From contig NZ_AP023243.1 in assembly GCF_016756495.1 (NCBI RefSeq), positions 6,886,501 through 6,950,500 on the forward strand: 64,000 bases of DNA, in the 5' to 3' direction. The DNA comes from Mesorhizobium sp. 113-3-3. Lineage in GTDB: Bacteria; Pseudomonadota; Alphaproteobacteria; Rhizobiales; Rhizobiaceae. The position numbers and the translations under genes are program-made. Every line of letters starts with the position of its first letter. Positions within the stretch are counted from its first letter, which is position 1. Positions 1-64,000 of the stretch are shown here, piece after piece. A model generated the notes under the pieces. It searched no databases. It worked only from the letters and a program-made list of their open reading frames with translations, and was not told the origin of the DNA.

Positions 1-741
1 ATCAAGCTCGAGAACGTCGGCCTTGACATGCTCGGCCGCGCCAAGAAGGTGTCGATCTCCAAGGAGAACACCACCATCGTAGACGGTGCCGGCAAGAAGG
101 AAGAGATCCAGGGCCGCGTCGCCCAGATCAAGCAGCAGATCGAGGAGACCACCTCGGACTACGACAAGGAGAAGCTGCAGGAGCGTCTCGCCAAGCTCGC
201 GGGCGGCGTTGCGGTGATCCGCGTCGGCGGCGCGACGGAAGTCGAAGTCAAGGAAAAGAAGGACCGCGTTGACGATGCGCTGAACGCGACACGCGCAGCC
301 GTCGAAGAAGGCATCGTTCCCGGCGGCGGCGTTGCCCTGCTGCGCGCTTCGCTGAGCATCAACGCTGTCGGCGCAAACTCCGACCAGACCGCTGGCATCA
401 GCATCGTGCGTCGTGCGCTGCAGGCTCCGGCCCGCCAGATCGCGGCCAACGCCGGCGCGGAAGCCTCGATCGTTGCCGGCAAGATCCTTGAGAACAAGGG
501 CGCGACCTTCGGTTTCAACGCCCAGACCGGCGAATATGGCGACATGATCGCCATGGGTATCGTCGACCCGGTCAAGGTCGTGCGCACGGCTCTCCAGGAC
601 GCGGCCTCGGTCGCAGGCCTGCTCGTCACCACCGAAGCCATGATCGCGGAGGCTCCGAAGAAGGAGTCGGCTGGCGGCGGCGGCATGCCTGGCGGCATGG
701 GCGGCGGCGGCATGGGCGGCATGGGCGGCATGGATTTCTAA
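1..741 (+). CDS. groEL: GroEL chaperonin, C-terminal part (5' end outside window)
   Basis: The 60-kDa chaperonin folds proteins in the cytosol as a double seven-membered ring with GroES. The frame is open from base 1, so the start lies upstream. The visible 246 codons cover the end of the apical domain, the second intermediate segment and the C-terminal equatorial domain. The equatorial stretch [15 protein letters not shown] and the typical Gly/Met tail ending GGMGGMDF are both visible. Nothing looks broken. Rhizobia carry several groEL copies, and one is often linked to symbiosis genes, so this may be a symbiotic paralogue (inference). A strong terminator follows at once. Confidence 0.97.
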
Positions 742-772
742 TCTAGCCTCTATCAGCTTTCGGATACCGAGA

Positions 773-801
773 GGGCGGCACCGACGCCGCCCCCTTTCTT
801 T
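773..801 (+). terminator. Rho-independent terminator of groEL
   Basis: A perfect 7-bp GC stem (GGGCGGC / GCCGCCC) with a 6-nt loop is followed by CC and a T-rich run, 31 bp after the groEL stop codon. Confidence 0.85.
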
Positions 802-846
802 GGGACGGAGCCGGTCGGAAAAGGTTTGGGCTCGCGTGATATTATC

Positions 847-990
847 GTGCGCGCGCCTACACGGCCACACTACATCGTCGCAGTGGAGCTTTCGGGTGGC
901 GTACTGAACAAACATGGCTTTGTGCGCGACTATCAAGACTTAGCAGCGCTTAAGCCACTACATCGATGGCACGTTCGACCATGGCGGTAG
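847..990 (+). pseudogene. queD remnant (partial second copy)
   Basis: About 145 bp align closely by eye with the middle of the intact queD at 12679-12819. Shared stretches include GTGGAGCTTTC, GGCTTTGTGCGCGACTA and ACATCGATGG. A one-base loss in the HGHNY region and other changes destroy the frame. It lies just after the groEL terminator and has no start or stop of its own. It is best read as the relic of a duplicated que block (see the fic and thiC ghosts near 3 kb). Confidence 0.85.
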
Positions 991-1309
991 GTTTTCGATA
1001 TGCCTGGTATGAGCGGCCGTGGAAGCCGCTCAAAGAATGATACCGCAGTGCTGTTGCCAACGTCGGCGATTTCGATGATCGACTCCGCCTATGCCAGCTC
1101 TTCACGAGCTCTATCCGCGCTTGCCTGTTATGGAGCGAAAGCCTTAGCGCGACTCGTGATTGAGGCTGTCATTGCTATGGGCTAATCAGTCGGGAAGCTG
1201 CGCTTGCAATGACCGAGGGCCGGAACGATCTCGTCCGATCATCTGGCACAAGTTGTGCTTATTAGTACGTTGCGAAGCTAGTAACTTAACCATGAAGGGG
1301 GACGACGGT

Positions 1310-2785
1310 TTGACCGTGACACAGTCGCTGACGAGACGTCTCAAAAATCCCGAGCTATTTGACGATCTGGCCGGTGTGCCTGGTCGGAAGGCGGAGCAAT
1401 CCACGAGGCGTTTTTCGGTGTTCAATCCCTCAACGGGCGAGCTGTTGGCTGAGCTTCCAGATATGGATGTCCGGGACGTTTCCAAGGCAATCGATAAGGC
1501 TGAAGCTGCGCAGGAACATTGGGCGGCGCTCACCGCGCGCGAGCGCTCCGACATCTTATGGGAATGGCACCAACTGATCCTCGACCACAGCGAGGATCTT
1601 GCAGCCATTTTGACGGCTGAAATGGGTAAGCCGCTTGCAGAGGCGAAGTCTGAAATCGCCCATGCCGCAGCCTACCTCCAATGGTATGCCGAGGAGGCCA
1701 ATCGCATCTATGGCGAGACGATTTCGCCGCCTTCTAACGACAGGCGTATGCTGGTAATCAAACAGCCGATCGGTGTTGTCGGCGCCATTACTCCTTGGAA
1801 TTTTCCCGCCTCGATGGTGGCTCGCAAGATTTCGCCTGCGCTTGCTGCCGGCTGCGCGATTGTTCTGAAACCCGCAGAGCAAACACCGCTTGTCGCGGGT
1901 GCTATGTTCACGCTTGCCCGGATGGCAGGTTTTCCCGATGGCGTTCTAAACTTGATCTACGCATCGGAAGGCGATGCGGTTGGGCGTGAACTTTGCTCGA
2001 ACCCGAAGGTCCGCAAGATCAGCTTCACTGGGTCGACCGAGGTCGGGCGGCTGCTCATGAGGGAGTGTTCGGATCAGATCAAAAGAACCAGCTTCGAACT
2101 TGGTGGTAACGCTCCTTTCATTGTTTTTGATGATGCAGACGTCGACGCTGCCGTCGATGGTGCGCTACAGGCAAAGTTTCGGAATGCAGGCCAGACCTGC
2201 GTTTCAGCCAATCGGCTTTACGTACAGTCCAGCGTGTATAATGAATTCTGCGACAAATTCACCAAGCGCGTCAGTGCATTGCGCGTCGGTGACGGTTTCG
2301 AGCCAGAAGTTGCGATCGGTCCCCTGATCGATAAGTGCGCGCTTGCAAAGATTGAAGATCATATTCGCGATGCTGTGCGGCAGGGTGGGAAGATCCGTTG
2401 CGGTGGCAACCGTATCGGCGAATCGGGAACCTTCTTCGAGCCCACGGTGATCACCGACGTCGAAAGGACAATGCGGGTCGCTCAGGAAGAAACCTTCGGA
2501 CCGCTGGCTCCCATAATCCGCTTCAACGATCCCGACCAGGTGGTGCGCGAGGCGAATGACACGATTTACGGTCTTGCAGCCTACTTCTACGCTTCCAATC
2601 TAAAGCGCGTGTGGCGCGTGGCTGAAGCCCTCGAATACGGAATGGTCGGCATCAATACGGGACGCATGTCATCCGAGGCCGCACCCTTTGGCGGAATGAA
2701 GCAATCAGGGATCGGTCGTGAGGGGTCGCGCCACGGCCTCGAGGATTATCTCGAAATGAAGTACCTGTGCATGGGTGGGCTATAA
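1310..2785 (+). CDS. gabD: Succinate-semialdehyde dehydrogenase (GabD type)
   Basis: A cytosolic NAD(P)-dependent aldehyde dehydrogenase, likely oxidising succinate semialdehyde to succinate in 4-aminobutyrate breakdown. The family is clear from the Rossmann motif TPWNFP, the FTGSTEVGR loop, the general-base stretch FELGGNAPF and the catalytic cysteine in NAGQTCVSANR. The C-terminal segment PFGGMKQSGIGREG is typical of GabD. I prefer the TTG at 1310 because AAGGGGGAC sits 8-9 bases ahead. The ATG at 1292 would add six residues and lacks an equally placed site. It stands alone between two patches of decayed que, fic and thi DNA. The exact substrate is inferred from family resemblance. Confidence 0.85.
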   Translation: MTVTQSLTRRLKNPELFDDLAGVPGRKAEQSTRRFSVFNPSTGELLAELPDMDVRDVSKAIDKAEAAQEHWAALTARERSDILWEWHQLILDHSEDLAAILTAEMGKPLAEAKSEIAHAAAYLQWYAEEANRIYGETISPPSNDRRMLVIKQPIGVVGAITPWNFPASMVARKISPALAAGCAIVLKPAEQTPLVAGAMFTLARMAGFPDGVLNLIYASEGDAVGRELCSNPKVRKISFTGSTEVGRLLMRECSDQIKRTSFELGGNAPFIVFDDADVDAAVDGALQAKFRNAGQTCVSANRLYVQSSVYNEFCDKFTKRVSALRVGDGFEPEVAIGPLIDKCALAKIEDHIRDAVRQGGKIRCGGNRIGESGTFFEPTVITDVERTMRVAQEETFGPLAPIIRFNDPDQVVREANDTIYGLAAYFYASNLKRVWRVAEALEYGMVGINTGRMSSEAAPFGGMKQSGIGREGSRHGLEDYLEMKYLCMGGL

Positions 2786-2851
2786 TCCCACAGCATCCGC
2801 GTCCCATTGACTTCGCCCTGATAATCCGCCGCGGCCATCGATGGAATGGTG

Positions 2852-2988
2852 GCCTTCGATCAAGGCCCAGCGTAAAACCTTGATGCTGTCATCCTTGCCT
2901 TCGGCCGCGTTCACCGATCCCTGATTGACACGTGCTTGCCATGTGCCGCTTCAATCCGCCGGGAGTGGTTTGTCCTGTCTCGGCCGCG
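2852..2988 (+). pseudogene. fic remnant
   Basis: The segment matches pieces of the fic pseudogene at 10949-11137: TTCGATCAAGGCCCAGCG, the stretch around CCGCGTTCACCG, GCTTCAATC and CGGGAGTGGT, and GTCTCGGCCGCGA. The part coding the HPFxDGNGR loop is deleted. It is fused at about 2988 to a thiC scrap. It encodes nothing usable. Confidence 0.75.
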
Positions 2989-3058
2989 ACAGATCAGGGT
3001 GCTGGTGCGCAAAATCTCCGTCCATCCGACAGCCGGCGAGCCTTCGATCACAGTTCTA
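2989..3058 (+). pseudogene. thiC remnant fused to the fic remnant
   Basis: About 70 bp match thiC near 14280-14345, with shared CAGATCAGGGTG, CGCAAAATCTCCGT and GGCCGGCGAGCC-like stretches. The join to fic sequence removes everything between fic and thiC, including the whole que operon and the riboswitch. Confidence 0.75.
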
Positions 3059-3088
3059 CCGTCTGGTCGAATGGCGGCATCTTAAGCC

Positions 3089-3772
3089 TTATTGCAGTCC
3101 TAGCTTCCTCTTCAGTTCCGCGTTCTCTGTGCGTAGGCGTTCCGCGAGCAGGCTCTTCAATCGCTTGTTTTCTTTCTCGAGGGCGACCAGGTCCTTCAGA
3201 TCGTCGCCATCGGATCTAGGCGCCGCGGCCTTCTTCCAGTGATAATAGGTCTGTTCCGATATACCCGCCTGCTTTACGGCGCTCTTGAGAGTGGTGCCGC
3301 CGCTGATCGACGTCTCGACCTGAGCGAGCATTTGGGCGCGCTCTTTTCCGGAGTAGACCTTCCGGGCGCTCCGCACGGCCGCTGCTGTTGCTGTTGCTTC
3401 CGCCGGGGACGCCGCATTGGCGCCATTCTTGCGACCAGGATCAGTCTTGGCCTTCCGCGAAGGTTGGGTTTTCTTCTTCGTTTCCGGCGTCCTTCCTTTG
3501 GGAGCGTGTTCGGTTGCAGCTTCTACTGATTCAGCTTCTAGGGGATTTGCCATGAGATACTCCGCTCGCGGTTTGTGGGCGTGTTCAGCATCAAGGGCTA
3601 TGACATTAGAGTCAATCAGCCGACGATTTGGCAGATCCATATCTTTGAGCTCCCTTGTTGTGTCGGCTATAGCCGCGGAGAGATCGACATCGCTCCAGAT
3701 GGAATGGCCCCGTTTTTGATAATTGCGCTTTTGTTTGACCTCCACAGTGAACGGTCGGGTCTGCCGCCTCAT
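3089..3772 (-). CDS. SyrB-like transcriptional regulator
   Basis: The C-terminal half has a transposase-derived helix-turn-helix: KVYSGKERAQML, then GGTTLKSAVKQAGIS and EQTYYHWKK. A leucine/charged coiled coil (ALEKENKRLKSLLAERLR) follows, ending in AELKRKLGL. This is the layout of SyrB-type proteins; Sinorhizobium SyrB represses syrM, a symbiotic LysR regulator (family knowledge). The middle is rich in Lys, Ala and Pro and probably disordered. I chose the start at 3772 because AAGGAAG lies about 8 bases ahead. An internal ATG at 3553 also has a site (CGGAG) and would give the shorter length common in the family. The target genes are unknown. Confidence 0.7.
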   Translation of the reverse strand: MRRQTRPFTVEVKQKRNYQKRGHSIWSDVDLSAAIADTTRELKDMDLPNRRLIDSNVIALDAEHAHKPRAEYLMANPLEAESVEAATEHAPKGRTPETKKKTQPSRKAKTDPGRKNGANAASPAEATATAAAVRSARKVYSGKERAQMLAQVETSISGGTTLKSAVKQAGISEQTYYHWKKAAAPRSDGDDLKDLVALEKENKRLKSLLAERLRTENAELKRKLGLQ

Positions 3773-4398
3773 AGTTTCTTCCTTGTTAGAACGAATTGCA
3801 CAGGAGGTCGCGGCTGACGATGACTGAACAACTGGCGCTTCCTCTGTTGCGCCGAGCTATATGGATGAGATAGCCCGAGAGCAAGCGGCACTTGCGGTGT
3901 GCATTGACAAATGCTCGGGCCACGTCGCTGGCTGGCCGCAGCTTTGTTTTCATATCGATGCGTTTGCAGAGCTGGAACAGCGGCTCGCGCGTCGCAACGC
4001 CATCGAGCACGTTTTGAAGGGGTGGATCTGAAGGCATCCGGTTTCTGCTGGGCGCACGCCAGCGGCTCGCGGAATATTGTCCGCGATGGCTCGATCAGGT
4101 GGTTGCGAGCTTGTCAGCGGATCTAAAGCGGGGGTAGGGGGTACATGTAACGACACATCACGACACAGTCGGCTAGTCGGAGCGTCTGATCGACGTGGCC
4201 GGCAAGGCGGGTCATGCTGTCGTGACGCAAGTGGGCGTCGACGGGTCAGGTTTTCATTTAGCGTTTCAATTGAATTCGGAAATGAAAGTCCCCCTAGCTT
4301 TCCAGTTGGATAGGCCTCGCCGGAAGTCATGATCGTCTCGTCCCAGTGAAGGTCGCAATCATTCGTGATTGCGACCTTCGCTAGCCAGCTCCGGCCAA
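3773..4398. other. Intergenic stretch without a convincing gene
   Basis: About 625 bp between the SyrB-like gene and the peroxidase gene. Short open frames occur on both strands, but none has protein-like composition together with a ribosome site. I see no repeat or RNA structure. Confidence 0.5.
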
Positions 4399-5451
4399 TC
4401 ATTGCGGGAGGATATGCAATACAGGTCGAGGCGTTGTCGGCGTTTCGGCGGGTAAGACGGGATAGGCGACCTCCGGTACTTTTCCGGTCAGCGAATTAAG
4501 GAAGGCAACGAGCAGGTCGACTTCTTTTTCCGTCAATTCTTGGCCGAGCTGGGTGGTCCCCATAATGGCGACGGCCTGTTTCAGATCCCAAACCTTGCCC
4601 GAATGAAAGTATGGCGCGGTGAGTGCTACGTTGCGCAACGGCGCCACGCGGAAAACATAGGAATCGTCGGCTTCATGGGTCACGGCAAATCGGCCTTTGT
4701 CGTTTTCCGGCAGGACATCGGTGTTGGGCTTTTCAACGAGGCCGAATGGGGAATAGCCCTCCCCACCCACGTTGATACCGCCGTGGCAGGACGAGCAGCC
4801 TTTGTCCATGAAAAGCGTCAGGCCCTGTTTCTGTTCGGAAGTCATAGCGGCGTCATCGCCGTTGAGGAAGGCATCGAAGGGCGCCGGTGTGACCAGTGTC
4901 GCCTCAAAGGCTTCGATTGCCTTGGCGACGTTTTCGAAGGTGACGCGATCGGCTTCGCCCGGGAAAGCTGAATTGAACCACTCGACATATTGCGGCATCG
5001 ACTTGAGCGTGGCGATGAGTTGACCTGGTGTGTTGGCCATTTCGACAACGGCTTGGATCGGTGCCTTGGCCTGAACCTTCAGGTCTTCAGCACGACCATC
5101 CCAGAACTGCGCTATGTTGAAGACAGCGTTCAGTACCGTCGGCGCGTTGCGCGGTCCCTTCTGCCAACCATGGCCGATCGAGCTTTCTTGATTGTCGTCG
5201 CCCCCGGTGGCCAAGTTGTGGCACGAATTGCACGACAAGACGCCTGACGCCGAGACGCGTGGATCGAAGAACATTGCCTTGCCTAGGGCTATCTTCTCCG
5301 GTGTGATCGGGTTGTTGGCGACTGTCGGCGTGATGGATGGTAGAGGCTTGAAGGTGGCCCGTGCTGTTTCTCTGAGGTATACGGGGATCGTTTGCGCAGC
5401 AAAAGCGATGGCCGGCAACGCGACAGCCACCGTAGTGAATAGGATTTTCAC
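4399..5451 (-). CDS. Di-haem cytochrome c peroxidase (MauG/CcpA family)
   Basis: A periplasmic enzyme that reduces hydrogen peroxide to water with electrons from cytochrome c. Two haem c sites are visible: CNSCH about 90 residues in and CSSCH near residue 220. They lie in the family frame LGKAMFFDPRVSASGVLSC and GLTLFMDKGCSSCHGG. The C-terminal calcium and dimer region (FRVAPLRNVALTAPYFH) is also typical. I place the start at GTG 5451, with AGGGAGA six bases ahead. This leaves a clean signal peptide (KILFTTVAVALPAIAFA). An ATG at 5484 has no ribosome site. The gene is isolated. Its length of about 350 residues is normal. Confidence 0.9.
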   Translation of the reverse strand: MKILFTTVAVALPAIAFAAQTIPVYLRETARATFKPLPSITPTVANNPITPEKIALGKAMFFDPRVSASGVLSCNSCHNLATGGDDNQESSIGHGWQKGPRNAPTVLNAVFNIAQFWDGRAEDLKVQAKAPIQAVVEMANTPGQLIATLKSMPQYVEWFNSAFPGEADRVTFENVAKAIEAFEATLVTPAPFDAFLNGDDAAMTSEQKQGLTLFMDKGCSSCHGGINVGGEGYSPFGLVEKPNTDVLPENDKGRFAVTHEADDSYVFRVAPLRNVALTAPYFHSGKVWDLKQAVAIMGTTQLGQELTEKEVDLLVAFLNSLTGKVPEVAYPVLPAETPTTPRPVLHILPQ

Positions 5452-6272
5452 AAGTGATCTCCCTGCGTTTTGCACGGAAGCCATTGTTGATATGCGGTTC
5501 GTGAACGCCTTGCGCTAAAGGCGGCAATCCTCTTTGAATAAAATCGATTCTGACGCGGACCTGACATATTGTCTTCCTTCGTTGCATTGCGCGATATCAC
5601 CCACGATGAACGCCAGTCGGTATCTCCTGTCGCCTCTCGAGAAGCATCAAAAGTCGTGCCAACTGAGCAGAAGGAACCTCCGGGGATTTTCTGGTCATCA
5701 TTCAATAGGTTGAAGGAATTCGCAGCAAAGCGCAGCCCTACTCCGGTGTCGCGGATCTGACAGCCAACAGTCGGGCTGAAACAGAGAGATGTTGGTCCCT
5801 CAGCGTCTTGTCCGATGGGCACCCGGCCTCCTGCATGGGCGGGAGGGGACCACACGGTATTAAAGCTCAAGATGAACGCCGCCGGCAAGCATCGCTAGAC
5901 AGTCCCCGCAGATACTTTGACGCTGGTCCGCGAGCTGGTGCGCCTAGTGCCCGACCGCCAGATCGCGGCTCCTCAATCGCGCCGCAAGCCGACGGCGCGT
6001 TAAAGCGGCCGCGCAATCATCGATGTGAGCGTGATGACGGCGCTGCGCACTGTGTCGTCGAATTGTGGCCACTGGAGCAATCCTCGTAAAGCGAGCCAAG
6101 GTTCTTGATCTAAACGGCGGCGGCCGCCATATTAACGTAGCGCCTCTCACACGTTCGAGAGTGATCGCATTTTTGGATGCCGCCGGCTCGGGCCGTTTCG
6201 GCATCCTATTTCAACATCGGCCGCCGCTTGTTTCGAGTCATCGAATGGCCGTTCTCTGCATTTGGAGGCAAA
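5452..6272. other. Gene-poor stretch with a possible serine-recombinase scrap
   Basis: No intact gene is seen. At about 5905-5985 on the plus strand the translation LVRELVRLVPDRQIAA resembles the recombinase-domain tail of large serine recombinases. It runs into a stop codon soon after. This is a relic at most, and the identification is tentative. Confidence 0.35.
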
Positions 6273-6533
6273 ATGACCGCAACGCCTTTCGCGCTGCCCG
6301 AGGCAGTGCTTACCGCAATCTCAAACGGAAAACCCGTAATTCAGGCATATCGGGAACATCTTGGCTATTCGACCGAGGACATTGCCGTGACCAGCGGTCT
6401 GACAGTCGAGGAGGTCGGGCTGATCGAATCTGGCCATTGTTTCGACAAGGGCTATCGCGATCGGATCGCTCGGGCGCTTGGCTTGGCTGAGAGTATCTTC
6501 GATGAAATCTCGGGTATCCCGAACGCTGCCTGA
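6273..6533 (+). CDS. Small helix-turn-helix (XRE-like) protein
   Basis: An 86-residue protein starting at ATG 6273, with GGAGG six bases upstream. The core HLGYSTEDIAVTSGLTVEEV followed by GLIESGH has the spacing of a Cro/C1 helix-turn-helix, and the tail AIARALGL-like segment is typical of XRE folds. It may be a regulator or an antitoxin. No toxin-like partner is adjacent, and its target cannot be told from sequence. Confidence 0.65.
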   Translation: MTATPFALPEAVLTAISNGKPVIQAYREHLGYSTEDIAVTSGLTVEEVGLIESGHCFDKGYRDRIARALGLAESIFDEISGIPNAA

Positions 6534-6892
6534 CGTCGGCCTCTGAAGATTTCCCGCCGCCTGCCAGGTCGGATCAAAATCCCAAGGGTATATCAATACC
6601 CTTACGGCGGCGGGGCGGTGGCAGAATTCTTATTTCTACGGAATCGATTCGCTCTGCGGGAGATCGGCCTCATGCTGGGCGACACGGATGTAACCTTGGC
6701 CCGCACGAGAGGCCAGATCTGTGGATAGAGAGAACCGGCTAGCCGCGTTGATGGTACGAGGGCATGTGGACAAAATATCCCTACCCGATGGTGGCGCCGA
6801 ACTACGGCACAACGATCAGCGCTTGCGAAGTCGAGCGCTTAGGCGAAAGATTTCGGCGGAACCACCCGAGGCCATCAGGAAGATTCGTCACG

Positions 6893-7066
6893 ATGAAAGC
6901 GATCCCTTGCCCGTTCTGCACAAGCTGCGAGGTTAGGCCATATGAAACGGACGAGGCGCGCGTTGTGATGAAATGCGAGGACTGCGGTGCATCGGGGCCG
7001 GTCTGCATCGACGAAGTCAACGCCGTCGAAAGCTGGAATTACCGTCCATCTGCCCAGCCCGAATAG
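6893..7066 (+). CDS. Lar-like zinc-ribbon protein
   Basis: A 57-residue protein with two CxxC knuckles (CPFC and CEDCG) spaced as in the Lar restriction-alleviation family. The stretch VMKCEDCGASGP and the end AVESWNYRP match that family's layout. The start at ATG 6893 has AGGAAG about 10 bases upstream; an in-frame ATG further up has no site. Lar proteins modulate type I restriction in phages, but many rhizobial members are untested. No restriction genes are nearby. Confidence 0.65.
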   Translation: MKAIPCPFCTSCEVRPYETDEARVVMKCEDCGASGPVCIDEVNAVESWNYRPSAQPE

Positions 7067-7556
7067 GATTGTCCACGTGGCATGGCGATAGCGATGCGCC
7101 TACGCCTAATGGCCCCGGTCCGTCACCGGCGCGCAGGAGCGTATTATCTTCGTCAGCCGGTGCCGCGTTTCTCTTGCGAGCCCCCGCCAGTCAGGCCCGG
7201 CGCATGCTGGCCTACCCCCGTCAGAGTGCCAGGCCGCTCATGTCGCGCCTGCCGTACATGGCAACGAACCTTATCGCGCATCTGATCGACTGATATTGCC
7301 GATCACCTTCCGCAACTCGAGCGGCTGTAGCAGCGCATGCCGTTACATCGGATGCGCAAGTGTCGTCTGACAATCTCGCCGGAAAACTGCCGTCTCAACA
7401 ATTCGGCCAGCCTGTCGTTTCGACATCGCTCACTAGCCATACTCATAAAACCTGTTCTGGTTTGCCTCGCCTTGCCTAGCCGCCGGTCGCCTGACAGCCC
7501 ACATGCCGACGCAGGTTCGGTCTGCCAGCCACCGTAGGGCATGTGACGTTGGACTG
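7067..7556. other. Intergenic stretch, no gene recognised
   Basis: About 490 bp between the zinc-ribbon gene and the end of noeJ. Frames are short on both strands, and I see no repeats, RNA features or recognisable relics. Confidence 0.5.
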
Positions 7557-8972
7557 TCACGTTCGACCGTATACGTCCTCAAGCCGCACGATGTCATCTT
7601 CGCCGAGATACTCGCCGCTTTGTACCTCGATCATCACCAGTCCGATATTGCCGGGGTTTTCGAGCCGGTGTTTGTGGCCGCAAGGGATATAGGTGGATTG
7701 ATTAGTGGTCAGGAGTAGCTCCTGGTCGCCGTTGACTATTTTCGCAGTGCCGCTGACCACGACCCAGTGCTCGGAGCGGTGATGGTGCATCTGCAGGCTC
7801 AAGCGTCCGCCCGGCTTCACCTCGATGCGCTTGATCTTGAAGCGCTCGCTTTCCTCCAGAACCGTGTAGGTGCCCCAGGGCCGGTGCACGGTACTGTGAA
7901 GCAAGTGCGCTTCATGTCCCGCAGCCTTGAGTCCCTCGAAGAGTTTCTTGACGTCCTGGACGCGATCGCGGGATGCAACCAGCAATGCATCGGGGGAATC
8001 CACGATCACCAGGTCGCTGATGCCGACGGTGCCGATGACGCGTTTGTCCGAGCTTATGTAACTGCCCACGGTGTCGACCACATGGACATCGCCGCGAATC
8101 CTGTTGCCGCTCCCGTCAGCGGCGACCAGTTCGGCCATTGCGTTCCAAGATCCAATGTCGTTCCACCCCATTTCGCAGGGAACGACAGCGAGATTGTGGG
8201 TTTTTTCCATCACCGCATGGTCGAGTGAAATACGCGGCGCCATGGCGAAGTGCTCAGATGAGAGTTCGACGCTGGCAACATGTTCGCCGTGGCTGACGCG
8301 AGCATTATCATAGCTATCGAGAACGGCATCGATCACCTGCGGGCAATGCGCAGCCATTTCGTCGAGCATGACCTGCGCCTTGAAGCAGAAGATGCCGGCG
8401 TTCCAGAAGAAACGTTTGGACGCGACATAAGATTTGGCAGTCTCGGCGTTCGGTTTCTCGACGAACCGGACAACTTTCTCACCGTCGGCCTCGATGTAGC
8501 CGAATGCGGTGTCTGGCCTATCCGGGGTTATCCCCAAGGTTGCGATACGCCCCTGCAGCGCCTGTTCGATTGCCCGGTTCATGGCGGTTTGAAATGCGGG
8601 CAGATCACCAATCATATGGTCGGCGGGAAAAACACACAGAACAGCATCGGGACCCTGTGTTGCCTTGGCATGGACGGTTGCCGCAGCGACGGCGGCGGCG
8701 GTATCCCGACCCTCAGGCTCAAGCAGAAAGGTGCGTGGCAAAACAACGGAATCCAGCTCGTCGAAAACGTCTTTCGTAAGGAAGAGGTGCCCCGTGGACG
8801 TCACGGTAACAAGCTCCACGACATGCTGCATCGAAGCGGCGCGCAACACGGTGTGCTGGATGAGCGAAAGTCCATCCGCCACCTTGAGAAAAGGTTTGGG
8901 GTGCGATTGCCTTGAGGCGGGCCAGAGCCGCGAACCAGCTCCACCGCTGATGATGACCGGAACCACTTTCAT
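7557..8972 (-). CDS. noeJ: Mannose-1-phosphate guanylyltransferase / mannose-6-phosphate isomerase
   Basis: Makes GDP-mannose from mannose-1-phosphate and GTP, and usually also isomerises mannose-6-phosphate. The nucleotidyltransferase signature GGAGSRLWPASRQSHPKPF is at the start, FVEKPNAETA lies mid-protein, and the C-terminal cupin (WGTYTVLEESERFKIKRI, MHHHRSEHW) is the isomerase part. The start ATG at 8972 overlaps the noeK stop codon by one base (TGATG), so the two are translationally coupled. With noeK and the nod box upstream, the role is probably precursor supply for fucosylated Nod factors, as with noeJ-noeK in Rhizobium NGR234 (inference from context). Confidence 0.88.
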   Translation of the reverse strand: MKVVPVIISGGAGSRLWPASRQSHPKPFLKVADGLSLIQHTVLRAASMQHVVELVTVTSTGHLFLTKDVFDELDSVVLPRTFLLEPEGRDTAAAVAAATVHAKATQGPDAVLCVFPADHMIGDLPAFQTAMNRAIEQALQGRIATLGITPDRPDTAFGYIEADGEKVVRFVEKPNAETAKSYVASKRFFWNAGIFCFKAQVMLDEMAAHCPQVIDAVLDSYDNARVSHGEHVASVELSSEHFAMAPRISLDHAVMEKTHNLAVVPCEMGWNDIGSWNAMAELVAADGSGNRIRGDVHVVDTVGSYISSDKRVIGTVGISDLVIVDSPDALLVASRDRVQDVKKLFEGLKAAGHEAHLLHSTVHRPWGTYTVLEESERFKIKRIEVKPGGRLSLQMHHHRSEHWVVVSGTAKIVNGDQELLLTTNQSTYIPCGHKHRLENPGNIGLVMIEVQSGEYLGEDDIVRLEDVYGRT

Positions 8973-10405
8973 CAAAGGTCCTCTATCTCGTCTGTAAGCG
9001 CGAACGCATGTGCCCCTTGCAGCGTCGAGGCGACGATCGCCATGGCCCTGCTCTCGGTCGAAGCTTCCGAGTAGCAGCGCAGTTCCGGGGCATTGCCGGA
9101 AGGCCGCAGATGTATGATCTCACCTGAAAGCATCCGCGCCCTGAGGCCATCGGTTTCGTCAATTTCGGCGACGGTCCCGAACGAGGCAAGAAAGTGCTGC
9201 AGTGCGTTCCGGCTTGCGAGATGATCCATCAATCTGCGCGAACTTTCCGCGGGGAAGTTCTGAAGCCGGTCACTGGCGCACACAGGAAGATTCCAAAGCC
9301 CGCGCAGTCGCGACAGCTTCTTTTTTGTCGACGCCATGGTACTGAGCACGGCCAAAATCGGGAGGAATGAGTCCCGCGTCGGCAGTGCAGTCAATGTCTT
9401 CCCATTCACGACACAATCCGAGCCCAGCAGAACACCACCATTGGCCTCAAAGCCGACGATGACGCCGCCGGCGCCGTGTAATGCTTCCATTGCTTCAATG
9501 ACAAATGGAGACCCGACTTTCGTCCTCTGGACCGCGAAACCCAAGGCCTTCGAAATTCCCGAATTGGAGGTCACTGGCGTCACGATCGTGTCTGCCTTCA
9601 GGAAAAGAGCCGTTGCAAGCCCAACCAGGTCGCCGCGAAGAAGATCGCCATTTTCATCAGCGATGAGTGGCCGATCAGCGTCCGCATCGGTCGACACGAT
9701 GGCATCGAGACCGAATTCGCGGACCCACTTCTTCAATTTTGCGATTGTTGCTGCGTCCACGGCTTCGGTATCGACAGGTACGAAGGTCCCGGTTTTCCCG
9801 ACGGCGACCACGCTGGCACCGAGCGATCGAAGAACCTGTACCAACAGTTCCGCCGCGACCGAACTGTGCTGATAGACACCAAGTCTCATGCCGGAAAGTG
9901 AGCCCGGCTCCAGCATGTCATGGGCGCGCTCTCGATAAGAGGCGATCGCTTCTTCACGGTGCATAGGCCACGTCGTTCCCAGACAAGCCGTTGGTAAGCA
10001 ATACGCAATTGATCTTTCGGCTACAAAGCGCGTAATCGCGGCCTCATCCGCCTTGCTGATTTCACCATTCGGGCCATAGAATTTGATGCCATTGCGATCG
10101 GCTGGAATGTGCGACCCGGTGACCATAAGAGCCGCCGCGCCGTGTTTGCATGCATATAGTGCCAGGGCAGGCGTGGGTATGGTGCCGCAATCGATCGGCT
10201 GGAAACCATTTGCGGCCAACGCCGCCATGCAATTGTTGGCTATCGCCTGACTGCTGTCACGTAGGTCGCGGCCTATGAAGACTGAACTATTCGGCTGAAC
10301 CCGGCTGGAAATCAAACGCCAAGCGAAAGCTTCGGTATAAAGTCCGCTGGCCTTGCCGACCAATTCCGAAGCCAAACCTCGAACGCCGCTTGACCCGAAT
10401 TTCAT
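8972..10405 (-). CDS. noeK: Phosphomannomutase
   Basis: Interconverts mannose-6-phosphate and mannose-1-phosphate. Family marks are the N-terminal FGSSGVRG, the active-site serine loop MVTGSHIPADRNGIKFY, the metal loop STDADADRPLIADENG, and the phosphate-binding RPSGNAPELR near the C-terminus. All key parts look intact over 477 residues. It is the first gene of a two-gene operon with noeJ. A nod box lies about 290 bp upstream on the same strand, so NodD plus plant flavonoids probably control it. Confidence 0.88.
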   Translation of the reverse strand: MKFGSSGVRGLASELVGKASGLYTEAFAWRLISSRVQPNSSVFIGRDLRDSSQAIANNCMAALAANGFQPIDCGTIPTPALALYACKHGAAALMVTGSHIPADRNGIKFYGPNGEISKADEAAITRFVAERSIAYCLPTACLGTTWPMHREEAIASYRERAHDMLEPGSLSGMRLGVYQHSSVAAELLVQVLRSLGASVVAVGKTGTFVPVDTEAVDAATIAKLKKWVREFGLDAIVSTDADADRPLIADENGDLLRGDLVGLATALFLKADTIVTPVTSNSGISKALGFAVQRTKVGSPFVIEAMEALHGAGGVIVGFEANGGVLLGSDCVVNGKTLTALPTRDSFLPILAVLSTMASTKKKLSRLRGLWNLPVCASDRLQNFPAESSRRLMDHLASRNALQHFLASFGTVAEIDETDGLRARMLSGEIIHLRPSGNAPELRCYSEASTESRAMAIVASTLQGAHAFALTDEIEDL

Positions 10406-10693
10406 GATTTCGCTTTGCTAGTGGACAGGCAGGGTGGGGTAATGTTGCAATGGGCTAGTACTTTCTACTGCAAGCGCCATCGTTCTCAGGCACCTGCTGT
10501 TCAGGTATGCGGTCTCTACAACACGGTGTGGCGTAAGGACCCCTCAGAGTTCCGCCGAACAGCAGGGCATCCACTGGCACAGGGGCATCCACAGTTCTCC
10601 TTCTAATGGAATCTTTTGGCGGGCTCATCTAATGATCAAGGAAGTGGAGTGATCGATCGGTGCCTGCCGGTATTTCGCTATGCAGCATCATGA

Positions 10694-10743
10694 CAGGTCC
10701 GTAAACTTGGTTGTTTGGATGGAACGCATCCATGGCATGGATA
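10694..10743 (-). promoter_or_regulatory. nod box (NodD binding site) upstream of noeK-noeJ
   Basis: On the minus strand the sequence begins TATCCATGCCATGGATG, then after six bases ATCCAAACAACCAAG, then TTTACGGACC. This follows the nod-box layout ATCCA-N7-GATG-N6-ATCnAAACAATCnATTTTACC with about five mismatches, all in the downstream half. It points toward noeK, with a leader of about 290 bp, which is a usual distance. Chance open frames across this stretch are explained by it. Confidence 0.85.
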
Positions 10744-10866
10744 GGGCTAGAAAGCCGTCTCGATCAGCGCAATGGAACCCTGTGATTCTTGGGTAATGGA
10801 TTAAGGTCAGCCAGAGCGCTCGCCGACCATGGCGTCGCCTAGGGCGCTGGACCCAAGCAGGAACCG

Positions 10867-11537
10867 ATGCTTGGATCAGTTGGGGCGACGATCAGCGCCG
10901 ACAATGTCTTGCCTTGCGACGCCCTTCAGAAAGTTGTTTCTGGAATTGCGTTCGATCAAGGCCCAGCGCAAAACCTTGATGCAGTCGTCGCCGCCGCAAT
11001 CTTCGCCTTCGGCTTTGTCTACATCCATCCGTTCGAGGACGGAAACGGCCGCATTCACCGCTACCTGATCCACCACGTCCTTGCCATGCACAGCTTCAAT
11101 CGCCGGGAGTGGTGTTTCCCGTCTCGGCCGCGATCCTGGACCAGATCGACGAGTACAGGCGCGTGCTGGAGAGCAATTCGAAGCGCCTTCTGCCATTGGT
11201 CGAATGGGAACCGACGCCGCAATTCAACGTCCGGGTGCTGAATGACACCGGGGATTTCTACCGATACTTCGATGCAACCCCGCACGCCGAATTTCTTTAT
11301 GCCTGCCTTCGGCGGACGATCGAACGGTACCTTCCTTACGAAACAGCTTTTCTGCAGCGCTACGATCAATTCCGGCAACAGGTGAATGCCTTTATCGACA
11401 CGCCCAAGCGGCTGATCGATCTGCTCTTCCGTTTCCTTAACCAGAATGGTGGCCCCTATCGAGCCGCGCCCTCGGAAAGGAATTCCCGGCTCTGACCAAT
11501 GACGAAGCGCGGGCGGCTCGAGGCGATCTATGCGCAG
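10867..11537 (+). pseudogene. Fic-domain protein, frameshifted
   Basis: Fic enzymes usually transfer AMP to protein side chains. The catalytic loop HPFEDGNGRIHR is intact near 11028-11063. The reading frame then shifts near 11107. It resumes as VFPVSAAILDQIDEYRRVL with a long C-terminal helical region, and shifts again near 11460 into KEFPALTNDEARAARL. The N-terminus has no start codon or ribosome site. At least two frameshifts make it non-functional. A second, more decayed copy lies at 2852-2988. No adjacent antitoxin is seen. Confidence 0.85.
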
Positions 11538-11866
11538 ACCAGAAAACGGCAAAGCACGCGGCAGAAGCCTTTCCCTGGGACTGCCGGTCGACCCTTGCGT
11601 TAGCGCCGAAACTCGGGACGTCAAGTTCTGGGGCAAACCGGACAAGCCGAAGGTGTGTCGGGAATGCTGCTGCGCCACGGCAGTGATTTCTGCATCATCT
11701 ATACGCCTATATACGCAGTGCCGGCGTCAGCACCCCAGCGGTCGAAGATACGCGACAAGTCGCGTGCAAGTCATCTTGGGGACGCTGACAACAAGGTACG
11801 TGCGCTCAATCGCGTCCACCCCATTCACAAAACCGGCTCCGTGGAGTAGTGGGAACGCAGAGAAAT

Positions 11867-11900
11867 CTCCGGTCGCAGCCTTACCCGGTCAAAACAAGGA
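11867..11900 (+). promoter_or_regulatory. preQ1-I riboswitch (translational) ahead of queC
   Basis: The 34-nt segment has stem CCGG/CCGG (11869-11872 with 11885-11888), loop start GGTCGCAG, then ACCCGG and the A-rich tail CAAAACAAGGA. The loop and tail are nearly identical to the well-known Thermoanaerobacter preQ1-I aptamer, as I remember it. The tail contains the queC ribosome site AAGGA, nine bases before the ATG. Folding of the tail into the pseudoknot would hide that site. PreQ1, a product made downstream of queC, would then shut off translation. Confidence 0.8.
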
Positions 11901-11908
11901 TTCAAACC

Positions 11909-12607
11909 ATGAAAGCCCTCGTCATCTGCTCCGGCGGATTGGACTCTGTTTCGCTCGCTCACAAGGTGGCGACCGAGCAGAAACTCATTGGCCTGCTTTC
12001 GTTCGATTACGGCCAGAGGCACAAAAAGGAACTCGGCTTTGCCGCTATCTGCGCCAAGCGGCTGGCTGTTCCGCACCAGATCGTCGATATCCGCGATGTT
12101 GGCCGGAACCTGAGCGGCTCGGCGCTGACTGATAATGTGGACGTGCCCGACGGGCACTATGCCGAAGACTCCATGAGGATCACGGTGGTGCCGAATAGGA
12201 ACGCCATCATGCTGGCCATCGCCTTCGGGGTTGCCGCCGCGAAGAAGGCCGATGCGGTGGCCACTGCCGTCCACGGCGGAGATCATTTCATCTATCCCGA
12301 TTGCCGGCCCGCTTTTATCGACGCCTTTCAGACGATGCAGAACCATGCCCTCGCAGGCTACGCCGATATCCGCCTGTACGCTCCGTATGTGAATATGTCG
12401 AAGGCCGACATCGTCAGCGAGGGGGCAAAGTACGCCACACCGTTCGAGGCGACGTGGTCCTGCTACAAGGGCGGTGCACGTCATTGCGGTCGCTGCGGGA
12501 CATGCGTCGAACGGCGCGAAGCATTCGATCTGGCCGGCATCACCGACCCGACAGATTATGAGGACGCAGACTTCTGGCTCCACGCTATCCAGACAAGGAG
12601 CGCGTGA
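11909..12607 (+). CDS. queC: 7-cyano-7-deazaguanine synthase QueC
   Basis: ATP-dependent conversion of 7-carboxy-7-deazaguanine to preQ0, on the queuosine pathway. The PP-loop SGGLDSVSLA is at the N-terminus. The zinc-binding cysteines CYKGGARHCGRCGTC are near the C-terminus. The segment VPNRNAIMLAIAFGVAAA matches the family. The start ATG 11909 has AAGGA from the riboswitch tail as its ribosome site. It is the first gene of a coupled queC-queD-queE set. Confidence 0.95.
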   Translation: MKALVICSGGLDSVSLAHKVATEQKLIGLLSFDYGQRHKKELGFAAICAKRLAVPHQIVDIRDVGRNLSGSALTDNVDVPDGHYAEDSMRITVVPNRNAIMLAIAFGVAAAKKADAVATAVHGGDHFIYPDCRPAFIDAFQTMQNHALAGYADIRLYAPYVNMSKADIVSEGAKYATPFEATWSCYKGGARHCGRCGTCVERREAFDLAGITDPTDYEDADFWLHAIQTRSA

Positions 12608-12963
12608 TGTTCCGCATTACCAAAGAGTTCCACTTCTCGGCCTCGCATCAGCTCACCTCCTTGCCACCAGATCATCAGTGCGCACGTCTGCACGGCCACA
12701 ACTACATCGTCGTAGTGGAGCTTTCAGGTGGCGAACTGGACGAACACGGCTTTGTGCGCGACTACCAAGATCTGGCGGCGTTCAAGCACTACATCGATGG
12801 GACGTTCGACCATCGGCATCTTAACGACGTGCTGGGGCATGACCATGCCACAGCGGAATGTCTGGCCAGGCACTTCTACGACTGGTGCAAGGTGCGGCTA
12901 CCCGAAACCTCCGCCGTGCGGGTGAGCGAGACGCCGAAAACCTGGGCGGAATACCGACCATGA
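12607..12963 (+). CDS. queD: 6-carboxytetrahydropterin synthase QueD
   Basis: Turns dihydroneopterin triphosphate into 6-carboxy-5,6,7,8-tetrahydropterin, the first committed step to preQ0. The zinc histidines are in FSASHQL and LHGHNY. The catalytic Cys sits in [10 protein letters not shown]. The ATG at 12607 overlaps the queC stop codon by one base. The 118-residue length is normal for the short family form. A decayed partial copy is at 847-990. Confidence 0.95.
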
Positions 12964-13697
12964 CTTGCGCGTTGCATCCCGGAATCCGGGTGAGCGAGAT
13001 TTTTGGGCCGACCATTCAGGGCGAAGGCGTGCTGATCGGCTTGCCGACGGTGTTCGTAAGAACCGGCGGGTGCGATTATCGCTGTTCCTGGTGCGACAGC
13101 CTGCATGCGGTGGACCGTCGCTTCCGCCATGATTGGGAGATGATGTCTTCCGACGCGGTTTGGCAAAAGGTCATTGCACTTTCCGGCGGTCAGCCCGTGA
13201 TGGTATCGCTGTCGGGCGGCAATCCGGCCATCCAGCCGCTTGGCCAGTTGATCGACCGCGGGCATGGTGAGGGCTACCGTTTTGCATTGGAAACCCAAGG
13301 TTCGGTGTCTAAGCAATGGTTCGCGGATCTCGACGTGCTGGTACTCAGCCCCAAGCCGCCCTCAAGTGAAATGACGACAGATTGGGCCGCGTTCGACGCC
13401 TGCTTAGAGGCGGCGCAGGATAAGCCGCAGACGGCGCTCAAGCTCGTCGTCTTCGACGAAGATGACTATGCCTATGCCAAAGACGCCGCGGCGCGCTACC
13501 CGCAATTACCCGTCTATCTGCAGCCCGGCAATCACACGCCGCCGCGTCCCGGCAACGAAGACGGGTTCATCGACATGGCCGGTGTGATGAGGCGCATGGA
13601 ATGGCTGGTTGAAAAAGTGACCCGTGACAGGTGGTTCGAGGCGCGTGTACTGCCGCAGCTTCATGTTCTGCTCTGGGGAAACAAACGGGGCGTCTAG
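12960..13697 (+). CDS. queE: 7-carboxy-7-deazaguanine synthase QueE (radical SAM)
   Basis: A radical S-adenosylmethionine enzyme that contracts the pterin ring to 7-carboxy-7-deazaguanine. The 4Fe-4S motif CDYRCSWC (CxxxCxxC) is within the first 50 residues, after [11 protein letters not shown], a family hallmark. The start ATG 12960 overlaps the queD stop codon (ATGA). A longer upstream frame runs inside queD and is not a likely start. Length is about 245 residues, as expected. Confidence 0.95.
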
Positions 13698-13711
13698 CCG
13701 AAGGGGAAGGA

Positions 13712-13828
13712 TTGCCGACGACGAGCAAGACAGACCTCTATAGCAATCTCACCCAACTGGGCGGCAGCAGCGTCGTTCCGGAAAGCCCCGAAAACACCGT
13801 GCTGGAAAAGGCACCGAAATCCGCATGA
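13712..13828 (+). pseudogene. Truncated queF (N-terminal stub)
   Basis: QueF reduces preQ0 to preQ1. Only 38 codons remain, reading SKTDLYSNLTQLGGSSVVPE and then SPENTVLEKAPKSA before a TGA. This matches the conserved N-terminus of QueF, whose catalytic part lies much further on. The start is TTG 13712 with a strong AAGGGGAAGGA site, 14 bp after queE, so it was the fourth gene of the operon. The rest has been lost. A complete queF must exist elsewhere if this locus serves queuosine. Confidence 0.75.
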
Positions 13829-13983
13829 GGGCTCGCCTTATTGGGGGCGCTTCACCGCTCCTCTGGAGCGTGACTTGCTCTCGATACTACCATGCTTTTC
13901 CGCTGGGTTTGTTTGGTTGCCGATCACCGCTGCGGGACGAATGCGCTTGACAAAATAGCGACGGGCCGTTCAATTCGATGCAT

Positions 13984-17032
<3,049 letters not shown>

Positions 17033-17199
17033 GGTTGCCGCCACCACGCTGGCGGCGCTGCTTGCGGCGCTCGACTATGAGGGCGATTGGCTGGCGACGG
17101 CCGTCAACAGCGACGTCGTGCACAAAGCCCGGCGGGCAGAATTCCAGTTGAGCGACGGCGACCGGATCGAAATCCTCTCGCCCATGCAGGGAGGCTAGC

Positions 17200-17973
17200 A
17201 TGCTGGAGCTTTTCGGGACGCCACTTCCCTCCCGCCTGCTTCTCGGCACGGCTCAGTATCCGTCGCCGGCCATCCTCGCCGACGCGGTGAAGGCGTCGGG
17301 GACGTCGGTGGTGACCGTCTCCTTGCGGCGGGAGATGGCAGGCGGCAGGGCCGGCGAAAGATTCTGGTCGCTGATCCGCTCACTCGGCACGAAAATCCTG
17401 CCCAATACTGCCGGCTGCCATTCGGTCAAGGAAGCGGTCACGACCGCGAGGATGGCGCGCGACGTCTTCGGTACGAGCTGGATCAAGCTCGAAGTGATCG
17501 GCAGCCACGACACGCTGCAGCCAGACGTGTTCGGCCTGGTCGAAGGCGCCCGCATCCTGTGCGAAGATGGCTTTTCGGTATTCCCCTATACCACCGACGA
17601 CCTTGTCGTGGCCGAACGGCTGCTGGAGGCGGGCTGCAGGGTCTTGATGCCGTGGTGCGCGCCGATCGGTTCCGCCCTCGGACCGGTCAACATGACGGCA
17701 CTGCGCTCGATGCGCGGACATTTCCCTGACGTCCCGCTGATCGTGGATGCAGGCCTCGGGCGACCGTCACACGCCGCAACGGTCATGGAGCTCGGTTTCG
17801 ACGCCGTGCTCCTGAACACGGCGGTCGCCAGGGCGGCCGATCCGGTCGGCATGGCGCGTGCGTTCGGCAAGGCGGTCGATGCCGGTCGCGAAGCCTTCAG
17901 TTCAGGATTGCTCGAGCCACGCGAGGTCGCCGTGCCGTCGACGCCGATATTCGGCAGGGCGGTTTTCTCATGA
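17200..17973 (+). CDS. thiG: Thiazole synthase ThiG
   Basis: A TIM-barrel enzyme that forms the thiazole phosphate from deoxyxylulose phosphate, dehydroglycine and ThiS thiocarboxylate. The start [19 protein letters not shown] is typical. The Schiff-base lysine lies in WIKLEVIG, and the phosphate site is at [10 protein letters not shown]. It starts one base after thiS. Length of 257 residues is normal. Confidence 0.95.
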
Positions 17974-18575
17974 AGCTCGATCCGTTCTACCTAATCGTCG
18001 ACAGCGCAGCCTGGATCGAACGGCTGCTGCCGCTCGGCGTCAAGCTGGTGCAGCTGCGTATCAAGACCAAGGATGAGGCCGGGTTGCGCGCGGAAATCCG
18101 GAAGGCAACGGCCTTGTGCGCCGAGCACCAAAGCCAGCTCATCGTCAATGACCATTGGCGCCTGGCAATCGAGGAAGGCTGCAACTTCGTCCATCTCGGC
18201 CAGGAGGATTTGCAGACCGCCGACCGCGCGCGGATACGGGCAGCCGGCGTCAGGCTCGGGCTGAGCACGCATGATCATGTCGAACTGGAGACGGCCTTGT
18301 TTGCCGAGCCCGACTACATCGCGCTCGGTCCCATCTACCCAACCATCCTGAAGAAGATGAAATGGGCGCCGCAAGGGCTCGAACGAATCCGCGAGTGGAA
18401 GCGCCGGGTCGCACCTGTCCCATTGGTCGCCATTGGAGGCCTCAATCCTGACCGGCTCGACGGTGTCTTTGCGGCTGGCGTGGACAGCGCGGCCGTCGTG
18501 ACCGACATCACGCTGAATGCCGATCCCGAAGCGCGCACACGAGAATGGATCGAAAAGACGGAGCGATGGCGCTGA
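17970..18575 (+). CDS. thiE: Thiamine phosphate synthase ThiE
   Basis: Couples hydroxymethylpyrimidine diphosphate with thiazole phosphate to give thiamine phosphate. The diphosphate-binding [28 protein letters not shown] and ALGPIYPT segments are in the expected order. It overlaps thiG by four bases. About 201 residues. Confidence 0.93.
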
Positions 18576-19336
18576 GGCGAGAACCGCATGTGCTTGTCGT
18601 TGGCGGGTCGGACTCCAGCGGTGGAGCTGGAATTGCCCGCGATATAGAAACGGTTTCCGCCTTCGGGGTGCGAAGTTGTCTTGCCATCACCGCCGTGACA
18701 GTCCAGACGCATTCGGCTGTCGAGCACGTCAAGCTTGTGCCGTCGGAGCTTGTCGCCGCTCAGATGCGCGCCGCGTTCGCTGCCAACGCTGTCGCGGCCG
18801 TCAAGATAGGCATGATTGGGACATCGGCGGCTGTTGAGGCAGTCGGCGCTGTTTTGGTCAACCGCCAAGTGCCTGTGGTACTCGACCCGGTCTTGGCCTC
18901 TACCTCGGGACGCAATCTGCTGGCGGACGATGCCATTAATATGCTGCGCCACGATCTGATGCCGATCTGCCGGCTTGTAACGCCTAACCTGGTCGAGCTG
19001 GCTGCGTTTACCGGCTCGTCACCGGCCGCGGACGAAGAAGGGGCTTGTCGTCAGGCTGAAGAGCTATCGAGGACGGTGAGGACCGCCGTACTCGTCAAGG
19101 GCGGCCATGCACAAGGAACCCGTTGCGTCGACGTGCTTTTGCAGCCGAACCAACCTGCAGTTCGGTTCGAGGCGCCCCGCTTGCCGCGAGGGATGCGCGG
19201 AACGGGTTGCATGATGGCCAGCGCAGTCGCCGCCTCGCTTGCTCTTGGAGCGTCGCTGGAAGCGAGCGTGCGCCAAGGCAAGCAATATGTTTTCGATGCG
19301 CTTGCCGGATCGAAGGACCTCGGGCCGAAAAGCTGA
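18566..19336 (+). CDS. thiD: Hydroxymethylpyrimidine (phosphate) kinase ThiD
   Basis: A ribokinase-fold kinase that phosphorylates hydroxymethylpyrimidine and its phosphate. The N-terminal GGSDSSGGAGIARDIET and the C-terminal anion hole RGMRGTGCMMASAVAA are both present. LDPVLASTSG and TPNLVELAAF also fit the family. Two starts are possible: ATG 18545 and ATG 18566, both inside the thiE end. I give the shorter because its first residues lead straight into the family N-terminus. It is the last gene of the thi operon. Confidence 0.9.
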   Translation: MALRREPHVLVVGGSDSSGGAGIARDIETVSAFGVRSCLAITAVTVQTHSAVEHVKLVPSELVAAQMRAAFAANAVAAVKIGMIGTSAAVEAVGAVLVNRQVPVVLDPVLASTSGRNLLADDAINMLRHDLMPICRLVTPNLVELAAFTGSSPAADEEGACRQAEELSRTVRTAVLVKGGHAQGTRCVDVLLQPNQPAVRFEAPRLPRGMRGTGCMMASAVAASLALGASLEASVRQGKQYVFDALAGSKDLGPKS

Positions 19337-19597
19337 TCGGGCCGAACGTATCCAACGCTCCGATCAAGTCTGGCAGGCGATCGTGGGTCTACTCCTAGGA
19401 CATGAAGGCCCTATCCGAGGGGTGAGAATGCGGCATACACGGTCGCTTTCGCCTATCAACAACACGCCGCTTTGAGGAGGAAGCCGCATGTCTCTGTGCC
19501 AACCGGTTGATGGGTCATCCGAAACCCGCATCTAGTCGTCGCTAGCGACCGCATGCCGCTTGGCACGTTGTTGGGTGAGCGAACGTTCGAACCGGGG

Positions 19598-20620
19598 TTA
19601 GCCAACTCGAGCCATAATTGCGGATTGAATCGCCGTTGCGGTATATAGGGAAGCATCTAACGACAGATTCCCAAACGCCGGTTGACAAAGGAGGTAGTTT
19701 GCACCTGCCGCTTCCAGCTGTTCAAGAAGAGCTTGTCCCGCAGAAGCTGCCGTTCCTACTACGCACAATTCCTTCTCGATTGCTGCATCGAAGGTCAGCG
19801 GCAGGTTTGGTGGAGTCGGCATGCCATTAAGATCATAAAGGAATTTAAAGCTCTTGAGCCACCGTTCGTAAGCAGGTGCGGCGAGTGAACGTGCATCTGT
19901 TTCAGAACGCCCAATCACGACCATTCGGAGCAATCCAAGAAATGGCGTTTGGTCGTCCGCCTCACTGGTGTGCTCTCGACGGAAGGCATCAGTGATTCTT
20001 CGAACGGAAGAGGAAGGTCCCACGCACGCGATGTTCACGCCATTCGCAGCGGCCCAGACTGCCGATTCCGGTCGATTGGTGGCGATCCAAGTCGGCGGAT
20101 GTGGACGCTGATGAGTTCTTAGCGTCAGCGGAACGCTGTTCAACTCAAAATGGCGACCTTGATAGGATAGCGTGCCGCCCTTCAGCGCATTGATAAGAAT
20201 TTCGCTGGCTTCCGCATAGTGGTTTGGCGCCGCGTCCGAGCCAATCCCGAAGTAACCCAATTCGATCGGGAGCGAGCCGCGCCCTATCCCAAGTTCGAGC
20301 CTGCCACCGCTCAATTGGTCCAGCATACAGATCTCTTCGAACGCACGTAGCGGATGATAGAGGGCAAGCAGCATTACCAACGGGCCGACACGAAGGCGCC
20401 GGGTTCGCTGGGCTACGCTCGACAAGAACAGATTCGGTGAGGGACCTCTCCCATGTGGGGTACAATGGTGCTCTGCGAGATGATATGCATAGAACCCAAG
20501 GTGATCGCACGCCTCCGCTAACATCAGGCGATCTTCGTACTGTCGGGCGATATCGGGGCCGTCCTCGTCCAGATGATCGAAGATGCCGACAGCTAGGCCT
20601 GAAGGAAAGGCCTTATCCAT
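19598..20620 (-). CDS. Luciferase-like flavin-dependent monooxygenase
   Basis: A TIM-barrel FMN or F420-type monooxygenase of the LLM class. The sequence AEHHCTPHGRGPSPNLFLS, LRVGPLVMLLALYHPLR and LGIGRGSLPIELGYFG follow the alkanal-monooxygenase pattern. The start ATG 20620 has GGAGA seven bases ahead; the longer in-frame extension has none. It lies 122 bp after the HisC-like gene on the same strand and may share its transcript. The substrate cannot be told. Confidence 0.85.
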   Translation of the reverse strand: MDKAFPSGLAVGIFDHLDEDGPDIARQYEDRLMLAEACDHLGFYAYHLAEHHCTPHGRGPSPNLFLSSVAQRTRRLRVGPLVMLLALYHPLRAFEEICMLDQLSGGRLELGIGRGSLPIELGYFGIGSDAAPNHYAEASEILINALKGGTLSYQGRHFELNSVPLTLRTHQRPHPPTWIATNRPESAVWAAANGVNIACVGPSSSVRRITDAFRREHTSEADDQTPFLGLLRMVVIGRSETDARSLAAPAYERWLKSFKFLYDLNGMPTPPNLPLTFDAAIEKELCVVGTAASAGQALLEQLEAAGANYLLCQPAFGNLSLDASLYTATAIQSAIMARVG

Positions 20621-20742
20621 GATATTGTCTCCATTTTTGACGCAGAAAGTCCGGTTGCTTGCGTATTCCAAGCAATTTAAAGATTTCTCGCTCGTGTAAT
20701 CGCTCGGATTATTGGCTGCGAAATGCTAAGAGCCTTAGCAAC

Positions 20743-21852
20743 CTAATGCGGGGGTGTTGACATATTCAATATTCTGCTAATACGACTAGTGGCACGAAGA
20801 AACGCATCCATTTGCTCTTTTGTACCGATGCTGACGCGGATGTAATTTTCCAAACCTTTATCTGGAAAGACGGCAACAAGTATTTTTTGCCTTGCGAAGG
20901 CTGATTGCCACCATGAGCCGTCCTGTGCCGTTGGCACGCGGGCAAGCAAGAAGTTTGCGTGGGAAGGGATTACGGAAAATCCAAGTTGCGACAGCGCGAG
21001 CGTCACTCGCCGTCGTTCATGCCTGATGTGTCTGTGGTTGTCTGCATAGGCGGCGCGGTGCGCAAGGACGCTGATACCAACCGCCTGCCCGATCACATTC
21101 ATGTTGAAGACGTTCTGGATGTTGCGTAGCCTGCCGATAATTTCAGGATGACCGAAACCGAAACCGACGCGAACGCCGGCGGCAGCATAGCTTTTCGAAA
21201 ATGTCCTTAAGACCAGAAGGTTCGAATAGCGATTGATGAGGCGTAGACCATTCTCGGGTGCAAAGTCGACGTAGGCCTCATCCAGCACGATCAAGCGGTC
21301 CGATTTCGCTACCAGGCGTTCGATATCGGCCACCGGAACGAACGTTCCAGTCGGATTGTTCGGATTGGCTAGCAGAATGAACTTGGCGTCCTTTGCAGGA
21401 CCGAAGAGCAATTGCTCCATCGGCAAGGAATGATCTTTGCTAAATTCGATTTCGACAAATTGAGCACCCTGCAACGTTGCAAGTTTGCGGTTGAACGAAA
21501 AGCCTGGCGACATCATCGCCACGCTATCCCCCGGGGTAAGGAATGCTCTGTAGACAAGTCCAAGCAGTTCAGACGATCCGTTGCCGGCGATCACCTGATC
21601 CATGGAGACGCTGTAGGCATTCGCGGCTGCTTCTCTCAAGCTGATGTTATCGTCTTCTGGATATAGATACTGCCGTTCGAGAGCTGCAATCGCACTTTGC
21701 ATTATGATTTCCGGAAGCGGGAAGGGGTTCTCATTCGTGTTTAGTTTTACCCAACTTGAATCCGGCGCTGGTGTATCGGATGGCAGAGCATCTAACTGTC
21801 TCGCCACTTGCGAAAGAGACGACAGCACACTCTGAAGTTTTGCATCGGACAT
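20743..21852 (-). CDS. hisC: Histidinol-phosphate aminotransferase family protein
   Basis: A class I/II pyridoxal-phosphate aminotransferase. The N-terminal LNTNENPFPLP is the HisC signature. NPNNPTG, LDEAYVDFA and the Schiff-base region FSKSYAAAGVRVG are intact. 369 residues, full length. Rhizobium etli carries an extra hisC on its symbiotic plasmid, so a symbiotic copy would not be surprising. Without other his genes nearby, it may act on another amino acid, perhaps with the adjacent oxidoreductase (inference). Confidence 0.85.
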   Translation of the reverse strand: MSDAKLQSVLSSLSQVARQLDALPSDTPAPDSSWVKLNTNENPFPLPEIIMQSAIAALERQYLYPEDDNISLREAAANAYSVSMDQVIAGNGSSELLGLVYRAFLTPGDSVAMMSPGFSFNRKLATLQGAQFVEIEFSKDHSLPMEQLLFGPAKDAKFILLANPNNPTGTFVPVADIERLVAKSDRLIVLDEAYVDFAPENGLRLINRYSNLLVLRTFSKSYAAAGVRVGFGFGHPEIIGRLRNIQNVFNMNVIGQAVGISVLAHRAAYADNHRHIRHERRRVTLALSQLGFSVIPSHANFLLARVPTAQDGSWWQSAFARQKILVAVFPDKGLENYIRVSIGTKEQMDAFLRATSRISRILNMSTPPH

Positions 21853-22079
21853 GTTTTTCTCCGTTTCAGTCGCAGAGGGAATCCGGGATGAACTGATGGT
21901 CTGAGCACATGGCCGACCAACAGTGCATTCACACCGCCGTTGTCAGCACATTGACCCCGCGAGGTCGGGCGGGCTGTCCTCCCGGGTCGGATTGGCCCGA
22001 CGCTCAGTCCGCATCCACTCGTCATCGGGCCAAGGCTCCGCCAACCACCAACGCTTGATTTGTCCCTGATATTTGCCTC

Positions 22080-22700
22080 GGTCAGCCTTTCAAGGACGCT
22101 TGATCTGATGCCGTATTTCCTCAGCGTGTATCCAATCTGGCGCGGCGTCGGTCCAAGCAGGCGCCGCCTTTGCCTGCACCGAGCCATCTCTCCACGGCCG
22201 CGATGACACGCTCGCGATTTGACATACTCGTACCTTTAAAGAGGCTGCGCTGGCAGGCGCCAGCAGTGCCTGGTCCCTGACGACGGACGGGACCGTAGCG
22301 GCGGCCCAAGGAGCAGCCTCAGTCGGCCGCGTGGCCGGCCTTGTCTGGCATCATCGGCCCCAGTTGCAGCACCTTGGTGCCCGGTCCGCTCTTCCACGGC
22401 GTTGCGGAAAACACTGTCCGTGGCAGCAGTCAAAGTCGTTTCAGCCGATTGACGCTCCCGCTGCCAGGAACATGCGATGCAGCTTCACTGTCTGCCCAAC
22501 CAGATTGGCGATTGTGGTGAGGAGGCGGAGGTCGTAATCGAGGAGGGAACCTGATTTGTTGTCCAGAATGCGGTCGATGGTCGGGGTGCCCACGACGTTC
22601 GCATCGACGCGAACGGGTACGCCGATGAACGACACTTTCATGTTGTCGGACGCCCCGAGCACGTCCTTGTCGGCGGCGTTGAAAGCCGGATCCACCGCTT
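22080..22700 (-). pseudogene. nifA relic lacking the sigma-54 activation core
   Basis: NifA activates nitrogen-fixation genes with sigma-54 RNA polymerase. The GAF-domain tail is readable (AADKDVLGASDNMKVSFIGV and LRLLTTIANLVGQTVKLHRM). The DNA-binding tail follows in broken frames (RERVIAAVERW, then LLGPTPRQIGYTLRKYGI). Less than 200 bp separate them, so the AAA+ domain of about 240 residues is missing. The C-terminal part has a frameshift near 22180. Not functional. Confidence 0.85.
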
Positions 22701-23634
22701 GGTTGCGGATTTTGACTGGTCACGGGCAAGCGCGAAAAACGCCCTGGCCGTAAGTCGGGGCGCCGCAACGTGGTCGAGTGCACAGCGGAGCGATGCCTTG
22801 CCATGGGTTTCCTTTCATGAATCGCGACCGTCGACTGACTTCTGCACGCCGCAACCGCACGTTGATTCACGAGACCGGAATGGGGCGGGAGAGTCAATCG
22901 AGCTTTCTTTCATTCGCGAAAGGAAACTCTGCGCTCATGATAGAATTCCATCAGTTTCATATAGCTCCGGTAGATGATATCGAACGGCAGAATGTCTGCC
23001 CCGGCGTCCCCGCGGTGCCGGTGCTGATGGCCCGGGCCATCAGCCTAATCAGCTCCTGGCAAAGCTGGCACAGTGGCGTGGCGACCGCCATCGCGACGAT
23101 GTCATCTACGTGGGCCGACCGCGACTCCGGCGTGATTTCATTCACAATCGCGACAAGGTCTTGACCGCGGAGCGGCTGATGGCCCCCTGCCCCGCCGACC
23201 AGCTGCGCTGCGCCGTTTCCCAAACGTCTAGGTCACATTTTCGAAGTGCGTGTTGGAATCGGTGATTCCGTATCACATTATCGCCACGTTTTAGCCGCGA
23301 CGTGGTCGCAATGCCCCACCAGAAAGCCGGCGTTGCCCTGACAGTTCGGTCCGGCATCGGCTCAAACCAGCCCCCCGCTTAAGGGTCAGTGCCGGATCGA
23401 ACGCTTCTTGCATCTCTTTTTGAAGGAAATCAGGTGCGACGCCCGAAAAGCATACGGCGGCCATTAGAAGCAAGCTGATCCGCTCCATTGATCGATACAT
23501 GGTCCGCCAAATTGCACAGCGCGCCAAGGATCTGCAAATCAACGATGGTTTGAGGCGGCGGCTGCCAGGCGAGACACATCTCGGGCCGACAGGGCCATTC
23601 CGAGCGCCAGCGCGCGAGATGCTTCGGATCGGAA
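22701..23634. other. Degenerate stretch, no gene recognised
   Basis: The first ~250 bp are probably the decayed N-terminal part of nifA. Beyond that, short frames on both strands overlap. One on the plus strand (DDVIYVGRPRLRRDF) looks protein-like but cannot be assigned. No RNA features are seen. Confidence 0.4.
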
Positions 23635-24447
23635 GTGTTGCGCAGCTCACTTCTCGAGGATCGATCCCGGTCGCAAAGACGCATCAGCCTCGCCGGCAAC
23701 TACGCCGGGCAGCTAGAGAATGTGCAACGGGCATACCCCGGCGCAACACTCCTCCCCGATGACCATGGAGTATGGCTTCTCGCTCGCAGCCAAGTGATAG
23801 ATGGCTTATCGCGAGAAGCCATATTCCTTATTGCCCTACCAGAAACGCCACCGGTCGAGCCGCGTGGATGGGCGTTCTGGCAGCAAGATGGGCAGGTCGA
23901 ATGGATCGGCCCGCGACATACCAATTTCCCTGACGGCTCGGTGTGCGCTTATCACCCCATGCTCGATAAAGCTTGGTCGCCAGGCAGTGATTTGTGCACG
24001 TTGCTGGACCTTTATAGCGTATGGGCGCTTCGCCAGCTTCATTTGGTGGTGTTTGATCGGTGGCCGGGACGCCAGTATGCGATGCTGGATGAACTGGGCC
24101 AAGCTGATCCCTATTATCGGCTAACCCAGTTTAAGGAGGCCGAGCTTTGCAACTGCGGATCAAATCGGCGCTATGGCGAATGCTGCCGGCCGCATGATCT
24201 GAAGCTACCCTTCCCGTCGATTCTGCACGCCTTCAAAAGCCGTAATCTCGGTCTCGGCATCTTTGATCGAGCCCCTCCCGCCGAAATTGCAGTGTTGATC
24301 GCCGAAGGAGGACAAAATCCCCCACCCCCCATGCTAGGGGTTCACTCTACTCTGCGGGCTCATGTCGCGGACGTAAGGGGAATCCTTAGCTCTACATCCC
24401 GTAAGAGATGCTCGATCGGGTCAGAGGGAAAAGCATTCCGCTTCTGA
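23635..24447 (+). CDS. SEC-C zinc-motif protein with possible E2-like segment
   Basis: The sequence CNCGSNRRYGECC is a SEC-C zinc knuckle. Ahead of it, FPDGSVCAYHP and then WSPGSDLCTLLDLYSVWALR resemble the segment around the active cysteine of prokaryotic E2-like proteins found in ubiquitin-like conjugation and some defence loci. I know of this resemblance only from memory and could not test it. There is no ATG; GTG 23635 is the longest start, with no clear ribosome site. The region upstream is degenerate, so the 5' end may be damaged. No partner genes (E1, nucleotidyltransferase, effector) are adjacent. Confidence 0.5.
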   Translation: MLRSSLLEDRSRSQRRISLAGNYAGQLENVQRAYPGATLLPDDHGVWLLARSQVIDGLSREAIFLIALPETPPVEPRGWAFWQQDGQVEWIGPRHTNFPDGSVCAYHPMLDKAWSPGSDLCTLLDLYSVWALRQLHLVVFDRWPGRQYAMLDELGQADPYYRLTQFKEAELCNCGSNRRYGECCRPHDLKLPFPSILHAFKSRNLGLGIFDRAPPAEIAVLIAEGGQNPPPPMLGVHSTLRAHVADVRGILSSTSRKRCSIGSEGKAFRF

Positions 24448-24791
24448 CGAAATCCCCAATGCCAGGTGCCGACGACTTCCGAGCCGTCGAACTATGTCGA
24501 GAAGTTCAGCTTCGGAAAATGCAGCAACACGCGGGCCGCCCACCATATTTTCTCAATATCGTGGTCGCCTGGACCCTTGGCCCATGGGGTCCAGCCCTTG
24601 CATAGCCGTTGCGCCAATTCGCTGTTTCGCATCTTCAATCCCACGGAATGATGGATAAAATAACGGGGTATATCCGTCGTAAGAGGGAAGTCTACGAACT
24701 GCCAGCAGGTGGAATTTACCAGATTTGTTCATCACTCTTGCACCAAATTCAACTTTAGGAGATGCTAACTCGGCCTTGGGAGGGCTGGGGG
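24448..24791. other. Intergenic stretch, nothing recognised
   Basis: About 340 bp that are relatively AT-rich toward the right end. They presumably hold the promoter of the lipoprotein gene that follows. No gene or repeat is seen. Confidence 0.4.
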
Positions 24792-25292
24792 ATGAGAATA
24801 AAAGCATTTGTGGCACTTGGTGCCACGGCAGCGCTGGGCGGCTGTCAAACAAGCAATCAAGCCGACTACATGCAAATAGGCTACGGGCCTAGTTTCGACG
24901 TCGCCCACGCTCAATGCGAAATGCATAAGGGGTCGGTTGACCAAGGCTATATTGCTATCGGGTCCCCGGGCTTTGTTGCGGGGGCCGGAATCGGCAATGC
25001 CCTCGGCAACTTGGCTGCCGAAGACCAGTATATGAAGAACTGCCTCATCCTAAGCGGGTGGAAGCGTGCCCCGCATGGCCAGGGTGCCACGGCAGCTCCA
25101 GCCGTTGCTGGTGGCGCGCCACCGACACCCTATGGGATCCAGCGCGCACCTGGCAGCTGGATCAATACGGCGCTGCTGGACTGGTCAGACGCGAATAACA
25201 AGTGCGTCGCCGGCGACAAGGCCGCGTGTGGGACTCGAGCGAAGCTTGGTGCGCAACTGAGAGCCGCCGGCATAAACCCGGCGCCGGTCTAG
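24792..25292 (+). CDS. Putative lipoprotein
   Basis: A 166-residue secreted protein. The signal MRIKAFVALGATAALGGCQT carries a lipobox (LGGC), so the mature protein should be lipid-anchored in the envelope. A glycine-rich stretch (GFVAGAGIGNALGNLA) follows and then a Cys-containing C-terminus. The start ATG 24792 is preceded by GGGAGGGCTGGGGG. It sits 5 bp before the next lipoprotein gene and is likely co-transcribed with the nuclease module. Function unknown. Confidence 0.7.
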   Translation: MRIKAFVALGATAALGGCQTSNQADYMQIGYGPSFDVAHAQCEMHKGSVDQGYIAIGSPGFVAGAGIGNALGNLAAEDQYMKNCLILSGWKRAPHGQGATAAPAVAGGAPPTPYGIQRAPGSWINTALLDWSDANNKCVAGDKAACGTRAKLGAQLRAAGINPAPV

Positions 25293-25297
25293 GGGCC

Positions 25298-25684
25298 ATG
25301 CAGTGGAACCTGGCGATCTGCCTTGGCATCGTTCTGGCATTGAGCGGCTGCGCAGCGGATTATCTCAATCACTATGACAGCGTGACGCTCTCTGCCGGCG
25401 ACGCCAATCGCGCCAATAGTCTCGCCCAGACAGTCGACCCGTTCAACCCGAACAATCAGAACACGCATATCGAGGGCGACGGCCAGCGAACAGCTGGAGT
25501 CATCCAGGCCTTTCGCGGAATCCCGCTGACATCGCCAGGCCAAGGTGCGCGCCAAGGTGGCGGCGGGGACTCTGGCAATCATCCATGCGATCTGCGCAAT
25601 GGGGTTGACAGCCTAGGCCGGGCTTGTGGTGAACGTGCCGCCGAAGCGAAACCGGGCGGCCGCACCGGACATGAGGCGAACTAG
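25298..25684 (+). CDS. Small lipoprotein, nuclease-module copy A
   Basis: A 128-residue protein with lipobox LSGC and the mature start AADYLNHYDSVTLSAGDANR. It is a clear paralogue of the protein at 34160: both share QTVDPFNPN and NTHIEGDGQRTA. It starts six bases after the previous gene. The stop TAG lies inside the target duplication of the IS inserted directly behind it. In the undisturbed arrangement the nuclease gene now at 27181 would follow at once. Function unknown; its pairing with a nuclease twice in the window suggests a joint role. Confidence 0.8.
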   Translation: MQWNLAICLGIVLALSGCAADYLNHYDSVTLSAGDANRANSLAQTVDPFNPNNQNTHIEGDGQRTAGVIQAFRGIPLTSPGQGARQGGGGDSGNHPCDLRNGVDSLGRACGERAAEAKPGGRTGHEAN

Positions 25685-27175
25685 TACTACTGTGTCATAA
25701 AACTATGTTGGCAGCATGGACATCGTGGCAGACGCCGCGCCAAGGCGTGGGCGAGTCTAACCCTGACGGTGGCGATTGAATTGCTGACGTGGCGTTCGGG
25801 ACGGAGCGGCGGCGCCGCGGGGTCGATAATCTTCGGGTAGCGCAGGTGCCTTGAGGAGCGGCGCTGAGCGTGGGGCTGAGGGGGGAATCAGACTCCGTTC
25901 GGAGACTAGGAATCCGTAAGCGGCGATCGCGAGCGTGGCGTGGTGATGGAAGCCGCGCCAACCTCGGCCCTCATAATGGCCAAGGCCGATCTCCTGCTTG
26001 AGTTCCTGATAATCCCGTTCGATCCGCCATCTCAGCTTGGCCTGGTCGACGAGGCCGGCGAGTTCGGTATCTTCCGGCAAGGTCGAGAGCCAATACTTGG
26101 TCGGCTCGACCTCGCCCTGCGGCCACTCGATCAGGAACCATTCCTCAGCTCGTGGCGCGGAGCGCCAGTAGTCGCGATGGGCTGGGCGGACGCGGACGGC
26201 GGCAAAGCGCGAGGCGAGCGGCGCCTTGGAGCCCTCGCGCCAGGTGACGCGGCACCAGGCGCCCTCGGGCAGCGCTTGCGCCAGGTCCTTGGCCGAAACG
26301 GGCGCGTGGTCGGCCTGGCGTCGGACGAGCGAAGGTGGGCGGCCGCGGCCGCTCCATGGCTTGGGCGGCAGCGGTTGCGTGTCCGGCGGCCACAGACGGA
26401 TCGAGGACTGGACACCGACGACATAGGTCAAGCCCATCTCCGTCAGCCCGGTGCGCAAGGAGCTGTCGTTGCCATAACCGGCATCGGCCAGCACCACGCC
26501 CGGCGAGACGCCGGCCGCCAGCGCCGCCCGGATCTGCGCGAGTGCGATTTCGGGCTTGGTGCGGAAGATGACATCCTCCGGCACACCTGCCTTGGCGCGC
26601 CGGTCAGGGTCGTTGGCCCAGCCTTCCGGCAGATAGAGCTGATAGGCGACCGGCAGGCTCGCCTGTTCGGTGGCAACCGACAGACTGACCGCGACCTGGC
26701 AGTTGTCCTGCTTGCCGATCTGGCCGCAGTACTGCCGCGCCACACCCACCGAATGCTTGCCTTTCTTGGGAAAGCCGGTGTCGTCGACGATCCAGGCGCG
26801 GATCGGCCCCTGACCCTCAAGTGCCGGCAGAACCTGCGCCCGCACGACGCCAAGCACGGCATCATCCGACCAGTCCGCTTTCGCCACGAAGTGATGCAGA
26901 GACTGGTGCGCCGCCTGAACACGCCCAGGCTCCACCCGTGCCGCCATCGGCTCGACGCTCTTGCGCTCGCCTGGCAAAAGCAGCCCGGTGCAATAGGCCT
27001 TCAGCGGCGCCACCCGGTCAGCATGACCCAATGCCGAGGCGAGCGTCTCGACATAGGCCGCAAAACGCGATTCACTCGTTTCGATTCCGTCTCGGAGATT
27101 CATCGCTCCCTCCATTTGAAGCTTGAATCGCCATTCTCGCAATCAATCGTTAACGAAGTTTATGACACAGTAGTA
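25685..27175 (-). mobile_element. IS701-family insertion sequence
   Basis: A 1491-bp element with perfect 17-bp inverted ends (TACTACTGTGTCATAAA). It is flanked by a 4-bp direct repeat CTAG at 25681-25684 and 27176-27179. The YTAR-type target duplication and the transposase fit family IS701. The intact ends and duplication mean a recent insertion. Confidence 0.95.
25757..27103 (-). CDS. IS701-family transposase
   Basis: A DDE transposase of about 448 residues. The first catalytic aspartates are in WIVDDTGFPKKGKHSVGVA, the second in VVLADAGYGND, and the glutamate region is IERDYQELKQEIGLGHYEGR. The start ATG 27103 has GGAGGGA five bases ahead. The frame is complete, so the element may be active. 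Confidence 0.93.
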   Translation of the reverse strand: MNLRDGIETSESRFAAYVETLASALGHADRVAPLKAYCTGLLLPGERKSVEPMAARVEPGRVQAAHQSLHHFVAKADWSDDAVLGVVRAQVLPALEGQGPIRAWIVDDTGFPKKGKHSVGVARQYCGQIGKQDNCQVAVSLSVATEQASLPVAYQLYLPEGWANDPDRRAKAGVPEDVIFRTKPEIALAQIRAALAAGVSPGVVLADAGYGNDSSLRTGLTEMGLTYVVGVQSSIRLWPPDTQPLPPKPWSGRGRPPSLVRRQADHAPVSAKDLAQALPEGAWCRVTWREGSKAPLASRFAAVRVRPAHRDYWRSAPRAEEWFLIEWPQGEVEPTKYWLSTLPEDTELAGLVDQAKLRWRIERDYQELKQEIGLGHYEGRGWRGFHHHATLAIAAYGFLVSERSLIPPSAPRSAPLLKAPALPEDYRPRGAAAPSRTPRQQFNRHRQG

Positions 27176-27180
27176 CTAGC

Positions 27181-27963
27181 ATGCTGCGTAGAATGCGATC
27201 GCCTCGCCGGAGGCCACTTGGCGTGGTGCAAAGGCGCCTGATCTTGGTGACAGTGGCCGCGGCTGGCGCTCTGGCTGCGCAAACGGCCATGCAACACAGC
27301 GACCACATGCCCGAGCTCCATCTGCCGAATTGGACCAGCGCGGGCCTGGCGACGATTGCCGGCGTGGCATCCGTCATCGACGGCGACACGATCGAAATCC
27401 ACGGCCAGCGCATCCGCTTCAACGGCATCGACGCGCCGGAGAGCCAGCAGCTTTGTAAAAATGCGAGCGGGGCCGACTATCCTTGCGGGCGGCGATCGGC
27501 CGCCGCGCTGGACGGCTTCCTGGCAGCCTCGAAGCCGGTGCAATGCACCTTCGTGACCTGGGACCGCTATCATCGCTATATCGGCGACTGCCGGCGCGCC
27601 GATGGCGCCAGCGTTGCCGCCTGGATGGTCGAGCACGGCCAGGCGCTGGATTGGCCCCGCTACAGCCACGGCACCTACGCAGAGAAGCAGGCGACGGCCG
27701 AGGCGTCGAAAGTCGGCATTTGGGTCGGCAAGTTTCAGTCGCCGTGGGATTGGCGCACGGAGCATGCAGACGGCGCGGCTCCGTCGAGCCAGCCGCTCGG
27801 CATCAGCCGCCAACAGGTCGCGCAGAGCTATTCGTGCCAGCCACGGCGGACCTGTTCGCAGATCGGCTCCTGTGAGGAAGCCCAATGGTATCTCAGCAAC
27901 TGCCCTTGGGGCCGGAAGCTGGATCGGGACGGCGACGGCGTGGCGTGCGAGACGTTGTGCTAA
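27181..27963 (+). CDS. Anchored thermonuclease with Excalibur domain, copy A
   Basis: A staphylococcal-nuclease-fold protein. One membrane helix near residues 20-38 should place the nuclease outside the cytosol. The fold begins VASVIDGDTIEIHGQRIRF with NGIDAPE; the downstream catalytic region is WDRYHRYIGDC. The C-terminal Cys-rich stretch ending DRDGDGVACE is an Excalibur calcium-binding domain. The paralogue at 34495 has a different C-terminal domain. The IS upstream has separated its ATG from the GAGG site in the lipoprotein end, so it may now be poorly translated. Confidence 0.88.
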   Translation: MLRRMRSPRRRPLGVVQRRLILVTVAAAGALAAQTAMQHSDHMPELHLPNWTSAGLATIAGVASVIDGDTIEIHGQRIRFNGIDAPESQQLCKNASGADYPCGRRSAAALDGFLAASKPVQCTFVTWDRYHRYIGDCRRADGASVAAWMVEHGQALDWPRYSHGTYAEKQATAEASKVGIWVGKFQSPWDWRTEHADGAAPSSQPLGISRQQVAQSYSCQPRRTCSQIGSCEEAQWYLSNCPWGRKLDRDGDGVACETLC

Positions 27964-27973
27964 CGCGGCGCCC

Positions 27974-28320
27974 TGAGTTGCGCTTCAAAGGCCCCAGCCC
28001 CATCGACATGGTCGAGACCCACATCGAGACCAGCGCCGAGGTCAGGGTCGAGCGGCGATGCTACATCTCCTCTCGCATCCTCACCGCAAAAACTTTCGCC
28101 GAGGCCGCCCCATTGGGGATCGAGAACGGGCTACGCTGGGTTCTCGATGTCCAATTCAAGGATGATCAGTCCCGCCTGCGCCGCAGCCACGGCGCCACAA
28201 ACATGGCCATGGTCCGCCACCTCGCCCTCAACCTCATCCGAGCCATGTCCGGAAAACAATCCATCAAGGGAAAGCGAAAACTCGCGACCTGGGATACCGA
28301 CTACCTGATTGCAGTTCTCC
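27974..28320 (+). pseudogene. ISAs1-family transposase C-terminal fragment
   Basis: About 115 codons read ETHIETSAEVRVERRCYISS, then GIENGLRWVLDVQFKDD and NMAMVRHLALNLIRA, the C-terminal end of ISAs1 transposases. The N-terminal two thirds are absent. It begins right behind the nuclease stop codon and probably marks a rearrangement breakpoint. Confidence 0.8.
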
Positions 28321-28552
28321 AATTCCGGGTGGTCGACCCATGCCAGCATAATAGGAGGATATTTGCTGCTCTTTCCTCGTCCCGCTATTGGAGGAAACGG
28401 CACCGCGACCTTGATGCAGTGTCATGGATGGATAGGGCATTATTCGGGAACCGAACCAATCCACAGAAATATTTTGTTGGTATTTTTGTTGGTCCGCGCT
28501 GCTATTGCTCCATGCCGAGGCGATTGAAAACGAATTCAAATTTCCTCTACTT

Positions 28553-28573
28553 GGATTCCGCCTCTGGGCACCA
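28553..28573 (+). other. Possible att core (tRNA or tmRNA 3'-end-like)
   Basis: GGATTCCGCCTCTGGGCACCA resembles the 3' arm of a tRNA-like gene ending in CCA. It lies about 160 bp ahead of the integrase gene, the usual position of an attachment core for P4-type integrases. No intact matching tRNA is in the window, so this rests on position and resemblance only. Confidence 0.4.
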
Positions 28574-28734
28574 TTTCACTTTCCCATCGCTTCTCACGAC
28601 GTCTCACCAATCAATACAAATCAATGGCTTAGCCTAGTTTGTCGGTTTATGGTGACCCACCGGGTACCGTTGCAACGCATCGGTTTGTGGGTAACGATTT
28701 AGACGTTACCCATTACCCTGAAGGTCCGTTACCC

Positions 28735-29922
28735 ATGTCTCTCTCCGACTTCTCCTGCAAAAACGCTAAGGCTAAAGACAAGCCGTATCGTCTTGCTGAT
28801 GGCGACGGGCTTTATCTCCTCGTCCGGAACAACGGCTCCAAACTCTGGCAACTTCGGTACCGCTACCTGGAGAAGGAAAATATCCTCTCCTTTGGAAAAT
28901 ACCCGCTGGTGTCACTTCTCGACGCGAGAGGAAAGCGCGACGACGCCAAGAGGCTGTTGATCGCCGGCATCAACCCCTCCACGAAACGCAAAGAGGAGAA
29001 GACTGCCGCCATCACGGAAGCGCGCACCACCTTCGCCTTGGTCGCCGAGGAGTATGTCACGCGGATGGAGGAACGGGACGCTTCGGCGGCTACCATCACC
29101 AAAACCAAATGGCTCCTGGAAGATCTGGCCGGCCCACTCGCCAAACGCCCCATTAACGAGATCACTCCAGCCGAAATTTTCCAACTCCTCCAGAAGATCG
29201 ACAAGAGTGGTCGAAGAGAGACAGCGCGGCGTTTACGCGGCGTGATAGGCAGCGTCTTCCGCTTGGCCATTGTCACCTTACGGGCAGAGGCCGATCCAAC
29301 CCTACACCTCCGGGGCGCTCTCCAGCCGCCGAAAGTCAACGGTCGTGCCGCTATCACCGATGAAAAGAAGTTCGGCAAGCTCCTGATGACGGTAGACGAA
29401 TACGACGGCTGGCCCACCATCAAAGCCGCCCTCCAGTTTCTTGCCCTCACCTGTGTCCGTCCCGGCGAAGTACGGGGCGCCACGCGCGACGAGTTCGACC
29501 GAAAAAAGGCCGTCTGGCATATTCCGGCCGGGCGTATGAAGATGCGTGCTCCGCACGACGTGCCACTGTCCAAACAGGCGCTTTCGGTCTTGGAAGAGGT
29601 CTGGCAGCTCTCAGAGGACGGTGGCCTGGTCTTTCCTTCGATCCGCTCCACAAAACGGCCGCTTTCCGAGAACGCCATGAACGCTGCGCTACGACGTATG
29701 GGCTACGGAAAGGACGAAGTGACCGCTCATGGTTTCCGGGTGACCGCCAGCACCATCCTCAACGCCCGCGACCACGATCCAGACGTGATTGAAGCTGTCC
29801 TGGCGCACCAGGACAAGAACGCCATCCGGCGGACCTACAACCGAGCGACCTATTGGGAGCAACGTGTCACGCTAATGCAGGAGTGGGGAGATCTGCTAGA
29901 CGCGTTGAAGGCGAACCATTAG
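28735..29922 (+). CDS. P4-type tyrosine integrase
   Basis: A site-specific recombinase of about 395 residues for entry and exit of a genomic island. The N-terminal DUF4102 arm-binding part reads LADGDGLYLLVRNNGSKLW. The catalytic residues are visible: Arg in TCVRPGEVRGA, HGFR, the HQDKN region and the nucleophile Tyr in RRTYNRA. I chose ATG 28735 because the family begins just ahead of LSDFSCKNAKAKDK. It is complete and may be active. tRNA-end sequences lie on both sides. Confidence 0.93.
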   Translation: MSLSDFSCKNAKAKDKPYRLADGDGLYLLVRNNGSKLWQLRYRYLEKENILSFGKYPLVSLLDARGKRDDAKRLLIAGINPSTKRKEEKTAAITEARTTFALVAEEYVTRMEERDASAATITKTKWLLEDLAGPLAKRPINEITPAEIFQLLQKIDKSGRRETARRLRGVIGSVFRLAIVTLRAEADPTLHLRGALQPPKVNGRAAITDEKKFGKLLMTVDEYDGWPTIKAALQFLALTCVRPGEVRGATRDEFDRKKAVWHIPAGRMKMRAPHDVPLSKQALSVLEEVWQLSEDGGLVFPSIRSTKRPLSENAMNAALRRMGYGKDEVTAHGFRVTASTILNARDHDPDVIEAVLAHQDKNAIRRTYNRATYWEQRVTLMQEWGDLLDALKANH

Positions 29923-29998
29923 TCTTAAACGCATTCCAAGATCGGATCGCTGTCTCCGTGTTGGCGTTGATCGCTGCCGATATAGGTACCTGAGCCGT

Positions 29999-30562
29999 TC
30001 AACCGTGCGCCTCCAAGGCCGCGACGAGTTTGGTTGCTTCTTTCCGATGCCGCGCCACATCCGCGCGGGTAGCAGCCCGGTTTAACCGGTAGGTCGGCAT
30101 ATCGCCAGCAATTGCCTTCAGGTCGCGCAGAACGGATGCGATGTGCGGCCATGGAAAATCCGTCGGGTCGCCAATGTCCCGGTCGGCGCCAACAATCATT
30201 TCCAGTTTTGCCACGATACCCACGAGAGACTGAGCCGCGACGTTGGGAATCGCATCCTGAAATCGGAGTGCCTCGGTCATCGCAAACACCTCGGCCTCGC
30301 TAACCACCGCATATTCCGATCCCTCCACCGACGCGGCCACCGAAGTTCGACGCGTTTTCTGTTCTCCATCTGTCAATACCGGAATTCCGGGATTGACCAT
30401 CATTCGCGTCTCCAACCGCTGCTGCACCCGACAAAGGACCAGCGACACATGCCGAGCGCGGCGCCAGTCGGCCCACAGGCTCAAAGCGGGATCACTTGCA
30501 TTCTGGATGGCAGCCGCCCGAGCGATGGGCTCAGAGAACGTGGGTGTGGTCTTTGGCAGCAT
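29999..30562 (-). CDS. Unknown protein divergent from an XRE regulator
   Basis: A 187-residue protein starting MLPKTTPTF, with TAGGAG seven bases upstream. It is mostly helical and charged, with no signal peptide or membrane segment. I recognise no family. It shares a 90-bp intergenic region and a palindromic operator with the XRE gene on the other strand, so the two are probably controlled together. Confidence 0.6.
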   Translation of the reverse strand: MLPKTTPTFSEPIARAAAIQNASDPALSLWADWRRARHVSLVLCRVQQRLETRMMVNPGIPVLTDGEQKTRRTSVAASVEGSEYAVVSEAEVFAMTEALRFQDAIPNVAAQSLVGIVAKLEMIVGADRDIGDPTDFPWPHIASVLRDLKAIAGDMPTYRLNRAATRADVARHRKEATKLVAALEAHG

Positions 30563-30611
30563 CGAACAACTCCTAACCAATTCCGGCACGGTCATTCGAC
30601 CGGTCCGAAAA

Positions 30612-30644
30612 TACATACTATAGTTGATAACCTTAAAGTATGTA
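30612..30644. promoter_or_regulatory. Palindromic operator between divergent genes
   Basis: The 8-bp arms TACATACT and AGTATGTA form a perfect inverted repeat separated by 17 bp. The site lies between the two divergent starts and is AT-rich, as promoters are. The natural ligand is the XRE protein encoded at 30653. Confidence 0.65.
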
Positions 30645-30652
30645 AACGGCGA

Positions 30653-30880
30653 ATGTGGCGCATGGATATGCGTCAACTGGTCGGAAAGAACTTTGCCCGG
30701 CTTCGGAGGGAGAAAGGCCTGACGCAGGAGCAGGTGGAAGCCCGGTCGGGCTACAGCCAGCAATACCTAAGCAGTCTGGAACGTGGTCGACGCAATCCTA
30801 CTGTCATCACTCTTTTCGAACTCTCCCAGGCGTTGGGTGTCAGCCACGTCGAATTAGTAAAGCCGGATGAAGACAGCTAG
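30653..30880 (+). CDS. XRE-family transcriptional regulator
   Basis: A 72-75-residue Cro/C1 helix-turn-helix protein. The core reads NFARLRREKGLTQEQVEARS, then GYSQQYLSSLERGRRNPT. The end LFELSQALGVSHVELVKP is a complete XRE domain with nothing added. Starts at ATG 30653 or 30662 are both possible. It probably binds the palindrome just upstream and represses itself and the divergent gene. Confidence 0.85.
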   Translation: MWRMDMRQLVGKNFARLRREKGLTQEQVEARSGYSQQYLSSLERGRRNPTVITLFELSQALGVSHVELVKPDEDS

Positions 30881-31149
30881 CGCGGTCTAGCGTGTCGGTC
30901 ATGAATCGCCCGCGCCTGGCCGCTCGCGAGCGCGCGCACAAGCAGCGCCGTAGCGAGCGGCACAGCATGCGTCGCTTCCGGCTCATCTTGGTTGGTCGCA
31001 ATGGAGATGTGCGATCCTGAAACCGGCTTGGTGCACGCATTCAGAACAGCGGCTTCACGCCTCATGTAGGTCGTTAGAACTACGATGGCCGACATCCAAA
31101 AGCGGACCTTGCCTGGGAATTGTCCGAGCGTAGCTGCCTATTTTCGGCG

Positions 31150-31178
31150 ACTGGGTTCGAATCCCACTCCCTCCGCCA
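31150..31178 (+). other. tRNA-Ser 3'-end fragment (att site candidate)
   Basis: ACTGGGTTCGAATCCCACT followed by CCCTCCGCCA is the T-arm and acceptor 3' strand of an alphaproteobacterial tRNA-Ser. No 5' part precedes it. Such isolated tRNA ends mark attachment sites of integrated islands. Confidence 0.65.
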
Positions 31179-31291
31179 AGTCAATCCCTGAAACGCTAGA
31201 TAATCATGGGGGTTGGCGATTTTCGGTTAGTGACCAACTAACCAACCTACTAACCACAGATTCTGGTGAAACGAAATTTCGGGGGCAAGCG

Positions 31292-31368
31292 TATGGCTTA
31301 GCTCAGTCTGGTAGAGCAGTAGTTTTGTAAACTATTGATCGGGGCTTCGAGTCCCTCAGGCGGCACCA
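31292..31368 (+). tRNA. Degenerate tRNA-Thr(TGT)-like gene
   Basis: D-arm TAGCTCAGTCTGGTAGAGCA, anticodon arm with loop TTTGTAA (anticodon TGT), and 3' part TTCGAGTCCCTCAGGCGGCACCA are all recognisable. The 3' part fits a normal tRNA-Thr. The 5' acceptor strand (TATGGCT) does not pair with AGGCGGC, and the T stem has a C-C mismatch. Probably a decayed, island-borne copy. Confidence 0.5.
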
Positions 31369-31431
31369 TCCCACCCAACGGTATGCACACCCGAATGTTG
31401 CGACCGGAGTCACAAACCCGACTTTCAATCT

Positions 31432-31878
31432 TTAGATGGACAACGCCACAAACACATTCCCACCCACCATTGAGTTGGCAACGATTTTGGTTCCACCGAC
31501 TGCAAGACCGTTTCGGTCGCCTTTCACTCTTAAGCCGATTGGCTCCAGATCAACCGAAGTGACTTCTGCCTCGCGATCGGATCGGGATGTGACCACCAAT
31601 ACGGGTCTTCCATCTGCTATGACCTGCGTGGTAGTGCCGCCCACATTCACGCGGAATTTCGGATGCCGGGACCTATTGCCTTCGACTACGTAGGACCACA
31701 CCTTGCGTGTGATATCGGTCGGAGCCAAAAGCCATACCGTTGGAAACATGCCGCTTCCGATCAGAAGCGGATGGTGTCCGCTAATCTCAATGACATATTT
31801 CACGCCGTCGAGACGGTTGCCGCAAAAATTCAGCACCCGATAGGGGTGGTAGCCCGTTGGGATTTCCTCGTCTTCCAT
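31432..31878 (-). CDS. Hypothetical protein
   Basis: A 148-residue protein with regular hydrophobic/polar alternation (WSYVVEGNRSRHPKFRVNVG, then RPVLVVTSRSD), suggesting a beta-rich fold. No signal peptide and no recognised family. AAAGGG lies about 12 bases before ATG 31878. It is 24 bp downstream of a small membrane protein gene, probably in one transcript. Confidence 0.5.
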   Translation of the reverse strand: MEDEEIPTGYHPYRVLNFCGNRLDGVKYVIEISGHHPLLIGSGMFPTVWLLAPTDITRKVWSYVVEGNRSRHPKFRVNVGGTTTQVIADGRPVLVVTSRSDREAEVTSVDLEPIGLRVKGDRNGLAVGGTKIVANSMVGGNVFVALSI

Positions 31879-31902
31879 GTCAATGAATGTCCCTTTGGGT
31901 AT

Positions 31903-32253
31903 CTAGATGCCGACTTCCTGATCACTTAGAAGATGATCAGAAATCTTCTTTTTCAGTTTGTTTCGCTGCCTATTTAGGAACCGCCCAATTGCCACAAACA
32001 CCAATATCAAAAATATACCAACTCCAAAACCAATAAAATCACCAAGAGATACTTGAGTTTTGTTCACAAATTTTTGCGCCAACTCAACGATCGACTTCAG
32101 AAATATGCCAATTGAAGCGCCTATCCCTACTTGGGATACATTTATTCCATTTATGATTTGCCATTGTATGGCTGTAAGAGCCCAGAAATTGGCTGCATAC
32201 TGAAGCGTGGGCGTAAATAGCTCGTCTTTGCTGAAGGTCTTCGGCTGATCCAT
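31903..32253 (-). CDS. Small membrane protein
   Basis: About 116 residues from ATG 32253. Two hydrophobic segments (INVSQVGIGASIGIFLKSIV and FIGFGVGIFLILVFVAIG), then a basic tail RQRNKLKKKI. The base composition is clearly more AT-rich than the neighbours, which hints at foreign origin. AGGAGA is about 12 bases upstream. Unknown role. Confidence 0.55.
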   Translation of the reverse strand: MDQPKTFSKDELFTPTLQYAANFWALTAIQWQIINGINVSQVGIGASIGIFLKSIVELAQKFVNKTQVSLGDFIGFGVGIFLILVFVAIGRFLNRQRNKLKKKISDHLLSDQEVGI

Positions 32254-32793
32254 TTGTTCGGCCGATCTCCTATGAGAATGATCCACTCGCATCCTATAAC
32301 ATCGTGGTCAAAATTGACAAAGGAACACGTTGAGAATCACTTGCGGGACGTGCGCGCACGGCAATCACCACATAACACGACTGCTGTCCTACTCAAAGTC
32401 GCGAGTAGACTGTTGCGCGGCACACGCTGGACGGTGTTGAATATTCCGGTTGCGGCAATCTGGTTTCGTCGCTCACGATGTCTTCGTGATCCTGAAAGCG
32501 CATCGAGCCGCTGCTGAAGGTGGCCATTGAGCACGATCATTTCCTTTAGCGGGTGTTCCGCACCAACATATTGCTGCCAATGGGCGTATTGCGGGTTGCG
32601 AATTGTGCATCAACGAATTGCACAACGCCAGTGGAGTAGAATTTACTCCGGCGCTTCCCCGCGCCGGTTGCGTTCATGTCACTATCAAATCGGTGGATTC
32701 GTTGGAAATTCGTCGTCGGTCGCAAAACCTAGCGCCTGTCTGAATGTTTGCTGCCCATCCGCGAATTGGCGCGGTGAGGCAACTCGTCACCCT
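32254..32793. other. Intergenic stretch, nothing recognised
   Basis: About 540 bp with only short overlapping frames on both strands. No ribosome sites, repeats or RNA-like structures stood out. Confidence 0.4.
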
Positions 32794-33144
32794 CTAGTTG
32801 CAGCCGTAAGGTCCACAAGAACCACTAACTGCATTGCCGTCTGAATCAGAGCCGGAATAAAACGTTGAGTTGCCGATCCGCTGCTGCTGCATATGCCAGG
32901 TGTTCCCGTCCGCAGCAGTTCCATCAGTAATAGTGGTGTTGCCAAACGTGTTGCTGTTCTGTGACCAAGTTGACCCCGTATTGGCATTGTAGCCTGTCAT
33001 GTTGGTCGTGTTGCCGAAGTGCTGCACGTTGTACGAATTTCCGTTGTCATCGGTGCATGTCTTAAATGCGTCGCTTCCAAAACACGCCGCTTGCGCGGAA
33101 ACAGGAGCTAATAACAGACCGATTACGATTACCAAACTTTTCAT
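32794..33144 (-). CDS. Small secreted Asn/Gly/Thr-rich protein
   Basis: A 116-residue protein with a signal peptide (MKSLVIVIGLLLAPVSAQA, cleaved before ACFGS). The mature part repeats short units such as FGNTTNMTG, FGNTTITDG and IGNSTFYSG, each starting with G-N. The pattern suggests a small beta-solenoid or adhesive surface protein. Cysteines at both ends (CFGS, SGSCGPYGC) could form disulfides. Confidence 0.7.
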   Translation of the reverse strand: MKSLVIVIGLLLAPVSAQAACFGSDAFKTCTDDNGNSYNVQHFGNTTNMTGYNANTGSTWSQNSNTFGNTTITDGTAADGNTWHMQQQRIGNSTFYSGSDSDGNAVSGSCGPYGCN

Positions 33145-33360
33145 TTCACCCTCCCAATTAGTGGACCATCATATATCGTACGGGTGCTTCATAGAAGCGT
33201 CCACAGTGATATATATACGGCGCAACGCCCCAAGGGCGGAGAACCCCTCCGCCGAAATCGTTGAATTCTAGGCGCTTTCCATCGCCACTAACCGAATCCA
33301 CTAACCGCTCGACGCTAACTCGTCGTATCGCGCCGGTTTGAATGTTTGCTGCGCTATAAA

Positions 33361-34002
33361 CTACGCGATGTCCCCGCCCAGAATGCTTCCACCACCATTG
33401 AAGGTCGGAGGTGATTGGAAATTGACGAGCCCGCGAGATTCTTCAGGGTCAAACCCAGCGCGGCGGATCGCCGCAAAGATGCGTGCTTCTACCCAATCAG
33501 CTCCTTCCTGTAGCAAGTCGAGTGAGTTTCTACCCACGAAAGGTCCGCCTCGCATTAGCAGTACCAGCTTGGCGTCGTCACCAGCCAATGCCAGTAACGA
33601 CAGCCCGCCATCTCGAAATGTTCCATCAGGCTTTATCCACGTTTCATAGGCGCGCCACTGGTATTCGTGGATAATGTTGTCGCGCTCCTGCCGGAGAAAT
33701 TCCCAAAATATTGAATGGTCATCTTTATTGTCTTTTATGGCTTTCCACTCGACTGCAATTTCATGCCGAAGTTCTGGAGATAGACATGACTTAGCATCGA
33801 CTTGAAACAAGTCTATTGCGGTCCTTAGGAGAGCGCAGGTCCCGATCCATATGACCTTCCACTCAGACAATAGAAACGTGGCCTGTGTGATCTGGTCTCC
33901 GAGGTGATGGATGCCACTGCGGCCATCGGAGAGTGCCCGGTAAGACGAGAGGAAAAACTTCACGGGGATATAGTGGTTCGTATAGTGCGACGGGACCGTC
34001 AT
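33361..34002 (-). CDS. Hypothetical cytosolic protein
   Basis: A 213-residue protein with many Trp and charged residues (FWEFLRQERDNIIHEYQW). The HEY segment after a helix resembles HEPN-type or abortive-infection folds only loosely, and I do not claim it. No signal peptide. It stands alone, divergent from the nuclease-module copy B. Confidence 0.55.
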   Translation of the reverse strand: MTVPSHYTNHYIPVKFFLSSYRALSDGRSGIHHLGDQITQATFLLSEWKVIWIGTCALLRTAIDLFQVDAKSCLSPELRHEIAVEWKAIKDNKDDHSIFWEFLRQERDNIIHEYQWRAYETWIKPDGTFRDGGLSLLALAGDDAKLVLLMRGGPFVGRNSLDLLQEGADWVEARIFAAIRRAGFDPEESRGLVNFQSPPTFNGGGSILGGDIA

Positions 34003-34159
34003 GTTTTCCAGAACTCCTTACCGCTAGAGCAGCCCGCCGAATGTGCATCAACACGATGCAGATCGCCAGTGGCGGAAGAACCGTTCGTCGTTCGTCGGGC
34101 AGATTCGACAATGAAATACAAAGGGTGCATGATCTATCTTGGTATCGGGGGATACTTTT

Positions 34160-34498
34160 ATGCACTGGCGTTTGTTTTCGATCGCCGTAATTGCGGTGCT
34201 AATTTCGGGCTGCGCTGCCGATTATATAAACAACTATGACACGGTTACGCTCGCTGCCGGCGATGCAAACCGGACGAACTCGCTCCTGCAAACCGTCGAT
34301 CCTTTCAATCCCAACAGCAACAACACGCACATCGAGGGTGACGGCCAACGCACCGCCGCCGTGATCCAGCAGTACAAATCGCCGGCTTCTGCCGGTGGCG
34401 GCTACTCTGGCAACTGCCCGACCGATAACAGCATGGCGGCGGACGGCTCCCATTGTGGAAAGCGGTCCGCTGAAAGCCGTCCAGGCGGTGCGATGTGA
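34160..34498 (+). CDS. Small lipoprotein, nuclease-module copy B
   Basis: A 112-residue paralogue of the lipoprotein at 25298. Lipobox ISGC is followed by AADYINNYDTVTLAAGDANR. The shared core QTVDPFNPN and NTHIEGDGQRTA is nearly identical, and the C-terminal part differs. Its stop codon overlaps the GTG start of the nuclease gene. This is the undisturbed version of the module. Confidence 0.8.
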   Translation: MHWRLFSIAVIAVLISGCAADYINNYDTVTLAAGDANRTNSLLQTVDPFNPNSNNTHIEGDGQRTAAVIQQYKSPASAGGGYSGNCPTDNSMAADGSHCGKRSAESRPGGAM

Positions 34499-35352
34499 TT
34501 GGCATAGACAGATCGCGCTACGACAATCGCTCTGACCAATGGCGGAAGCGCATCGGTGCGAAGCGCTCACGCGCTAGGCGATGGGCAAGCGTGCCGCTTC
34601 GCCTCGTGCTGGTGACGGTAGCCGCGGCTTCTGTCTTGGCAACGCAATTCGTCATGCACCACAGCGGCACATTATCGGAAATCAATCTGCAATACCTTAT
34701 CAAGCCAAGGCCAGTAGACATTTCCGGCGTGGCGTCAGTTATCGACGGCGATACCATCGAGATCCACGGGCAGCGCGTCCGCTTCAACGGGATCGACGCA
34801 CCGGAGAGCCGCCAATATTGTGACGACGCAAAGGGTTTCGAATATCCCTGCGGCCGACGTTCCGCAGAAGCGCTGGACGGCTTCCTAGCAGCATCTAAGC
34901 CGGTCCAGTGCGCATTCATCACGTGGGATCGCTACGGGCGCTTCGTTGGCGACTGCATGCGAGCTGATGGCGCCAGCGTGGCCGCATGGATGGTCGAACA
35001 CGGTCAAGCGCTTGATTGGCCCAAATACAGCAATGGCGCATATGCTGCGCTACAGGCGAAAGCCGAGGCGTCAAAGGTTGGTTTGTGGGTAGGATCGTTT
35101 CAGGCCCCATGGGACTGGCGAGCGCAGCATAGCGACGACGCACAAACGCCAACTGCACCGCTTTTGGCAACCGGCAACGGCAATGCTGCCTGCAACATCA
35201 AAGGCAATATCTCGGCAGACGGCGAGCGCATTTATCATCTGCCCGGACAGAAGTTTTACAGCGTTACGAAAATCACCGAAGCCAAGGGCGAAAGGTGGTT
35301 CTGCTCGGAAGCGGAAGCCGTCGCGGCCGGTTGGCGACGGTCAAAGCGGTAA
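34495..35352 (+). CDS. Anchored thermonuclease with sunset domain, copy B
   Basis: A staphylococcal-nuclease-fold protein paralogous to the one at 27181. A membrane helix (LRLVLVTVAAASVLATQFVM) is followed by VASVIDGDTIEIHGQRVRF, NGIDAPES and WDRYGRFVGDC. The C-terminus differs from copy A: CNIKGNISADGERIYHLPGQ with WFCSEAEAVAAGWRRSKR is a sunset domain, often found on secreted proteins. It starts at GTG 34495, overlapping the lipoprotein stop codon. Probably an envelope-facing nuclease. Confidence 0.88.
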   Translation: MIGIDRSRYDNRSDQWRKRIGAKRSRARRWASVPLRLVLVTVAAASVLATQFVMHHSGTLSEINLQYLIKPRPVDISGVASVIDGDTIEIHGQRVRFNGIDAPESRQYCDDAKGFEYPCGRRSAEALDGFLAASKPVQCAFITWDRYGRFVGDCMRADGASVAAWMVEHGQALDWPKYSNGAYAALQAKAEASKVGLWVGSFQAPWDWRAQHSDDAQTPTAPLLATGNGNAACNIKGNISADGERIYHLPGQKFYSVTKITEAKGERWFCSEAEAVAAGWRRSKR

Positions 35353-35373
35353 AAGATGCAGTCGGGGGAACCA

Positions 35374-35985
35374 ATGGGTGGCGTAGAGGTCGCGTTTCTG
35401 GAGGCGATTGCGGCAGTTGTCCCGGCCGCCTTGGTATACTTTAGCGGCTGGGCATATCTATCATCATATGTGGGCGTGTTTGGCATTGACGCAACTCAGC
35501 TCGAAATCGGCGTCCCTACCGTGCTGGTGTACGCGTTCCGCCCCCTCCAATCTTGGACGCTAATTATCTTTGCTGTCATTGTGATGGCCACAGCTGCGAT
35601 CGTTTATAAGTTCGGCGTGCGGAACCAACTATTCTGGTGGTCGTACATCGTCGGCATTCCAGTTGTCGCGCTTTTCGTAATTTCTTATGCTGCCAAAAAT
35701 TCGGCTAACGAACTGGCTGAAAATGTCTGGCGTGGGCACAAGATTCAGGCGTTCGCAAACGTAACTTCTAGCGGCCCAACGGCTGATGAATACAAGCTAT
35801 GCCAACATGATTTGCGAATGCACCAGATCATTGGATTGCCAAATCGTCTTTTCCTGCTTTGCAGAAGCGCGCAAACGCCGTGCGATCGCGGAGTAATGTA
35901 CGTCGTCAATGACGACGGTCGTATAGTATACACTGCCAACGAAATTCGGAGGGACGTCAATGGGCGCCAAATTTGCTATAATTAG
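35374..35985 (+). CDS. Membrane protein of unknown function
   Basis: About 203 residues with three or four N-terminal membrane helices (FLEAIAAVVPAALVYFSGWA, TLIIFAVIVMATAAIVY, YIVGIPVVALFVISYAA). A C-terminal soluble domain with three cysteines follows. ATG 35374 has GGGGGAACC ahead; an ATG at 35356 is an alternative. It lies about 20 bp behind the nuclease gene and overlaps the next gene by 26 bases, so all four genes look like one operon. Confidence 0.6.
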   Translation: MGGVEVAFLEAIAAVVPAALVYFSGWAYLSSYVGVFGIDATQLEIGVPTVLVYAFRPLQSWTLIIFAVIVMATAAIVYKFGVRNQLFWWSYIVGIPVVALFVISYAAKNSANELAENVWRGHKIQAFANVTSSGPTADEYKLCQHDLRMHQIIGLPNRLFLLCRSAQTPCDRGVMYVVNDDGRIVYTANEIRRDVNGRQICYN

Positions 35986-36514
35986 CTCCATTCTTGTCAT
36001 ACTATCATCGCAATTGGTGATGGCCGAAGAACCCGTGCAGGTTGCCAAAAAGAAAGTCACAAAGATTGTCGCCGGAGACGGCCCATTTGAAATAGTCAAT
36101 GATGCAACTCTCTTCGGCTACGTGACCGAAGTCAAAGGGTCTAATGCTACTTTCCTGCCTTGTTACGGCAAGAAATTTGACGTGGATATCAGCAAGCTTC
36201 AGAGAACTAAGCACGACTGCAGCGTGGCGCCCCCGCCCGATCAGACGCCGTTCGGCGTCAACTGCCAAATCGCCGACGAAACTTGGGGGATGTTTGCACC
36301 GATATTGGCCGGCGAAAAGGTCGTTCCCGTCGGGTCGACATATGAGGCTGGCAAGGACGACGTGCAGTTGTCGGACCAAGTCATGGCTGCGATAGGCGGG
36401 GTGACGCAAATCCGAAATTGCAACCAATCAATCGTCGGTACCGACAAGGACGGTGTGGCAGTGATTCAGATATTTCTCACGCCGGACAAACTCAACGTAC
36501 CCGACGCCAAGTAG
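35960..36514 (+). CDS. Secreted protein of unknown function
   Basis: A 184-residue protein with an N-terminal signal (IISSILVILSSQLVMA, cleavage before EEPV). GGAGGG precedes ATG 35960. The mature protein has four cysteines (FLPCYGK, HDCSVAP, VNCQIAD, IRNCNQS), suggesting periplasmic disulfides. It is the last gene of the lipoprotein-nuclease operon. No family recognised. Confidence 0.6.
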   Translation: MGAKFAIISSILVILSSQLVMAEEPVQVAKKKVTKIVAGDGPFEIVNDATLFGYVTEVKGSNATFLPCYGKKFDVDISKLQRTKHDCSVAPPPDQTPFGVNCQIADETWGMFAPILAGEKVVPVGSTYEAGKDDVQLSDQVMAAIGGVTQIRNCNQSIVGTDKDGVAVIQIFLTPDKLNVPDAK

Positions 36515-36748
36515 TCCGAAATCACCCCTGCCAATACCCCTAGCCGCAACCGCCTTGGCTGCGGGGGTCGTTGAGCGTTTGCATCCATTGGGAATTCGTC
36601 CGCCGCTCGCCGGGTAAGCGTCTGTTCGGGTATCTGCTGCTCGTGACCCTGCCTTTCCCTTTGGCGGACAACACCTCCGCCACAGGCATTGATTTCTAAT
36701 CCCTTCCCAGAGCAACCAACCTTTTCCGCTAACCATCTGGCCTTTTTG

Positions 36749-37246
36749 TCATTGGAGTTGGACCAGCCTCATAGTGTCTTCGCCGTGCAGCTCTGCTAGG
36801 CTGCGCCCGGCAATGCGCGGTCTACAAAACTGTTGTCCGCAGGCCGAGCCAGCCGGTTCGAGACGATCCGGGATGCGCATAAGGCTTCGCTTCCAAGCTT
36901 CGCCGAATTCATCGTCTTTCATGCCGAAGAGCAACGCCGTGGACAGGCGAAACTGCCGAATGGTCAAATGTGGAAGTTTCGAACGATACCAAGAGATCAC
37001 CGCAAACACGTCTTTGTCGCAAAGTTCGAGAGTGCCGCGAATGTCGTCATAATGGGATTGGTCGCTGTAACTGCCGTGCATTCCAAGCTTTCCGGCTACG
37101 GGTGCGATCATGTGGTTAGTGCGTTCGTAAATGCACCTAATGCGCCCACTCTCTAGCTCAACGATGCAGTCCATTGGGATCACGTGAGCCGATATGGTGT
37201 TGGGGAACGATTTGGTTCCGATGTTCATTGTTGTTGCCCTACTCAT
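36749..37246 (-). CDS. Hypothetical protein
   Basis: About 165 residues from MSRATTMNIG. The start at 37246 overlaps the stop codon of the small gene before it, so they are coupled. It contains ELCDKDVFAVISWYRSKLPH and several Cys/His residues but no motif I can name. Confidence 0.5.
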   Translation of the reverse strand: MSRATTMNIGTKSFPNTISAHVIPMDCIVELESGRIRCIYERTNHMIAPVAGKLGMHGSYSDQSHYDDIRGTLELCDKDVFAVISWYRSKLPHLTIRQFRLSTALLFGMKDDEFGEAWKRSLMRIPDRLEPAGSACGQQFCRPRIAGRSLAELHGEDTMRLVQLQ

Positions 37247-37445
37247 CAAAATCGACGGCTGCAATGATTGGACTATCGCCTTCAAAATCGCCGAAGACGA
37301 TTGCCAACCTCCCATTTGTAAAAGGTTCGCTTCCGGCTAAATTGCGCTGCTCACGGGTGCTCAGATTTTGAAGCTTGATCACCTTTCCGTCCAAGCATTC
37401 GGCTTCGATCTTTGCGTTGTTGAAATAGGCTATGCGCATCGTCAT
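37239..37445 (-). CDS. Small hypothetical protein
   Basis: A 68-residue protein (MTMRIAYFNNAKIEAECLDG). AAGGAAAC lies just ahead of ATG 37445. It is short and beta-rich in character, without known family. It is third in a run of four small minus-strand genes. Confidence 0.5.
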   Translation of the reverse strand: MTMRIAYFNNAKIEAECLDGKVIKLQNLSTREQRNLAGSEPFTNGRLAIVFGDFEGDSPIIAAVDFDE

Positions 37446-37460
37446 GTTTCCTTGTGCGGG

Positions 37461-37688
37461 TTAAATCGAATACCGAGTGACGCTGTAACGCCGGTTCCTA
37501 GACCATCGTGCAATGTCGTCGGTCCTGATCACCAACATTTTCCCGTATCGGATCGGGATCGGAAACGAATTGAACGACTGCATGTAATAGAGCCTGCTCA
37601 TGTCCCATTCGAAGATGGATGCCGCAAAGGTTTCATCAACGAATTCGCAGGACGGGATTGCCATCGTCTCATTTTGCGTTGCTGCCAT
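37461..37688 (-). CDS. Small hypothetical protein
   Basis: 75 residues, rich in aromatic and Ser/Met residues (FAASIFEWDMSRLYYMQSFN). No strong ribosome site is seen. It sits between two genes of the same small cluster. Confidence 0.4.
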   Translation of the reverse strand: MAATQNETMAIPSCEFVDETFAASIFEWDMSRLYYMQSFNSFPIPIRYGKMLVIRTDDIARWSRNRRYSVTRYSI

Positions 37689-37694
37689 GGTTGC

Positions 37695-37955
37695 CTAGCC
37701 ATTGATCATCCGACGATAGACTTCGGACGCTTCTTCATCCGATACATTTTTGGGAAGCGTAGTTGTCTGCTTGTCGTCGCTGGCGTCCTTGTGAATGGCA
37801 TCCAAATTCCGGGCCTTTTCGATCGATGTCATGAGTTGGCGCAATTCCGCTGAATTGATCTCACCTTGGGAATACGCTTCGATCGGATCGCCGTTTGGGA
37901 TCATGGCCGGTATGCCACCCATAGGAACGAGCATCTTGACCAGCACTGAGAGCAA
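37695..37955 (-). CDS. Small hypothetical protein
   Basis: An 86-residue frame starting at TTG 37955, with TAGGAAGAA about 15 bases upstream. The C-terminal half (EINSAELRQLMTSIEKARNL) is helical and charged and ends EEASEVYRRMING. It heads the small minus-strand cluster at 36749-37955. Confidence 0.4.
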   Translation of the reverse strand: MLSVLVKMLVPMGGIPAMIPNGDPIEAYSQGEINSAELRQLMTSIEKARNLDAIHKDASDDKQTTTLPKNVSDEEASEVYRRMING

Positions 37956-38136
37956 TTGCGCAATCGGGTTCTTCCTATTCGGAAAACCAATTGGCCAGAA
38001 CGGACAGCGCGCATGGTGATTATCCTGCCCCTAGATGCGATAAAGACGGCTGCGATCAGCACAACGCGCCCTCATCTGCCAGCCAATTTTGAGGTCAGAC
38101 TTGTCCTGCCTCGTCCAAGCCGCTGAAGAGGTTTCC

Positions 38137-38331
38137 ATGATTGGCAGAAATGAGAGCAGGAGGACGAAATTGGATCGGCTGGCTTCCTCAATACCAAAGC
38201 ATGAGTTCGAGTTTTTGATGAAACTAGGCAAAATGACACGACTGGAAACGTTGGAACTGATCGAAAAGCATGACGGCGACCGAACTGACATTTATGCCGA
38301 TCTGGCGCGCAATACCGCTCGCCGAAGGTAA
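38137..38331 (+). CDS. Small hypothetical protein
   Basis: A 64-residue basic protein (MIGRNESRRTKLDRLASSIP). The start ATG 38137 has AAGAGG six bases ahead. The middle helix EFEFLMKLGKMTRLETLELI may carry a short DNA-binding fold, but there is no clear family. Confidence 0.5.
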   Translation: MIGRNESRRTKLDRLASSIPKHEFEFLMKLGKMTRLETLELIEKHDGDRTDIYADLARNTARRR

Positions 38332-38409
38332 AGTTGAACAAACAACAATACCCTGCATCAAAGGCGACCGGACGAATATCCAGACCGTGCCATCGACTGC
38401 CAGGAGGCG

Positions 38410-38592
38410 ATGGAGCCCGGCTTTCAAGCTATCGTCGACTGCATGCTGGAAGCCGCATGGTCGCGTGGTGAAACTCTGCGGTCACTTAAGCGGCTGATCG
38501 CGGCCGACAACATGACCCAGAAGGAGAACGCCAGGACGGAAACACAGCTTGCCATTGCTCGGGCCATGATGCGCGCAGGCAAGCCCTTTTAG
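38410..38592 (+). CDS. Small hypothetical protein
   Basis: 60 residues, helical (FQAIVDCMLEAAWSRGETLR, then RTETQLAIARAMMRAGKPF). AGGAGG lies close to ATG 38410. Composition is protein-like, with no family. Confidence 0.4.
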   Translation: MEPGFQAIVDCMLEAAWSRGETLRSLKRLIAADNMTQKENARTETQLAIARAMMRAGKPF

Positions 38593-38606
38593 GGACATCC
38601 GGTTTC

Positions 38607-38957
38607 CTAGGCAGTATGCAGTATCCATCCTAATAGAACGAACAGAGCCGCACCGAACGCTACCAGCGTATAGATTGCAAGGAGCAAAAGAACGGGGAAA
38701 ATGTCACTGCGGTAGGCTGCCACGATCACACGGAGTAGAGGGTCGGCAATTTCATTGTCTTCTTTGTTTGCTCCAACTCCGCGGCTCGGAATTTTCTTCG
38801 CTTCTATCACCTCTTCTGGCTCTGATTTCGCAGTCGTCGTGGCGTTATGAGCCGCCTTTAAAAGCCTGTTGGAGATATGGGTTGCCACCAACGGATCATC
38901 AGATAGATAGTCCTGTGAGACCGGTTCGGTGAAGATTTGAACGCCCCGTGTGCGCAT
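38607..38957 (-). CDS. Membrane protein with C-terminal anchor
   Basis: 116 residues. A charged N-terminal two thirds is followed by a hydrophobic end (IFPVLLLLAIYTLVAFGAAL, then FVLLGWILH), most likely two short helices or a hairpin in the membrane. Unknown function. Confidence 0.5.
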   Translation of the reverse strand: MRTRGVQIFTEPVSQDYLSDDPLVATHISNRLLKAAHNATTTAKSEPEEVIEAKKIPSRGVGANKEDNEIADPLLRVIVAAYRSDIFPVLLLLAIYTLVAFGAALFVLLGWILHTA

Positions 38958-39179
38958 AGGCTACTAAGCGTCCTTTCCTGATTTTAGTTCCCTCTAATGT
39001 GTCAACTTAGCATCGGGCGTGCATTTCGGGCGTAAGATCTTTCCGTTTTGGGGGTTGGGACTTTGGTCCGATCGACGTACGACTGAAGTCCGCGCACAGG
39101 AACCATGCGGTCGGCCGAAAGTTCGGATAGCCGGCCGACAGACGATAGTGCTGTCGCCAGAAACAAAGAGGAGAAAAGT

Positions 39180-39479
39180 ATGAGAATGCACCTAACCAGT
39201 GCCGCGGCGGCGCTTGTCCTGTTTGCTGGCGTAGGCGCAGCGGCGGCCGAGGATGTTGTCATCACACCTGAGCAGGACACCGTCGTGCGCGAATACGTGA
39301 AGAAGCAGCCGCTGGCTTCAATCAAGATTCCGGGAGTGGAACTCAACGTTGGTACAGCTCTGCCGGACACGGTCGAACTCCACGAGGTACCGAACGTCAA
39401 ATATCGCTATGTGGTGGTCGACAAACACACAGTTCTGGTCGACCCGGGTACTCGCAAAATTGTGAAGGTCTATGACTGA
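39180..39479 (+). CDS. DUF1236-family secreted protein
   Basis: A 99-residue protein with a signal peptide (TSAAAALVLFAGVGAAAA). The mature part ITPEQDTVVREYVKKQPLAS and VPNVKYRYVVVDKHTVLVDP matches the DUF1236 pattern common in rhizobia. GAGGAGA precedes ATG 39180. It ends just before a perfect hairpin. Its periplasmic role is unknown. Confidence 0.8.
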   Translation: MRMHLTSAAAALVLFAGVGAAAAEDVVITPEQDTVVREYVKKQPLASIKIPGVELNVGTALPDTVELHEVPNVKYRYVVVDKHTVLVDPGTRKIVKVYD

Positions 39480-39489
39480 CCTGTGCCTT

Positions 39490-39513
39490 GCTCCGCCGCT
39501 TTGGCGGCGGAGC
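39490..39513. terminator. Perfect hairpin after the DUF1236 gene
   Basis: GCTCCGCCGC, a TTTG loop and GCGGCGGAGC make a perfect 10-bp stem, 10 bp after the stop codon. No T-run follows, so it may stabilise the mRNA end or need Rho. Confidence 0.5.
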
Positions 39514-39660
39514 TGGACGGCGGCGGCCGGACCCGTGGCGACGACTTGATCGCTTCCTCTCCTCCCCGCCTTGCCAACAGCTTAATTCGACTATGCCGGC
39601 GAGAACTCCTTTCGCCCGGCAAGCGGCTAAGCGCAATCGGCCTATTTGTAGCTCGCAAAA

Positions 39661-39718
39661 TCATTTGGCACCTCCGCGCAACTTCATTTGGCACCTCCGC
39701 GCAACTTCATTTGGCACC
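39661..39718. repeat. 23-bp tandem repeat, 2.5 copies
   Basis: The unit TCATTTGGCACCTCCGCGCA plus ACT occurs at 39661-39683 and again at 39684-39706. A third partial copy of 12 bases ends at 39718. The copies are identical. It lies about 110 bp before the small gene at 39830. Confidence 0.9.
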
Positions 39719-39829
39719 AGTTAGCGGCTCGGAATGCGCTCCGACCGTCAAGTGATTTGATTTGCAAACGGTCCCAGCAGGAGCGGTTTAAAAGTGGACG
39801 TTTCCACCTTGCTTTCTTTGGAGGCTGTG

Positions 39830-40021
39830 ATGGGCAACGGGACCCCTAACGGCAAGCTCCAGCGTTGCGTTGAAGTGCTGGAAGTCTGCGGAGAATGGTT
39901 CGTCCGCGTGGTCGATGGTGATGAAGAACTTAGCCGATCGTTCGAATTGGAGTCGTTCGCCTTAGCCTTCGCAGAAGGCCAGCGAATACGTCTCGGGCTT
40001 GCTGATTTCGATCGGCTATAG
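39830..40021 (+). CDS. GEW-family small protein, copy 1
   Basis: A 63-residue protein. GGAGG lies 6 bases before ATG 39830. Signature: CVEVLEVCGEWFVRVVDG, then ALAFAEGQRIRLGL. Related genes occur at 43245 (minus) and 46390 (plus), and relics at about 49765 and possibly 48447. The fold looks like a small beta sheet plus a helix. I do not know its function. Confidence 0.75.
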   Translation: MGNGTPNGKLQRCVEVLEVCGEWFVRVVDGDEELSRSFELESFALAFAEGQRIRLGLADFDRL

Positions 40022-40071
40022 CGCCGAAGGGTTTCGAGGCGCATAGTTGCCGAATGAGACGGCCCGACCCC

Positions 40072-40296
40072 TTACCAGAAAACGACAACGGCACCGCAGA
40101 AGATCACCGTGGCCGCAACCATCGCCCTGCACAAGGCGGTTAAAGGGCTGGATGATCCAGCGAAGGTGGTTGCGGAAATCGTAGCGGCGCCGCCCAGGCC
40201 TAAAATCATCTGAATTGCGGTTCCGGCGATTCCATTCGGGCAGAACCTCAGTTTGAACCTTGGTGAGCCATTGTAGCTGCATCGAACCGTTGCCAT
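40072..40296 (-). CDS. Small hydrophobic protein
   Basis: About 74 residues (MATVRCSYNGSPRFKLRF) with a hydrophobic C-terminal half (MVAATVIFCGAVVVFW), probably one or two membrane segments. GGAGG is 13-14 bases upstream, longer than ideal. Confidence 0.4.
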   Translation of the reverse strand: MATVRCSYNGSPRFKLRFCPNGIAGTAIQMILGLGGAATISATTFAGSSSPLTALCRAMVAATVIFCGAVVVFW

Positions 40297-40686
40297 ATTT
40301 AAATTGTCGTCCTCCCCGTCGGGCATTAGGACGCTTGGAAGTCAACTTAGGTGCTTTCGCCCAACAGGGACGAAAGCCATGTCGGGTTATTCCTGCCCCA
40401 GAGCTATGCCCAGCGTTGCCCAGCCCGGTCGCTAGATCGCGACGATCTGGCCCTTTGCCAAGAGATTTATGACCAAGTTTCAGAGGAAGCAGCCTTGGTC
40501 GGCAATCAAGTTGATGCAATCTCTCTAGCCTCAGTGATCGTGAACGCATTTCACGGCCTTGATGCGCCGGATCACACCCACTTGCTCATCATTGTACGGA
40601 TGCATCGTATCGAATTCACGAGGTGACTGAGAGATCTCCGGAACGGGAGGACTATGCCCCCCTCGGCTCCGGATCGGATGTAAGGC

Positions 40687-40908
40687 CTATTCGGGCACGC
40701 CGGGACTGTAATGCACAATCGCATCGAGGATGGTGCGGTAGAGGCTATGGACCTCTTCGTCGATCTCGCTGCGCTTGATGCCGAGCGCCTTGGCGTCGGC
40801 GATTAGCTTGTGCGTGAGCTCGTCGACGGAGATGACATCCGCCTTCGTCGTCTCAGGCACGTTGTTGGCCAGCCATTGGTCGAGGAAGTTGATTCCGCGT
40901 GTGCTCAC
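40687..40908 (-). CDS. DUF768-family protein
   Basis: A 73-residue protein starting at GTG 40908. STRGINFLDQWLANNVPE is the DUF768 N-terminus. The end EIDEEVHSLYRTILDAIVH fits too. The family is frequent in Mesorhizobium (knowledge) and unstudied. Other copies are at 44536 and, broken, at 44073. Confidence 0.75.
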   Translation of the reverse strand: MSTRGINFLDQWLANNVPETTKADVISVDELTHKLIADAKALGIKRSEIDEEVHSLYRTILDAIVHYSPGVPE

Positions 40909-40932
40909 GACGCGATAAGCTCGCCCGCTGGG

Positions 40933-41139
40933 TTAAGTTCCCTTTCGGGCTGGCTTCTTCGCGGCTACTCGACGCCGCTTGACCGGAGCCGAATTATCGT
41001 CGGGTGGTTCCGCCAGAAGGCGCTGTGCTCGCAGCCGCTCCGTCTTGGCAATTCTGGCTACCCGCTCGGCCTCAATCACCAGCTTCGCCTCTCGATCGGC
41101 ACGCTCGATGCGTTCATTGTTGATTTGTCGTCGGGTCAA
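40933..41139 (-). CDS. Small basic protein
   Basis: 68 residues, very rich in Arg, Lys and Ala (REAKLVIEAERVARIAKTER, then KRRRVAAKKPARKG). It lies 24 bp before the DUF768 gene on the same strand. Possibly nucleic-acid binding by charge alone. Confidence 0.4.
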   Translation of the reverse strand: MTRRQINNERIERADREAKLVIEAERVARIAKTERLRAQRLLAEPPDDNSAPVKRRRVAAKKPARKGT

Positions 41140-41260
41140 GATAGCCCTCCCTCGGCCAACTGACCCGCGAAATGACCGCTCGCTAAAATGGTTCCTTCGT
41201 CAGTCGTCAGCGGGGAGTTTCGTGGCCTCGCCGACCGCTCTGTTCTCGCACATTCTGGAC

Positions 41261-42107
41261 TCATCGCTTTCTAGCGACCACTACGAAATTCTGAGCATAG
41301 CGTGCCGGCACACCAGCTCTCCTGCACATCGCCTCAACAGGCCCGACCAACATTTCGCAAAGCCTTGGTAGCAGCCACCCAGGGCGCGGCAAGAAACCAT
41401 AACCGATGACCTGTTCGACGACGAACCCGTTGGAGGCGAGCATCTGACGATATTGTGTGGATGCTCATCGTACTGCGCACGACGCGCCCCCGACATCGGT
41501 TGACAAAGCGGCAGACCAGCCCCGCAGGCGAGGTTGCATTCATGTGGATGTTCGAAACCAGCAACCCACCATCGTTCAAGTGCTCATAAATGGCCGCCAG
41601 CGCGTCCCGCCTGAGAGTGTCTTCAGCGTTCAGGAAGAACCGAAAAGCTGTGACCACGTCGAAACTTCTGGAAAGGGGGGCAACCGTCAGATCGGCTTCC
41701 ACCAGTTGGACGTTGCCCGGAACCCGCGCGCAAGCGAGCATGGATTTAGAGACGTCGACGCCAACCACCTCACCAAACAATGGGCCTGCAACAGTTGTGA
41801 CGCGGCCTGTGCCGCAGGCGAAGTCAAGGCAGCTGCGACCCGGCCCGCCAAGAGGCCTAAGAATGTTTTCAACCAGGGAGCGTTCGATACGCAACCACAA
41901 GGCAGCATAGTAGCCGGAACGGTAGGTTTTCGTGTAGTCGGCGCCGTAGCCTGGAGTCTGATGGCTCGATCGGTAATCGCTATAAGCGCTGGCCTCGAAT
42001 GACCGCCTTGTCACCACATCGCCACCAGCATCCCCCATCACAAAAGCCTCCATTCTGGGGTTGCTAATAGATGTCACCAGCCCTGCTTTATCCTCGTGCA
42101 TTCGCAT
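41261..42107 (-). pseudogene. SAM-dependent methyltransferase, frameshifted
   Basis: The class I methyltransferase core is readable: CLDFACGTGRVTTVAGPLFG, VVGVDVSKSMLA and DVVTAFRFFLNAED. Near 41490 the frame shifts inside a G-rich run, and it shifts again near 41445. It ends in LASNGFVVEQVIGYGFLPRP and AQNFVVVARKR. The two shifts restore the original frame order, so they are recent. Likely start MRMHEDKAG at 42107. Substrate unknown. Confidence 0.75.
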
Positions 42108-42198
42108 GACGCAGATCTCACAAACATGTAGGGAATGAGCAGAAATCCGACTGTGTCGGGAGGCGGCGGGGCAATTCAGGTCGCCCATCCTTGCCCAT

Positions 42199-42565
42199 TC
42201 ACTCCTCCCGGAAATCCTGCAGTGAGGCGTGCCGCAGATCCTCTTCGCCGCGCAAGTGCTTCACGCGGCCGATGATGCCCGGCTTCACCCATTGTGTCGC
42301 CGGCCGCTTCATCCCCTTTGGTGGCGCTCCTGCATGCTGCTGAACGCGTTCCCAAAGGCGTTCGCGCATCTCGCGATTCAAGGTGATGAAGGCGCTCCCG
42401 ACATATCGCCCAGTGCCACGCTCGGCCATTCCTGGTGCCGCCATCATCGATGATCAGCTGCGATCGGTAGCCGTCGAACTTCACCTCGTGAATCCAAGCG
42501 TCGCCCTCGGGAGGCTTCTCAACAAGGGTCGGCACTAGGGGGGGGGGTACGAACTTCAAACGCAT
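42199..42565 (-). pseudogene. ATP-dependent DNA ligase, internally deleted
   Basis: The N-terminal PTLVEKPPEGDAWIHEVKFD, including the nucleotidyl-lysine region KFDGYR, is joined to the C-terminal end TGRYVGSAFITLNREMRERL and WVKPGIIGRVKHLRGEEDLR in another frame. This matches LigD-type ligases with most of the middle gone. A run of ten Cs follows the start, another slip site. Confidence 0.8.
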
Positions 42566-42634
42566 GCACAAGACTCGCAAACAGCGATTCAATTAGCATG
42601 CGCTTAATTAGTTTCGGAAGATTTTAACAGTTCG

Positions 42635-42736
42635 TTGACCGCGCTGTCATAATTTGGAACAGCGCGGTCAAACCCCAAACCCGGGCTGCGCGGGCGGCTC
42701 CGGCATCCAAGCACCCCCGCCCAGTGTCGGAGCCGC
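42635..42736. repeat. Two strong inverted repeats in a gene-free stretch
   Basis: Perfect 13-bp arms TTGACCGCGCTGT (42635-42647) and ACAGCGCGGTCAA (42659-42671) flank an 11-nt loop. A second pair GCGGCTCCG (42694-42702) and CGGAGCCGC (42728-42736) follows. Neither is followed by a T-run. A third palindrome ATCGAA/TTCGAT lies near 42841. This could be a small RNA, an origin of transfer or a regulator site. Confidence 0.6.
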
Positions 42737-42870
42737 TACCACACCATTCAAATATCAGAAATGGTTGAATTAAATGTTACCCAATGTGCTTTCCAGTGCG
42801 CTTTCCTAGTCGTTAGACTTTGATCGAACAGGGGATTCACATCGAATCCGGTTCGATCTAGAATCGAGGC

Positions 42871-43029
42871 ATGGACACGATCTTCGATGACCTATCCCGA
42901 GCCCTCACAGCGCCTCGTGTTGACGCTTTGAGGCCATTCCGCGCCATTGCCTTGGATCTCGCCGCCAAGCTGCTCATGGGCGTTGCTATCGGCCTTGGCG
43001 TAGGCATTGGAATGGCGATCGCGGGCTGA
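42871..43029 (+). CDS. Small membrane protein (52 residues)
   Basis: Reads MDTIFDDLSRALTAPRVD then a single hydrophobic helix KLLMGVAIGLGVGIGMAIA at the end. GAGG lies just before the ATG. It is short but has a natural tail-anchored layout. Confidence 0.45.
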   Translation: MDTIFDDLSRALTAPRVDALRPFRAIALDLAAKLLMGVAIGLGVGIGMAIAG

Positions 43030-43087
43030 ACGTCTCGTTCGCCGGAACCACGCGCTGGTTCCGTTGGGTCAGCGAAGGATACCCGAC

Positions 43088-43258
43088 ATGGTTGACGATT
43101 TGGGCAGGCTGCCTGAGACAGTGGGCGGCGTTGTCGCGCGTCGCCTGGTGCAAGCAACCGGTATGACCGAAGCCCAAGCCAGCGACCTTGTCGCCTTGCT
43201 GGGGCCGCACAATTGGGCCTCTCTTTATAGAGAAGCACGGATACTCAAAAAGCCCTAG
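43088..43258 (+). CDS. Small hypothetical protein
   Basis: 56 residues (MVDDLGRLPETVGGVVARRL, then TGMTEAQASDLVALLG). AAGGA lies about 10 bases upstream. It ends overlapping the convergent GEW-family gene by 14 bases. Confidence 0.5.
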   Translation: MVDDLGRLPETVGGVVARRLVQATGMTEAQASDLVALLGPHNWASLYREARILKKP

Positions 43259-43442
43259 AGCGTTCGATCTTATCCAGCCCTAGCCGCATCCGCTGGCCTT
43301 CCGCATAGGCTAGGGCGTAGGATTCTATCTCGAAAGTCAGGGTCTTGTTTTGATTGCCGTCGACGACGCGAACGTGCCATTCGCCGCAGGCTTCGACCAC
43401 TTCAACGCAAGGGTGGACCTTGCCATTCGTCTCGCCGTCCAT
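43245..43442 (-). CDS. GEW-family small protein, copy 2
   Basis: 65 residues from MDGETNGK. Core CVEVVEACGEWHVRVVDG and ALAYAEGQRMRLGL is close to copy 1. The start inside the longer frame is chosen because copy 1 starts at the matching place. Confidence 0.7.
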   Translation of the reverse strand: MDGETNGKVHPCVEVVEACGEWHVRVVDGNQNKTLTFEIESYALAYAEGQRMRLGLDKIERSRAF

Positions 43443-43562
43443 CGCCGTTGCCTCGTAGCAATGGGGAACCAAGCAAATTTTATAGATCTGCCCCAGTCGG
43501 TGTTTCAAGCGGATTCGGTTGTACGTTCACATACCAATTTGTAAGGCCCGCTAGGCATCCAT

Positions 43563-43640
43563 CAGCCGGCGATCAGATAAATCGTTGCCGGGTCAGGCGA
43601 CAGGGCGTCGTATACAGCCTGTGTCAGTTTGGCGACGCGC
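43563..43640 (-). pseudogene. Tail relic matching the broken DUF768 gene
   Basis: About 25 codons read RVAKLTQAVYDALSPDPATI and YLIAG, then a stop. This matches the tail RVMSQAEYDALSPPEPATLY of the frameshifted gene at 44073. No N-terminal part is left. Confidence 0.5.
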
Positions 43641-43780
43641 TAGACGCCCGCCTTCGCCATCATCTCCACAAGGAAACGCGACTCTATCAGCATACGCTAA
43701 TTTTCCCGGAACATTTTACACGAATTGAAAGTTCTAGCAGGCGTCGAAAATCAGGACGACTTTTAGGAGGGGTCAATCGA

Positions 43781-44014
43781 ATGGTTACGCCACAACAAAT
43801 CCGCAGTGCGCGCACGCTGTTAGGGTGGACACAAAAGGAACTGTCAGAGGCTGCGGGAGTCTCGGTCACTTGCGTGGCGAATCTTGACCGTGGAGCAACA
43901 ACCGGCCCTCACGGAAGGACCGTTTCCGCACTTCAGCAGGCGCTTGAGGCGGGCGGCGTAGAGTTTATTGGCGAAACGACGATCATTGGACGGGGCGTTA
44001 GGCTTCGAACTTGA
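43781..44014 (+). CDS. XRE-family helix-turn-helix protein
   Basis: A 77-residue protein. TPQQIRSARTLLGWTQKELS and EAAGVSVTCVANLDRG is a complete XRE domain. The tail ALEAGGVEFIGE is the usual end of short rhizobial regulators of this type. AGGAGGGG precedes ATG 43781. It may act on the neighbouring DUF768 and GEW genes, but there is no proof. Confidence 0.85.
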   Translation: MVTPQQIRSARTLLGWTQKELSEAAGVSVTCVANLDRGATTGPHGRTVSALQQALEAGGVEFIGETTIIGRGVRLRT

Positions 44015-44072
44015 CCACGCAAAGCACCAGTACGAAACCAGCGAAAGCGCGAGGGCGAGCCAGGCGGCCATT

Positions 44073-44269
44073 TCAGCCGACGATCAGATACAGGGTTGCA
44101 GGCTCGGGAGGTGACAGAGCGTCGTATTCGGCCTGGCTCATCACCCGTGCGCGCTCGAAAGCCGAGTCCACCGCGCGGGGAAATCGGCAGGCGTGATGTC
44201 GTGGCCGATGATGCCGGACTGGTTGTCGTTTAGCCATTGATCTAGGAAGTTTAAGCCGCGCGTGCTCAT
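44073..44269 (-). pseudogene. DUF768-family gene with one frameshift
   Basis: From ATG 44269 the product begins STRGLNFLDQWLNDN, as in the intact DUF768 genes. One base is gained or lost near 44175 (run of C). The other frame continues AVDSAFERARVMSQAEYDAL to a stop. Confidence 0.7.
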
Positions 44270-44294
44270 TGAGCACATAAGCTGGAGCTAACGG

Positions 44295-44534
44295 TTAAGT
44301 TCCAGCATCCGGGTTTCCGACGGCGGCTTCGTCGACTTCGGCTTCCATGTCGGAGCGGATCACCTTTGGCTTTTCAGTTCCGATCAGAGGGGCGCCGTCG
44401 AAACCTTGCAGCCAAGCGTCCGAGAGTTCCCGCCAGTACTCTGGCACGACCCGTTCCCTGCTGTCCTTTCGAGCCTGTGAGCCATACATCCATGCGTAGG
44501 TGATGCGCTCCTGGTCCTTTTTGGGAACGGCCAT
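44295..44534 (-). CDS. Small hypothetical protein
   Basis: 79 residues (MAVPKKDQERITYAWMYGSQ, ending in acidic EAEVDEAAVGNPDAGT). It begins one base after the DUF768 stop region on the same strand, so they probably share a transcript. No family known to me. Confidence 0.5.
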   Translation of the reverse strand: MAVPKKDQERITYAWMYGSQARKDSRERVVPEYWRELSDAWLQGFDGAPLIGTEKPKVIRSDMEAEVDEAAVGNPDAGT

Positions 44535-44535
44535 G

Positions 44536-44772
44536 TTAACCCCAGCGGCTGCTGTAGTACCTTCGTCCAGATCGATTTTGAATTGCTTCGAGGATGACCT
44601 GGAAAACGCTGCCGACCTCTTCCGAGATATCCCGTCGAGAAAGCCCCTGCTTTTCAGCAGCGGTCATCACTTGGTCGGCAAAATCCGTGATGACGGCAGG
44701 ATCGTCGGTGAAGGCGTCCGGGAGATGCTCCGCCATCCAATCGTTGAGAAAATCCATGCCACGTCTGCTCAT
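44536..44772 (-). CDS. DUF768-family protein
   Basis: A 78-residue protein. MSRRGMDFLNDWMAEHLPDA is the typical start, and DISEEVGSVFQVILEAIQNR the typical helical end. This is the best-preserved copy of the family in the window. Confidence 0.8.
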   Translation of the reverse strand: MSRRGMDFLNDWMAEHLPDAFTDDPAVITDFADQVMTAAEKQGLSRRDISEEVGSVFQVILEAIQNRSGRRYYSSRWG

Positions 44773-44967
44773 CTGCGATAAGTCCGATTTACGGCAATGG
44801 TTCCAGCTCCGCACAGTCGGAAGCTTCAGATGCGTCGGGTACTACGCGATTGTGCGCATAGGCTAAGAGCAGAAGCTCTCCATCTTTGCGAGATACCTGA
44901 AAAGCCGGCAACAGCCTCACGGCGGCAGGGCGCCAGAACGCCGACCCCACCGGCTAATTCCCGCGGC

Positions 44968-45183
44968 ATGACAAAGCTATCAGACCTTGGGCCGCCGATC
45001 CCGGGCAGGCGCGACGGCACCGAGCTACGGGAAGAGGACAATTTCTACCCCTGTCCGAACTGCCGTCAGATGGTCGACCAGCGCGATTTGCGCCAGGTAA
45101 TTTACCACGAGCACCCAGCGCACGAGCCGCTGGAGCCCGAGGATAGCGCCAAGATCATTATGTTCCCGGGCGTCCGAAAATAA
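44968..45183 (+). CDS. Small zinc-binding-like protein
   Basis: 71 residues (MTKLSDLGPPIPGRRDG). CPNCRQMVDQRDLRQVIYHE is a CxxC...H pair, probably a small zinc finger. The end IIMFPGVRK is short. The start ATG 44968 is chosen because upstream in-frame sequence does not look like protein. Confidence 0.5.
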   Translation: MTKLSDLGPPIPGRRDGTELREEDNFYPCPNCRQMVDQRDLRQVIYHEHPAHEPLEPEDSAKIIMFPGVRK

Positions 45184-45329
45184 CAACAGTGTGCGGGCTC
45201 GAAATCATTAGTTCCGCAACCAACCAGAAACCGACAGCCATGAAAAGCAGGACCACCAAGCCGACAAGAAACAGTCTCATTAGCCAAGGTACCACGCTTA
45301 AAACGAAAAGTCCGCCTTACGCCCGCGTG

Positions 45330-45713
45330 TCACCGTCGGCGCCCTGTAGGGAGCTTCTCACCTTTGGCGAGGCTATCTAACACGACCACGATAGCCTTCG
45401 CCGCTTCTGATTTGCAGGAATAGTAGCGTCGAACTCCATCTGCGCGCGGTTCCACGATGCCTTCCTTGGTTAGAAGCGCGAAGTGCTGTGATAAGGCCGA
45501 TTGGGAATGACCAATCAGAGCGGCCAACTCCCCAACCGTTTTTTCACCGCCTATCAAGTGGACGACTGCCAAGAAACGGTAGCGATTACCGAGAACCGCA
45601 AGCCACCGTGCCAATTTAGCCGCCTGGTTGCGGAAGCTGAGGGGTTTGGCTGGTTTGCGCCGCAATGCAGGATTGGCCTTAATTTCTGCGAGCCGCTGTT
45701 TGACATAAGATTC
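45330..45713 (-). CDS. ArsR-family transcriptional regulator
   Basis: A winged-helix regulator of about 127 residues. LIGGEKTVGELAALIGHSQS then ALSQHFALLTKEGIVEPRAD is the ArsR DNA-binding core, followed by the wing GVRRYYSC. The start MESYVKQRL at 45713 has AAGG seven bases ahead. There are no CxC metal ligands, so it may sense something other than a metal. Confidence 0.8.
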   Translation of the reverse strand, partial: ESYVKQRLAEIKANPALRRKPAKPLSFRNQAAKLARWLAVLGNRYRFLAVVHLIGGEKTVGELAALIGHSQSALSQHFALLTKEGIVEPRADGVRRYYSCKSEAAKAIVVVLDSLAKGEKLPTGRRR

Positions 45714-46121
45714 CATCGTCAGCCTTATGGACTGCGCTACCGGAAAGCCCGCCACTGCGTCGGCAGTGACGGGCTCTTGTTGCCGCTCGGTCCGAGGGGC
45801 GTCCGAGCGGATGATGAACCTCGTGAGGACTAATTGGTTCCAGACAGTTGGTGAGCAATAGCGCCGTTGCCAGAATTGCGAGCCATCATTCGGTCTGCCG
45901 ATGCCCCAGCCGATCACTGCCAGCAAAAGGCCGCCTAAAAGCATCCCAGACAGGCATCGCTACAGCTCGCCCTCTGATTGGTGATGTTCTTCATCTTCAT
46001 GGGCAGTGGCCCGCGACATCTCGGGATGCGCGGGCCGACCATGGTTTCCCTTGGACAAGCGACCGCGCCGCTGAAACGCCGGCCGCCGCATGCACCAACA
46101 ATTGATACCAAGCTTTGTTCC

Positions 46122-46162
46122 GGAAATAAAAAGCCCGCCGCTCTGAGGGGAGAGCAGCGGGC
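46122..46162 (-). terminator. Rho-independent terminator on the minus strand
   Basis: GCCCGCTGCTCT and AGAGCGGCGGGC (minus strand) form a 12-bp stem with one mismatch, followed by TTTTTATTT. No clear gene ends just before it. The nearest minus-strand gene (DUF1515) ends 410 bp away. Confidence 0.7.
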
Positions 46163-46389
46163 CAGGTCACGGAGTGCTGGGATCAACCAGCATGGGTCAA
46201 CGGGCGGCGGAGGGGTTGGTTGCGGCCGGCGCTTACTCCGGAGTTCGTCCCGACGTTTGAAGTCGGCGGCTTGCTGATCAAAGCCGCGGTTACGGAGCGA
46301 ATGCCCGTGCACTCCGGTTCGATTCTGCTCTGAGAATGTGTCCCGTTTTCGGCCAACTTGAGCTGGCATCGCTATTGCTACGCAATGGG

Positions 46390-46605
46390 ATGGCCCATAA
46401 CAAACCGTCTACCCCAGCTGTAGAAATCAGCCAATCCTTGGGCGAGTGGGTTGTTACGATCGTAGGAGCGGGCGGCAACACATATTCCAGAGTCTTCGAA
46501 CGTGAGCCAGATGCCGTCGCCTTCGCCGAAGATCAGCGTTTGCGTCTTGGATTGCAAGTTTCGACGCCGCGACTAGCCACCTCGCAGCACGCGCCAGATA
46601 TCTGA
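46390..46605 (+). CDS. GEW-family small protein, copy 3
   Basis: 71 residues from MAHNKPST. Core PAVEISQSLGEWVVTIVG and AVAFAEDQRLRLGL is more divergent than copies 1 and 2 and lacks the Cys before GEW. Its 3' end overlaps the convergent DUF1515 gene. Confidence 0.65.
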   Translation: MAHNKPSTPAVEISQSLGEWVVTIVGAGGNTYSRVFEREPDAVAFAEDQRLRLGLQVSTPRLATSQHAPDI

Positions 46606-46977
46606 CCAGTAGGCGGTGACTAGCGAAGCTAGCGCCGCCGCCGCCATACCGGTGACACCCAAAGCCCCAAGGCCCATCAGCTTCCATCGCGTCACCTCAG
46701 CCGTCACTTCCTTGACGCTGGTCATGTCGGCATTGAGCTTGCTGACCGCGCTTTCGGTGGCGCTCACGCGTTCAACCAGCTCATCGGTCTTCTGATACAT
46801 TTTCGCGCGGCTGGCGGCGGCGCGCTGTTCGGATTGCTCGTAGCTCAGCGCGGCCCTCGCATCGCTGTCTTTGATGTCGCGACGGATTTCGGTGATGTCC
46901 CGCTGCATATCCTGCGTGGCTTGCAGCAGGCCGCCGATCATCATTTCCAAGCTTTGCGTTCCTGATGTCGGCATCAT
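46573..46977 (-). CDS. DUF1515-family protein
   Basis: About 134 residues. A long coiled coil (LQATQDMQRDITEIRRDIKD to VERVSATESAVSKLNADM) is followed by a C-terminal membrane segment (MGLGALGVTGMAAAALASLV). This layout fits DUF1515 proteins, which look like phage-type membrane-anchored coiled coils. GGGGAGGGG lies directly ahead of the ATG. Confidence 0.7.
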   Translation of the reverse strand: MMPTSGTQSLEMMIGGLLQATQDMQRDITEIRRDIKDSDARAALSYEQSEQRAAASRAKMYQKTDELVERVSATESAVSKLNADMTSVKEVTAEVTRWKLMGLGALGVTGMAAAALASLVTAYWSDIWRVLRGG

Positions 46978-47537
46978 CCCCTCCCCGATGCTAGCGCCAG
47001 CAGCAACGGCGCTGGCCGTTGCGGTCGTTGCCCAGCACGCGCTCATAGCTGGGCCGATCGGCGTCGATCAGCGCCACCCTGCCGGCCGGGCTAAGGCTTG
47101 CCTTCAGGAAGCCCGCGCAGCTGCTCGCAGGCGTCGACTGGTATGCCACGACCGCAATCGCCTGCTAGGCAAGTGCGATCGAAACAACACCCGGGCGTCC
47201 TCATATTCGCCAATGGCCGGATCGCCGCAGCGGCTGAAGGCGATCACCCCAGCGGCGGTCTTAGAGCATGGACGGCTATGAAACCTGATGAACAGAAAGC
47301 GGTGTTGAAAGATTGCGGCGATGGACGGCTGATCCTAGGCCGGGCGTCGCCTGCTAGGCCACGCCACGCGAGCTTGTTGTGTTCAAGCCGACTCGGAAAA
47401 ATACGACCCCACCCCTGGAACCAATATCCACACGGGCTGTTGAGCTGTGCTGGTACAAATGTTCCGCGGTACATTTCCACCCGATTGGCGTGCTCGACAC
47501 ACGAAGTCAAAGCGAGAAGCCGCCTGTGGGAAACGAT
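46978..47537. other. Intergenic stretch, nothing certain
   Basis: About 560 bp. A minus-strand frame near 47000-47130 (VALIDADRPSYERVLGNDRN) looks protein-like but has no start and I cannot assign it. The rest holds only short frames. Confidence 0.35.
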
Positions 47538-48332
47538 ATGAAATTCGTTAAGGTTGCAGCGCCGTTGGCATTGTTTTGCGCGCTTGGTGTCAGCCCGGCG
47601 TTCGCTGTATGCAATATCTCCGATGCGAAACTTGAGGAGGCCGTGCTCAAGAGCCCGGAGTTGCGCAAGCCAGAAAACCGATACCTGGTTCATGACCTGC
47701 GCACTTTGAGGGATGCGGCGTTCATTCTATGGACATACGGTTTGCACGACGATTGCGAGCGCGTGCTCGCCAATATCCGCCAACTGATCGCCGCGCCGTC
47801 AATGGCCAAGCTCGCGGGTAATGATGAGGATCTTGCCGATGAACAATTGGCAGCAGGCGAACCTAAGCAGCATGAAGGCGGGGATATCCAAGGCAATCGT
47901 GACGCCCCAGACGCCCGCCCGCTCATCAATCTTGACGACCTTGGACCTGGCCTTCGCGTCGACGAGATCGTCGGCTCCGAGGTCCGCAGCTCGGATGACA
48001 AGATCGTTGGCGAAGTTCGAAATGTCGTGATTGGCACGAAGGACCGATGGGACTACGCAGTCGTTGCCTCCGGTGGGTTCTTTATCGCCGGGAGGGACAG
48101 CATCGTCGTCCCGCTACGTTATCTTCAAGTGAACGAAGAGCGGACAAGCTTCTACCTCCGCATCTCCAGCGCCGATGTCAAAGCCGTGCCGTTGATGCCC
48201 GACCAGAAATATCTGTGGCTTGCGGATGAAGCGTGGCGAGCGAAGAACGATGCGATCTTCCAGAAGTTGATTCCGGACCCGGTTCGCTCTGGAACCCCGT
48301 CGGTCCCACAAGCCAATACCGACTCCAAGTGA
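47538..48332 (+). CDS. Secreted PRC-barrel domain protein
   Basis: A 264-residue protein with signal peptide MKFVKVAAPLALFCALGVSP (cut near AFA). The middle contains a PRC-barrel: DEIVGSEVRSSDDKIVGEVR and IVVPLRYLQV. PRC-barrels bind partners or metals in photosynthetic reaction centres and RimM. In rhizobia, secreted forms are common and unstudied. The start ATG 47538 is chosen because the signal peptide begins there. Confidence 0.8.
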   Translation: MKFVKVAAPLALFCALGVSPAFAVCNISDAKLEEAVLKSPELRKPENRYLVHDLRTLRDAAFILWTYGLHDDCERVLANIRQLIAAPSMAKLAGNDEDLADEQLAAGEPKQHEGGDIQGNRDAPDARPLINLDDLGPGLRVDEIVGSEVRSSDDKIVGEVRNVVIGTKDRWDYAVVASGGFFIAGRDSIVVPLRYLQVNEERTSFYLRISSADVKAVPLMPDQKYLWLADEAWRAKNDAIFQKLIPDPVRSGTPSVPQANTDSK

Positions 48333-48447
48333 AAGATCGAGCCAAGCCAGCTCGTTCTTTGGCGGTCAGCGTGTTGCCGTAGGCTGTCACGCGGACGGTC
48401 CATTTTTTGTCGCGAATTATTTCGACTGCGTGCTCGGGCGATCCCAT
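48178..48447 (-). CDS. Possible small gene antisense to the PRC-barrel gene
   Basis: ATG 48447 has a very strong site GGGAGG. The first 30 residues (SPEHAVEIIRDKKWTVRVTA) resemble the GEW family (VEI...WxVRV). The rest runs opposite to the PRC-barrel coding sequence and is probably not native. A truncated family member is most likely. Confidence 0.35.
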   Translation of the reverse strand: MGSPEHAVEIIRDKKWTVRVTAYGNTLTAKERAGLARSFTWSRYWLVGPTGFQSEPGPESTSGRSHRSSLATLHPQATDISGRASTARL

Positions 48448-48780
48448 GTGTCCTCCCACGATCACCAAGTGAGGGCACGTAGATAGCGTCGCAAAAGTCG
48501 TTTGAATGCAAACAATTCGAAACGTCGGTGTCGTAATGGCGTTGGTCCGGTCAAATGGCCTGTTGCCCATGCTCCGGATGGTGCGTCTAGCCGTTCGGCT
48601 TCTGCCCACTGGATATGGACGCGCTCACTCGTGCGTAATATGGATGGGGAATGGTCTGTTATGGCGCTTTCGTCGCCAAATGCAGGCTATGATGACGTTC
48701 GATCAATGACGCTGTGCCGGCCGGATTGACCTTTCGATCTGACGCCGTCCTGTAAAGTGTCGATACCGGGGGACCTAGTC

Positions 48781-49620
48781 ATGAGCGACAATAAGCCGAC
48801 TGTAGACGTTACCAAGGACTGGCAAGCATCGCAGGGCCAGAAGTCCGGTGCAACGCGCCTTCGCCTTTTCGCAGTGCTGTCGTGGGTCGTTGCCATTGGC
48901 GGCGAGATCGCCGGCATTGTTCTACTCTACCGGCACAAATTCGACCAGGGCAACCTGCCGCTTCTGATCGGCATTCTGATCGGGATCGCGATTTTTGCCA
49001 TCGCCGGCAGCCTGCTTTGGAAGGCGGCCAACAGGCAGGACCCGGCTCGCGAATCCGAGCCATTCAAGTTCTTCGTCCAGAACCAGCTAGGCGCGATCAT
49101 CACGCTTATTGCCTTCTTGCCGCTGGTTCTGCTGATCCTCAACGACAAGAGCATGGACCCGAAGAGCAAGAAAATTGCCGGCGGCGTCGGCGCGGTGCTC
49201 GCCGTGCTGGCGACGCTGATCGGGGTGAGCTACCAACCCCCGTCGGTGGAGCAGTACACGCAGGACATGAACGCGTGCGCCTCGCAAATCAAGGCGGGGC
49301 AGCCGACCACAGCCTGTTCGCCCGAGGTCGCCGCCCAGGCGCAGGCGATCGCCACCGACTCCACCACGGTGGCTGCTGCCACGAAAGACTCGGCACACCC
49401 CAATGGCCAGGATATCGTCTATTGGATCGCGCCGGAAAACGGCGCCGCCAAGTCCGAGACAGAGCATGTCTTCCACCTCTGCGCAGCCGTCAGTCCGCTG
49501 AAGGACAAGACCGTGAACAGCGGTACCGTGACGGAGGCCTACGCACAGAACGCCATCCGCATCACCAAGCAGATCGAGATGGAACAGAAGCAGTGCGGGT
49601 TCACGACCACGACCCCATAA
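48781..49620 (+). CDS. Membrane protein of unknown function
   Basis: 279 residues from MSDNKPTVD. At least four membrane helices (AVLSWVVAIGGEIAGIVLLY, LLIGILIGIAIFAIAGSLLW, LGAIITLIAFLPLVLLIL, IAGGVGAVLAVLATLIGVSY). A soluble C-terminal domain of about 130 residues with four cysteines follows. No family recognised. It probably sits in the inner membrane with the tail outside. Confidence 0.65.
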   Translation: MSDNKPTVDVTKDWQASQGQKSGATRLRLFAVLSWVVAIGGEIAGIVLLYRHKFDQGNLPLLIGILIGIAIFAIAGSLLWKAANRQDPARESEPFKFFVQNQLGAIITLIAFLPLVLLILNDKSMDPKSKKIAGGVGAVLAVLATLIGVSYQPPSVEQYTQDMNACASQIKAGQPTTACSPEVAAQAQAIATDSTTVAAATKDSAHPNGQDIVYWIAPENGAAKSETEHVFHLCAAVSPLKDKTVNSGTVTEAYAQNAIRITKQIEMEQKQCGFTTTTP

Positions 49621-49764
49621 ATCCGCGATGAACTGGCCGTGCGAGGCGAGTATCTGGCTTGCGCCCCCGCGATGCGGTTCATTGAGGATACCGTCGTTCG
49701 AATACCGGAGCGCGTGAACCAGATCGCCACAGCGCAGTTGCGACTGAACGACGCCGGGCCGACT

Positions 49765-49906
49765 TCGCTACCCTTGCGTTGAAGTGGTCGAAGCCTGCGG
49801 CGAAAGGCACGATCGCGTCGTCGATGGCGATCAAAACAGGACCCCTTATCCGACTCTGCACGGCATCTCGGCACCAAGAAACCTGAACACAGGCGAAGGG
49901 CAATAG
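49765..49906 (+). pseudogene. GEW-family relic
   Basis: Reads PCVEVVEACGERHDRVVDGD, then diverges. It matches copy 2 (CVEVVEACGEWHVRVVDG) with Trp to Arg and Val to Asp changes. No AFAE...RLGL end is left. Confidence 0.7.
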
Positions 49907-50506
49907 GGAAGGCCACCACGTTTCCACGATGACGAGACTGGATTTCGCGATAAAGCATCACAGACAACACCACTTCAGCGCTGCCTGCGGCTATTACAGC
50001 GGGTAGCGAATCCAAAAGTCTTTCGAGAGAAGCGTCGTTCATTTCAGAAACTTGGGAGTTCATGTCTTCAATGCACTCGACGAGGGTAGCCAGCAGTTCC
50101 GCAGGATATTTCTTCGCGTGTTTGAAGACATCAAACCTACCGTATAGAAGCTAGCGAATTATATGGGCAACTCTCATGCCGAGGCCGACCGTGAATTCGC
50201 CATGGTTAGCGGCGAAGTCCCACCCAAAAAAACCTGCCCAGCTAAAAAGCAGAATCGAAAAACGCATAATCGATTTCTAAATTAGACAACTTGAATAATA
50301 ATTAAGCGATGGCTTGCGAACAAACGTTCGCCCTTCGATGTCAGAGGCAAAATATAACCGTTTGTGACTGTCCCGTCGTCGCTGGTACATCCGCAGTTCG
50401 ACGACGTAAACGCAATGGACCAGTCGGGCGGAGGAAAGCAACGGCTCGGCGTTCAGTGGCGTACAAGGAGACCATAAGCGTCGTCCGACAAGAGTGCCCC
50501 TTCGAG

Positions 50507-50648
50507 GCTGGGCGGCGATTGAAGCCTGATTTAGACCCGTCGCCCCATTCACGGCAGCGACGAGCGTCCCAGGGGTAGCTGGGCGGCGATTGAAGCCTGA
50601 TTTACACCCGTCGCCCCATTCACGGCAGCGACGAGCGTCCCAGGGGTA
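50507..50648. repeat. 71-bp direct tandem duplication
   Basis: Unit one 50507-50577 and unit two 50578-50648 are identical except for one base (G to C near the middle). The unit begins GCTGGGCGGCGATTGAAGCC and ends CCCAGGGGTA. Confidence 0.95.
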
Positions 50649-51015
50649 ACGGTCGCGGAGCTTGCCGACGCGGGTCAGCCTCGGTCACATCAGAAACTAT
50701 AAGCGGCCCCTAATGTTCATCTCAGACCGTCAACGCTTCTTAGGCGTCGGCGGAATGATCTCCTCGACCTGCTCCGTCGTGGGTCTATAGGCGAACAGTT
50801 CGAGCTGCCCCGACAATCTGAAGGCGGGTAGCCTGCCATGCGCCGAACGGGATATAGCGACCTCGTCAAGGCCTAGCCGTTAGGATGAGGATGCATGAGC
50901 CTGGTGCCGATTGCATGGACGTATTCACCGTCGGGCCGAGCCGTCGCCGAAGTCCCTTGCGGTCAGCACACCTTGTCGATTTCACCGAGACACCTCGCCG
51001 TCTTCACGACGAACC

Positions 51016-52305
51016 CTAAATAAAGAGTTGGACAACCATGACTGTTGCCGCCGCTCCCATCACCGCTGTCGCAAGCCACCCGATTAGCCGCATCCACCGA
51101 GGCACAGTCGCCTCACCCATTATGTCGCTTCTGACCGTCATTAGCATCATGACAGCCATGACGGGCGCGGCGACGACGCCGTTGACCACGGCGCTCCAGT
51201 AGAGCGCCTTGATCGGATTGATAGGCGTGAAATTCAGGCATGCTCCAACTAGGGTAGCGATCGCGATGGTCGCATAGAAAGCCTTGGCTTGCAGCGGTTC
51301 ACGCTCCAGGCCCACCGGCCACTTGCGGGCCTCGCCCAATGCATACCCGGCGGAGCCGGCCAGGACCGGAATTGCCAGCAGTCCCGTTCCGATGACGCCA
51401 AGGGCGAAGATGGCGAAAGCGAAGACGCCTGCGACTGGCCGAAGAGCTTCGGCGGCCTGGCTGGTAGACTGAATGTCCGTGGTTCCGTTGGCATGGAGTG
51501 TCGCGCCGGCCGTGATCATGATGGCGAGGGCGACGATATTCGAAAATGCCATTCCAACGTAGGTATCCAGACGGATGCGCTCGATCGCGCTCTCGGCCTG
51601 TTCAGGCGCCTTTTTCAGGGGTTTACGTCGCGGCTTGGCCTTCTGGTCCTCGACCTCCTGTGAAGCCTGCCAGAAAAACAGGTATGGGCTGATGGTGGTG
51701 CCGAAAATAGCGACCACTGCTGTCCAGAACGAAGCATCGAGCGAGAGCTTGGGAATGAACAAGCCTTTTGCCACCTCGCTCCAGGGCACATGAACAAACA
51801 GCACCGTGCCGAAATAAGCGAATAGGGAAAGCGTAAGCCACTTCAACACAGAAACATAGCGGCTGTATTTGAGGAAAATTTGAAGTACGACGGAGATAGT
51901 ACCTAACAGCACCACATAGAGGAGCGCTGGGCCGCCGATGATGAGCTTCAGCGCATCACCCATAGCGCCAAGATCGGCACCGATGTTGATGATGTTGGCG
52001 AGGATCAGCAGGACGACGACCGATTGCAGTAACCAATTCGGATAGTACTTCCGCATATTACCAGCGATGCCGCTGCCAGTGGTTCGGCCAATGCGGGCAC
52101 TGATCTCCTGTACGACCGACATCAATGGATAGGAAAACAGCATGGTCCAGGTGAGCCCGAACCCGAATTGAGCCCCGGTCTGCGAATAGGTGGCGATACC
52201 ACTCGGATCGTCGTCAGAAGCGCCCGTGATCAGGCCAGGTCCAAGAACCCCAAGCAGTCGCGGCTTGGATGGCCCAACAACTGGATTTGTAGCCTTCGCG
52301 CCCAC
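51016..52305 (-). CDS. NRAMP-family divalent metal transporter
   Basis: A 429-residue inner-membrane transporter with about 11 helices. The first helix carries DDDPSGIATYSQTGAQFGFG, a variant of the canonical DPGN. The sixth has FGTTISPYLFFWQASQE in place of the usual MPH motif. These changes occur in a common proteobacterial subfamily whose metal is not settled; Mn or Mg is possible. A charged loop rich in Lys (KAKPRRKPLKKAPEQAE) splits the middle. No Mn-sensing switch is visible upstream. Confidence 0.88.
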   Translation of the reverse strand: MGAKATNPVVGPSKPRLLGVLGPGLITGASDDDPSGIATYSQTGAQFGFGLTWTMLFSYPLMSVVQEISARIGRTTGSGIAGNMRKYYPNWLLQSVVVLLILANIINIGADLGAMGDALKLIIGGPALLYVVLLGTISVVLQIFLKYSRYVSVLKWLTLSLFAYFGTVLFVHVPWSEVAKGLFIPKLSLDASFWTAVVAIFGTTISPYLFFWQASQEVEDQKAKPRRKPLKKAPEQAESAIERIRLDTYVGMAFSNIVALAIMITAGATLHANGTTDIQSTSQAAEALRPVAGVFAFAIFALGVIGTGLLAIPVLAGSAGYALGEARKWPVGLEREPLQAKAFYATIAIATLVGACLNFTPINPIKALYWSAVVNGVVAAPVMAVMMLMTVRSDIMGEATVPRWMRLIGWLATAVMGAAATVMVVQLFI

Positions 52306-52353
52306 GATGAAACCCCGCCCGATGAGAAAACGATCTGCTAACGTTCGGAATCG

Positions 52354-52500
52354 CTAAAAGGTCCAATTTTCAAAATCGGCCGATGGATGGCCCGGAAGCA
52401 ATCTCTTGACAACCAAGGCGGCTATGGTGCCGGTCAGAGAAATCGCCAGCCCCACGCCTGTCAGGAAAATAATCTTCTGGAGGTTTGAGTCACGGCTCAC
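52354..52500 (-). CDS. Small single-helix membrane protein
   Basis: 48 residues from GTG 52500. SRDSNLQKIIFLTGVGLAIS and LTGTIAALVVKRL form one membrane helix. It lies about 50 bp upstream of the NRAMP gene on the same strand. Confidence 0.4.
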   Translation of the reverse strand: MSRDSNLQKIIFLTGVGLAISLTGTIAALVVKRLLPGHPSADFENWTF

Positions 52501-52655
52501 TTCGCGCCCTCCCTTCAATAATGTCGCCTATCCCTCGCACCCGTTTTCCGGGGTATGTCCAATGCCGAAACAAGATCCTGAGACTTACGTTCCTCATCCA
52601 CCCCGAAGCCCCCTCAATGTCGTGCCAGTATGCGGTCGCTGATTTCGGCTGTGAC

Positions 52656-52937
52656 TCAGTTTGGCGTAACCCTCCCGACGCGGATGCATAACCTTTGGCA
52701 GACCAGATGCGCCATCGGTGGGTCAAGAACCATCCTATCGGAACCGGTAAGCCCGGTCGGCTGACGGTGCCAATGTGCATCGATCCTGCGGCAACGGCCG
52801 ACAAGTTGCCCCGTCGGAGCGCTTGCCAGCTTGTTCTTGAGAGAACTCCGGCATTGCTCAAGCGATGAAAGAACCACAGGGGTATCGATTGGTTTGCAGA
52901 CAAAGGGCTCGCTTGAGCTGCACGAAAGCAAAGTCAT
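52656..52937 (-). CDS. Small Cys-containing protein, possibly secreted
   Basis: From ATG 52937, LLSCSSSEPFVCKPIDTPVV and LEQCRSSLKNKLASAP, then GRCRR, show four Cys with spacing like small rhizobial secreted proteins. The C-terminal part is less convincing. No clear ribosome site. Confidence 0.35.
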   Translation of the reverse strand: MTLLSCSSSEPFVCKPIDTPVVLSSLEQCRSSLKNKLASAPTGQLVGRCRRIDAHWHRQPTGLTGSDRMVLDPPMAHLVCQRLCIRVGRVTPN

Positions 52938-53034
52938 CACTGCCGCAGTTGCCGGGTCCATCGTTTATGCTCCCGATATTGGGCGACCATCAACGCCGAG
53001 CAATCAACCTCCAGCACTTCAGTCCGGCTGCTTC

Positions 53035-53066
53035 AAAAAGCCCGTCCCAGGTCGACCCGGGACGGG
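53035..53066 (-). terminator. Rho-independent terminator after the small secreted gene
   Basis: On the minus strand CCCGTCCCGGGTCG pairs with its downstream GGGACGGG arm and is followed by CTTTTTG. It lies 31 bp after the stop codon at 53097. Confidence 0.85.
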
Positions 53067-53096
53067 TATGAAAGTGCGCCAGAGAGCGCTATCGAA

Positions 53097-53318
53097 TTAT
53101 TTGCAATCAGCCAGGAGCTTCAACGCTTTGTCGGCGTCGCCCTTAGTCGCGTAGGTTTTTTTGCCGGCATCCATCAACTTCGTGCCGTCCGGCTTTTTCG
53201 TAACGACTTCACACTTCTTCGTGGCGGCATCCTTTGCCACCCAGTATTCCGTGGCAGCGAAAGCGGGCAGACTGCAAACGGTTACGATTGCAGCGGCAAC
53301 GGCTACTTTGCGAAACAT
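53097..53318 (-). CDS. Small secreted protein
   Basis: 73 residues with signal peptide (VAVAAAIVTVCSLPAFA). The mature part ATEYWVAKDAATKKCEVVTK ends ALKLLADCK with two Cys. GGAGGA lies six bases ahead of ATG 53318, deciding against the ATG at 53324. A short SPOR-like or periplasmic protein; proteins of this kind are frequent in rhizobia and unstudied. Confidence 0.75.
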   Translation of the reverse strand: MFRKVAVAAAIVTVCSLPAFAATEYWVAKDAATKKCEVVTKKPDGTKLMDAGKKTYATKGDADKALKLLADCK

Positions 53319-53538
53319 CCTCATTCCTCCATTAAGCGAACTTGTCCCTCCACTCCCAAGTTCCTGAACGACTTTGACGCCATCGTGGCGATAAGTTTAC
53401 AAAACCGTATGGAACTGGGCCGCAGAGCCTACCGTGGCGGATAAGAGCGCCCGGCAGGCTCCTGACCAGTGCAGGCGAACGAGCACCCCCATCTCTTGTG
53501 CAACATGGGCAGGCAGCTGGATTTTTGTTTAGTCCTGA

Positions 53539-53960
53539 TCGTCACGCTTCGGCATCGAAGGTAGTCGCGATTGTTTTGGTCGCAGTCGCTACGAGACCGG
53601 CAACGGCTCGACGCATAGCCACGCCCTCGCAAGTGAAGTGACCGTGCCGGTATAAGCCGTGCGCTGCCCCTCTTGGCGCCCCGCCGCCGGCCCCGTGAAA
53701 TCGGCAGACACGATGCCCGCGTTTAGCCGGAGCCTTGACGGTGATCTTCAGGCCATGCGGCATGATTGGCGACTGGCAGAGGTAGCGGCGCCAGACGTGG
53801 TGGTGGCCGGCAACCATGCAGCGAAGGCGACTGAAATAGCTTTCCACCATGTTGGTGTGCTTGCCGGCGTGCCGATATCGTGTGGTGCGGCCTGCCGAGC
53901 CGTCGGACCGGCTCGTCTGCGCATGTCTCCAGTTATGCTGGATGAGGTCGGCACTGCCTT
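53539..53960 (-). pseudogene. ISXO2-like transposase tail fused to an HGGxAP-type tail
   Basis: The start (NMVESYFSRLRCMVAGHHHV) matches the end of ISXO2-type transposases. It runs into CRFHGAGGGAPRGAAHGLYR and HGHFTCEGVAMRRAV, the tail of a small rhizobial protein family rich in HGG-AP. Both are partial and joined end to end. This marks a recombination join. Confidence 0.6.
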
Positions 53961-54061
53961 GCGCGCTGAAATGGTGCTGCGCTAGGACTGGGTAGCAGCC
54001 GGAAACTTGAGGCCGATCGAGCGCAAAGTGTGGCCTGTGAACGCCGAGCTCTTCGCCTCCT

Positions 54062-54935
54062 TCATCGCTTGCGCAGTCGCGCTAAGAGGCCGCGAAATCC
54101 GAACGGCAGCCGAACCGTCTGGATATCAATATGATCTGACCCAAATGCGCTCCGTTGCAGGAAATCCCCTAGTCCCTTCCGATCAAATGTCTGCTGGGTT
54201 TCAGGGCCAATGAACTGCAACCATCTCATGGAAGAGCAATCGGTCGCATAGATCGACATTGCTCCGCCGGGGCGTAGAACCCTGCGGGCTTCCGCTAGTG
54301 CTGTTCCGTCTGGGGAACAGAAATAGATCACGTTGACGGCTAGAACTTTGTCAACGGATGCGCTTTCCAGCGACAGGCACTCGAAGGTGCCCTGGATTAG
54401 CTTCAGTCTTCCCGCGTTGAATTGCCGCTCGGTTTCGCGTCTGGGCCTGACGGAACATTGTAGGCGACCGGTCTACCCCGGTAATCCTGCCGGTCCGCGC
54501 GAGCTGCGACATTTTCCTGAGCGCTAAGCCAGGCCCAAATCCTATTTCGAGCACGTCATCGTGTTCCGCGATGTCCAACAGTTCGATGGCTCGTTTGTTT
54601 GGCAAGAGATTTATCAGGCCCATTACCGCCCCGGTCAAACGTCCGAACGTGCCTTCCGGCATGGAAAACTGTTGGGAGATGAAGTCATGCAGGCCTAGGG
54701 CGCCCATGCCTTCAATTGTTTTCTCGATTAGCTCAGGCTGCAGGAGCGACATGCGAGGGGCTAGGAGTAAGTCAGGCACTACTGGCGTTAAGGGCGCCTC
54801 CTGGGCAATTTCATCGTACATTCGGTTTTTGCTGCTTCTGGTTAGCAACCGGCAAAATCTGTCACTGGCCTTCAATAATCGAAGCCACAGCTTGCGGGTA
54901 TTTCGGTTGGCGGGTCTCGTGAGGAATTGCGCCAA
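54062..54935 (-). pseudogene. SAM-dependent methyltransferase, frameshifted
   Basis: The motif DVLEIGFGPGLALRKMSQLA is followed by GRITGVDRSPTMF. Near 54425 the frame shifts by one base and continues LKLIQGTFECLSLESASVDK to AEARRVLRPGGAMSIY. Without the shift the protein would be about 290 residues, a normal ubiE-like size. Confidence 0.8.
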
Positions 54936-55119
54936 CGTGGCCTTTTTTCATTCACTCGATCCAAGATTCTGGCTTAGTGGAAGATAGGCCAGACACATCT
55001 CACCCGCGACTTACAGATTCGTATTGTTGGGAAGCCGCTGGAAGCGCGGGCACGCAAGACCCGTCGTGGTGCGGACAGCACTGCAGTGATATTGTCGTGC
55101 CGCCAAGAGTGAGGGAGCG

Positions 55120-56157
55120 ATGACCGAGACGCTCGCAACTGACGACGACCGCGAGGAACTGGATCTGCTTCTGCGCGGATTTCAGGTGTCGCGCATGCTC
55201 AGGCTGATCGCCGATCTCGGGATAGCGGACAAGATCCCTGCGGATGGGCAGGTCATGGTGAAGGATATTGCCGCCGCTTGCGCCGTGCTGCCCGAGCCCA
55301 TGCTGCGCGTTCTGCGCGCGTTAGCCGCCTTTCGAATCTTCGAGGTTGCAGCCGACGGCTCTGTCTCGCATACGCCGCGCTCGCGCCTGCTGCGGACGGA
55401 CACGCCGAACAGCCTGCACCACGCGGCCCGCTTCTGGACCGGGCCTGGTTCATGGGGTGCCTGGAACAAGCTGGACGTTGCGATGACTGGCGGCACGCCG
55501 CATGAGGCAGCCTGGAGCATAGGCCGCTTCGCCTATCTCAAACAGCATCCGGACGAAGCCCGCCTGTTCGACGCGATGATGGCGAATTTCCCGGACAATC
55601 GGCACGCCGCCGTGGCCGCTGCCTATGATTTCTCGGGCGCAGGTCTCATCGCCGATATCGGCGGCGGCAATGGCGCGGCGCTTCGCCAGATCCTCACGCG
55701 CTTCTCCACGCCGCGCGGCCTTGTCTTCGACCGCGAGGACGTCATCACAGCCGTCACTCCCGACGATCTGATGGAAGGCCGTATCACTGCCCAGGGCGGC
55801 AGCTTCTTCGACCAGGTGCCGGCCGGGGCCGACATCTACATGCTGATTCGGGTTCTGCATGACTGGCCCGACGAGGATTGCCTGCGCATCCTTCGGGTTT
55901 GCCGCGCAGCGATGGGGGGCCCGCAGGCGCGGTTGCTCCTAGGCGAACAGATCCTGGAACCGGATCCTGCACGCGGCCGGGCGACCGGCTATCTCATCGA
56001 CGTTCAGATGATGACGATGTTCGGGCACGCCCGCGCACGCAGCGTGGCCGAATTTCGCGATCTGTTCGCTCAATCCGGTTTCTGGTTGCGCCAGGTCATT
56101 CCAACAGCATCACCGGTTTCGATCATCGAGGCCGCGCCGATCGCTGACCCTTTCTAG
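55120..56157 (+). CDS. O-methyltransferase (acetylserotonin / hydroxyneurosporene type)
   Basis: 345 residues. An N-terminal winged-helix dimerisation part (LRGFQVSRMLRLIADLGIAD) precedes the SAM-binding motif LIADIGGGNGAALRQIL. The catalytic region IRVLHDWPDEDCLRILR and the end LIDVQMMTMFGHARARSVAE fit plant-type and bacterial small-molecule O-methyltransferases. It is followed by an oxidase scrap and an MFS exporter, which together resemble a small natural-product or detoxification cluster (inference). Confidence 0.85.
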   Translation: MTETLATDDDREELDLLLRGFQVSRMLRLIADLGIADKIPADGQVMVKDIAAACAVLPEPMLRVLRALAAFRIFEVAADGSVSHTPRSRLLRTDTPNSLHHAARFWTGPGSWGAWNKLDVAMTGGTPHEAAWSIGRFAYLKQHPDEARLFDAMMANFPDNRHAAVAAAYDFSGAGLIADIGGGNGAALRQILTRFSTPRGLVFDREDVITAVTPDDLMEGRITAQGGSFFDQVPAGADIYMLIRVLHDWPDEDCLRILRVCRAAMGGPQARLLLGEQILEPDPARGRATGYLIDVQMMTMFGHARARSVAEFRDLFAQSGFWLRQVIPTASPVSIIEAAPIADPF

Positions 56158-56217
56158 GGCACGGACGAGTTGTGAGTATATTGGCTACCCGAAGGTCCGC
56201 TTCCCCTTTGCTATCAT

Positions 56218-56466
56218 TTGGCCTCCGCTAATCTGGCGGGCTGTCTAGGCATTTGGAACGATCCAGCCGGTGACGAGGCAAACATCCGCTGGGCGCGCGG
56301 CCTGTGGAATGCGGTCAGACCATTTTCAACCGGCGGCGTTTATGCCAACAATCTTGGTGATGAGTGTGACGAGCGCGTGCGGGGTGCCTACGGCGCTAAT
56401 TATGCGCGCCTTGCCGCTATCGAGAAGCAATACGTGCGATTGAATCAGAATATCAGGCCTGGATAA
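56218..56466 (+). pseudogene. FAD-linked oxidase C-terminal (BBE) fragment
   Basis: About 80 codons read IRWARGLWNAVRPFSTGGVY, then RVRGAYGANYARLAAIEKQY and RLNQNIRPG. This is the berberine-bridge-enzyme C-terminal domain with a small deletion of the usual DPxNxF. The FAD-binding part is missing. Confidence 0.7.
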
Positions 56467-56488
56467 ATCGAAAATCCGTGGGGGAACC

Positions 56489-57673
56489 GTGCGCAGTCGC
56501 TGGACGATCCTTGCTGTCCTGTTTGCCGCGCGCGCAGCAATGGCGTTTCAGTTTCAGAGCGTCGGCGCCGTCGCGCCTCTTATCAGCGGTAGCGTCGGTG
56601 CGAGCCTGGCCGACATTGGCATTTTAATCGGCCTCTATCTTGCACCGGGAGTCGCATTGGCCCTGCCTGGCGCGACCATCGGCGAGCGCTATGGCGACAA
56701 GGCGACCGTTCTCGCCGGTCTCCTGATGATGCTGGTGGGTGAAATGCTGATGGCGGCATCGCCTTTGTGGACCCTGCAAGTCGGCGGCCGTTTGATAAGC
56801 GGCACTGGCGGCGTTCTCCTGAACGTCCTGATGACCAAGATGGTCGCCGACTGGTTTGCCGGCCGGGAAATCGCAACCGCCATGGCCATCTACATCAACT
56901 CGTGGCCAGCGGGCATCGCCATTGCACTCGTGGTGCTGCCGCCAATCGGAACAACATTCGGGGTAACCGCCGTGGGCATTGCCGTTTCGGTCCTGGTCAT
57001 CGCCGCCATCGGCCTGATAACGTTCATCTATCGCACCCCGGAGGGATCGCCCGCCAGTGGTGTCGAACGCGCTGGCATTTCGGCGGGGACAGCCTATGCC
57101 CTCATCGCCGCCGGCCTGATCTGGTGCCTCTACAATGTCGGCTTCGCAATGGTCTTCAGCTTCGGTCCGTCGATGCTCGTCGAGCGCGGGTGGTCAAACG
57201 CCGCAGCGGGATCGACGATCAGCGTCGTGCTTTGGCTCGCGACCCTTTCGGTCCCTCTGGGTGGCTTCCTGGCCGATCGCACCAAACGCAGCGGCGCTGT
57301 TCTAGCCATAGGCTGTTCAGGCTTTGCATTCCTGGTGCTGCTTCTGTCGCGAAACGGACCGGCGCTGCTCCTCGGCATTGCTATGGGGATCGTGTGCGGC
57401 TTGCCTGCCGGCGCGATTGTGAGCTTGCCCACGCGGGTGCTCGAGCAGAAGACGCGATCGATCGGGATGGGAGTGTTCTACACCGTCTACTATGCCGGCA
57501 TGCTGGCTGCGCCGGTGATCGGCGGCAAACTTGCAACCTGGGCCGGCACGGCGGCCGCCGCGCTCGCTTTCGGCGCTGCCGCTCTCTTCCTTTGCCCTCT
57601 CCTTCTTTGGTCATTTTACCGGATCAGCCGCCTCTCACGGCCGATGGTGGCACCATCCAGGCAAGGCGGCTAG
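56489..57673 (+). CDS. MFS transporter
   Basis: 394 residues with 12 predicted helices. The loop GATIGERYGDKATVLAGLLM and GGFLADRTKRSGAVL are the two MFS loop motifs. It resembles CynX/NimT-type members. The start is GTG 56489 with GGGGGAA ahead. It lies 22 bp after the oxidase relic. Confidence 0.85.
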   Translation: MRSRWTILAVLFAARAAMAFQFQSVGAVAPLISGSVGASLADIGILIGLYLAPGVALALPGATIGERYGDKATVLAGLLMMLVGEMLMAASPLWTLQVGGRLISGTGGVLLNVLMTKMVADWFAGREIATAMAIYINSWPAGIAIALVVLPPIGTTFGVTAVGIAVSVLVIAAIGLITFIYRTPEGSPASGVERAGISAGTAYALIAAGLIWCLYNVGFAMVFSFGPSMLVERGWSNAAAGSTISVVLWLATLSVPLGGFLADRTKRSGAVLAIGCSGFAFLVLLLSRNGPALLLGIAMGIVCGLPAGAIVSLPTRVLEQKTRSIGMGVFYTVYYAGMLAAPVIGGKLATWAGTAAAALAFGAAALFLCPLLLWSFYRISRLSRPMVAPSRQGG

Positions 57674-57744
57674 TCGCACCGATATTGCTGGTAACGCGAC
57701 ATCAGCACGGTTTCCCGGCTCCCGGTCTGACCGATCCTATGGCA

Positions 57745-58077
57745 CTACTCTGGCACTACCGGGGCGGCAATCGAGACAATCCGCGCGGAATAGATTCCGT
57801 CAGCGCCCACGGCGTCCAGCATCACGATGTTACCGCTCTGTTTTGAAAAATCGAGCGGAACAAGAGGTGCGCCCGGGCTGCCCGACGAGACCGAGACCTC
57901 GAGGCTCACCAGCTGTTGGCTTTCGACGAGAGCAAAACCAGCAGTGTGCCCTCCGCCCTGATGTAACCAACATAGCAATCCTTTGCGACCAGGGCGAGCA
58001 CAGCTTCGGTCCGGTATTCCGCGGACTAGGAAGCGCCATTCGAGACCGACAAGGCACTCGCTATGGTGATGAGACAT
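57745..58077 (-). CDS. Uncertain, possibly a broken gene
   Basis: The C-terminal half (QQLVSLEVSVSSGSPGAPLV, then NIVMLDAVGADGIYSARIVS) looks like real protein. The N-terminal half does not. A second frame from about 58105 (MAKPYKTAGKCLITIASALS) would fit a better start but stops early. Probably a frameshifted small secreted protein. Confidence 0.35.
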   Translation of the reverse strand: MSHHHSECLVGLEWRFLVRGIPDRSCARPGRKGLLCWLHQGGGHTAGFALVESQQLVSLEVSVSSGSPGAPLVPLDFSKQSGNIVMLDAVGADGIYSARIVSIAAPVVPE

Positions 58078-58488
58078 TTACCGGCCGTCTTGTAGGGCTT
58101 GGCCATACGTGTCCTCCCTCTCTTGCGGCGGAAAGTGACCAGGCCACCCGTTCAAACGTGAATAATTTCCAATATAAACATTACGGTACTCTGATAGTAT
58201 GGCCAATTTCTCACAGAATTGTAATTTCGGCAGAAGTAATAACCTCAAATTGGCTCATGCTACCTCGTGTAACACCTACCTGAAGGGAGAATGCATCGGT
58301 TAAGGTGTTTTCCCGGCACCGCAGTCAACATACAGCATTTAACGCACGCGGACGGATTTATTACAAAACTGTAACTCGCCAGACAGGTTGAGGTGAAGTC
58401 AGCGCCCTATGCTGCTGATGTCGGCTGCTTCAGCTGACATACGATGAACCATGAGCCGGCAGACCGGCTCCGAAGAAGGAAATCACGC
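58078..58488. other. AT-rich promoter stretch
   Basis: About 410 bp with no gene. The middle part (58150-58380) is clearly AT-rich and probably carries the promoter of the small secreted protein gene that follows. I see no repeat or clear operator. Confidence 0.4.
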
Positions 58489-58746
58489 ATGAAGAATCTG
58501 ACCCTCGCCCTTGCTCTCGGCACGCTTGCTCTTGCCGTTCCGTTGTCATCTGTGTTCGCGGCCAATGTGCCTTGCGAGGAAATGCTCAAGACGTTGCGCG
58601 CAACCGAAGCCACCGCAAAGACGAGCGACGCGGATAAGGCCAAGATTGCCGATCTTGAGACCAAAGGCATCGAGCGGTGCAATGCTGACGACGACAAGCG
58701 TGCGGACGACTTCTTCACCCAGGCCATGAAAGTCATGGGCAAGTAG
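58489..58746 (+). CDS. Small secreted protein
   Basis: 85 residues, signal peptide LTLALALGTLALAVPLSSVFA. The mature helical part VPCEEMLKTLRATEATAKTS has two Cys (PCEE and ERCN). AAGGA lies nine bases before ATG 58489. It is 42 bp before the COG4705 gene and probably co-transcribed. Confidence 0.75.
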   Translation: MKNLTLALALGTLALAVPLSSVFAANVPCEEMLKTLRATEATAKTSDADKAKIADLETKGIERCNADDDKRADDFFTQAMKVMGK

Positions 58747-58788
58747 GCCAGCCGACAACAATCAACGCCTCGATCACAGGACACCATC

Positions 58789-59583
58789 ATGCCGCTCTCA
58801 AGCTATCAACCGGTCCAACGGGCCGCAAACCGTGTACCGGACGTCACCGTGGATTTCTGGCTGATCAAACTCATGGCCGTGACCATGGGTGAAACGGCGG
58901 CGGACTACCTCGCCGTCAACCTCGGCCTCGGGCTGACGATGACATCGCTGATCATGACTGGTGTCCTGCTGGTCGCCCTGGTCTTCCAATTCGCCCAAAA
59001 GCGCTACATTCCTTGGGCCTATTGGCTAGCTGTTGTGCTGATCAGCGTCGTGGGTACGCTGGTTACCGACAATCTCGTCGACAATTTCGGCGTGCGCCTG
59101 GAAACGACAACGGTGGCGTTCAGCGTCGTTCTCGCTGCGACATTTGCCGTCTGGTACGCCAGCGAAAGAACACTGTCGATCCACACCATCTACACGACCA
59201 AACGTGAAGTCTTCTACTGGCTGGCAATCCTCTTTACGTTCTCGCTGGGAACGGCCGCAGGCGATTTGGTCGCCGAAACATTCAACATGGGCTATCTGAC
59301 GACCGGCCTTTTGTTTGGTGGCGTGATCGCCGTGATCGCCCTGGCCTACTATGTCTTCAGGCTGAATGGGATCCTCGCTTTCTGGCTTGCGTATATCCTG
59401 ACAAGGCCATTGGGCGCCTCGTTTGGTGACTTGCTGTCGCAACCCCTTGAATATGGTGGCTTGGGTTTTGGCACGACCTTAACGAGCGTGATCTTCCTCG
59501 GCTGCATAGCCGCCCTTGTCTTCTACATGAGCATTAAGAGGCGCGATGTGCCGCTCGGCGAAGGCTTGGTCGAGACAGATTAA
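58789..59583 (+). CDS. COG4705-family integral membrane protein
   Basis: 264 residues with eight or nine helices. Internal repetition is visible: KLMAVTMGETAADYLAVN, TLVTDNLVDNFG, TFSLGTAAGDLVAETFNMGY and PLGASFGDLLSQP each carry a G-(E/D) turn. This pattern is COG4705. The family is uncharacterised; one old note links it to regulation in amylase-type genes, which I do not rely on. It precedes a broken two-component system. Confidence 0.8.
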   Translation: MPLSSYQPVQRAANRVPDVTVDFWLIKLMAVTMGETAADYLAVNLGLGLTMTSLIMTGVLLVALVFQFAQKRYIPWAYWLAVVLISVVGTLVTDNLVDNFGVRLETTTVAFSVVLAATFAVWYASERTLSIHTIYTTKREVFYWLAILFTFSLGTAAGDLVAETFNMGYLTTGLLFGGVIAVIALAYYVFRLNGILAFWLAYILTRPLGASFGDLLSQPLEYGGLGFGTTLTSVIFLGCIAALVFYMSIKRRDVPLGEGLVETD

Positions 59584-59720
59584 TCGACTTGGGTTGGTGA
59601 ATATCTTGCTCCGACATGGAAGCCGTAACGGCTCAGCAAAAGGTATGAGCAACAAGATCGTGGTCCAACCACAAGCGGCTGGCGATGTGTCGCTAGCCGA
59701 TATACTATGTTGATATTCAT

Positions 59721-60370
59721 GTGGGCAGGGGACGACTGGCAATACGAATTCTTATTTTAGAGGACGACGCTAGAACGTCACAATATATCGCCAACGGTCT
59801 GTCGGAGGCCGGTCACGTCTGCGATATCTTGGTCAACGGACACGACGCCCTGTTTGCTGCAACAAGCAGTACTTACGACGTGATCGTCGCCGACAGGATG
59901 GTTCCTGGCCTCGACGGCCTGTCGATGATCAAGGCAGCCCGCGCCGCCGGTGTGCGCACGCCCGCTATTTTCCTGGCGTCGGTCGGTGGCCTCGACGACC
60001 GCGTCGAAGGACTGGAAGCGGGCGGCGACGATTATCTCGTGAAGCCATTCGCCTTTTCCGAGCTACTCGCCCGCGTCAACGCCCTGGGTCGCCGGCCGGC
60101 GGCTCAAGACCAGAAGACCACCTTTCGGGTCGCGACCTCGAGATGGACCTGATCATGCGCCGTGTTACGCGCGGTGGCCAGACCATCGACCTCCAGCCAC
60201 GGGAATTCGGCCTGCTTGAGGTACTTCTGCGTGGCGAAGGGCGGGTCATCACAAGGACCATGCTCCTTGAACGTGTCTGGGACTTCCATTTCGACCCCAA
60301 AACCAGCGTGGTCGAGACGATATCAGTCGGCTGCGAAAGAAAATTGCTAAGCCTTTCGAAACCTAACTAA
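59721..60370 (+). pseudogene. OmpR-type response regulator, frameshifted
   Basis: The receiver is intact: RILILEDDARTSQYIANGLS, phosphorylation site DVIVADRMVPGLDG and DDYLVKPFAFSELLARVNAL. At about 60130 the frame shifts into MDLIMRRVTRGGQTIDLQPR, the winged helix. A further one-base loss near 60318 turns the THISRLRKK end into nonsense. Not functional. Confidence 0.85.
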
Positions 60371-60389
60371 CTACAGGCTTTTTCGGAGC

Positions 60390-61700
60390 ACGCCTTTTCG
60401 GCTTGCGTTGACGTTTGCATTCCTGTTCGTGCTCGCTTTCATAGTCTCCGGCGGTATCGTGTATCGCCTGATGAGCCTCGACTTGGCCGACCGTCTAGAT
60501 GAGTCTATCCGGGAAACCTACTCTGTCGTCGCGGCAACCTACGGCGCAAACGATCTTGATGATCTGATCGCCACGGTCGACAGCCATTCCAAGATCAGCA
60601 CCAAGAAAGAACAGCTCTATTCACTCACAGGCTCGAACGGCAAGCATCTCGCCGGCTACTTCATCGCGACCGCCCTTCCCGAAGGATTCTCAATCGTCAG
60701 TACCCAGACGCTGGAGATAACGTCAGACGCGCGGTATCGGGCCTATTCAGGCTTGGTCGGGGGAAACAACCTGACAATAGTCTTCAGCCTGCCCGAAACC
60801 GAGGAGCTGGAGACCATCGTCCTCATGAGTTTTGGCTGGGGAACACTCATCGTCAGAGGCCTCGCTGTGATCGGAGGTGCCCTGCTCGCATCCCGCGTCC
60901 AGCGACGACTGGACGGGATTGCCGCGACGATGGTGGACGTATCACACGGCCGGCTCAGCGCCCGCATTCCACTGACCGGAAATGGGGACGACATCGACGT
61001 GGTTTCCGGCCAGGGTAACGCCGCGCTTGATCGTCTTTCAGCCCTCGTTGACGGTATGAAACAGGTCAGCACCAACATCGCGCACAACCTGAAAACCCCA
61101 CTGAACCGGCTGCAGATGATATTGGGTACAGCGATCCCAAAGGCCGAACAGGGCCAGGCCGTGACCGAATAGCTCGCCGAGGCCCGGCCGAGGGCCTCGA
61201 GATCAATGAAACGTTCGACGCACTGCTTCGTATCGCCCAGATTGAGGCTGGCGCACGCAAGGCGCGGTTTTAGGACCTGGATCTCAACAGCGTTGTTGAC
61301 GCTATTGTTGAGGTCTACGCCGACGTTGCGGAGGATGACGGCAAGTCGCTGTTGGCAGCACCACTACAAGTCGGGGGAGCCCCCAATGATGGAGATAGGG
61401 AGCTCCTAACCCAGATGTTCGCGAACTTGGCGGAAATGCCCTGAGACACTGTCCCGAAGGCACGCTACCGGTTATCGACAGCGCGGCGGTCGGGTCGCAT
61501 CCTCGCGACGGTCCGCGACACCGGGCCAGGCATTCCCGCCGAAGAGCGCGAAAAGGTCTTCCAGAGGCTTTACCGACTTGACACCAGCCGGTCCACGCCA
61601 GGGAGCGGTCTCGGACTAAGCCTTGTGAGGGCAATAGCAGACTTACATGGCGCGACCATAGCGCTTGAAGACTCTGGACCCGGCTTGGCAGTTATCGTGG
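60390..61700 (+). pseudogene. Sensor histidine kinase, broken
   Basis: The N-terminal part is readable: a membrane helix (FAFLFVLAFIVSGGIVYRLM), an outer domain, a second helix, HAMP and the phospho-accepting box STNIAHNLKTPLNRL. The frame ends at a TAG near 61170. Beyond it, more stops and shifts interrupt the ATPase part, still recognisable as VRDTGPGIPAEEREKVFQRL and TPGSGLGLSLVRAIADLHGA. Partner of the broken regulator just upstream. Confidence 0.85.
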
Positions 61701-61846
61701 CTTTCCAGCAGCCGATTAATCAACTGTGCAGGCGCGAAGGCTGCCTTGGGAAGCTTACCGATCCGTATAGGTGCGGCGACCTCGCTGTAAGTTTGACGCG
61801 GTAGATTGAACGCACTGTCTGTTCAATTGGAAAGGCCGCAACAATT

Positions 61847-62446
61847 ATGACACGTATTTCTTCAACGACCCGCACTCTGCCTACTTTGACGCTCGCCATG
61901 GCCTTGGGAGCCATGGGGGCATTTCTTCCAGCTATCGGCGGCCAGGCCGCGGCCGCTGAAAAGGCTGTCCCTGCGGAAAAGAACCCTCCCGGCGATATCC
62001 CGGACTCCCAAGTCTTCATCGACTACGCATCCTCACAGGGTTTTACGATGAAGGTGCCGGAGGGCTGGGCGCGATCGGATCGTGCCGACGGCGCAAGCTT
62101 CATTGATAAGCTCGACGGCGTTGTTGTCTCTGCGTCCAAGGCGGCCACCGCGCCGACGGTCGAGAGCGCCAAGGCAACGTCTGTTCCGGAGCTGGAGAAG
62201 GCCGAACGCGCCGTGAAGGTTACCGCAGTCAAGGAGGTCAAGCTGCCGGCAGGTCCAGCCATCCGCATCGTTTACACATCCAATTCCGAACCCAATGCCG
62301 TCACCAACAAGCAAATCCGGCTCGAGAACGAGCGCTACCTCTATTTCAAGGATGGCAAGCTGGTCACGCTTGAACTCTATGCGCCCAAGGGCGCGGACAA
62401 CGTCGATCAATGGCAGCTGATGTCCAACTCGTTCACGTGGAAGTGA
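61847..62446 (+). CDS. Periplasmic protein of an ABC export locus
   Basis: 199 residues with a signal peptide (TLAMALGAMGAFLPAIGGQA). The mature part GFTMKVPEGWARSDRADGAS resembles PsbP/Mog1-type small folds seen in lipoprotein or membrane-export systems. It ends one base before the first ATPase gene. Its role in the ABC system is inferred from position. Confidence 0.65.
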   Translation: MTRISSTTRTLPTLTLAMALGAMGAFLPAIGGQAAAAEKAVPAEKNPPGDIPDSQVFIDYASSQGFTMKVPEGWARSDRADGASFIDKLDGVVVSASKAATAPTVESAKATSVPELEKAERAVKVTAVKEVKLPAGPAIRIVYTSNSEPNAVTNKQIRLENERYLYFKDGKLVTLELYAPKGADNVDQWQLMSNSFTWK

Positions 62447-62447
62447 C

Positions 62448-63110
62448 ATGCCTATCCTTGAAGCGCATGAGCTCTACCGGTTCTTCCACATCGGGGATGA
62501 CGAGACCGCCGCATTGCGCGGCGTTAGTTTTCAGCTCTCCGCCGGCGAGATCGTTGCATTGACGGGGCCGTCGGGGAGCGGCAAGTCCACGCTTCTATCC
62601 TGCCTAACCGGGCTGGACGAGCCTGATGGCGGCCATGTCGAAGTGTCCGGGATGCGTTTGACCCGGCGATCGGAGGCTGAACGCACACGCATCCGCGCCG
62701 CCAGTTTCGGCATCCTCCTGCAGTCTGGGAACCTGTACGGACATCTGACCGTCGAACAGAACCTTCGCTTCCAGATGCTCCTGGCCGGAAAACCGGACGA
62801 GAAGCGACTAGCCGCCCTCCTGGAGGGGGTCGGCTTGTCGCACCGTGCAACGGCATTTTCCACCCAGCTGTCCGGTGGCGAAACGGCGCGTGCGGGCCTC
62901 GCCGTGGCCTTGGCCGCCGACCCTCCCATTCTGGTTGCCGATGAACCCACTGCCGAAGTCGATCGCGAGACGGAATCCAGGCTCATTGGCCATTTCGAGG
63001 CGAGGCGCGAGGCGGGATTGGCAACCCTCCTGGCGACGCACAGCGAAGCGCTGGCGCACCGAGCCGACCGGATTGTCAGGCTGAAAGACGGGAGGATCGT
63101 CAGTGAGTGA
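62448..63110 (+). CDS. ABC transporter ATP-binding protein (LolD/MacB type)
   Basis: 220 residues. Walker A GPSGSGKST, Q-loop region SFGILLQSGNLYGHL, signature LSGGE and Walker B ILVADEPTAE are intact. The signature lacks the usual Q-(R/Q) after GG(E) (LSGGETARAG). It overlaps the next ATPase gene by eight bases. Such ATPases drive FtsX-type permeases that move lipoproteins, peptides or drugs across the envelope. Confidence 0.88.
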   Translation: MPILEAHELYRFFHIGDDETAALRGVSFQLSAGEIVALTGPSGSGKSTLLSCLTGLDEPDGGHVEVSGMRLTRRSEAERTRIRAASFGILLQSGNLYGHLTVEQNLRFQMLLAGKPDEKRLAALLEGVGLSHRATAFSTQLSGGETARAGLAVALAADPPILVADEPTAEVDRETESRLIGHFEARREAGLATLLATHSEALAHRADRIVRLKDGRIVSE

Positions 63111-63783
63111 AACACTCGTTGTTGGCAAAGGCCTCGGCCGAGACTTCCACGACGGCAACGCCGGCCTGGTCAGGGTCTTGAGCGACGTCGACTGCGAGAT
63201 CGTCAGCGGTGCGCGCATTGCCCTGGTTGGCCCCTCCGGAAGCGGCAAGTCCACCCTGCTGCATATTCTTGGCGGACTGGATAAGCAGACAGCGGGCACA
63301 GTGGAATGGCCTGGCCTCGGTTCGTTCGAGGAACTGAGGCCGCGTCACATCGGATTCGTATTCCAGACCCCTAGCTTGTTTCCAGCGCTCACAGCGGTTC
63401 AGAATGTCGAATTGCCGCTGATATTGGGCGGCAAAGTCCCCACGGACAACGCCACAGCGATGTCGCTACTTGAGGCCTTTGGCCTTGCCGAGGTCGCCGA
63501 TAAATTGCCGGAGGAGTTGTCAGGAGGACAGGCACAGAGAGTGGCAATGGCCCGCGCGCTTGTAATTGGGCCAAAACTCATTCTGGCGGACGAGCCGACA
63601 GGGCAGTTGGACAGCGTGACGGCGCAACTCTTCTTTGACGTCCTTCTCAAAGGATTGGAAGGCACAGACGTGGCCCTCGTCATCGCGACACATGACGAGG
63701 CTGTGGCCGCCCGGATGGCGACGCGCTGGACAATGGACCATGGACGCCTTGTTTGTGGTCGTCGCAGAAACGAGGCGGCATGA
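63103..63783 (+). CDS. ABC transporter ATP-binding protein, second copy
   Basis: 226 residues. Walker A GPSGSGKST, VFQTPSLFPALTAVQNV, signature LSGGQAQRVAMARAL and Walker B LILADEPTGQLD are canonical. It is only a moderate match to its neighbour, so the pair likely forms a heterodimer. Its stop codon overlaps the start of the permease gene (ATGA). Confidence 0.9.
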   Translation: MSETLVVGKGLGRDFHDGNAGLVRVLSDVDCEIVSGARIALVGPSGSGKSTLLHILGGLDKQTAGTVEWPGLGSFEELRPRHIGFVFQTPSLFPALTAVQNVELPLILGGKVPTDNATAMSLLEAFGLAEVADKLPEELSGGQAQRVAMARALVIGPKLILADEPTGQLDSVTAQLFFDVLLKGLEGTDVALVIATHDEAVAARMATRWTMDHGRLVCGRRRNEAA

Positions 63784-64000
63784 TGTATTTCCTCTGGGTC
63801 CGTGGGATACTCGCCCGCCGCTCTCTCCGTGTCGCCGGCTCGACCGCCGGCGTGGCCCTGGCAGTGATGCTCCTTGCCGTGGTGGGCCTGTTCCTCGTCA
63901 ACGCCGGAAACTCCATGACGGCCCGCGCCATCTCGGCCGTTCCAATCGATTGGCAGGTGCAGGTGATCCCAGGAGCCGATCCCGACCTTGTCGGCAAGGC
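63780..64000 (+). CDS. FtsX-type ABC permease, 5' part only
   Basis: The first 73 codons are inside the window. FLWVRGILARRSLRVAGSTA and GVALAVMLLAVVGLFLVNAG form the first membrane helix, as in MacB/FtsX permeases. The gene continues beyond the right edge. ATG 63780 and 63783 are both possible. Confidence 0.8.
   Translation, partial: MMYFLWVRGILARRSLRVAGSTAGVALAVMLLAVVGLFLVNAGNSMTARAISAVPIDWQVQVIPGADPDLVGK

Follow-up and report, generated by a model that had tools for sequence, protein, structure and literature searches.

The published accounts of the class I preQ1 riboswitches, in their available parts, describe a G-C floor pair, a specificity C, and a loop U that reads the edge of the ligand, together with an A-rich L3 and, in the aptamer of Thermoanaerobacter tengcongensis (Tte), a C7-G11-C30 ceiling (PMC11625349). 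The Tte aptamer, one of the closest known systems, reads CUGGGUCGCAGUAACCCCAGUUAACAAAACAAGGG in the accessible portions of PMC10639078 and PMC8494917. Among the matches listed in a search of the open literature on preQ1 riboswitches in rhizobia and other Alphaproteobacteria, the element reported here was not described in the titles and abstract beginnings. The subtypes of the class are said to originate with McCown et al. in 2014, who may already list such sequences.

Here, we describe a riboswitch-like conserved element of the preQ1-I kind that lies directly 5′ of queC in a 64,000-nucleotide stretch of Mesorhizobium sp. 113-3-3 DNA (the window, C1:6886501-6950500 of the 7.7-Mb genome) and that is not a rarity of this genome. 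We give a probability of roughly 84% to the reading that it is a class I preQ1 riboswitch in an alphaproteobacterial variant whose core resembles type II, and that it would turn off the translation of queC-queD-queE. The observations behind this reading are a covarying P1, a conserved UCGCAG..AC loop, an A-rich tail whose end is the Shine-Dalgarno sequence of queC, the strong conservation of the whole, and a location before queuosine genes. Counting against it are the RF00522 scores below the cut-off everywhere tested, together with the commonness of weak RF00522 matches in control genomes; the three of five P1 pairs that never vary and the short P1 of the window; the lack of an energy signal; the scarcity of covariation in P2; and the 6 of 16 class-sample genomes with a queC of the window type in which no element was found.

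The queC leader compared with known aptamers

The candidate element comprises 32 letters, from 11869 to 11900, arranged as CCGG-UCGCAGCCUUAC-CCGG-UC-AAAACAAGGA, and falls within the span 11867-11909 proposed for it in the preliminary description (Table 1). The 3′ end of the queC leader is ...AAAUCUCCGGUCGCAGCCUUACCCGGUCAAAACAAGGAUUCAAACC-AUG. P1 has 4 bp in the window, with U-U at the next outward position, and the Shine-Dalgarno end of AAAACAAGGA stands 8 nt 5′ of the queC start (ATG 11909-11911), in agreement with the earlier placement of the queC ribosome site in the tail.

Table 1. Features of the candidate element and the que locus, in window positions
Feature	Position	Strand	Basis
Candidate promoter TTCACA-N17-TAGTGG	11824..11852	+	By eye, tentative
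P1 5′ strand CCGG	11869..11872	+	Letters; P1 covariation in relatives
Loop UCGCAGCCUUAC	11873-11884	+	Letters
UCGCAG, same as in the Tte aptamer; candidate Tte-kind P2 5′ strand	11873..11878	+	Letter comparison
CCUU, putative alternative anti-Shine-Dalgarno strand, could pair with AAGG 11896-11899	11879..11882	+	Letters
AC preceding the P1 3′ strand	11883..11884	+	Letters
P1 3′ strand CCGG	11885..11888	+	Letters; covariation
A-rich tail and Shine-Dalgarno sequence AAAACAAGGA	11891..11900	+	Letters
queC	11909..12607	+	TIGR00364, 180.1 bits (cut-off 150.3)
queD	12607..12963	+	TIGR03367, 93.2 bits (cut-off 89.25)
queE	12960..13697	+	TIGR03365, 391.7 bits (cut-off 206.1)
queF remnant, 38 codons and stop, TTG start assumed	13712..13828	+	DNA likeness to intact queF over 13705-13861

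In common with Tte, a class I type II aptamer, the window has GG before the loop, UCGCAG, AC before the P1 3′ strand, and AAAACAAGG, which forms the tail with the Shine-Dalgarno sequence in both. The two differ in the length of P1 (4 bp in the window versus 5 in Tte), in the letters between UCGCAG and AC (CCUU versus UA), and in the linker from P1 to the A-run (UC versus UUAAC). A gapped pattern of the Tte-common letters, picked after the match was known, occurred once in the window and in none of 100 shuffles. Judged by sequence, the window and the leaders of all 80 relatives discussed below have the specificity C, the G-C floor pair, the loop U, and the A-rich L3, and C 11884 is predicted to be the ligand specificity base, given the role of this position in the available part of PMC11625349. 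Two further marks of class I, a P1 hairpin followed by an A-rich tail and a location before genes of queuosine synthesis or uptake, are also found, the former in the letters and the P1 covariation. By the subgroup definitions in that part of PMC11625349, the AC before the P1 3′ strand agrees with type II and not with type I, which has UC there, and the loop, starting with UCGCAG, does not agree with type III, in which UU follows the P1 5′ strand and the loop is rich in pyrimidines.

The Rfam family RF00522 recognizes this architecture in the best relatives, yet it would not report the element at its curated cut-off of 39 bits, and annotation at that cut-off overlooks it. No match was found at the cut-off in the whole window, nor at an E value of ≤10 in a 301-base stretch or in the organism's own genome. 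On a 53-base stretch alone, RF00522 was the sole family listed (10.2 bits, E 3.8), and the alignment ran across the entire model in register, with one model base skipped in the loop, another skipped in the tail, and one U inserted. The covariance-model check suggested in the preliminary description returned a match only far below the cut-off; the likeness of loop and tail to the Thermoanaerobacter aptamer noted there was borne out by the common letters and this weak alignment. When 20 relatives (58 kb) were searched at an E value of ≤10, four matches of 22.2 to 25.6 bits were obtained (L115, L138, L161, and L102), all on the element and in register, with none elsewhere in those sequences; the best of them is also short of 39 bits. 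The other 16 of the 20, and ten other relatives, gave none at this E value. Five whole genomes yielded one weak match on the element (G331, 18.9 bits), and the matches listed in G237, G319, and G301 lay off the element, at 19.6 bits at most. All 14 control genomes had some RF00522 match at an E value of ≤10, only one above the cut-off.

The score of 10.2 bits is the lowest RF00522 score listed for the element, which would suit a leader that has lost the switch in this genome, with P1 cut to 4 bp, the loop one U longer, and queF gone; the adjoining truncated queF and the existence of a second queC would fit as well. We regard such a loss as quite improbable, because 52 loci, the window among them, retain this core form, the queC, queD, and queE products score above their family cut-offs, and the P1 energy of −3.3 kcal/mol is near those of L071 (−3.4) and L115 (−3.6), though weaker than that of the 5-bp forms (−5.1; Tte, −5.3). 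Energy folding of the 52-nt leader did not contain P1, and its stability was no better than that of shuffles (z 0.53).

A consensus scan for promoters found none; by eye, many leaders of the Rhizobiaceae type have TTCACA at the corresponding place. No terminator-like site was found between the element and queC, which favors translational control. Next to the operon, a TPP riboswitch (RF00059, 74.5 bits; 13979-14095) precedes thiC directly 3′ of the que genes, and overlapping frames on the 5′ side (10867-11495) resemble a broken Fic gene, one of them weakly of the Fic family (E 7.8e-5). A tRNA-family match (RF00005, 42.2 bits) lies at 31297-31359.

Conservation, covariation, and spread

When genome contigs were searched with the queC protein, 157 loci were confirmed and the best 80 kept; in all 80, the element was directly 5′ of queC. 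It occurs in 27 forms, with flanks counted and the window included. Among 22 representatives hand-picked from 81 loci, all matched by the anchor pattern used, the mean pairwise identity was 0.991 for P1 with UCGCAG, 0.985 for AC with the P1 3′ strand, and 0.977 for the tail, compared with 0.515 for the third codon positions of queC and 0.324 for the 35 nt upstream.

The 24 core forms show C-G at P1 pair 2 in 22 cases, G-C in 1, and U-A in 1, and at the fifth position outward 12 forms have a standard pair, of four kinds in all, and the other 12 are unpaired; three of the five P1 pairs never vary and are therefore uninformative on covariation. In a covariation test run on 21 of these forms, the structure of P1 plus CCU-AGG had 9 double-changed cells versus 3.8 ± 1.5 in shuffles, none of 500 shuffles reaching 9. 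Eight of the nine cells are in P1, spread over two pairs. Slid by one column, the structure paired in 65% and 60% of cells, compared with 89% in register. The model used to find the later forms contains P1, which favors paired forms; L071, with a P1 of CGGG/CCCG, came from the protein search.

The P1 repeat could instead be a DNA operator, a CCGG..CCGG inverted repeat bound by a repressor protein, as P1 is an inverted repeat in DNA too and sequence alone does not distinguish single-strand features from DNA. This explanation has very little probability in our estimation. The loop and the Shine-Dalgarno tail, equal to those of a solved RNA aptamer, are among the most conserved letters, the element lies between a probable promoter and the start codon, and the linker from P1 to the tail varies from 0 to about 35 nt among relatives. 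In two loci (L133 and L134), inserts of 29 and about 35 nt stand between P1 and the A-rich tail.

Just as improbable is a conserved ribosome site or a stabilizer of the mRNA 5′ end that senses nothing. The tail is indeed the ribosome site, and a second hairpin precedes P1 in other families, but this explanation leaves the near-invariant UCGCAG..AC loops and the P1 covariation unaccounted for. A hairpin of at least 6 pairs just 5′ of P1 was found in 19 of 34 other-family loci versus 3 of 29 Rhizobiaceae-type loci, the two sets being hand-made and drawn up after some upstream hairpins were known; no hairpin was found directly 5′ of P1 in the window. The upstream hairpin is varied in sequence (e.g., in L085, L089, L102, L103, L115, L120, and L134).

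With the model R1, matches were obtained in 42 of the 397 order-sample genomes (18 of 141 genera), in 7 of the 385 class-sample genomes, and in 12 of the 398 phylum-sample genomes, these 12 all belonging to the same class. Weak matches can be lost to the filters of these searches, as in G237, which was missed and whose element (L150) was found by protein. The earlier remark that few such elements are known in Rhizobiales is not supported, given their presence in all 80 relatives kept (of 157 confirmed) and in these 42 order-sample genomes. One of the 42 matches (L132) was rejected as likely false, and L129 was rejected as a decayed copy. Two further weak matches in the organism's own genome (L091 and L092; E 1.36 and 2.94) were taken as chance, and an exact pattern scan of viral contigs found no element. 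A queC of the window type (E ≤ 1e-45) occurs in 16 of the 385 class-sample genomes, and 8 of these, the organism's own included, have the element. It was not found in six, as called from the leaders of L144, L151, and L157 and from the absence of an R1 match and the upstream frames in L153 to L155. The remaining two are doubtful (L152) or cut by a contig end (L156). By eye, the queC leader of L152 (G267), CCTG-TCGTAGCAC-CAGG-TTAAAAACACGA, could be a far-diverged preQ1-I element.

In 51 of 53 loci, the first motif-recognized gene behind the element is a queuosine gene, namely queC (45), queD followed by queE (4), or queF (2); two loci gave no motif. In four genomes of family f185 (L106, L108, L109, and L116), queC is missing there and queD-queE lie about 190 to 245 nt behind the element. 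The two loci with queF (L135 and L093) have it directly behind the element in G1049 and as a frame about 89 nt further on in G509. Carriers include Rhizobium tropici CIAT 899 and Sinorhizobium meliloti 1021, whose pSymB has the same leader as the window. In Paracoccus ferrooxidans the element precedes queC-queD-like-queE-queF (as annotated), and in Microvirga VF16 it precedes queC and then a VUT-family gene. Over the window region 11400-12700, the identity to a plasmid of Mesorhizobium sp. 131-3-5, MesoLj131c2, is 99.5%.

Putative ligand and possible feedback across loci

By analogy with solved relatives, preQ1 would sit on the G-C floor of P1 and pair with C 11884, and once bound it would draw AAAACAAGG into a pseudoknot. 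The closed pseudoknot would hide AAGGA from the ribosome and lower the translation of queC, and also that of queD and queE if they are coupled to queC. When preQ1 is scarce, the tail would be free and queCDE would be translated.

The truncation of the local queF, claimed in the preliminary description, was confirmed. Over 157 nt, its DNA aligns at 72.6% identity with the beginning of queF in Aquamicrobium LC103 (L080), where an intact queF stands behind queE; 13 of 23 residues match the organism's own chromosomal QueF, and no NCBIfam family was found on the 38 remnant residues. A motif check found queF with the catalytic motif in at least 2 of 81 loci (L074 and L080), a lower bound because 5 loci are short and, in some of the others, queD or queE escaped the motifs. 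The single QueF-family match in the organism's own genome is a full queF at C1:4743884, 2.1 Mb from the window, as expected from the earlier suggestion of a queF elsewhere; a motif search of that strand of its 3.2-kb locus found no element before it. The genome also has one tgt and one YhhQ-family gene.

Because the local queF is a remnant, either the chromosomal QueF or uptake would supply the preQ1 that is sensed. With queF truncated here and the sole full queF found 2.1 Mb away, it is plausible that the switch reads preQ1 made elsewhere in the cell, in a feedback across loci. Such feedback would not be special to this genome, as S. meliloti likewise has queCDE apart from the chromosomal queF according to the available part of PMC3568095. 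A second queC at C1:6767651, 32% identical and scoring 184.2 bits with TIGR00364 (cut-off 150.3), was found without the element. The supply of preQ0 thus may not depend on the switch alone, and this element-free queC may make the switch leaky or bypass it. In the region of the second queC (L139 6641-8368, about C1:6766640-6768367), a QueE-like frame adjoins and a NifU-like frame is near, both by eye.

It is conceivable, if unlikely, that the same fold has preQ0, the product of QueC, as its main ligand, or preQ0 together with preQ1. The operon makes preQ0, here without a working queF, and the preference of Tte for preQ1 over preQ0 is reported as only 17-fold in the accessible text of PMC10622847; with preQ0 as the ligand, the switch would respond to what its own operon finally makes, without need of a loop across loci. 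However, published class I members prefer preQ1, as far as the available parts of PMC11625349 and PMC10622847 go, and sensing of preQ1 fits better where the element precedes queF (L093 and L135).

The element suggests that preQ1 feeds back on queCDE in Alphaproteobacteria, rhizobia among them. In rhizobia it stands before queCDE on chromosomes and plasmids, and queC is needed for symbiosis in S. meliloti, in which mutants of queC, queF, and tgt show defects in nitrogen-fixing symbiosis (PMC3568095, available part). The natural split between queF and queCDE makes feedback across loci easily testable. Overall, the observation of an element before queC is confirmed, and the interpretation that first accompanied it is partly supported.

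Candidate pairing of the tail and probable place among the preQ1-I types

Two loop strands could pair with the tail to form P2, the Tte-like CGCAG or CCU(U), and each register is paired in 85.7% of cells in the alignment of relatives, where the same share allows pairs of the G11-C30 and C9-G33 types; hardly any covariation was seen in either. In favor of the Tte-like register, UCGCAG is nearly invariant and equal to that of Tte. In favor of the CCU register, CCU keeps its place beside AC despite extra bases between it and the UCGCAG-like stretch (AAUU in L150 and A in L090), and three of the four CCC forms have AAGGG. Against the CCU register, L126 has CUC, L135 has CCC with AGGA, and four forms combine CCU with AAGGG. 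The insertions in L090 and L150 offer a natural series on the choice of an anti-Shine-Dalgarno strand by a 30-nt aptamer.

We tentatively raise the possibility, to which we give well under even odds, of a fourth preQ1-I subtype, so far only in Alphaproteobacteria, in which a type II pocket (UCGCAG..AC and AAAAC) would be combined with a type III-like anti-Shine-Dalgarno strand (CCU or CCUU) pairing with AGG, the RNA either swapping two P2 registers or burying the whole ribosome site. Compared with the type III riboswitch before yhhQ of Escherichia coli, as described in the available parts of PMC11625349 and PMC10622847, the window likewise has AC before the P1 3′ strand, AAGG in the tail, and a pyrimidine run able to pair with the tail AAGG. 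However, it lacks the UU after the P1 5′ strand, and its loop is not all pyrimidine (same sources and parts). Also unlike the E. coli type III riboswitch, elements of the window type stand before que biosynthesis genes, in Alphaproteobacteria.
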